A model generated the notes under the pieces. It was not told where the DNA came from. It did no database searches and saw only the letters and a program-made list of their open reading frames with translations. Shown in pieces: positions 1 to 35,479 of a stretch of DNA of 35,479 bases. Position numbers and translations under genes: made by a program. The stretch is from a bacterium (GTDB lineage: Bacteria; Patescibacteriota; Minisyncoccia; Phycocordibacterales; Phycocordibacteraceae): assembly GCA_021784815.1 (NCBI GenBank), contig JAJYHK010000013.1:1-35479 (forward strand), read 5' to 3'. Within the stretch, counting starts at the first letter, position 1. Every line of letters starts with the position of its first letter.

Positions 1-39
1 GCCTATAGGCCGGCGCTCGTTTGCGGTGTTTAAAACCGG

Positions 40-1107
40 TTAAACAGCAGTATAGCGGCCGTCAGTCGTGCGTTTGAAATAGCGCGGATCGTTAAGGTTC
101 ACCAAAATCGTGTTGTCTTTAACGAAACGCGCCTGCTTCACACGCTGCACAATATCCTCGCGCTTAAGCGGGCCTTCCTTCTCAAGTACTTTGCGGATGA
201 CGTCGCGCACGACGCCTGGCGCGTAGCCCCACTCGGTGAGCGCATACAGGCCGCGGCCAACGAGCACGAAGCGAGGATCCTTGATAAGTTCGTTGTGGGT
301 CGTCGCCACATGCGCCTTTTTGGAAAACACGGTCGAAATCGTCTTAGCAACTTCAGAGAAGTGCATCGGCTTGCCATGGCGCTTGATAGTAAGGTAGGCA
401 TAATCACGGATACCCTTCGTGCGGATGGCGGGCGCAGATGCGCGCCCCCACTCAGCAAGCGGGTTCTTACCGATGCGTTTCGAGATGGAGAGCCAGCGCT
501 TCAGCACCTCTTCCCGTTTATAGGCATCGTTCACCTCACGCAACTCGTCGAGGAAGTGGTCGAGCAGTTCCCCCTCGGGGATCACCCGGTCATCCGGCAG
601 TGCGGCATAGAGGTTCACGAGTGCGGCATGTATCTTCTTCGCGGTCTGCTGGTCGATATGCCAGCGCGCGACAAAATCGTCGGTCTCGCGTTCACGGAAA
701 AAACCCGCATCGAGCACGAGCAAGAAACGGAGACGGTTACGCGCGCGTTCATCCTTGCCGAGGGCGGCGAGAAGCTCCTCTTCCGGTACGAGGCTACCCA
801 GGCTCTCAATTGCCTTCGCAAGTTCCTCGAAAGCGCCGCACGCATCCTTGCACGCCTTGCTGTTCCGGATAGCCTCGAGACCGGCTGCTTCAATTTGCCG
901 TACTCGTTCTCGGGTAATTCCCGAACGGTCACCGATCGCTTCGAGCGTCTCGCGGCGCACATTAGCGCCTAGGCCGAAGCGGCGAACGAGGATGCCTCGC
1001 GGGCGCTCGGGCGCAGCCGCCAACAGACGCTTTACGAGAGCGGTGTCATCGAACGATAAACGAATCGGCTTGGTGCCGTTGTCGGCGCGTTTCGTTTTCC
1101 TGGGCAT
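40..1107 (-). CDS. Sigma-70 region 4-like / HARE-HTH domain protein (putative transcription regulator)
   Basis: N-terminal FGLGANVRRETLEAIGDRSGITRERVRQIEAAGLEAIR resembles sigma-70 region 4; C-terminal MHFSEVAKTISTVFSKKAHVATTHNELIKDPRFVLVGRGLYALTEWGY resembles HARE-HTH. ORF opens at 1119, but the second ATG (1107) fits the -10-like TATAAC better. Confidence 0.8.
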   Translation of the reverse strand: MPRKTKRADNGTKPIRLSFDDTALVKRLLAAAPERPRGILVRRFGLGANVRRETLEAIGDRSGITRERVRQIEAAGLEAIRNSKACKDACGAFEELAKAIESLGSLVPEEELLAALGKDERARNRLRFLLVLDAGFFRERETDDFVARWHIDQQTAKKIHAALVNLYAALPDDRVIPEGELLDHFLDELREVNDAYKREEVLKRWLSISKRIGKNPLAEWGRASAPAIRTKGIRDYAYLTIKRHGKPMHFSEVAKTISTVFSKKAHVATTHNELIKDPRFVLVGRGLYALTEWGYAPGVVRDVIRKVLEKEGPLKREDIVQRVKQARFVKDNTILVNLNDPRYFKRTTDGRYTAV

Positions 1108-1162
1108 AGTTTGTGGCATAGTTATAGCAAATACTTACAAAGACGTCAAATTGTGCCCTTGA

Positions 1163-4012
1163 TCAGAGCCCGAGAACGATGAGATTGAGGATCTTCCCGG
1201 GCACGTAGACCGTCCGGACAGGGGCCTTCCCTGCAAAATGGCGAGCAATGGCGGGGATAGCGCGTGCGGTGTCAAGCGCCTGCATCTCTGTGGCATCGAT
1301 CGGCAGCCGAACTTCCCCGCGGCGTTTGCCGTTAATCTGCACTACCACGGTCGTTTCCGCCTCGGTAAGGGCGGCTGGATCGTATTGCGGCCAGGGCGCC
1401 GCGTGTACCGAACCCGTCTCCCCAGCACAAGCCCAGAGTTCTTCGCACAGGTGCGGAGCAAAGGGCGCAAGTATGCGCACGAAGACCGACCATGAGACCG
1501 TATCGATAGTCCCTGCTTCTTCAATAGCATTTAAGAGGATCATGAGCTGGCTTACGGCGGTATTGAATTTGAACGCCTCGATATCCTCTCCGATTTTCTT
1601 TGTTGACTGGGCCAGAATGGGCTCAAGCCCGCGTGTGGGCGCATCGACCACGAGGTCTTGCGCAGCCCAGGCCCGGTCAATGAAACGCGCAGCCCCCGCT
1701 ATCGACGCCGTACTCCATGCGGTGGTGTTGCCAAAGGGTCCCATGAACATTTCGTACACCCGAAACGCGTCGGCACCATACGTTGCCACTACGTCGTCTG
1801 GATTGATGACATTACCGAAGCGCTTGCTCATCTTCCGGCCGTCTTCCGCAAGGATGAACCCGAGAAACTCGAGCCGCGCAAATGGTTCGCGCGTACTCGC
1901 GATGCCAATATCGTAGAGGAATTTATGCCAGAAGCGCGCATAAATGAGGTGGCGTACGGCGTGGTCACCGCCCACATACACATCCACGGGCGCCCAGTAC
2001 TCCTCTCGCGCCGAGCCCACGATCTGCTCGTCATTGTGAGGGTCCATGAAGCGCAGGTAGTACCAGGACGAGCCGGCCCACTGCGGCATCGTGTTCGTCT
2101 CGCGCTTTCCGGGCCCAGCACACTTCGGACAGGCCGTATTGACCCATTCGGCTATTGCGGCAAGCGGCGATTCACCCGTCCCAGTCGGTTCGTAGTGGGT
2201 GACCTCAGGGAGAGTAACCGGCAAATCTTCATACGGCACGGGCATCGCGCCGCATGCAGGGCAATGAATGATAGGGATCGGCTCACCCCAATACCGCTGG
2301 CGGCTAAACACCCAATCACGAATCTTGTATCGCGTCACCAGGCGGCCGCCGACCGACTCGGTCACTTTTTGCTTCGCCTCCTCGCTCCCCATTCCGGTAA
2401 ACGCGCCGGAATGGACGAGCGTGCCCGTCCCTGTGTAGACGTCAGTGCCGGAGAGCATGCGGGTGACGAGGAATTTGATTTCCGCATGGCGCATGTTCCC
2501 GGCGCGAATCTCCGCAAGCGGCAGCCACACTACCTCGTGCTGCGCGGCTTCTTCAGCGGCAATGGGCGCGCGCGTATCGTCTACGAGCTCGAAAAGGAAT
2601 GCTGCGCCGTGCGCGATGCGGTTCTCGTCCTTGTGCGCCGCAAAGAATTCGCTTACGGTCTCGCCGAGCGAACGGACGAGGCGGACATTGGTATAACCAG
2701 TCTCCTCGGCGATCTCCCGCAGCGCCGCATCGAGCGGGGACTCTCCCGTGTCAATACCGCCCGTAACGAAAGTCGTCCATGGCTGTGATTTCCACTTAAG
2801 CGCGAGATACGTGTCGTCCTTTGGATTGCGCACTACAGCGAGAATCGTGGTGCGCTCGACGGTCCTTTTCCCCGCCTGAGGCGGATTACCATCGTCGATG
2901 ATCTGCGGCGCGACGACCTGCACGACGGGCAGAGTATGCTTTTTGGCAAACGCGAAATCGCGCTCGTCGTGAGCGGGAACGCCCATGACGGCACCCGTGC
3001 CGTACCCGCCAAGGACGTAATCCGCAACATAGACCGGAATCGCCTCGCGTGTCGCGGGATTGATGGCCTTAACGCCCGCAAATTCGACGCCGGTCTTTTC
3101 TCTTCCCTCTGCGCTTCGTTCCATCTCCGTAGTTGCTGTGGCCGCCCGGACGTACGCGTCGATCTCGGCCGCGTTCTTCGCTTGGTGGATGAACTTCGCC
3201 ACAAGCGGATGCTCCGGTGCGAGTACGAGGTAGGTCGCGCCAAAGAGCGTGTCGGGACGGGTCGTAAAGACCGCAACCGTGTCGGCAATCCCAGGACCCT
3301 GCAGTTCGAATGCAAGCTCGGCGCCCTCGGAACGTCCGATCCAGTTGCGTTGAGCCTCTTTAATATGCTCGGGCCAGTTAAGCTCGTCGAGGTCAGCTAG
3401 GAGCCGGTCGGCGTACTCGGTAATCTTGAGCACCCATTGCGAAAGACGTTTCTTCTCCACGGGCGTGCCGCACCGCTCGCACACGTTCCCGTCCAGATCT
3501 TCATTGGCGAGGCCGGTCATGCATGAGGGGCACCAGTTGATGGGCTCGTCGGACTGGTACGCGAGCTTGTGTTCGAAAAGCTTGAGAAAGATCCATTGCG
3601 TCCACTTGTAGTAAGCGGGATCGGTCGTGTTGATCTCGCGCGACCAATCGTAATCGAAACCGATACGCGCGAGCTGCTGCTTAAAATTCGCGATGTTCTT
3701 TTCCACCGCCGCGCGGGGGTGGACTTTATTCTTTATAGCGTAGTTCTCTGCGGGCAGCCCAAACGCGTCCCAACCCATCGGATGAAGCACCTCGTGGCCC
3801 CGCATGCGGCTATAGCGGGCGTAGATGTCGGTCGCGATGTACCCCTTCGGGTGACCCACATGAAGCCCTTCGCCGGACGGGTATGGGAACATGTCGAGCA
3901 CGTATTTCTTCGGTTTCACCTCGTTTTCAGCCGTCTTGTAGAGCTGCTGTTCTTTCCAGCGCTTTTGCCACTTTTCCTCTATCTCCGCGTGATCGAAAGC
4001 TCGTTTTGCCAT
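1163..4012 (-). CDS. leuS: Leucyl-tRNA synthetase with an inserted NUDIX domain
   Basis: HVGH motif in PYPSGEGLHVGHPKGY, editing motifs TTRPDTLFGATY and GVPAHDERDFAFA, KMSKR, two Cys-rich segments. Perfect NUDIX box GGIDTGESPLDAALREIAEETGY inside the reading frame. Confidence 0.97.
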   Translation of the reverse strand: MAKRAFDHAEIEEKWQKRWKEQQLYKTAENEVKPKKYVLDMFPYPSGEGLHVGHPKGYIATDIYARYSRMRGHEVLHPMGWDAFGLPAENYAIKNKVHPRAAVEKNIANFKQQLARIGFDYDWSREINTTDPAYYKWTQWIFLKLFEHKLAYQSDEPINWCPSCMTGLANEDLDGNVCERCGTPVEKKRLSQWVLKITEYADRLLADLDELNWPEHIKEAQRNWIGRSEGAELAFELQGPGIADTVAVFTTRPDTLFGATYLVLAPEHPLVAKFIHQAKNAAEIDAYVRAATATTEMERSAEGREKTGVEFAGVKAINPATREAIPVYVADYVLGGYGTGAVMGVPAHDERDFAFAKKHTLPVVQVVAPQIIDDGNPPQAGKRTVERTTILAVVRNPKDDTYLALKWKSQPWTTFVTGGIDTGESPLDAALREIAEETGYTNVRLVRSLGETVSEFFAAHKDENRIAHGAAFLFELVDDTRAPIAAEEAAQHEVVWLPLAEIRAGNMRHAEIKFLVTRMLSGTDVYTGTGTLVHSGAFTGMGSEEAKQKVTESVGGRLVTRYKIRDWVFSRQRYWGEPIPIIHCPACGAMPVPYEDLPVTLPEVTHYEPTGTGESPLAAIAEWVNTACPKCAGPGKRETNTMPQWAGSSWYYLRFMDPHNDEQIVGSAREEYWAPVDVYVGGDHAVRHLIYARFWHKFLYDIGIASTREPFARLEFLGFILAEDGRKMSKRFGNVINPDDVVATYGADAFRVYEMFMGPFGNTTAWSTASIAGAARFIDRAWAAQDLVVDAPTRGLEPILAQSTKKIGEDIEAFKFNTAVSQLMILLNAIEEAGTIDTVSWSVFVRILAPFAPHLCEELWACAGETGSVHAAPWPQYDPAALTEAETTVVVQINGKRRGEVRLPIDATEMQALDTARAIPAIARHFAGKAPVRTVYVPGKILNLIVLGL

Positions 4013-4035
4013 GGTATGCAGCTGAACCGACGAAG

Positions 4036-4587
4036 TTATCGCTCGTCACGAAAACGCTTCCAGCCCACTAAGAGGAGTGCCGCGAGGCCCGCCATAGCAA
4101 TCAAAAGCCGTATCCAATTGCCGGCAGTTCCCCAATACGAGAGAGAGCCGATCACGAGCGCGAGCGCTCCGCCGTACGACAAGCCCGACGAAATGGCCGA
4201 AGACCCCAAAGGAAAGAGTCCGGTGATGACCGCGGTGATGCCCAGTGTAGCCATAAGCGCGAACGCTTCAAGCGCGCGACGATTTACCGCGTTCTGGTAC
4301 GGCTGTTGGCATTTCGTGTAGAGATCGCAGTACCCCGCCGGCGCGTTGGCGCGTGCGCTCGCTGGCGCAGGCCCGGCAGGATTTATAATCCACGTCCCCC
4401 CTGCCGCATCACACGCCTTGGGCGACTGCGGGACAGCGCCGCCCTGCACGGGACAGTACGCGCTGTACTGCGGCACCGGGAGCGCGATAGCGCCGATTGA
4501 AAAGAAGCACACGTTAAGCACGATCGCGATTCCGAGCGCGAGTGCCCAGTGCAGTACGCGCGGCGGTCGCGCGGCGGCGTTTTCCAT
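4036..4587 (-). CDS. Small multi-pass membrane protein, hypothetical
   Basis: ORF with hydrophobic segments at both ends and a Cys-containing middle segment; TATAAC 7 nt upstream of the ATG at 4587. Confidence 0.65.
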   Translation of the reverse strand: MENAAARPPRVLHWALALGIAIVLNVCFFSIGAIALPVPQYSAYCPVQGGAVPQSPKACDAAGGTWIINPAGPAPASARANAPAGYCDLYTKCQQPYQNAVNRRALEAFALMATLGITAVITGLFPLGSSAISSGLSYGGALALVIGSLSYWGTAGNWIRLLIAMAGLAALLLVGWKRFRDER

Positions 4588-4640
4588 CGCTATAGTTATA
4601 CCACGCACAGTAGGGACGTCGAGGGTTTGTTCGGACGCGT

Positions 4641-5738
4641 TTAGCCATGCAGGAAGACCACGACGTCGCCGTCCTGCACGACGTACTCTTTCCCCTCCGT
4701 GCGAAGCTTCCCGGCGTCACGGGCGGCACTCCAGCTTCCGGCGGTAAGCAGGTCATTGGTGCGGACCACCTCCGCGCGGATGAATTTATCGCGAAAATCG
4801 CTGTGAATAGCGGCTCCGGCTTCCGGAGCGGTACTGCCGCGCGTTATGGTCCATGCGCGCGATTCCGTCTCCCCGGTCGTAAAGAATGAAATGAGCCCGA
4901 GCGTTGCATATGCCCCGCGGATCAGTCCGGCGAGACCGTCCTCGTGCACGCCAAGCTCCTCGCGGAAGCTTGCGCGATCGTCATCGGCGACATCATTGAG
5001 CTCGCGCTCGGTCGCCGCATCGACAAAGACGTACTGCGACCCAAGGCTATCGACGAGCTCGTACGCCTTCTGGGCTCGTCCATCGGCAAGCTCATCAAGG
5101 TTGTGGCCGCCGCTCTTTCGGTTAAGCGCGTAGAGGATGGGCTTCATGGTAAGCAGATTGAGCGGTTTTACGAGTGAGCGCTCCTCCGCGGTAAGCGCAG
5201 CGTGCAAGGCAAGCTTCCCCGCCGTGAGCGCCTGCTGCACTTTAACAAGCGCTGTATCCTCCACTCCTGCCTCCTTGAGGCCTGCACGGATGTCTCGAGG
5301 CAGTCGTTCGCGACGGTGCGCTACCTGCTCGGCATCGGCAAGGGCCAGTTCCAGATTAACGGTCTCTATATCGCGCGCCGGGTCGACGTGTCCCTCGACG
5401 TGGTGCACATCGCCGTCCTCGAAAAAACGCACCACTTCGAGGATTGCGTCGGTCTCCCGAATATGCGAGAGGAACTGGTTGCCAAGCCCCTCTCCCTCCG
5501 CGGCACCCTTTACCAGGCCGGCAATGTCTACGAATTCAATCGCCGCAGGAATTATTTTTTTGCTTTGAGAAAGCGCCGCGAGCGCGTCAAGGCGCGCATC
5601 GGGCACTCCCACAATCCCGACGGACGGGTCAATGGTGCAGAACGGGTAGTTTTCTGCCGGAACACTCTGCTTCGTGACGGCATTAAACAGCGTCGATTTC
5701 CCCACATTCGGAAGCCCCACGATGCCTATTTTCAACAT
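4641..5738 (-). CDS. ychF: Redox-regulated ATPase / Obg-family GTPase YchF
   Basis: MLKIGIVGLPNVGKSTLFNAVTKQ P-loop, DIAGLVKGAAEGEGLGNQFL, C-terminal TGS domain (FIRAEVVRTNDLL...EGKEYVVQDGDVVVFLHG). Confidence 0.95.
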   Translation of the reverse strand: MLKIGIVGLPNVGKSTLFNAVTKQSVPAENYPFCTIDPSVGIVGVPDARLDALAALSQSKKIIPAAIEFVDIAGLVKGAAEGEGLGNQFLSHIRETDAILEVVRFFEDGDVHHVEGHVDPARDIETVNLELALADAEQVAHRRERLPRDIRAGLKEAGVEDTALVKVQQALTAGKLALHAALTAEERSLVKPLNLLTMKPILYALNRKSGGHNLDELADGRAQKAYELVDSLGSQYVFVDAATERELNDVADDDRASFREELGVHEDGLAGLIRGAYATLGLISFFTTGETESRAWTITRGSTAPEAGAAIHSDFRDKFIRAEVVRTNDLLTAGSWSAARDAGKLRTEGKEYVVQDGDVVVFLHG

Positions 5739-5851
5739 GTATAAAACCCTACCGAATGTAGCGCTAAAAAGAAAGTGTACGAACACGTGGATTTGGCATT
5801 GCGCTCAGGCTAGTTCATTGGGCGGTGTTCAGCAGCGCGCGCCAGAATGTC

Positions 5852-6430
5852 CTAGCGCGCCATTCGGCCAAGTTTAGCGACTTTCGCAAACCAGGCAGTT
5901 TTCTTGCGTTCGGACGCGCGCTCCGAAGGGCCGAAGATGGTCGATTTTGCTCGCACGCCGGCAAAGTCCAGTAGGCACTGCTCGAGCACGACGGTCGGCG
6001 GTCCGTACATGAGCCAGAGCATCCAGGGGGTACTGTTGGCGCTCGTGATAACGCGGCCCGTGCGTCCTTTCAAGAGTTTCTTCCAGGTGAGTCCGTGATC
6101 GGCATACTGGAATGCGAAATGCGGAAGCCATGCGCGGTCGAAAAGGCCTTTGAGCATCGCAGGCATCGAGCTCCACCAGGTGGGATACACGACAACAATA
6201 TGGTCTGCCCAGCGCGCGTTCTCGCGGAAATCTTCGAGGTCAGGCTCGAGCTGCTGGATCGTTTTATAACCTTCGTGCAATATCGGATCGAAATGCATCT
6301 CGCCGATGTTCTGGCGGCGCACTTCGTGTCCTGCTGCTCTCGCCGCAGCCTCATAGGCGTTGGCGAGCGCACCAGACAGCGTCTCAGCATCGGTGTGGCC
6401 GAGCAGAATATAAATCTTCTTCGACTTCAT
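5852..6430 (-). CDS. NAD(P)H dehydrogenase (quinone) / flavodoxin-fold family protein
   Basis: KKIYILLGHTDAETLSGALANAY, VVVYPTWWSSMPAMLKGLFDRAWLPHFAF. Confidence 0.85.
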   Translation of the reverse strand: MKSKKIYILLGHTDAETLSGALANAYEAAARAAGHEVRRQNIGEMHFDPILHEGYKTIQQLEPDLEDFRENARWADHIVVVYPTWWSSMPAMLKGLFDRAWLPHFAFQYADHGLTWKKLLKGRTGRVITSANSTPWMLWLMYGPPTVVLEQCLLDFAGVRAKSTIFGPSERASERKKTAWFAKVAKLGRMAR

Positions 6431-6531
6431 CGCTTCATCATGATACACGAAGAGCTTGCCTGCGTAAGCCGCGGGAAGTGGAATACCTGTTGTTTAAAAA
6501 TCGCCGTCCGCAGTTGCCTGGAAGCCAGGCG

Positions 6532-6762
6532 CTATTTCTGCATCAGCGCAGCAAGTTCATTGCGATACTTCTTCATCACCTCCATTGCCGCTTTCATTTC
6601 GCTTTCGCCGCCCTTCTTGCGCCGTTCAACTTCCTCGCCGATTTTCTTAAAGAGCTCCGGGTCCTTTTGAAGGAGGGCGAGCATTTGTTCGCGCTGCGCT
6701 TCCGGTACGTCCTTAAGCTTCCAATTCGCGAATTGTTTGAGCAGAAAACCTTGAATCGACAT
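6532..6762 (-). CDS. Small conserved-looking hypothetical protein (76 aa)
   Basis: Charged helical ORF MSIQGFLLKQFANWKLKDVPEAQREQ...; TAGACT 8 nt upstream of ATG. Confidence 0.6.
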   Translation of the reverse strand: MSIQGFLLKQFANWKLKDVPEAQREQMLALLQKDPELFKKIGEEVERRKKGGESEMKAAMEVMKKYRNELAALMQK

Positions 6763-6797
6763 ATTGGCCTAGTCTAGCACAATGACTCTTCCGGAGC

Positions 6798-7265
6798 TCA
6801 CTCCTCCCCCTCGCTTTTCTCGGCGCATTCGGCGCAACGGCAACCAAACGACTTGATATGCTCGTCGAAGTACTCCTTTCCGTAATCGTACGTGAGCTCT
6901 TCGCCCGGTTTGATATTCTTGATCGCGCTAATGAAGACGCGACCTTTGGTTATATTCGGCTCGCAATTAGGCCGGCAGGAATGGTTGATATAGCCAGCAG
7001 GGTTCGATCGCGGCTTGCCGTCGATCGTTTTGTTTTTACTGACTTCAAACAAATATTTGCTTTTACTCGTGTACTCTTCTTCCTTAGAGACGGCGCGGCC
7101 GATATATTCAATGATGCGCCTCCCCTTTTTTATAGGCCCCGTCGCAAAAAGGCCCAGGCCCGCGCGCGAACGCTTGACGGCGAGACCGTTAGGGACGGGT
7201 ACCTTGGGTGACAATTTTGTCGCTGAAGGAAGATTCGTTTTCTTTGCCATTGCGCGAGGTAGCAT
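6798..7265 (-). CDS. SET domain-containing protein (putative protein-lysine methyltransferase)
   Basis: GLGLFATGPIKKGRRIIEYIG, YINHSCRPNCEPNI, GEELTYDYGKEYFD, C-terminal GCRCAEC. Confidence 0.9.
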   Translation of the reverse strand: MLPRAMAKKTNLPSATKLSPKVPVPNGLAVKRSRAGLGLFATGPIKKGRRIIEYIGRAVSKEEEYTSKSKYLFEVSKNKTIDGKPRSNPAGYINHSCRPNCEPNITKGRVFISAIKNIKPGEELTYDYGKEYFDEHIKSFGCRCAECAEKSEGEE

Positions 7266-7302
7266 ACCACGGCGGTCTTTTACAAAGTGCTATACTCACC
7301 GT

Positions 7303-8019
7303 ATGTCTGATGTCGCTATCGTGCCCAATGCGGGGAAAGCGCTTGAAAGGACGGCTGCCGGCAGCCGCTATCTGCGTCTCCCGATTAAGACGCGTCTGAT
7401 CATGCCGGGCGACGACCTTTATACGCTTCTCGACGAGTACGTAAAGCCGCATCTCGAGCAAAGTGATCTGCTCTTTGTGAGCGAAAAGATCGTCTGCATT
7501 ACGCAAAACCGCATTATCCGTGCCGCTGACGTTACGACCTCTTGGCTCGCGCGGTTTCTTGCAAAACGCGTGCGCAACCACGTCGGTACGCCGCAGTTCC
7601 GCGGCTTTGGTCATGGCACAGCACCCGCCATGCAGCTCCTCATCGACGAAGCGGGCTACCCGCGAGTAATTTTTGCTGCGGTTGTAGCCGCACTCACGCG
7701 CTCGTTCGGCATCAAGGGGGCGTTTTACTATCTCGTCGGCAAGCAGGCGAAATCGATCGACTGCCCCATGTCGTTCACGCTCGAGCAGTTCAAGGACTAC
7801 GCTAAACGCGCTCCCAAGGATCCTAATAACGTCGCACGCGCGCTTAAAGAGCGCTACGGCGTCGAAACGGTTATTGTCGACGCAAATTACCGCGGCGCGT
7901 TCTTCCTAGGGCGCTCCACCCGTGCAATTACAGACGCCTTCATTATTGATCTCCTTAAGGACAATCCGGCCGGTCAGGATAGCGAGATGACGCCGTTTCT
8001 CATTGTCCGGAAGGCATAA
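7303..8019 (+). CDS. Coenzyme F420-0:L-glutamate ligase-like protein
   Basis: PIKTRLIMPGDDLYTLLDEYV...SDLLFVSEKIVCITQNRII resembles the F420 ligase family. ATG at 7303 preceded by TATACT at 7291-7296. The listed ORF from 7015 is over-extended. Confidence 0.75.
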   Translation: MSDVAIVPNAGKALERTAAGSRYLRLPIKTRLIMPGDDLYTLLDEYVKPHLEQSDLLFVSEKIVCITQNRIIRAADVTTSWLARFLAKRVRNHVGTPQFRGFGHGTAPAMQLLIDEAGYPRVIFAAVVAALTRSFGIKGAFYYLVGKQAKSIDCPMSFTLEQFKDYAKRAPKDPNNVARALKERYGVETVIVDANYRGAFFLGRSTRAITDAFIIDLLKDNPAGQDSEMTPFLIVRKA

Positions 8020-8032
8020 GTAACATCCAAAT

Positions 8033-8073
8033 CAAACACGCAGCACCCGTCGTGCGCGGGCGCTGCGTGTTTG
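8033..8073. terminator. Bidirectional hairpin between convergent genes
   Basis: caaacacgcagc (8033-8044) pairs with gctgcgtgtttg (8062-8073), 12 bp perfect stem. Confidence 0.75.
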
Positions 8074-8083
8074 GCTAGCCCGG

Positions 8084-8689
8084 TTAATCGGCGTTCGCGG
8101 CGACCATGGCGGGCGAACTCGTTCCGTAGCGAACAATATTCGCGAGCGCAGCCTGGGTTTTCGGCAGGTTTGCCGGATTACTGAGATCGATGTGCCCAAC
8201 GACGCGGATCGATACGTGACGACACAATCCGAGAATGAAGCTCGCATTGAGCTCCGATCCGCCGCTCAGGAAGTAATTCGCCGTTGTCGGAAAGAGAATA
8301 TCGATACGGTCGGTGAATTTTCGATTCATCGTATCGGCAATGACGCGATAGCCAACGATCGGCTTCACGATCGAGTAGCCGCAGGTCTCGCTGGCCGCTG
8401 GCACGTCGGTCACCTCGATAATGGTACCGAACGGCAATTGGCTGCCCAGGTCCTGCGAGCGGGCGGCTACCACCTGCGGGTTCGAGTAGGCGCCCGAAGC
8501 TGTAACAAATGGAGACGCGTCCGTCTGAGCGGGTACGGCATTATAGGCCGTCATGCTTACCGTATAACCCGGACCATATAAAGGCGCCGGTGGGGTACTT
8601 GGAGGCTCTGTTTCGGATGCTGCGAGGTTAGTCGGCGCAACGCCAGAAAAAAGCGAAAGGCCCATAAGGGCTCCTAAGAAATACTTCAT
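8084..8689 (-). CDS. Exported 3D (Asp-Asp-Asp)/RlpA-like beta-barrel domain protein
   Basis: Signal peptide MKYFLGALMGLSLFSGVAPTNLAAS; YTVSMTAYNAVPAQTD...GYRVIADTMNRKFTDRIDILFP. Confidence 0.7.
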   Translation of the reverse strand: MKYFLGALMGLSLFSGVAPTNLAASETEPPSTPPAPLYGPGYTVSMTAYNAVPAQTDASPFVTASGAYSNPQVVAARSQDLGSQLPFGTIIEVTDVPAASETCGYSIVKPIVGYRVIADTMNRKFTDRIDILFPTTANYFLSGGSELNASFILGLCRHVSIRVVGHIDLSNPANLPKTQAALANIVRYGTSSPAMVAANAD

Positions 8690-8738
8690 TGGATTAGCCG
8701 AATCAGCCAAGCAGCTGCTTCGTGTTTCCAGGGTAGCA

Positions 8739-8760
8739 TATTGACAAATATTTGTCAATA
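8739..8760. promoter_or_regulatory. 22-bp perfect palindrome tattgacaaatatttgtcaata, candidate operator
   Basis: Sequence equals its own reverse complement; lies 50-71 bp upstream of the 3D-domain gene start and contains TTGACA. Confidence 0.6.
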
Positions 8761-8827
8761 AGTTGTAGTACAAGCTTTACTCACGCCGAGGAACATCCGT
8801 ATGCGCCCCGCGGGGCTGCTGAGTCCG

Positions 8828-9072
8828 CTAGAGGAGGACAGTTGTCTGGTTTGAGGAAACCTCGGCAATGCCGCGGTCAGGTATATCGAAATGGTAGGTT
8901 TTGCCGTCCTCCGCGGCGACGCGTATCTGCCCCTCCCGTAGCTCAGAAACAAATGCTTCGTGTCCGGCGAGCACTTCAAAGACACCCTCTTTGCCCGGCA
9001 AGAGAACCGATGCCACTTCCCCGCTAAAGAGCGGTTCGTCTACGCGGGCAATGGTGAGGTGGAAGCTGCGCA

Positions 9073-9073
<1 letters not shown>
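8828..9073 (-). CDS. atpC: ATP synthase epsilon subunit, short form (beta-sandwich only)
   Basis: MRSFHLTIARVDEPLFSGEVASVLLPGKEGVFEVLAGHEAFVSEL; 81 aa; start overlaps atpD stop. Confidence 0.9.
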
Positions 9074-11380
<2,307 letters not shown>

Positions 11381-11438
11381 AGGGTTTTATGGGAATGCTC
11401 TGTCCTGCGGGCGAAACGAGTCGCATAGGCTTTCGTGC

Positions 11439-12992
11439 CTAACGCACGCCAGTACGCGAAAGGAAGGCGTCGAGTTTCTCACGCAGCGCGCGCTCGGTTT
11501 CTTCGCGGATCTCCTTCGATTCCTTAATCGCAAGAAGTATGCCGCCGGCTTCGCGATCGAGAAATTCGCGCAGCCGCGCCTCCACTTCCGGAATCTGCTC
11601 GGGTCCAAACGCATCAAGATAACCATTGATCGCGGCAAAGATGACAGCCGATTCCATTTCAAACGGGAGCGGTTCTGACCTGCCCTGTGCGAGTACCGCG
11701 GTCATCCGCCGGCCTGCGTCGATGCGCCGCTTAGTTTCCGGATCGAGATCCGAGGAGAACTGCATGAATGCTTCAAGCTCGCGCAGCTGGGCAAGTTCGA
11801 GTTTGATTTTGCCCGACACTTTCTTCATGGCCTTCGTTTGCGCAGACGAACCGACGCGCGAAACCGAAATGCCGACGTTGATCGCCGGACGCTGTCCTTT
11901 ATTGAAGAGGTCAGCCTCGAGGTAGATTTGTCCATCCGTGATCGAGATGACGTTCGTCGGAATGTATGCGGAAACGTCGCCTTCCTGCGTTTCAATGATC
12001 GGGAGCGCTGTGAGCGATCCGCCGCCCTTTTCCGGCGATAGCTTCGCCGCGCGTTCAAGGAGGCGCGAGTGCAGGTAGAAGATGTCGCCGGGGTACGCCT
12101 CGCGACCCGGCGGGCGGCGCAGGAGGAGCGACATCTGGCGATATGCGGTCGCATGCTTTGAGAGGTCGTCATACACGACGAGCGCGTCCTTACCCTGATC
12201 CATGAAGTACTCTCCGACTGCAGCGCCCGCAAACGGCGCAATGAACTGGAGCGGGGCGCTCACCGATGCGGGGGCCGTAACCACGACCGTATATTCCATC
12301 GCGCCCTTCTCGGCGAGCTCTGCAACGAGCTTGGCGGTTTTTGACTCTTTTTGTCCGACTGCTACGTAGATGCAGATAGGTCGCTTCTCCTTCGCCTCGC
12401 TCTTCTGATTTAGGATCGCGTCAATCGCAACGCTCGTTTTGCCGGTTCCGCGATCGCCGATGATGAGCTCGCGCTGGCCGCGCCCGATCGGAATCATAGA
12501 ATCGATCGCCTTGAGGCCGGTATGGAGCGGTGTGTTGACCGAAGCGCGATCAATGACCCCATACGCGGGACGCTCGATCGGGTGCAGGTGGGTCGCGCCG
12601 GTCGGCCCTTTACCATCGACGGGTTCGCCGAGCGGATTCACGACGCGACCCAGAAGCGATTCGCCGACCGGAATCGAAAGTTGGCGCTTTGTACGCCGCA
12701 CGAGCATGCCCTCGCGAACCTTTTCAGAGCCGCCGAGCACGACTACGCGCACGGCGTCTTCCTCAAGGTTGAGCACCAGCCCGTATACGGGAGCCGGGTC
12801 CCTAAGGGCATCCTCAAGCGAGCGAGCGAAGGTCTCATCGAAAAGCACCATCTCGCCCAGTACCGCGTTCGTGAGTCCGTCAATTTCAGCCACGCCGTCG
12901 CCGGTCGCGCGCACCGTGCCGACTTCCTCGATACCCACTGCTGGCTCCCATGCAGCAATCTCCTGCTCGATCCTGTCGATAATGCTCTCCAT
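11439..12992 (-). CDS. atpA: ATP synthase F1 alpha subunit
   Basis: [44 protein letters not shown]. Confidence 0.98.
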
Positions 12993-13066
12993 GTTTTACG
13001 CTGTACTTAGGAGTACGTCCGCCGTTCGCTCGTAGTAAATAAATTAAGAAATTTATTCATACCTAC

Positions 13067-13444
13067 TTACGAAGTGGTGACCTTTTGATAAATCGCGACC
13101 AAAGCGCCCTTTCCCGAATGATCCACGAGCTTCCCGTGAACGCGTGCGCGCCAACCGCTAAGCAATTCGTGATTGACCTTGGCATGGGTAACGCATATCC
13201 CTGCTTGTGCGGCATGCGCCAGCGCATCTTTCGCCTCGTACTGATGCGCTACCTCGACGAGCGGCGCGAGGGCCGCACGACGTGCGCGGATACGCTCAAG
13301 CTCGCGACGAAACTTCGGCAGCAGCTTGAGCCGGCCGCTGCTTTTCAAGTGTTCGATGAGCTGCTCAAGCGCCCGTACCCCAGCGGCCGTATCGCCGTGT
13401 TCGGCGATCGCTTCCAATATGTCCGCGTAACGGCCGCTACTCAT
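13067..13444 (-). CDS. atpH: ATP synthase delta subunit, short form
   Basis: Position between atpF and atpA; C-terminal HAKVNHELLSGWRARVHGKLVDHSGKGAL resembles the OSCP/delta C-terminus; 125 aa. Confidence 0.75.
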   Translation of the reverse strand: MSSGRYADILEAIAEHGDTAAGVRALEQLIEHLKSSGRLKLLPKFRRELERIRARRAALAPLVEVAHQYEAKDALAHAAQAGICVTHAKVNHELLSGWRARVHGKLVDHSGKGALVAIYQKVTTS

Positions 13445-13886
13445 GGCGTTCTTTCATGAGCTTGCTCGCCGCAAGCAAAGCAAGGCGAGCAACGTCTTTC
13501 TCGCTCTCGCGGCGTACGCGCTCAGCGAGCTCCGCAGCCCGCAAATCGGCATCGGTGACGATCTGCGCAGAGCGTTCCTCCGCCTCGGCCAGCATCCTAG
13601 AGCGGTCCAGCGATGCTGCCGTACGCGCGGTCTTTACGATCTCCTCCGCCTCGGTCTCAGCCTCAACCACGCGTTTGGCAGCTGCTTCGTCCGCTCCGGC
13701 AAGCTTCTCCGCGGCGCGTTTAGCGTCTTCGACGCCTTGGGTGACAATGCTGCGGCGCTTTTCAAGCACTTGCATGACAGGTTTGTACAGGAAGTACCAC
13801 AGCGCCACGAGGACGACGCCGAAGTTCACCGTCTGCGCGAGCAGGAGGCGCCAATCTACGCCGAATGCCGAAAAGAGAGCGTTCAT
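13437..13886 (-). CDS. atpF: ATP synthase Fo b subunit
   Basis: N-terminal TM (LLLAQTVNFGVVLVALWYFLYKPV) followed by a long charged helix; operon position. Confidence 0.93.
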   Translation of the reverse strand: MNALFSAFGVDWRLLLAQTVNFGVVLVALWYFLYKPVMQVLEKRRSIVTQGVEDAKRAAEKLAGADEAAAKRVVEAETEAEEIVKTARTAASLDRSRMLAEAEERSAQIVTDADLRAAELAERVRRESEKDVARLALLAASKLMKERHE

Positions 13887-13930
13887 GAAGATACTTGCAA
13901 GAGGTTGCTCGAGAGCAACCTCAAGCCCTG

Positions 13931-14158
13931 TTAAACGAACTTGATAATGAAAGAAACCACGAGCGCCAGAATGCCGAGCGCTTCGGTGAAGACGATCGCA
14001 AGAATCATGTTCGACACGATCTTGCCAGAAGCCTCGGGATTGCGCCCGATCGCCTGCATGGCGCCGCTGCCAATGAGGCCGATGCCAATCCCGGGGCCGA
14101 TGACGCCCAGGCCCGCGGCGATCGCCATGCCGATGAGCTGTGCTGATTGAGTATCCAT
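13931..14158 (-). CDS. atpE: ATP synthase Fo c subunit
   Basis: Two TM helices with GIGLIGSGAMQAIGRNPEA loop and MILAIVFTEALGILALVVSFII. Confidence 0.96.
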   Translation of the reverse strand: MDTQSAQLIGMAIAAGLGVIGPGIGIGLIGSGAMQAIGRNPEASGKIVSNMILAIVFTEALGILALVVSFIIKFV

Positions 14159-14213
14159 TTCAGAAGTTATGAACTAGTAACAGGGCCCGATCACGGAGCC
14201 GGACGAGACGCCG

Positions 14214-14960
14214 CTAATGCGCCTCGGCCGGATCCATGATCGCAAGCTTGATAAAGAAGAGCGTGAGCATGGCAAACACAAGCGCCTGAATGAACCCCAC
14301 GAACATTTCAAAGCCCATAAGGGGCGCCGGCAAGAAATATGGTAAGAAGTAGCCGGCCACGAGCACCATCACCTCGCCTGCGAAGATGTTGCCGAATAAG
14401 CGAAACGAGAACGATATAAGTCGTCCCAGATTGCTGATGAATTCTATGAGCCCTACGAAGAATCCGGTCAGCGATTTTACATTAACATACTTGCTCGCGT
14501 GCTTGGAAAAGCCGAGCATCGCGATGCCGGTTATCTCGATCGTGAAGAACGAAATAAAAGCAAGCGCGAGAGTAAAGTTGAGGTCGGTCGTCGGTGTGCG
14601 CAGAAGCGGGGTGACGGATCCAAGGTGCAAAAACCCTATCGAATCAACTCCCGGGAAAAACTCGAGTTCGTTGACAAGCGCAATAAAGAGAAAAATGGTC
14701 GCGACTAGCGGGAAAAATCGCCGCGCAAGCTCTTCGCTCTCAAGGGTGTCGGCCATGTAGTCGAGCACGAACTCAATCACATACTCTATGCCGGCCTGTA
14801 GCTTCCCTGGCACAAGCTTGAGCGATCGGCTGAAAAAGAATGCCAAGCCAATGAGGAGCGTCATGACCCCCCAGGTCATGACGAGCGAGTTGGTTATAGG
14901 AAAACCCCAAAGAGTCCCCAGGGTTTGCGCTTTGAGTACGACGCTAATGCCCGATCCCAT
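14214..14960 (-). CDS. atpB: ATP synthase Fo a subunit
   Basis: Multi-TM protein with SFSFRLFGNIFAGEVM and FVGFIQALVFAMLTLFFIKLA. Confidence 0.96.
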   Translation of the reverse strand: MGSGISVVLKAQTLGTLWGFPITNSLVMTWGVMTLLIGLAFFFSRSLKLVPGKLQAGIEYVIEFVLDYMADTLESEELARRFFPLVATIFLFIALVNELEFFPGVDSIGFLHLGSVTPLLRTPTTDLNFTLALAFISFFTIEITGIAMLGFSKHASKYVNVKSLTGFFVGLIEFISNLGRLISFSFRLFGNIFAGEVMVLVAGYFLPYFLPAPLMGFEMFVGFIQALVFAMLTLFFIKLAIMDPAEAH

Positions 14961-15120
14961 ATCCGCATCTTAACAAACGCGGGCATAAAACAGAACTGGC
15001 GACGCGAACGCGTTATCCGACTCGGGCGTTCGGTCGACCAGCAAAGGACCGCGTTTTACGCTATACTGCACAGGTCGTTCGTATAGACGATTATCCTTTA
15101 ATTCTGTCAACAGATACGTT

Positions 15121-15372
15121 ATGGCACAAGCCAATTCAGCGCTCGCTAAGCCAAAGGAACTCTCGCCGGAACTCGAAGCCGTCGTCGGTAAAGGACCCAT
15201 GCCCGGCACCGAGGTGGTCAAGAAAATCTGGGAGTATATCAAGGCGCACAATCTCCAAAACCCCGAAAATAAGCGCAACATCCTTTGCGATGAGAAGCTG
15301 AAAGCGGTGTTCGACAAGGACGAAATCACTATGTTCGAGATGGCGAAACTGCTCCAGAAGCACTACCACTAA
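15121..15372 (+). CDS. SWIB/MDM2 domain protein
   Basis: GTEVVKKIWEYIKAHNLQNPENKRNILCDEKLKAVFDKDEITMFEMAKLLQKHYH. Confidence 0.9.
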   Translation: MAQANSALAKPKELSPELEAVVGKGPMPGTEVVKKIWEYIKAHNLQNPENKRNILCDEKLKAVFDKDEITMFEMAKLLQKHYH

Positions 15373-15390
15373 ATCCGCCGCTAGAAACGT

Positions 15391-15428
15391 ACAAAAGAAT
15401 CGTCACAATACTGCGGCGATTCTTTTGT
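15391..15428 (+). terminator. Hairpin downstream of SWIB gene
   Basis: acaaaagaatcg (15391-15402) / cgattcttttgt (15417-15428). Confidence 0.75.
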
Positions 15429-15480
15429 GCTGCGGTACCAGTTGAGCAAATCTTTGTTGCAGCCGACACGCCGGACATGA

Positions 15481-15509
15481 GTGACATATTCACTGTATCG
15501 GCGTATATT
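15481..15509 (+). promoter_or_regulatory. Candidate sigma-70-type promoter GTGACA-N17-TATATT
   Basis: -35 15481-15486, -10 15504-15509; upstream of ORF 15542 which has a GGAGGAGG Shine-Dalgarno. Confidence 0.5.
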
Positions 15510-15541
15510 TACTCGCAGGTGCACAACCACGGAGGAGGGCT

Positions 15542-15880
15542 ATGTGTGCTACCAGTCGTCTCACATCGACGAGAGCAATGCCGCTCAAAATGAGGACGGC
15601 ATGCGCGTTCAGAATGCTTGAGCAGCTCGCTGTGGCGAACTCGCACTTAGTGGGCGAAATCGGGCTGGCGGAGCTGAGAAAGATAGCCGTAGCACATTCG
15701 GTAGGCCTGTTCAGTCAGTCGGCTCTTCGTTGCCACCTTGAGACTAGTCGTCTTGATCTCGAGATGGCGCTTAGGAAAACCGCGAACGATGTGTTGCGTG
15801 CATCGTGGCGGGACACGCTTCGGGTCGCGCGGAACTTGTGGGGATCCGATGCGGTCGACCTTGCGCGGCGGCTACAATAG
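15542..15880 (+). CDS. Hypothetical protein (112 aa)
   Basis: Strong SD (ggaggagggct-atg), upstream promoter-like hexamers, downstream hairpin. No family recognised. Confidence 0.55.
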   Translation: MCATSRLTSTRAMPLKMRTACAFRMLEQLAVANSHLVGEIGLAELRKIAVAHSVGLFSQSALRCHLETSRLDLEMALRKTANDVLRASWRDTLRVARNLWGSDAVDLARRLQ

Positions 15881-15928
15881 CGAATCGTCTAGGCGGGGTC
15901 GACACAGACCCCGCCTCTGCGATTCGCT
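15879..15928 (+). terminator. Two-tier hairpin overlapping the stop codon region
   Basis: Outer stem agcgaatcg/cgattcgct, inner stem ggcggggtc/gaccccgcc, loop gacaca. Confidence 0.6.
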
Positions 15929-16089
15929 CGAAAAAGTTTCAAGGAAAAGAAAGTTTTTCTGTTCGGCTTCGCGCGAGTACGCGTAGGCAGCGAGACCATT
16001 CTGCTCGCAGGCAAAAATGAAGGGGTTCAAGGGGAGGAAATTTTTGCCCGCTCGCTTAAATTTGAAAATGCGGCGACTCAAAAGAAAAG

Positions 16090-16129
16090 CGGCTGAATCG
16101 ATCGTCGTGAGACAAGAGATTCAGCCGCC
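16090..16129 (-). terminator. Hairpin with U-tract on the minus-strand side
   Basis: gcggctgaatc (16090-16100) / gattcagccgc (16119-16129); minus-strand continuation is ttttctttt. Confidence 0.5.
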
Positions 16130-16259
16130 ACTGGTGCCGACCAACGAAATCAAGGTCGAGTGACCAGCGTCCACCTGCGCCCCAGCTGAGGCCATTGGAG
16201 CACGTTCTTGATGTCGTTTATCGTTACACGCTCGATATCGTCTCCTATTTCCGCGATTT

Positions 16260-16288
16260 TTGACTGACAAACGTATAAGTTGTACTCT
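16260..16288 (+). promoter_or_regulatory. Candidate promoter TTGACT-N17-TACTCT
   Basis: -35 16260-16265, -10 16283-16288, followed by an AGAGGAG SD and ATG 16320. Confidence 0.5.
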
Positions 16289-16319
16289 TTAGCAAGAGTT
16301 TCCAAGAGAGGAGCTGGCC

Positions 16320-16958
16320 ATGTCTACCAGGATGATCTTTGGTACGCCCTACCCTGACTTCGTCAAGGAGGTTGAGGAAGCATTCTTCGCCGCCATGTCT
16401 AAGGGCTATGCAGGCGACAGCAGCGCAAAGCCGCAGGTGACGCATGCGGGCTGGAAGCGAGCTATCGTGCTACACGGACAGTTCAGTGTCATCGATGAGT
16501 GGAACGACGAGGGCGGACGTACCTTCATCAACTACATCAACTACCACTATGACGACCTGGCGCACGCACACAATCGGCGAGAGGAACCGCCCCTCGTCTG
16601 GGTGATGCGCTACGTCGGCCACTATGAGAAGTGGGCGATCCCGTTGCTCAAGGCGGCGCTTGCCGATCGCTACGAGGCCCGCGAGTTCTGTGGCGGCCGC
16701 GGCCCGAAGGAGTATGCCCCTAAGTACGAGAAGTGCGTACAAGAGATCGTCAAGGAGATCAACGCCTCGGGCGGTAGAAAAGATAGCTCGCCCTTCTGGG
16801 ACGGTTGTGTCTACGGCGACTTCGACTTCTATGAAAACGACTATACCGGCGACTTCACCGACTTTCGCGGCGTGGAGCGCGTCCTCACAAAACACTTTCC
16901 CATTGCACCAGTGAGGTATGGTGGCAGCCACCGATTCTGGGGCGGCATGCTGATATAA
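16320..16958 (+). CDS. Hypothetical protein, DUF5680-like
   Basis: VWVMRYVGHYEK...LLKAALADRY...GGRGPKEYAP...YTGDFTDFRGVERV...RFWGGMLI recalls the DUF5680 motif order; family call from memory. Confidence 0.6.
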   Translation: MSTRMIFGTPYPDFVKEVEEAFFAAMSKGYAGDSSAKPQVTHAGWKRAIVLHGQFSVIDEWNDEGGRTFINYINYHYDDLAHAHNRREEPPLVWVMRYVGHYEKWAIPLLKAALADRYEAREFCGGRGPKEYAPKYEKCVQEIVKEINASGGRKDSSPFWDGCVYGDFDFYENDYTGDFTDFRGVERVLTKHFPIAPVRYGGSHRFWGGMLI

Positions 16959-16980
16959 TCAGCACTCTCTGACCCCCAAC

Positions 16981-17004
16981 GCGCCTGACAGCAACGTCAG
17001 GCGC
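16981..17004 (+). terminator. Rho-independent terminator
   Basis: gcgcctgac-agcaac-gtcaggcgc followed by tctttctttcctt. Confidence 0.8.
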
Positions 17005-17179
17005 TCTTTCTTTCCTTACGTAGCCACGGGTACTGATAGAGCGCGATCACCTTGCGGCCGCCGAACCGATACGGATGAATGCGCGGAGTGCCGAGCTTGG
17101 CGCGTACACGCGCGGTTGGAACCGCCAAAGGGCGGCTTGAAACAAGAAGATTACGACCGTGCTTACGAACAAAATCCAT
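16997..17179 (-). CDS. Small basic hypothetical protein (60 aa)
   Basis: MDFVRKHGRNLLVSSRPLAVPTARVRAKLGTPRIHPYRFGGRKVIALYQYPW; listed ORF start at 17218 runs into the tRNA and is not credible. Confidence 0.4.
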   Translation of the reverse strand: MDFVRKHGRNLLVSSRPLAVPTARVRAKLGTPRIHPYRFGGRKVIALYQYPWLRKERKSA

Positions 17180-17184
17180 TACTG

Positions 17185-17257
17185 TGGACCGTACAGGATT
17201 CGAACCTGCGACCCCCACATTGCAAATGTGGTGCTCTACCAGCTGAGCTAACGGCCC
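17185..17257 (-). tRNA. tRNA-Ala(UGC)
   Basis: GGGCCGTTAGCTCAGCTGGTAGAGCACCACATTTGCAATGTGGGGGTCGCAGGTTCGAATCCTGTACGGTCCA folds as a 73-nt cloverleaf; anticodon TGC; CCA not encoded. Confidence 0.96.
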
Positions 17258-17269
17258 ATTATAGCTATT

Positions 17270-17893
17270 CTAGCATTTTTGCCCGATAATCTGAAGCCAG
17301 ACCGTTTTACCCGACGGACTTGGGTTGCGCGAGTCCCACACCACCTGCAATCCCGCCTCGGTCATGAAAGTTTCGAGTTCGGCCATGGTGAAGTAACTAA
17401 AAAACCGCTCGTATTCGTACCCGTAGTCATTTTCTGCAGCAACTTCCTCTTCTGGCTTCCCTTCCCTGGCCTCCTTTACCGCCAAATACACGGATCCGCG
17501 ATTATTCGCACATCTCGCCATCGCTTTGACCACGCCCGACGCATCTTTTCTGGGGATATGGAGCAACGACGCCTGAGCAAATACGCCATCATACGTTTGC
17601 GTAAGCGCGTCCAATTCGGTCATCGACAACTGATGGAAATCACCCTCGGGTGATTCGCGTCGCGCAATCTCAAGGAGCCCGCTTGAGATATCGATTCCGG
17701 TTACCCGGAATCGGCGTTTGAGCATATAGTGCGATTTGATACCACTCTCGCAGCCTACATCAAGGACATGACCTTCTTTGGGAAGCCGGAAAAGAAATTC
17801 TTTAGTCCCTGCAATCCGCCAATCGTCACTTTGGTGATCCTTGTACCAATCTTCGGCAATTCGGTCATAGGTCTTTGCGAGGTCGGTACTCAT
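17270..17893 (-). CDS. Class I SAM-dependent methyltransferase
   Basis: EGHVLDVGCESGIKSHYMLKRRFRVTGIDISSGLLEIAR; ATGA overlap with the upstream ddl gene. Confidence 0.88.
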   Translation of the reverse strand: MSTDLAKTYDRIAEDWYKDHQSDDWRIAGTKEFLFRLPKEGHVLDVGCESGIKSHYMLKRRFRVTGIDISSGLLEIARRESPEGDFHQLSMTELDALTQTYDGVFAQASLLHIPRKDASGVVKAMARCANNRGSVYLAVKEAREGKPEEEVAAENDYGYEYERFFSYFTMAELETFMTEAGLQVVWDSRNPSPSGKTVWLQIIGQKC

Positions 17894-18855
17894 GCGCGCG
17901 CGAGCGTGACGAGGTGGTCAAGAAAATCAGGAAACTTCACTCCTACCGCGGCGAGCGACTTGGGCAACAGCGATTCTTCGGTGAGACCCACTGCCGCAGC
18001 ACTGTTCGTCTCGAGGTAATACAGGCCGTGCGGCGAGAGGATAAAGTCGCTCCGCGAGTAATGGCGCTGCCCGAGCGCCGTATGCATTTCCCGGGCCGCG
18101 TTTTGAATCGCTGCGGTTTCCTCTCGCGAGAAGTGGGCGGGGCAAATTTCGCACGACTTCCCCGAATATTTCGCCTCGTATGAAAAGAAATCCTTTCCGG
18201 GCGGAACGATCTCAACGACGGGCAGCGCGTACAGCGCTTCGCCCCGCATGCCCTCCACGATGCCTGCGGTCGCTTCCCGACCACGGACAAGCTCTTCAAC
18301 CAGTACGCCATCAGCGCCTTCTGCAAAGAGTTGTTCAATGGCCGCAAGCACCGCAGCATACCCACCCACAATCGATACGCCGACCGACGACCCCCACCCG
18401 ACCGGCTTCACGACCACCGGCTGATGGAACGCGCGCACCGCTTCATACGCCGTTTCTACGGCTTTCTCCGCATTCTCCGCATAGCGAAACTCCGGCGTGA
18501 GGATTTTCGCTTGCTGCGCGAGAGCTTTTCCGAACACCTTATGGCTCGCCTGACGCGTCCCGAAGGCATCTGCCCCCGAATACGGAATCCCGTGCGCCTC
18601 GAGCATTTGCTGCACTTCTCCGCTTTCGCCGTATTCGCCATGGAGCGCGATAAGCGCGACGTCGATCTGCCGCAATGCCTTACTCGGGAGCACGGGACGT
18701 CCGCGGTCATGCCACTGGCCAGCCCTATCGATGTAAATGTCTCGCGCTACGTACCGATCTCCCCGCAGTCCTGCGAGCATTGCCGAACCGCTCTTGAGCG
18801 AGACCTCGTGCTCCTGACTCAAACCGCCCCTTAACACGCCGACAACGGTTTCCAT
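17890..18855 (-). CDS. ddl: D-alanine--D-alanine ligase
   Basis: GVLRGGLSQEHEVSLKSG, HGEYGESGEVQQMLEAHGIPYSGADAFG, VVKPVGWGSSVGVSIV; internal ATG at 18855 preceded by TATACT. Confidence 0.93.
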   Translation of the reverse strand: METVVGVLRGGLSQEHEVSLKSGSAMLAGLRGDRYVARDIYIDRAGQWHDRGRPVLPSKALRQIDVALIALHGEYGESGEVQQMLEAHGIPYSGADAFGTRQASHKVFGKALAQQAKILTPEFRYAENAEKAVETAYEAVRAFHQPVVVKPVGWGSSVGVSIVGGYAAVLAAIEQLFAEGADGVLVEELVRGREATAGIVEGMRGEALYALPVVEIVPPGKDFFSYEAKYSGKSCEICPAHFSREETAAIQNAAREMHTALGQRHYSRSDFILSPHGLYYLETNSAAAVGLTEESLLPKSLAAVGVKFPDFLDHLVTLARA

Positions 18856-18978
18856 GCAGGAAGTATAGCAAGCGGCGTGAACAGCCCGAATGCGTTGTGC
18901 AAAACAGCGCGGCGGCTTTTCGTTCGCCAATGCACTTAGCCGCGTGCACGGCCGCTGCGCGCCGATTCGACGCAACGG

Positions 18979-20220
18979 TTATGCCCGCAGCCTTTTGCTG
19001 CGCGCGGCACGGTGACGAGACAGCGAGAAACGGTGCGCCTCGGCGTTTGCGAGCACCGCGTCCGCTTCGGTGATCTTCCCTTGGCGGGCGCCGATGATCT
19101 CGCGCGGGCGATGACGCTCGTCTTTGGTGACCGCAACGACCGGAATCGTGATGGCCGCCGCCGCAAACACCGCTTCCGCAGCTTTTTTCTGCACCCGGCC
19201 GCCGTCCACGACAATTGCCGAGGGCAGCGGCCACTCCGGATGATTCAATCGTCGAGCAAGCACCTCGCGGAGCGAGGCGATGTCGTCGTTTTTCTGCACG
19301 CCGCGGATGGTGAACGTGCGGTACTCGCGTTTCGCAGGCGCACCACCCTCGAGCACCGTCATGACCCCGATCGCATTGGTTCCCACGAGATGCGCCGTGT
19401 CGTAAGCCTCGATGCGTTTGCCCGACTCCCCTCGCACTGAATCCCAACCGTCGTTTTTTATGAGCGAGACGTCTTGGATATGATCAAGCGCATAGAGGGC
19501 TTTACGGGCCTGCGCCGCGTCTTCGAATCGTTCCTCCTTTGCGGCGCGCCGCATGTCGCGTTCAAGCGATCGGCGCAGCTCCTTGCCTTTCCCCGAGAGG
19601 AAAAGTGTGACGTTGCGAATAGTGCGCCGATACCGCGCTTCATCAATCCCGCGCGGATACTGTCCTATCTGCCGATTGAACTCGATCTTTGCGATGTGGT
19701 GCTTACTCGCGTACGTCACCGCGCGCGGCGTATCATAAAAGGGGAAAATGCGGCGGATGAGCCGCAATCCCTCGCGCAATTGCGGGCCTGACGGAAAGGG
19801 TCCGTATATTGCCTTTGCTCGCTGCCCGGCGCGCGTCTTTTTTTCTGCCATGTCGAGGTCTTTTCCACGCACAGTGAGCACGCGCGGAATCGCCTCCTCA
19901 GTCACGAGAACATACAAAAAGGTGGCGTCGTCCTTGCCGTCGACATTGGCAGGCGGCAGATGCTGCTTAATGAGCAACGCCTCACGCACGAGCGCTTCGA
20001 GCACTGTAGGCGTCGGCTCCCACGAGAGCCGGTCTGCCTTTGTGACCATATCTACGATCCGCGGCCCGCGCGTTACGATAAGGTCATCGTCGAAGTAGCT
20101 CCGCACGCGATCGCGCAGGCTCGTTGCTTTCCCCACATAGAGGACCCGTCGGCCTTTCTTGAAAAGGTAGACGCCGGGCACTTCAGGCAGGTTGTACGCC
20201 TTGATATCAGCTAGCCGCAT
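18979..20220 (-). CDS. uvrC: Excinuclease ABC subunit C, lacking C-terminal HhH domain
   Basis: GIY-YIG (GVYLFKKGRRVLYVGKATSLRDRVRSYF), UVR-like region, RNase H-like endonuclease (IEAYDTAHLVGTNAIGVMTVLEGG...IVVDGG...HRFSLSRHRAARSKRLRA*). Confidence 0.92.
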   Translation of the reverse strand: MRLADIKAYNLPEVPGVYLFKKGRRVLYVGKATSLRDRVRSYFDDDLIVTRGPRIVDMVTKADRLSWEPTPTVLEALVREALLIKQHLPPANVDGKDDATFLYVLVTEEAIPRVLTVRGKDLDMAEKKTRAGQRAKAIYGPFPSGPQLREGLRLIRRIFPFYDTPRAVTYASKHHIAKIEFNRQIGQYPRGIDEARYRRTIRNVTLFLSGKGKELRRSLERDMRRAAKEERFEDAAQARKALYALDHIQDVSLIKNDGWDSVRGESGKRIEAYDTAHLVGTNAIGVMTVLEGGAPAKREYRTFTIRGVQKNDDIASLREVLARRLNHPEWPLPSAIVVDGGRVQKKAAEAVFAAAAITIPVVAVTKDERHRPREIIGARQGKITEADAVLANAEAHRFSLSRHRAARSKRLRA

Positions 20221-20265
20221 TGTCGCAAGAGAAACAGAGGCGCCTCCCGGCAGGCGTCGAGGACG

Positions 20266-21054
20266 CTAGACAGGGTGTGCAGCGCGACGCGCAGCGACGA
20301 GCTCCTGCACGACGTGCTCAAGCTCCCCAATGTCAAATTCCGCCTTTACGAGGTAGGAATCGGCACCGAGTTCCGTGGCGCGCTTGTGGTCTTCGTCCTG
20401 GCTCAGGTTAGTGAACATAAGGATGGCAGTCCGATCGAGCGCATGGTTCGCGCGCAATTTCTCAAGCACATCGAGCCCGGTCATAGCACCGGGCAGTACG
20501 ATATCGAGAATGATCATGTCGGGAACGCTCGACGACACCTCTGCAAGCGCAGCTTCGCCCGACGTCGCGTACCGCGTCGCGAAGTTCTTGCCCAGTACGC
20601 GGCCCGCGATGTTCTGGAGGAATGGGTCGTCTTCAACAAGCAGCACCGTGATATTTTCATGTACCCGAGGATCGGTAATCTTAGCCGCGAGACCCTTTTT
20701 TACCTTTGCAAGAACTTCGTCCACGGAGAAATCCGCCTTCACGATATAGTCGCGCACTCCGAGGCCCATCGCGCGTGAAATCTGAACCGGCTCGCCAGAA
20801 TTAGAGATGATGACAGTCGGCACACGCTCTATGAGCCCCTCCTTGCTCATGTCCTCAAGGATTTCGTAGCCGCTCTTTTCCGGCAATACAATGTCGAGTA
20901 ACAGGAGATCCGGTGAGATGCGGCGGATCGCCTCCATACCTTCGCGGCCGTTTCGCTCCAGGGTTGCCTCGTACCCTTCCGAGGCAAGCGTCTTTACGAG
21001 CAGATCGCCAAGCACTTTATTGTCTTCAATGATGAGAATGCGTTGCTTATCCAT
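20266..21054 (-). CDS. Response regulator with two tandem receiver domains and no output domain
   Basis: REC1 ILIIEDNKVLGDLL...LLLLDIVLPEKSG...YIVKAD; REC2 VLLVEDDPFLQNIA...IILDIVLPGAMTG...YLVKAE. Confidence 0.93.
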   Translation of the reverse strand: MDKQRILIIEDNKVLGDLLVKTLASEGYEATLERNGREGMEAIRRISPDLLLLDIVLPEKSGYEILEDMSKEGLIERVPTVIISNSGEPVQISRAMGLGVRDYIVKADFSVDEVLAKVKKGLAAKITDPRVHENITVLLVEDDPFLQNIAGRVLGKNFATRYATSGEAALAEVSSSVPDMIILDIVLPGAMTGLDVLEKLRANHALDRTAILMFTNLSQDEDHKRATELGADSYLVKAEFDIGELEHVVQELVAARRAAHPV

Positions 21055-21066
21055 GGCTTCATACTA

Positions 21067-21897
21067 TCACACGGCAGTACGATACTGAGGCAGGGTAAAT
21101 GTGAATGTCGAGCCGTGGTATTCCTTACTCGAGAAGGTCAGCACCCCGCCCATACGCTCAACCGTTTCCTGCGCAAGGTACAGGCCGAGACCCGACCCAT
21201 CCGTTACAAGCTTGACGGCGTTCCGAGCGCGGAAAAATTGCTTGAATATATCTGCTTGCTGATCTTCCGGTATACCAATACCCGTGTCAGTAACCGCGGT
21301 CTGCAGAAATTCTCCGGCATGCGCAAGGCGGATCGTGACCTTGCCGCCCGAGGGCGTATATTTGGTTGCATTTTCCACCAGATTCTGCACCACCAGTCGG
21401 ACCTGTTGTACATCAGCACAGGCCATAGCGTCTTTGGTTAGTTCATTTACAAACTCGATGGAGACCTCGCGCTTCGCAGCGATTGGTTCCACATCCAGCA
21501 GGACGCTCTGCACGACCTCGTGGAGGTCAACGGGTCCGAACGCATACTGCACGCGCCCGGTCTCAAGACGGTCGACGCCGAGTAGGTCATTCACGAGCGT
21601 CACTAACCGGACGGTGCTGTCGAGCGATTGCCGCAAGAGAGTCTCCTGCTCCTCGGTGAAGCTGCCCGTGCGTCCGGATAAGAGGTAGCCGAGCGACCAA
21701 CGGACAGCGGAAAGCGGCGTGCGCAGCTGGTGCGCGGCAACAGAGATGAAGCGCGATTTCTGTTCCCCGAGCGTGCGGAGCTGCTCGTTCGCGCGGGCGA
21801 GCTCAATATCGCGTCGCACTAGCATCTGAGCGCTCCTTTCCTGCTGATTAAGAATCCGCTTAAGCTCTTCCGGCGGTACGGCCGCGGGGTCGATCAT
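21067..21897 (-). CDS. Soluble sensor histidine kinase
   Basis: FISVAAHQLRTPLSAVRWSLGYLL H-box; NLVENATKYTPSGG, DTGIGIPEDQQ, DGSGLGLYLAQ; no obvious TM segment. Confidence 0.94.
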   Translation of the reverse strand: MIDPAAVPPEELKRILNQQERSAQMLVRRDIELARANEQLRTLGEQKSRFISVAAHQLRTPLSAVRWSLGYLLSGRTGSFTEEQETLLRQSLDSTVRLVTLVNDLLGVDRLETGRVQYAFGPVDLHEVVQSVLLDVEPIAAKREVSIEFVNELTKDAMACADVQQVRLVVQNLVENATKYTPSGGKVTIRLAHAGEFLQTAVTDTGIGIPEDQQADIFKQFFRARNAVKLVTDGSGLGLYLAQETVERMGGVLTFSSKEYHGSTFTFTLPQYRTAV

Positions 21898-21899
21898 GG

Positions 21900-23090
21900 T
21901 TAGCCGAGGGTAAGGATAACGACCGTTTCGTTGTGGAACTGCGGATTGCAGCGCGCAAAGTCGCGTGTTTCGCCATTAATGGGGGCCTGTTCGCCGTAGG
22001 TGTAAAAACCTGCGAGCGGCACGCCGAAGCCGAGCACGCTCTGGATAGCGGCTATCTCATCCCCCGCCTGCTCGCCGAAGAGCTTGTTGCGCGCAATGCA
22101 ATTGAAAATAAGTACGGCTTTCGGCTGAACACCCAGTTCGGTCTTGGCGTGCTCGGCCGCCTCGCGAGCGACCGCGATGGCGCCGTCGCGACTGCCGAGC
22201 ATGAGCTGCACGGCAGCGCCCTGCGGTACCTCTGCCGCGCAGGTGATCGAGCCATGCTCGTCGACCGAAAGCGGGTCGCGAATGAGATATTCGTGCTGGT
22301 CGGGCACGCGGACGCCAATCGGATAGAGCACCGCGAGGCGCGCCAAGGTCTCTTGTTTGAGCTTCTCGGCTTCTGCGTCCCCAAAGTAATCTCGATAGAG
22401 GTCAATAGCGGGCTTACCGTCAATTTCGTGGATGACCGCACCATCCGCTTTCGTAACCATGCGTGGTAAGCCGATGGGAAGCCAGCCATGGCGCACGCCG
22501 ATACCGAACGAAAACGATCCTCCAAGACCGACACAAACTACCGTGCCGCTGGTGACTTCCCCGTTGAGGTATTGATAGGTCTTCTCAAAGCGGAAATCAT
22601 CACCCGAGGCTCCGCCCACGACCGGGAAATGCTCGCCGAGTACCTTTTGGACCCCTCGAACGGTATCGGCCCCGTTGCCCGCGAGTACATCCGGCATCAT
22701 GATGAACAACTTGAGACCATCTCCTAAAGACTCTTTGACTGCGCGTGCCGCCGCCATGCCAGCCTGTTGCGGGCCGTCTTGAGCAACATCGCCGCGTCCT
22801 ACCGCCACTTGAAGCGCATCTCCAGCCATCACCATTACAACGACCGAGTGTTTAGCGAGCGGGCCGGCGGTAGCGATTTCTCCAGACGAGGATGAGCCTA
22901 TGACGATCGCTTCGCCGGTCACGGAGCGCACACCGCGCAGCAGTTGTTCTTGTACAAATTGAACCGAGGCAAACACAAAGACGAGCTTTGGGCGTATCCC
23001 CCCAAGCTCTTCTACCGCAGCTTGCGCCGCTTCCACTCCTGCAGCGTACCCATCTTCGGCAGCTGATACTCCCACACCAGATGTAATCAT
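21900..23090 (-). CDS. FIST N/C domain sensory protein
   Basis: PKLVFVFASVQFVQEQLLRGVRSVTGEAIVIGSSSSGEI, VVGGASGDDFRF, C-terminal AVLIFNCIARNKLFGEQAGDEIAAIQSVLGFGVPLAGFYTYGEQAP. Confidence 0.88.
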   Translation of the reverse strand: MITSGVGVSAAEDGYAAGVEAAQAAVEELGGIRPKLVFVFASVQFVQEQLLRGVRSVTGEAIVIGSSSSGEIATAGPLAKHSVVVMVMAGDALQVAVGRGDVAQDGPQQAGMAAARAVKESLGDGLKLFIMMPDVLAGNGADTVRGVQKVLGEHFPVVGGASGDDFRFEKTYQYLNGEVTSGTVVCVGLGGSFSFGIGVRHGWLPIGLPRMVTKADGAVIHEIDGKPAIDLYRDYFGDAEAEKLKQETLARLAVLYPIGVRVPDQHEYLIRDPLSVDEHGSITCAAEVPQGAAVQLMLGSRDGAIAVAREAAEHAKTELGVQPKAVLIFNCIARNKLFGEQAGDEIAAIQSVLGFGVPLAGFYTYGEQAPINGETRDFARCNPQFHNETVVILTLG

Positions 23091-23300
23091 ACCTAGTAGA
23101 ATATCAGCTCAGCGCCCAAATGGCGCTACGGCAATACACAATTCGCCTGTACGAGAAGCCCGGCCGGGTTTAAGGGCGTAGCCTTGCTTGTAGTTACCAC
23201 AAAACGGCAGGCCGTTGTTGTTGCCGATAGTCGAACGAGCTTAGCTCCCATGGGCCGAATATCCTAGATTTGGGGCACTTCCGAGCCTTTACGATACCCT

Positions 23301-25952
23301 TCAAGAACGCTTTTTAAGTTTACGAGTATGCAAAATACGTCGGAGATAGCGACCCGTATGCGACCCGTCCGTATCGGCAACTTCTTCAGGCGTTCCTTTT
23401 GCAATAATCTTGCCTCCGGCTTCGCCGCCCTCCGGCCCAAAATCAATCAAGTAATCAGCGCTCTTAATGACGTCGAGGTTGTGCTCGATCACGACAACCG
23501 TATTCCCTCGACGGACAAGCTCCTGGAGAATCTCAATGAGTTTGCGTACGTCCTCGTAGTGAAGGCCGACCGTCGGCTCATCGAGCAAATAGAGCGTCTT
23601 CATGGTCATCGGCCGGTAGAGTTCGCTTGCGATTTTTACACGCTGCGCCTCGCCACCCGAGAGCGTCGTTGCGCTCTGTCCGAGCGTGAGGTATTCAAGA
23701 CCAGTCGAATTGAGCGACTGTAGCCGATCGGCGATGGCGGGGATGTCAACGAAAAATTTCTCCGCCTCCTCAATCGTCAATTGAAGCACTTCGTGAATAT
23801 TCTTGCCGCGATATGTAATTTCAAGCGTCTCCTTCATAAAGCGCGTCCCTTCACAGACATCGCAGGTCACGTAGACCGTGGGCAGGAAATGCATCTCAAC
23901 AGCAATCGAGCCATTGCCCTGGCACGCCTCACAGCGGCCGCCCGGCACGTTGAATGAGAACCGGCCGGGTTTCCAGCCCCGAGAGCGCGCCTCCGCAGTC
24001 GCCGCAAAAAGATCGCGAATATGGGTAAACGCGCCCGTGTAGGTTGCGGGGTTACTACGCGGCGTGCGGCCAATCGGCGATTGGTCTATGAGCACCGCGC
24101 GACTCACATACTCGGTGCCCGTCATCGCGGCGATGTGCTCGAGCTTCGCCTCACGCTTCGCGAAGCGCGCCGCGATATTTCGGTGCAAAATGTCGTACAA
24201 AAAGGTCGACTTCCCCGAACCCGAGACGCCAGTGATGCATACGAGCTTGCCGAGTGGCACGTCGATGTTTTGATTCTCGAGGTTGTGGAGCGTTGCGCCT
24301 TTGATGCGGATCATACCCTTGTCCTTCGTGCGTCGCTCGCTCGGGACGGCGATTTCCTGCTCGTGTCGCAGATAGGATAGCGTGATCGAGCCTGAATCGT
24401 TTTTCGATGCCGTGAGAAGCTCATCGAGCCAGCCATGTGCAACCACGTTGCCGCCATGCACGCCCGCTCCCGGACCGATGTCGACAATATAGTCTGCGGC
24501 GTAAATAGTATCCTCGTCGTGTTCGACGATTATGATCGTGTTGCCGAGCTCCTTGAGGGTTAGGAGCGTTTGAATAAGCCGGTCGTTGTCACGCTGATGG
24601 AGGCCGATAGTCGGCTCATCAAGTACGTAGAGCGCGCCCGTGAGCCCACTGCCGAGCTGCGAAGCGAGTCTGATCCGCTGCGCCTCCCCGCCTGAGAGGG
24701 TTGCTGCGCTGCGATCAAGCGTAAGATAGTCGAGTCCGATGTCGAGCATGAAAGTGAGCCGACTGCTGATTTCCTTAAGCACGGGCACCGCTATATCTCG
24801 CCGCATTTCTGAAAGTTCTATGGAATCAACAAACTGTTTCGCATCAGCGATCGACATACCAACAAAATCAACGATGTTTTCCCCCAATCCTGTTTCCTTG
24901 CCGCTCTTGAGGTACACGCGCAGCGCCTCAGGGCGGAGGCGCTTCCCTTCGCACACCGGGCACGACTTTTCCGAAAAAAGCGATTCCGTGCCGAGACCGT
25001 TACAAGCCGCGCACGCGCCGTAGGGCGAGTTGAAAGAGAAGAGCCGCGGTTCAACCTCGGGGAACGAGGCGCCGTCTTCGGGACAAATGAACTTAGACGA
25101 AAGTGTTTCCGTCGAGCCGTCCGCATGCTTGATCTTTACCAAGCCGTCGGCTTCTTTGAGCGCAATTTCGAGCGCCTCGGAGAGGCGCTCGCGGGCGGCG
25201 GGTGCGGAACGTTCAAATTCAGACACGAAAATCTGATCCACCGCGGCATCTATGTCGTGCCGCTTGTTGCGGTCGAGGACGATTTTTTCGCGCAGGGAAT
25301 GCTTTATTCCGTCAACGAGTACCGTCTCAAAACCCTTGCTAAGAAGATCGTAGAGCAACTGATAATACTCGCCTTTGCGGCCGACTACCACCGGCGCATA
25401 GACGGCGACTGCACTTTTATCGACCGGCACGCCCTTCACCGATTCCGCTGCACCATGCGCGCGCCGTTTCTCGATAGTTGTCATGACCATTTTTATCATT
25501 TCTTCCTTCGATAGCCGAACGATAGGGACGTCGTGGTTGACGCAGTACGGCTGCCCCGCACGCGCATAGAGTACGCGCAGATAGTCGTAAATCTCGGTCA
25601 CCGTCGCCACGGTCGAGCGCGGGTTGTTGGAGCGGCTTTTCTGGTCGATCGAGATCGCGGGCGAAAGCCCGTCGATCTCATCAACATCGGGTTTGCTCAT
25701 CTGATTAAGGAATTGGCGCGCGTACGCCGAAAGGCTCTCTACGTACCGCCGCTGTCCCTCCGCAAAGATAGTGTCGAACGCGAGCGAAGATTTTCCTGAG
25801 CCGGAGAGGCCGGTGATGACCGTCATGGCGCCACGCGGCATATCCACGGAAATGTTCTTCAGGTTGTGCGTGCGCGCGCCTTTGATGGAAACCCAGTCGC
25901 TCCCATGACGATGGCCATGGGCATGCACTTTGTTCGTCTTTTTTGCTGTCAT
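23301..25952 (-). CDS. uvrA: Excinuclease ABC subunit A
   Basis: [91 protein letters not shown]. True start is the internal ATG at 25952. Confidence 0.98.
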
Positions 25953-26013
25953 GCAAATAAGCTGCCCGTGGCGGGGCAGAGAGGGCCACACTATACCACG
26001 GGCTCCAGAAACC

Positions 26014-27633
26014 TCATACGGTGTGCGAGACCTGCGCGGGGACGGGGACGGTGAGCGTAGCGTGCGTACCGCCCGACGCGTTCGGCACGAGACGAACCGT
26101 ACCCCCATGCGCGTGCGCAATCGATTGTGCGATATAGAGCCCGAGGCCGGATCCGTCCGTAACCATGCGGCGCGCATACTCGCTACGGAAAAAGCGCTCA
26201 AAGAGATGCGCTTGATCCTCTGGGCGTATGCCGATACCTGTATCGAGAACCTCGATACGCGCGCTCCCTGTCGATTGAACGAGCCGCACTCTGACCGACC
26301 CCCCGCTCGGGGTATATTTAAGCGCGTTATCGAGCAGGTTCTCAATGGCCATAGTGAACCGGTCGCGATCGAAGCGTGCTGGAACAGCTTCCGCAGGGAG
26401 CTCGATCAATAGCGTGACCTTTTTCTGATCGGCCTCATGCGCGAACGCCGCGCTAACCGAACGTACGACCTCTCGAAGATCGCCCTCTGCAAACGAGTAC
26501 GGCGCGTCGCTGTTCTCGGCGCAAGCTGCGCGCAAAAGGTCATCAACGAGGTCAGTCATGTGCTTCGCTGCCTCGTTCCCCTTCACCACAAGCTCTCGAT
26601 TCTCGGGTGAAAGCGACGCATCGGCGCCGAGCAGACTAAGTACCCAGCGCACGGCGGAGAGCGGGGTTCGGAGCTGATGAGCGGCAACGCTGACGAACTC
26701 CGATTTCGCTCGATCGATCGTGAGCCGGGCGAGCTTCTTCTGCGTGCGCATTTCGACTACGACCGATCGCAAGAGAAAAACGCCGAGGAGGAGCACCACG
26801 GCGAAGAGTGCGAGATCCGGAATGGCAGCGGCAAGCGTCGGATCGAGGAGGACACGGAAGAAGGTAAGGCTCCAGAGCGCAAAGACGAGCACCTGCGCCG
26901 CGGCGACCTGGAGATTGAGGAGCCGATACCGCTGCATCGCGTAGAGCACCGCGAAGACGAAAATCGGGTACCCAAGGTCCCCTATTACGGGATAGAACGG
27001 TACTCCGTACCACGAAGTAAACCTCGTACCGCCGAATACAAAACCAAGCGTCATGCTCGCGAAAAGGATCTGCCCGCGTCGGCGATCCAACGGATCACTC
27101 CCCGCATGAGCGCGGACTACAAGCAATATCGCGGAAAACACGGTGATAGCTATGTAGTAGCCGATAAGTACGCCCATCAGCGGACCTGCGCGGGGAGCGA
27201 GCACTACCTGGGTCGATCCGCTAACTATCCCCACTACAAGGTGCGTCCCAAGAAGCAAATCGCTCGCGAGCACCGCAAGGAGCGCGGCGCCCCCAGCATA
27301 CCCGATGTTAACCAGTATTTGTGTCACGCGACGAAGCGGTACGCGCTCGGTTAGGTACGCGACTGCAAAGTGGAGCTCGGCGAGGTTGAGGCACACGATG
27401 CCCACCACCGAGAGAGCTCGCAGCTCCCGAGCAGCCCACGGGCTAGCGCTCAGGTAGTAAAAGAAGCCAAACCACGCCCAGAGCATGCTCGCGAGCAAGA
27501 TGAGCACGAGCGAAATGCCGAGACGCTCCTTACGCGCGCTCAAGAAGACAAAGAGAGTAAGCACCGTCGCGAGAAATGCAGCAACCCCGATACCGCTCGA
27601 TTGTACGAGTGCCGGACTGAAAACCAGACCCAT
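26014..27633 (-). CDS. Membrane sensor histidine kinase with N-terminal 7TM-like region
   Basis: Multiple hydrophobic N-terminal segments, FVSVAAHQLRTPLSAVRWVLSLL, NLLDNALKYTPSGG, DGSGLGLYIAQSIAHAHGG. Confidence 0.92.
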   Translation of the reverse strand: MGLVFSPALVQSSGIGVAAFLATVLTLFVFLSARKERLGISLVLILLASMLWAWFGFFYYLSASPWAARELRALSVVGIVCLNLAELHFAVAYLTERVPLRRVTQILVNIGYAGGAALLAVLASDLLLGTHLVVGIVSGSTQVVLAPRAGPLMGVLIGYYIAITVFSAILLVVRAHAGSDPLDRRRGQILFASMTLGFVFGGTRFTSWYGVPFYPVIGDLGYPIFVFAVLYAMQRYRLLNLQVAAAQVLVFALWSLTFFRVLLDPTLAAAIPDLALFAVVLLLGVFLLRSVVVEMRTQKKLARLTIDRAKSEFVSVAAHQLRTPLSAVRWVLSLLGADASLSPENRELVVKGNEAAKHMTDLVDDLLRAACAENSDAPYSFAEGDLREVVRSVSAAFAHEADQKKVTLLIELPAEAVPARFDRDRFTMAIENLLDNALKYTPSGGSVRVRLVQSTGSARIEVLDTGIGIRPEDQAHLFERFFRSEYARRMVTDGSGLGLYIAQSIAHAHGGTVRLVPNASGGTHATLTVPVPAQVSHTV

Positions 27634-27791
27634 GCCTCTAAGCGTAACATGCGTGCCGGTCCCTCCTGCGGACGCATGTGTCTATAAAAATGAGCGACGG
27701 CCTGCCTGCCTGTTTACATTGTTAGAAAATATGATAGCGTGTGCTACGGACGCTCACTTATGGGAGTCCATAACTCACAGGAGGATACGAC

Positions 27792-28355
27792 GTGCCCAGT
27801 ATCTCGCGGCTCGCGGAGCGAGCCAAAGTTGCCGCATTCGGCCTTGCGGCCGCCGCGCTCTTGGCCATCGGCCTCGGCACGGTACCCGCATGGGCGACGC
27901 CCATCAGCCAGGAGTTCAACGAGTCCGGCATCGGGTCTTTCGGCAGCGTGCTGGTATACTCGCCCGACGGTGGGACAATGTCGCTCGCGGCGGTGGGAGC
28001 GCCCTGGTCGGCCCATGCGAACGGCAACGTCGCGTGGCTCGAAGGGTCTGCGCTTACGTCCCTGAACTTCATGATGAACGCGAACGTACCGGTTCCCACG
28101 GACCTTTTCTTCGCGGCGTTCGCTGACGGCATCGGCTCGACCGTGCTCGATACGGCGAATGTCGACTATAACGCTGCCGGCCAGCTGACCATCACCGACC
28201 CCGCGAACGACAGCGGGCCGCAGCTCGTGGCGGCGCTGAACGCCGTGCCGGAGCCCGGCAGCCTCGCGCTGCTCGGCGTTGGTCTGCTCGGACTCGGCCT
28301 CGCGGTCGGTCGCCGCCGCAAGGCAACCACCAGCGTTCTGCCGGCCAGCGTCTGA
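27792..28355 (+). CDS. PEP-CTERM sorting-domain exported protein
   Basis: GTG start with AGGAGGA SD; signal peptide AERAKVAAFGLAAAALLAIGLGTVPAWA; C-terminal VPEPGSLALLGVGLLGLGLAVGRRRK tripartite PEP-CTERM signal. Confidence 0.85.
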   Translation: MPSISRLAERAKVAAFGLAAAALLAIGLGTVPAWATPISQEFNESGIGSFGSVLVYSPDGGTMSLAAVGAPWSAHANGNVAWLEGSALTSLNFMMNANVPVPTDLFFAAFADGIGSTVLDTANVDYNAAGQLTITDPANDSGPQLVAALNAVPEPGSLALLGVGLLGLGLAVGRRRKATTSVLPASV

Positions 28356-28379
28356 CGACGATCCCTGGACTAACAACAC

Positions 28380-28407
28380 GGGCCTGCATCCTTCGGGATG
28401 CAGGCCC
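28380..28407 (+). terminator. Rho-independent terminator with C(TTCG)G loop
   Basis: gggcctgcatcc-ttcg-ggatgcaggccc followed by ggctcttttctttt. Confidence 0.88.
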
Positions 28408-28429
28408 GGCTCTTTTCTTTTGATGTCTT

Positions 28430-30472
28430 TTAATGCAACGGCTTGCGCATGCGCGCAGGCTTTTTTGGTTTCGTGCCTTCGAGCTCGTACAGCTCATCGC
28501 GAATGAGCGCCGCAGTCTCGAAGTCGAGCCGCTCGACTGCGTCCGCCATCTCTCGACGTTTTGCTTCAATAAACGCCTTCGGGTCGTCTTTGTATGCGAG
28601 CTTGTCGAGCACAAGGAGCTCGCCCACGGTCTTTTGGTGCTCGCTCCGCATCGTCTCGGCAATGTCGCGGATCTCTTTTTTAACCGTTTGCGGGGTAATG
28701 CCGTGTTCCCGGTTGTAGGCGAGCTGCTGTTCGCGGCGTCGATTCGTTTCGCCAATGGCCCGCTCAAGCGAACCGGTCATCACGTCGGCATACAGGATGA
28801 CCCGCCCCAGCACATTACGCGCCGCACGGCCGATCGTTTGAATGAGGCTCGTCTCGCTGCGCAAAAAACCCTCCTTGTCGGCGTCGAGAATGCCGACCAG
28901 TTCGACCTCGGGCAGGTCGAGCCCCTCGCGCAGGAGGTTGACTCCGACCAGGATATCAAACTGGCCGCGCCGGAACTTCGTGAGGATGTCGATGCGGTCG
29001 ATCGTTTTGACGTCCGAGTGGAGGTATTCGGCCTTGATCTTGCGGTCGCGCAGGAAAGCCGCAAGGTCCTCGGCCATCTGCTTGGTCAAGGTCGTTGCCA
29101 GCACACGGCCGCCGTTTTTAATCGTTTTGTCCGCTTCCTCTATGAAGTCCGCTACCTGGCCCGAATAGCCCGTATGCTCGACGATGCCGCGCACGACGAG
29201 CTCCGGATCAACGAGACCGGTAGGACGAATGATCTGCTCTACCATCTGCGTAGAATGTTCTCGCTCGTAGACGCCCGGCGTCGCGCTCGTATAAATGCTT
29301 TCGCCAACGCGCTCCTCAAACTCTTCAAAGGTAAGCGGGCGGTTGTCGCGGGCGCTCGGGAGGCGAAATCCGTGCTCAATGAGCACATCTTTGCGGGAAC
29401 GATCTCCCGCGTACATACCGCCAATCTGCGGGATCGTCACGTGCGATTCGTCGATGACCGTCAGGAAGCCGGGATCACAGCGCTTGAAATAGTCGAGCAG
29501 CGTGTATGGCGGTTCGTCCGGCTTGCGGCCGTCGAAGTGGCGCGAGTAGTTCTCGATGCCGTTCGTGTAGCCAAGTTCGCGAATGAGCGCAATGTCGTGG
29601 AGCGTACGCCGCTTCAAGCGTTCCGCTTCAAGCGGCTTTTCTTCCCGCTTGAACTTGGCGAGTTGCTCGTCAAGCTCTTCCTTGATGTCCCGGAGCGCAC
29701 GGTCGCGCTCCTCCTCGTTCGTCACGAAGTGTTTGGCGGGAAAGACAAAGAGCGACTCCGGTTGGCGTACTTTGGCGCGCGATATCGGATCGAGCTGCTC
29801 AATGCGTTCGATCTCGGTTCCGGAGAAAGTAACACGATAGAGCGCTCGCTCGTTGACCGGCATGAACTCGAGCGCGTTCCCTATCGCCCGCAGTTGGCCT
29901 GGCTCTAGATCGGCAGTCGTACGCTCGAAGTAAATGCCGATAAGTTTGCGAATGAGCGACGCGCGATCTTCGTCAGCGCCCGCGGCGATCTTGACATGCA
30001 CTTTCTCATATTCCTCAGGCGAGCCGAGGCCGTATATCGCAGAAACCGATGCGACGATGATGACATCCTTGCGCGTGAGGAGCGCCTGGGTCGCCGCGTG
30101 GCGGAGCCGGTCGATCTCGGCGTTCACCATCGCCTCTTTCTCGATATAGGTATCCGAATGCGCGATATACGCTTCCGGCTGGTAGTAATCGTAGTAGGAG
30201 ACGAAGTAGTGGACCGCGTTCTCCGGAAAGAATTCTCGGTACTCCTGCGCGAGCTGAGCGGCAAGCGTCTTATTGTGAGCGAGCACAAGGGTCGGCTTCT
30301 CGCGCCGCGCGATGATGTTTGCGACCGTGAACGTCTTGCCCGAGCCGGTCACCCCGAGAAGCGTCTGCTGACGCATTCCTTTTTCGAGTCCCGCGGTAAG
30401 GGCCGTAATTGCGGCCGGCTGGTCGCCGGCCGGCGGAAAGGGCGTCTGCAGCGTAAATACTTGACGCGTCAT
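28430..30472 (-). CDS. uvrB: Excinuclease ABC subunit B
   Basis: [51 protein letters not shown]-terminal UVR motif [18 protein letters not shown]. Confidence 0.98.
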
Positions 30473-30514
30473 CGTCTAAATGTACGATACTCACAGTTTT
30501 TTGTACAAAACGGA

Positions 30515-30874
30515 ATGGGAATGAGGTGCTCCGTGACCGCTACTGTTGTCGTGCTCAATCTTCCTCCTGCCCGCGAGCGGCAGGTTCTACTCGCCAAGCA
30601 GATGCTTGCACCGCACTGGAGATTGTTACAATCCGACCTTGTCGAATGGCGGGAAATAGAATCCTCCATTATGGCCAAGGTCCGCAACGCGCTTCACCGC
30701 CACGAATCTCCCGATGCGCCCACCAAAGCGCTGGATAATTTCGTATCTATCCTCTCAGAAACCAGTGCCGCGTTCGAACGTGTTGTGCATCTACCATGGC
30801 AACATTGCGTTGCCGAGGCCACAAAGCATTTTGGCGAATCGGCGGTTCAGGCAGCGCTCCGTTCCCTTGAATAA
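30515..30874 (+). CDS. Hypothetical protein
   Basis: ORF tail MGMRCSVTATVVVLNLPPARERQVLLAKQMLAPHW...; divergent from uvrB, followed by a terminator. Start ambiguous (30515, 30521 or GTG 30533). Confidence 0.5.
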   Translation: MGMRCSVTATVVVLNLPPARERQVLLAKQMLAPHWRLLQSDLVEWREIESSIMAKVRNALHRHESPDAPTKALDNFVSILSETSAAFERVVHLPWQHCVAEATKHFGESAVQAALRSLE

Positions 30875-30893
30875 ACACCGTGCGCGGCGCTTG

Positions 30894-30915
30894 CAGCCGA
30901 CCTTCGGGTCGGCTG
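30894..30915 (+). terminator. Hairpin with C(TTCG)G loop
   Basis: cagccgacc-ttcg-ggtcggctg followed by tctatttt. Confidence 0.75.
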
Positions 30916-30916
30916 T

Positions 30917-32197
30917 CTATTTTGCGCAGTATTGACGGACAAAACCCTCGCGGTAGACATCAAAACGATCCTCAAGAATCGCCGCGCGTGCGCCGGCAAC
31001 AAGCTGCAAAAGAAATCCGAGATTGTGCATTGAACAAATGACCGCGCCCAGTATTTCGTTGCTGCGCAAGAGGTGGGAGACGTACGCTCGGGTGAAGCCT
31101 TCCGTTCCCGGCACACGCTGCTCGGGATCGAGCGGCGTAAAGTTGTTTTTGAACTGCTCGTTCGTGAGCGCAATCGGCCCGCGTTTCGTGTAAATAGTGC
31201 CGTGGCGGCCGAGGCGGGTCGGCGCCACGCAATCAAACACATCGACACCACGCGCGATCCCCAGCAAGACGTCGCTCGGTTCCCCTACGCCGAGCCCATG
31301 CACCGGCAGCTCCGGCGGAATCTCGCTGAGCATCGCGAGCGCTGATTCGAGCGAGTTCTCGCCGTACTTCTTGCTAAAGGAGCCGCCGAGTCCAAAACCA
31401 TCGAAGCCCATCTCGCCGATCGCCTTCGCGCTCTCACGGCGCAAGTCATCGAATTGCCCGCCCTGGGCAATGCCGAAGATCATCTGCTTTTGCGACGCAT
31501 CGATATTTTGCCGGTGCGCCTTGAGCGAGCGTTCGGCCCATCGATGGGTACGGTGCATGGCGTCGCGCTGATACTCGTAGGACTCCGTCGGCGCGGTACA
31601 CTCATCAAACGCGAAAAAAATGTCTGCACCAAGCGCGTGCTGAATCTCTACGGAGCGCTCCGGCGTAAACCGATGGAGCGAGCCGTCGATGTGCGAGGTA
31701 AACGTGACGCCCTCGTCGTCAATCATGGCAAGCTGTCCGTGCTGACTCGCCAATTCTTCGTCATAGACCGCTGGGGCCCGAGGTTGCTGAATTAAACGGT
31801 CTGATTGAGGCGAAGCCGACCCGAGGACCTTTTGGGAAGCAGCCTCTGGCTCTGGCGCAAATTTCGAAATCTTTTTCCCAAACGCAGCACCAAGCGAGAA
31901 CACCTGGAACCCGCCCGAGTCGGTAATGGTCGGGCCATTCCAGTTCATAAACGGCGCTACACCCCCGGCCTGTTTAACAAGCTTCTCGCCTGGCTTTAGG
32001 TAGAGGTGGTACGTATTTGCAAGCACGATCTGCGCACCAACTGCGCGCAGATCGTGCGGCAGCATTCCTTTTACGCTCCCGCGCGTCCCTACCGGTGAAA
32101 ACGCCGGCGTATGCACGTCGCCGTGCGGCGTATGTAATATGCCCGCCCGGGCGCCGCCGGGTTTAAGCCGCTTCTCTATATGAAATGAAAATCGCAT
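30917..32197 (-). CDS. tgt: tRNA-guanine transglycosylase, atypical
   Basis: ITDSGGFQVFSLG, FDECTAPTESYEYQRDAMHRTHRWAERS, GVDVFDCVAPTRLGRHG; internal ATG at 32197. Confidence 0.94.
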   Translation of the reverse strand: MRFSFHIEKRLKPGGARAGILHTPHGDVHTPAFSPVGTRGSVKGMLPHDLRAVGAQIVLANTYHLYLKPGEKLVKQAGGVAPFMNWNGPTITDSGGFQVFSLGAAFGKKISKFAPEPEAASQKVLGSASPQSDRLIQQPRAPAVYDEELASQHGQLAMIDDEGVTFTSHIDGSLHRFTPERSVEIQHALGADIFFAFDECTAPTESYEYQRDAMHRTHRWAERSLKAHRQNIDASQKQMIFGIAQGGQFDDLRRESAKAIGEMGFDGFGLGGSFSKKYGENSLESALAMLSEIPPELPVHGLGVGEPSDVLLGIARGVDVFDCVAPTRLGRHGTIYTKRGPIALTNEQFKNNFTPLDPEQRVPGTEGFTRAYVSHLLRSNEILGAVICSMHNLGFLLQLVAGARAAILEDRFDVYREGFVRQYCAK

Positions 32198-32310
32198 TAC
32201 GTTCTGAAGCCTAACAGATTTATACAAAAAGAAACCGCCTCCCCATGTAGGTTTGGCGGCCCAGTGAACAACGTCACTGGTGTATAGCAACTCGCCCAGT
32301 GCACAGAGTC

Positions 32311-33057
32311 TTACGGCCGCGTCGGATCAGACGGGGGCGGCAGGGGGGCATTGGTCGTTGCCGGATGCGTCTCTCCCGACCCCAAAACCGGACCATCGGG
32401 AACGGATGACCCATACCCCACGGGGCGACTCAATGCCGGCGGCGCGGAATCACCCCACCGCTTCCCGTAGTACACGACCTCGACATGAGCCCCCGAGAAC
32501 AACGGGCTCGTATGCACAACGTCATCCCAGAAGTCGCGAGTACAGGTACCAACAGCCGAGGCCATCGCGTAGCTGCCGGTAATGATACCGTTCACGCCAC
32601 CCAGCCCCAGTTCGGTCAGGCCTCCATAGAGGCCATAGGTTCCAACCGTCGCGGCCGCTCCGAACGCCGCATGTGCGCCGACGCCGGTACCCACGGTGCC
32701 TGCCGCTCCGTATGGCACCGCACTCCCCACGAAGGATTGTACGGGACCCGACAGCTGAGGAGACACTTGATGCTGACAGGAGATGTTGTACTCCTGAATC
32801 TTCATGAAGGCCTGCGGCGACAGATGGCCCCCATTGATATCCGGATTCTGCACAATCGCCACCTGTGCGGAAGCCATCGCGCTGTAGAGGAGACGACCGT
32901 TTTCACTCGCCGTCTTGACCTCGTCCTCCGTCTTTTTGTTGACCTCCGCGTAGCCGTTGAACGGGCTCTGCGCGCAGGCGCTCAAGCTGGCCAATAGAAT
33001 GAGCAGAGACGCGATACGCAGACGCGTACCGAGAACCGCACGGATCTGCACCCGCAT
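32311..33057 (-). CDS. Putative lipoprotein, function unknown
   Basis: Signal with lipobox: IASLLILLASLSAC; AAGGAGGAGTACA SD before the ATG; Gly/Ala-rich central segment. Confidence 0.7.
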   Translation of the reverse strand: MRVQIRAVLGTRLRIASLLILLASLSACAQSPFNGYAEVNKKTEDEVKTASENGRLLYSAMASAQVAIVQNPDINGGHLSPQAFMKIQEYNISCQHQVSPQLSGPVQSFVGSAVPYGAAGTVGTGVGAHAAFGAAATVGTYGLYGGLTELGLGGVNGIITGSYAMASAVGTCTRDFWDDVVHTSPLFSGAHVEVVYYGKRWGDSAPPALSRPVGYGSSVPDGPVLGSGETHPATTNAPLPPPSDPTRP

Positions 33058-33114
33058 TGTACTCCTCCTTCAGGTTGACAGACAAAGACCGCCGGGAGCG
33101 GTACTTCCGACGGT

Positions 33115-33143
33115 CTTATATCACAACTTTCTTATTCTAGCAA
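33115..33143 (-). promoter_or_regulatory. Candidate promoter TTGCTA-N17-TATAAG for the lipoprotein gene
   Basis: Minus strand: -35 33143-33138, -10 33120-33115, 17-bp spacer; overlaps hairpin 33087-33115. Confidence 0.4.
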
Positions 33144-33147
33144 GGAC

Positions 33148-33696
33148 TTATTGCCCGGAAGGCGCTTGTACGCTCAACAACTCCACCTCGAAGACGAGCG
33201 TCGAATCCGCTGGAATGACGCCCCCCACTGCCTGGTTGCCGTAGGCGAGCCCGGGGGGAATGACAAGCTTGCGCTTGCCGCCCACTTTCATGCCGACGAT
33301 GCCCTCGTCCCAGCCCTTAATAACCTGCCCCTTGCCAAGGGTAAACGTGAAGCCCGAGCTGCCGTGATTTGCTGATGCATCAAATACTGTGCCGTTCGTG
33401 AGCGATCCAACATAGTTCACCGTCACCGTATCACCCGGCTCCGCTGTCGCGCCCGTGCCGACAATCTCATCGGTAATCTGAAGTCCATCGCTCGTTGTCA
33501 TGGTGGGTGAAGGGGTTGAAGTATCGGTGGTAGTAGTTCCCGTAGAAGGCTGGAGTTGGGCATTGCCAACGGTAGACTGCGGCGCTTGCGCCGTCCTTCC
33601 GGCTGAGCCGAACGGGTTCAGTCCGGGAAAGACAAAGAATACCGCGACGACGATGACTGCTAAACCTACAGCGAGCGCGGTTTGCATCGTTTTCAT
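33148..33696 (-). CDS. FKBP-type peptidyl-prolyl cis-trans isomerase, membrane-anchored or exported
   Basis: N-terminal TM/signal; GDTVTVNYVGSLTNGTVFDAS, FTLGKGQVIKGWDEGIVGMKVGGKRKLVIPPGLAYG. Confidence 0.95.
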   Translation of the reverse strand: MKTMQTALAVGLAVIVVAVFFVFPGLNPFGSAGRTAQAPQSTVGNAQLQPSTGTTTTDTSTPSPTMTTSDGLQITDEIVGTGATAEPGDTVTVNYVGSLTNGTVFDASANHGSSGFTFTLGKGQVIKGWDEGIVGMKVGGKRKLVIPPGLAYGNQAVGGVIPADSTLVFEVELLSVQAPSGQ

Positions 33697-33714
33697 ATAG
33701 ATTACTACTAGAGG

Positions 33715-34062
33715 TTACTGCTCATTACCCCGCTCTACGTCTGCTTCTGCAAGCGCCACACGGAAGTTCGCGATTTCCGTCGCAACGGCATTCCCCGCGA
33801 TCTGCTCATGGCCCGGCACCTCCAGGTCAAGAAAGGCTTTCATCCGTTCGCTATCTCCCGCTTCCGCAAGCGTCGCGAATTCCTCCTGTTTTGCTTGCGG
33901 CATTTTCTCAAGCACCGCAACTGTCGCAGCCTTAAGCGCGACCTCGCCGAACTGTTCAACGATCTGCTCCCGCTGTACTTGGGAAAGGTTACTAATACCG
34001 AGCTGTGCAGCAAGTTCACGCATGTCAGCTTCATTGCTTTGCGGTGTTTGTTGTTCGTCCAT
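33715..34062 (-). CDS. DUF5663-like small protein
   Basis: LAAQLGISNLSQVQREQIVEQFGEVALKAATVAVLEKMPQAKQEEF. Alternative start at 34092 overlaps the upstream stop (ATGA). Confidence 0.65.
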   Translation of the reverse strand: MDEQQTPQSNEADMRELAAQLGISNLSQVQREQIVEQFGEVALKAATVAVLEKMPQAKQEEFATLAEAGDSERMKAFLDLEVPGHEQIAGNAVATEIANFRVALAEADVERGNEQ

Positions 34063-34088
34063 ACGGCGTATGCTACCACGTACGTGCA

Positions 34089-35479
34089 TCATGGTGCAGG
34101 ACGGAGCAGGTTCTCCGGCACAATCACCTTCCCGATTTGATCGGGCTGAATCTGATTCGACAAGATAATAGCGACTTGACCGTCAATATGCGTACTTGAT
34201 ACTGGCTGGATATACGGCTGACCATTCATTAGACCATCGCCCTGCTCCCAGACTGTCTTGCCCGGGTTCTTGTACAGAAAATCAATCACTGCTTGCGCTC
34301 GCTGCTGCGTCGTTCCACCGTAGACAGCATACGCGTGCTCCGGAGTGAGATACACCTTCGCGCTCGCAATATCTACGCGCCCCCCACTCTGGTCCATCAG
34401 ACTCTCAACACCGCCGTGCGGCGCCGGAACGGGCTCGCCCACGCGAGTGAACACTGGGGCCCTTAGCTGTTCAGTACCCACGAGCGTTTCGTGCGCATGC
34501 GGAGCCTCCCCGAGTATCTCACCGTGCGGGCCGATGATAAAGGGACCGCGGGCGCCCGGATGTTGCAACACGTATTCGTTCAGTCGGTCAGCCGTGAGCT
34601 CGTGGACGGCGGCTCCGTGCTCGACAATCGGCATATTGACGCCGCGGCGCGCATTATCGAGCGACTGTTGGTTCAAAGATTCGGTGGTTTCTTTTTCTCC
34701 TGCCTCCGGAGTTACCACATGCCGTGCGTCAACTTCCACATGCCTGGATGGCGGAATATGACTTGCCACAGGCGGCGTGGAGTATGGAAGCGGCTGCTCG
34801 GCGCCCGTTCGCGATAGGGTGTGCATGGCTACATCCCCGTTTCCATCGATGCCAAACCGCGCGCCTTTTGGAATAACCATACTTCCGTTCGCACTCACCA
34901 TGTGGTGCTCAAGCGCAAGTTTATGCAATTCGGCAGTGAATACGTTCGATCCCTTCGCCGCCGCTTCGGCGAGGCGAGCAATATCGCTATGCGGCGGGAA
35001 GCTTGTATCGACGCCCATCTCATGTAGTCGATCAAAAAGACCGTGCACTCCCGCCTCCCAACCTAGGCCATTAGGTATCTCGACACTCACGCTAGTTATA
35101 TCCGAGGATCCTAACGCATCAATGTTATGGTAGTGGTCTGCGGTTCCCGCTAAACCCGAGGAAGACTCAACCGCACTATGGTCAACGCCAACCGGCGTAA
35201 ATACATGCCATCCGGTAGGATGTGAGCCCCTTGGCACAGGCTCCCCAGGAAGGAGGTTTGGTGTTTGCTGCGAGGGTTGTAGTATCTGATTGATATTTTT
35301 CGGGTGGAGCTCGCTTGACAAAGATCCGGGTACTTGATCCGCCCCAGGTATATGTTGCATAGCATGCGCCGACCCCACCACGCGCATCTGCAGATCGGCC
35401 ACGTCATGCTTGAGGGTTGCGAGACTGTGTTCTAATCCTTGGATGAAATGCGCATCTGCGAGCGCATAGGCGCTGCCGA
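34089..35479 (-). CDS. Hypothetical protein, 5' end beyond the window
   Basis: Frame stays open from the listed GTG (35402) to the window edge (GSAYALADAHFIQGLEHSLATLKHDVADLQMRV...), so the gene is partial. Confidence 0.75.
   Translation of the reverse strand, partial: GSAYALADAHFIQGLEHSLATLKHDVADLQMRVVGSAHAMQHIPGADQVPGSLSSELHPKNINQILQPSQQTPNLLPGEPVPRGSHPTGWHVFTPVGVDHSAVESSSGLAGTADHYHNIDALGSSDITSVSVEIPNGLGWEAGVHGLFDRLHEMGVDTSFPPHSDIARLAEAAAKGSNVFTAELHKLALEHHMVSANGSMVIPKGARFGIDGNGDVAMHTLSRTGAEQPLPYSTPPVASHIPPSRHVEVDARHVVTPEAGEKETTESLNQQSLDNARRGVNMPIVEHGAAVHELTADRLNEYVLQHPGARGPFIIGPHGEILGEAPHAHETLVGTEQLRAPVFTRVGEPVPAPHGGVESLMDQSGGRVDIASAKVYLTPEHAYAVYGGTTQQRAQAVIDFLYKNPGKTVWEQGDGLMNGQPYIQPVSSTHIDGQVAIILSNQIQPDQIGKVIVPENLLRPAP

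Follow-up and report, generated by a model that had tools for sequence, protein, structure and literature searches.

The window (the complete stretch of 35,479 nucleotides analysed here) contains one gene for a PEP-CTERM protein, in a small genome in which no exosortase was detected. The most probable explanation (probability roughly 0.75) is that this gene was captured without its sorting enzyme from an exosortase-containing bacterium, and that its product is exported via Sec and stays C-terminally anchored in uncleaved form.

The open reading frame spans exactly 27792-28355 (+) and contains VPEPGSLALLGVGLLGLGLAVGRRRK (Table 1). The encoded protein begins with MPSISRLAERAKVAAFGLAAAALLAIGLGTVPAWA, which, judged by composition, represents a signal peptide (cleavage probably after AWA), and ends with VPEPGSLALLGVGLLGLGLAVGRRRKATTSVLPASV. 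The C-terminal domain is matched by Pfam model PF07589 (PEP-CTERM; 28.8 bits, E 1.2e-6, residues 151-175, cut-off 20.7) and by NCBIfam model TIGR02595 (24.3 bits, cut-off 16). Thus, the original prediction of a signal peptide combined with a PEP-CTERM domain is borne out, both models scoring above their curated cut-offs. Strongly hydrophobic 19-residue windows are found only at the two ends (starts 10-18 at the N-terminus and 154-156 at the C-terminus), i.e., composition indicates no membrane span between the two terminal segments. The intervening exported domain has no Pfam family match, and its AlphaFold single-sequence model (pLDDT 43.7, pTM 0.23) is too weak for a fold search.

Table 1 Features of the orphan PEP-CTERM gene, its product and its surroundings (positions in the window)
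Feature	Position	Strand	Basis or remark
uvrA, other border of insertion spot	23301..25952	-	adjoins uvrB directly in six congeners
Histidine kinase, N-terminal 7TM region, divergent neighbour	26014..27633	-	PF16927, PF00512, PF02518
Shine-Dalgarno sequence AGGAGGA	27779..27785	+	six bases 5' of GTG
Orphan PEP-CTERM CDS	27792..28355	+	187 aa, GTG start; PF07589 and TIGR02595 matches; GC 0.681, GC3 0.830
Predicted Sec signal peptide, residues 1-35	27792..27896	+	R/K-containing n-region, hydrophobic stretch 10-36, AWA site
Exported domain, residues 36-151	27897..28244	+	no family; eight short strands in low-confidence model
PEP-CTERM domain (VPEP motif, hydrophobic helix, RRRK)	28245..28322	+	PF07589 and TIGR02595 above cut-off
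Intrinsic terminator (13-bp stem, TTCG loop, T-rich tail)	28379..28420	+	hairpin and fold score
uvrB, one border of insertion spot	28430..30472	-	85 % identical to congener G024

The genome harbouring the window comprises 771,135 bases on 19 contigs and is estimated to be 99.87 % complete. It yielded no match to the exosortase model PF09721 at E ≤ 0.01 and none to the broader exosortase/archaeosortase model TIGR04178 at E ≤ 1; the PEP-CTERM model search of the whole genome returned one site only, at 27792-28355. The genome-wide search proposed along with the original prediction therefore revealed, with these three models, neither an exosortase nor a further PEP-CTERM protein. Signal peptidase I and two PF04203 sortases are encoded, and the secretin PF00263, one marker of an outer membrane, was not found in this genome. 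As a separate observation, genes read by eye as CyoB/C/D-like subunits of a cytochrome bo oxidase are located on contig C5 (about 103-106 kb) of this 771-kb genome (G000).

The orphan state recurs across Patescibacteriota. Among 99 genomes sampled from the genus and order, 13 carry a PEP-CTERM domain above cut-off and none an exosortase. Accordingly, a full exosortase system is not common in the clade, and the earlier claim that this genome carries a canonical exosortase signal foreign to it holds. Across the phylum (381 genomes sampled), PEP-CTERM was detected in 12 genomes and exosortase in eight, the latter all without a PEP-CTERM domain; since chance predicts only about 0.25 genomes with both, the observed overlap of zero is no proof of mutual exclusion. 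Both samples together contain 24 distinct PEP-CTERM carriers, none with an exosortase above cut-off and none with a TIGR04178 match above cut-off. As a positive control outside the phylum, the PF09721 search recovered exosortase in 26 of 26 PEP-CTERM genomes (best E per genome 3e-35 to 9e-78), these having been chosen for their PEP-CTERM match by similarity to a strong signal. Fisher's test for 0/24 versus 26/26 gives p 8e-15, a value which ignores kinship and is indicative only, given the choice of control genomes. At high completeness, the genomes listed from the phylum sample measure roughly 0.4-1.7 Mb, a size range on which, together with the original statement, the assignment to Patescibacteria/CPR is based.

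The orphan genes exceed the median GC content of their neighbours at 33 of 34 loci (median +0.11, Wilcoxon p 1e-6). Nearly all products retain the signal peptide and the C-terminal PEP-CTERM domain (exceptions in G069, G006 and G019), and they are seldom alike outside the signal. Two orphans in G039 end in PEPxxWAMM, a form known from Alphaproteobacteria. The single-contig genome G060 (981,549 bp) harbours three orphans with a GC content of 0.57-0.63 versus about 0.37 in the surrounding genes, ruling out binning contamination in this case. G060 also contains many further high-GC genes in isolated positions (0.52-0.63), several of which have signal peptides; they look like a large set of single-gene captures. 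This suggests broad uptake of foreign genes in G060, of which the PEP-CTERM genes may form one recognisable part. A family common to G066 and G074, examined for conservation of the motif within the phylum, is sporadic, with members in 5 of 247 genomes from the order. In G040 (contig C7, 31826-32903), two tandem PEP-CTERM genes share the same C-terminus; one has seemingly lost its stop codon and reads into the terminator region, while the other displays SEP for PEP. Taken together, the recurrence in at least two dozen relatives within the phylum suggests that single genes for surface proteins have been captured repeatedly from other bacteria.

The gene stands alone, as originally described, being convergent with uvrB (74 bp off) and divergent from the histidine kinase gene (158 bp off). 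In six congeners the uvrB-uvrA gap measures 40-100 bp, and in other congeners the junction (25953-28429 in the window) holds 0.2-2.5 kb of unrelated cargo, including secreted proteins, kinases and response regulators. The short gap in the former and the unrelated genes in the latter characterize the junction as a gene-turnover spot, and both the kinase gene and the PEP-CTERM gene are therefore additions. The kinase gene is of ordinary composition (GC3 0.678) and is likewise missing from the empty junctions. It was considered as PrsK, which is not among the best 25 models listed, and as a co-inserted partner, which is at variance with the different kinases present at this spot in other congeners. 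Further away in the window, an operon-like run (20266-23090) encodes a FIST-domain protein (NosP-like, under the cut-off of the NosP model), a histidine kinase and a double-receiver regulator.

A search of 58 congeners revealed no ortholog of the PEP-CTERM protein. Among 228 ORFs sampled from 258 kb of the genome, its gene has the highest GC3 value; however, the comparison of codon usage, which had been suggested as a check on foreignness, yielded no such sign, since codon choice tends towards the native pattern (z +2.3). The richness of PEP-CTERM proteins in Ala, Gly and Pro alone raises GC. In view of the ordinary codon choice, the arguments for transfer are the position of the gene, its absence from relatives, its GC content and its ribosome site. 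The predicted AGGAGGA was confirmed at 27779-27785; a strong Shine-Dalgarno sequence is rare in this genome (7 of 175 sampled ORFs or 4 %, scored before the first ATG). The terminator was confirmed as well, with a hairpin at 28379-28408 consisting of a perfect 13-bp stem, followed by GCTCTTTTCTTTT (fold z-score -5.4). A promoter-like sequence of its own, which had also been claimed, was not recovered, as a sigma-70 consensus scan of 27500-28500 returned zero sites. Overall, the originally proposed lateral acquisition gains support from the junction being empty in congeners, the compositional outlier status, the rare strong Shine-Dalgarno sequence and the lack of an ortholog in the 58 congeners, and the gene is apparently a recent insertion into the uvrB-uvrA junction. 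Among the inspected window genes, only two others are preceded by a strong Shine-Dalgarno-like sequence (16320-16958 and 32311-33057, the latter with no family match); these may have been acquired too.

Searches for a source returned no donor ortholog; the host donor and the host-mimic role put forward originally are hypothetical. By peptide patterns, no close relatives were found in 84,980 genomes, and the PEP-CTERM alignment search retrieved proteins from many phyla that are alike in the sorting domain only. The best partial full-length match, a Rhodospirillaceae protein, shares about 30 % identity. Plasmid records contained no match to the protein, and PDB sequences gave chance-level matches only.

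These findings can be combined into the following scenario. A small-genome, Patescibacteria-like bacterium would have captured a gene for a PEP-CTERM surface protein from a bacterium possessing exosortase, and the gene, with no sorting enzyme alongside, would have been inserted between uvrB and uvrA. The protein would be exported through Sec, with the signal peptide probably removed by signal peptidase I. According to the established model, the C-terminal helix retains a PEP-CTERM protein after export until exosortase cuts (PMC1569441). Since no exosortase was detected here, the cutting step should not occur and the protein should remain membrane-anchored: the C-terminal helix and the RRRK stop-transfer cluster would stay in the cytoplasmic membrane, and the small domain would be presented on an ordinary membrane protein with a C-terminal anchor. 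Cleavage of the PEP signal by some unrecognised enzyme is conceivable.

The gene may instead be a neutral passenger, i.e., one of many foreign single genes, unselected so far, perhaps unexpressed and bound to be lost. This possibility, which appears rather doubtful, shares lateral capture with the preferred explanation and differs only in denying function. It agrees with the sporadic, species-specific occurrence, with the general gene turnover and unrelated cargo at uvrB-uvrA and with the many other high-GC single genes in G060. Some relatives also look decayed, namely the fragment in G069, the protein without signal peptide in G006, the G040 copy reading through into the terminator region and SEP, PES and PET variants. 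However, signal peptide and intact PEP-CTERM domain are kept in most sampled copies, and the copy in the window is likewise intact and has both a ribosome site and a terminator. A more far-reaching and improbable proposal assigns a definite role to the orphans: small parasitic or epibiotic bacteria would repeatedly capture and keep single PEP-CTERM genes of the bacteria on which they live and display the products as a borrowed coat or adhesin, either in uncleaved form or after processing in trans through the partner's exosortase. If true, the type of each orphan would name the partner or donor.

Processing by a divergent membrane protease, not recognised as exosortase by profile, is also conceivable, if quite unlikely. 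Rhombosortase and myxosortase are C-terminal sorting proteases of unrelated families. Such precedents (PMC3237569, PMC11980579) favour a hidden protease, as do the PEP motifs kept in most copies and the PF04203 sortases in most carriers (including the two mentioned above). A sortase as general partner of the PEP signal is nevertheless contradicted by 5 of the 25 genomes searched (G067, G069, G093, G293 and G368), in which PF04203 is absent. The failure of TIGR04178 to match in any carrier likewise speaks against a hidden enzyme, a dedicated protease would hardly pay for one signal per genome, and sporadic, compositionally foreign genes fit capture rather than a resident system. Contamination by faulty assembly or binning could be suspected from the contig, which represents 35 kb of a draft genome in 19 contigs; yet native genes lie within 74 and 158 bp on either side, and two false joins flanking a complete gene with terminator would be required for a chimera. 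Together with the three orphans of single-contig G060 and others on contigs above 200 kb, this makes an artefact highly improbable.

PEP-CTERM and exosortase are a standard example of a co-occurring signal and enzyme. A signal without enzyme in 24 sampled genomes, and an enzyme without signal in eight others, thus constitute an exception in need of explanation and imply that a PEP-CTERM match alone does not indicate exosortase sorting. Their foreign composition also makes the orphan genes candidate markers of bacteria exchanging DNA with these mostly uncultured cells and possibly of their partners. A literature search combining PEP-CTERM with Patescibacteria, Parcubacteria or candidate phyla radiation did not retrieve the pattern, subscription papers being mostly outside this search; this supports the view that the orphan pattern in the phylum is new to the literature. 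A study of a Patescibacterium on floc-forming Zoogloea refers to PEP-CTERM in the reference list only (PMC11393006), and the two other papers retrieved apparently deal with different bacteria.

Compared with known systems, the flocculation protein PepA (NF033554) is the best NCBIfam match (38.4 bits, residues 85-177); its score is far below the cut-off of 80 and derives partly from the sorting domain. LPXTG/sortase surface proteins resemble the present protein in their C-terminal motif, helix and basic tail, and two PF04203 sortases are encoded in the genome, but the protein contains no LPXTG motif (LPXTG_anchor score 13.7 versus a cut-off of 15.9). Close correspondence is seen with the PEP-CTERM/exosortase (EpsH) system (PMC1569441), which shares the N-terminal signal peptide, the lack of a span in between, the C-terminal PEP motif with helix and basic cluster, the single-gene transcription unit and an exported domain without recognisable homology. 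The present case differs in the lack of an exosortase in the genome and in the single PEP-CTERM protein versus a median of 8 reported by Haft et al. 2006 (PMC1569441), and hosts of the known system are diderm, exopolysaccharide-producing environmental bacteria rather than a small-genome bacterium. Hallmarks of the proteobacterial PEP-CTERM regulon (PrsK/PrsR, sigma-54) are likewise absent upstream of the gene: no sigma-54 -24/-12 site was found at up to two mismatches, a PrsR box is missing, and TTTACA at about 27713 leaves no space for the 63-nt spacer plus motif 2 described in PMC1569441. A PEP-CTERM signal without enzyme has a precedent in Chlorobium tepidum TLS, which possesses two PEP-CTERM domains and no EpsH and was considered a likely degenerate case, arising through loss (PMC1569441). 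Whereas this is a single species explained by loss, the sporadic, compositionally foreign genes in 24 sampled genomes point to a probable gain of the substrate alone.
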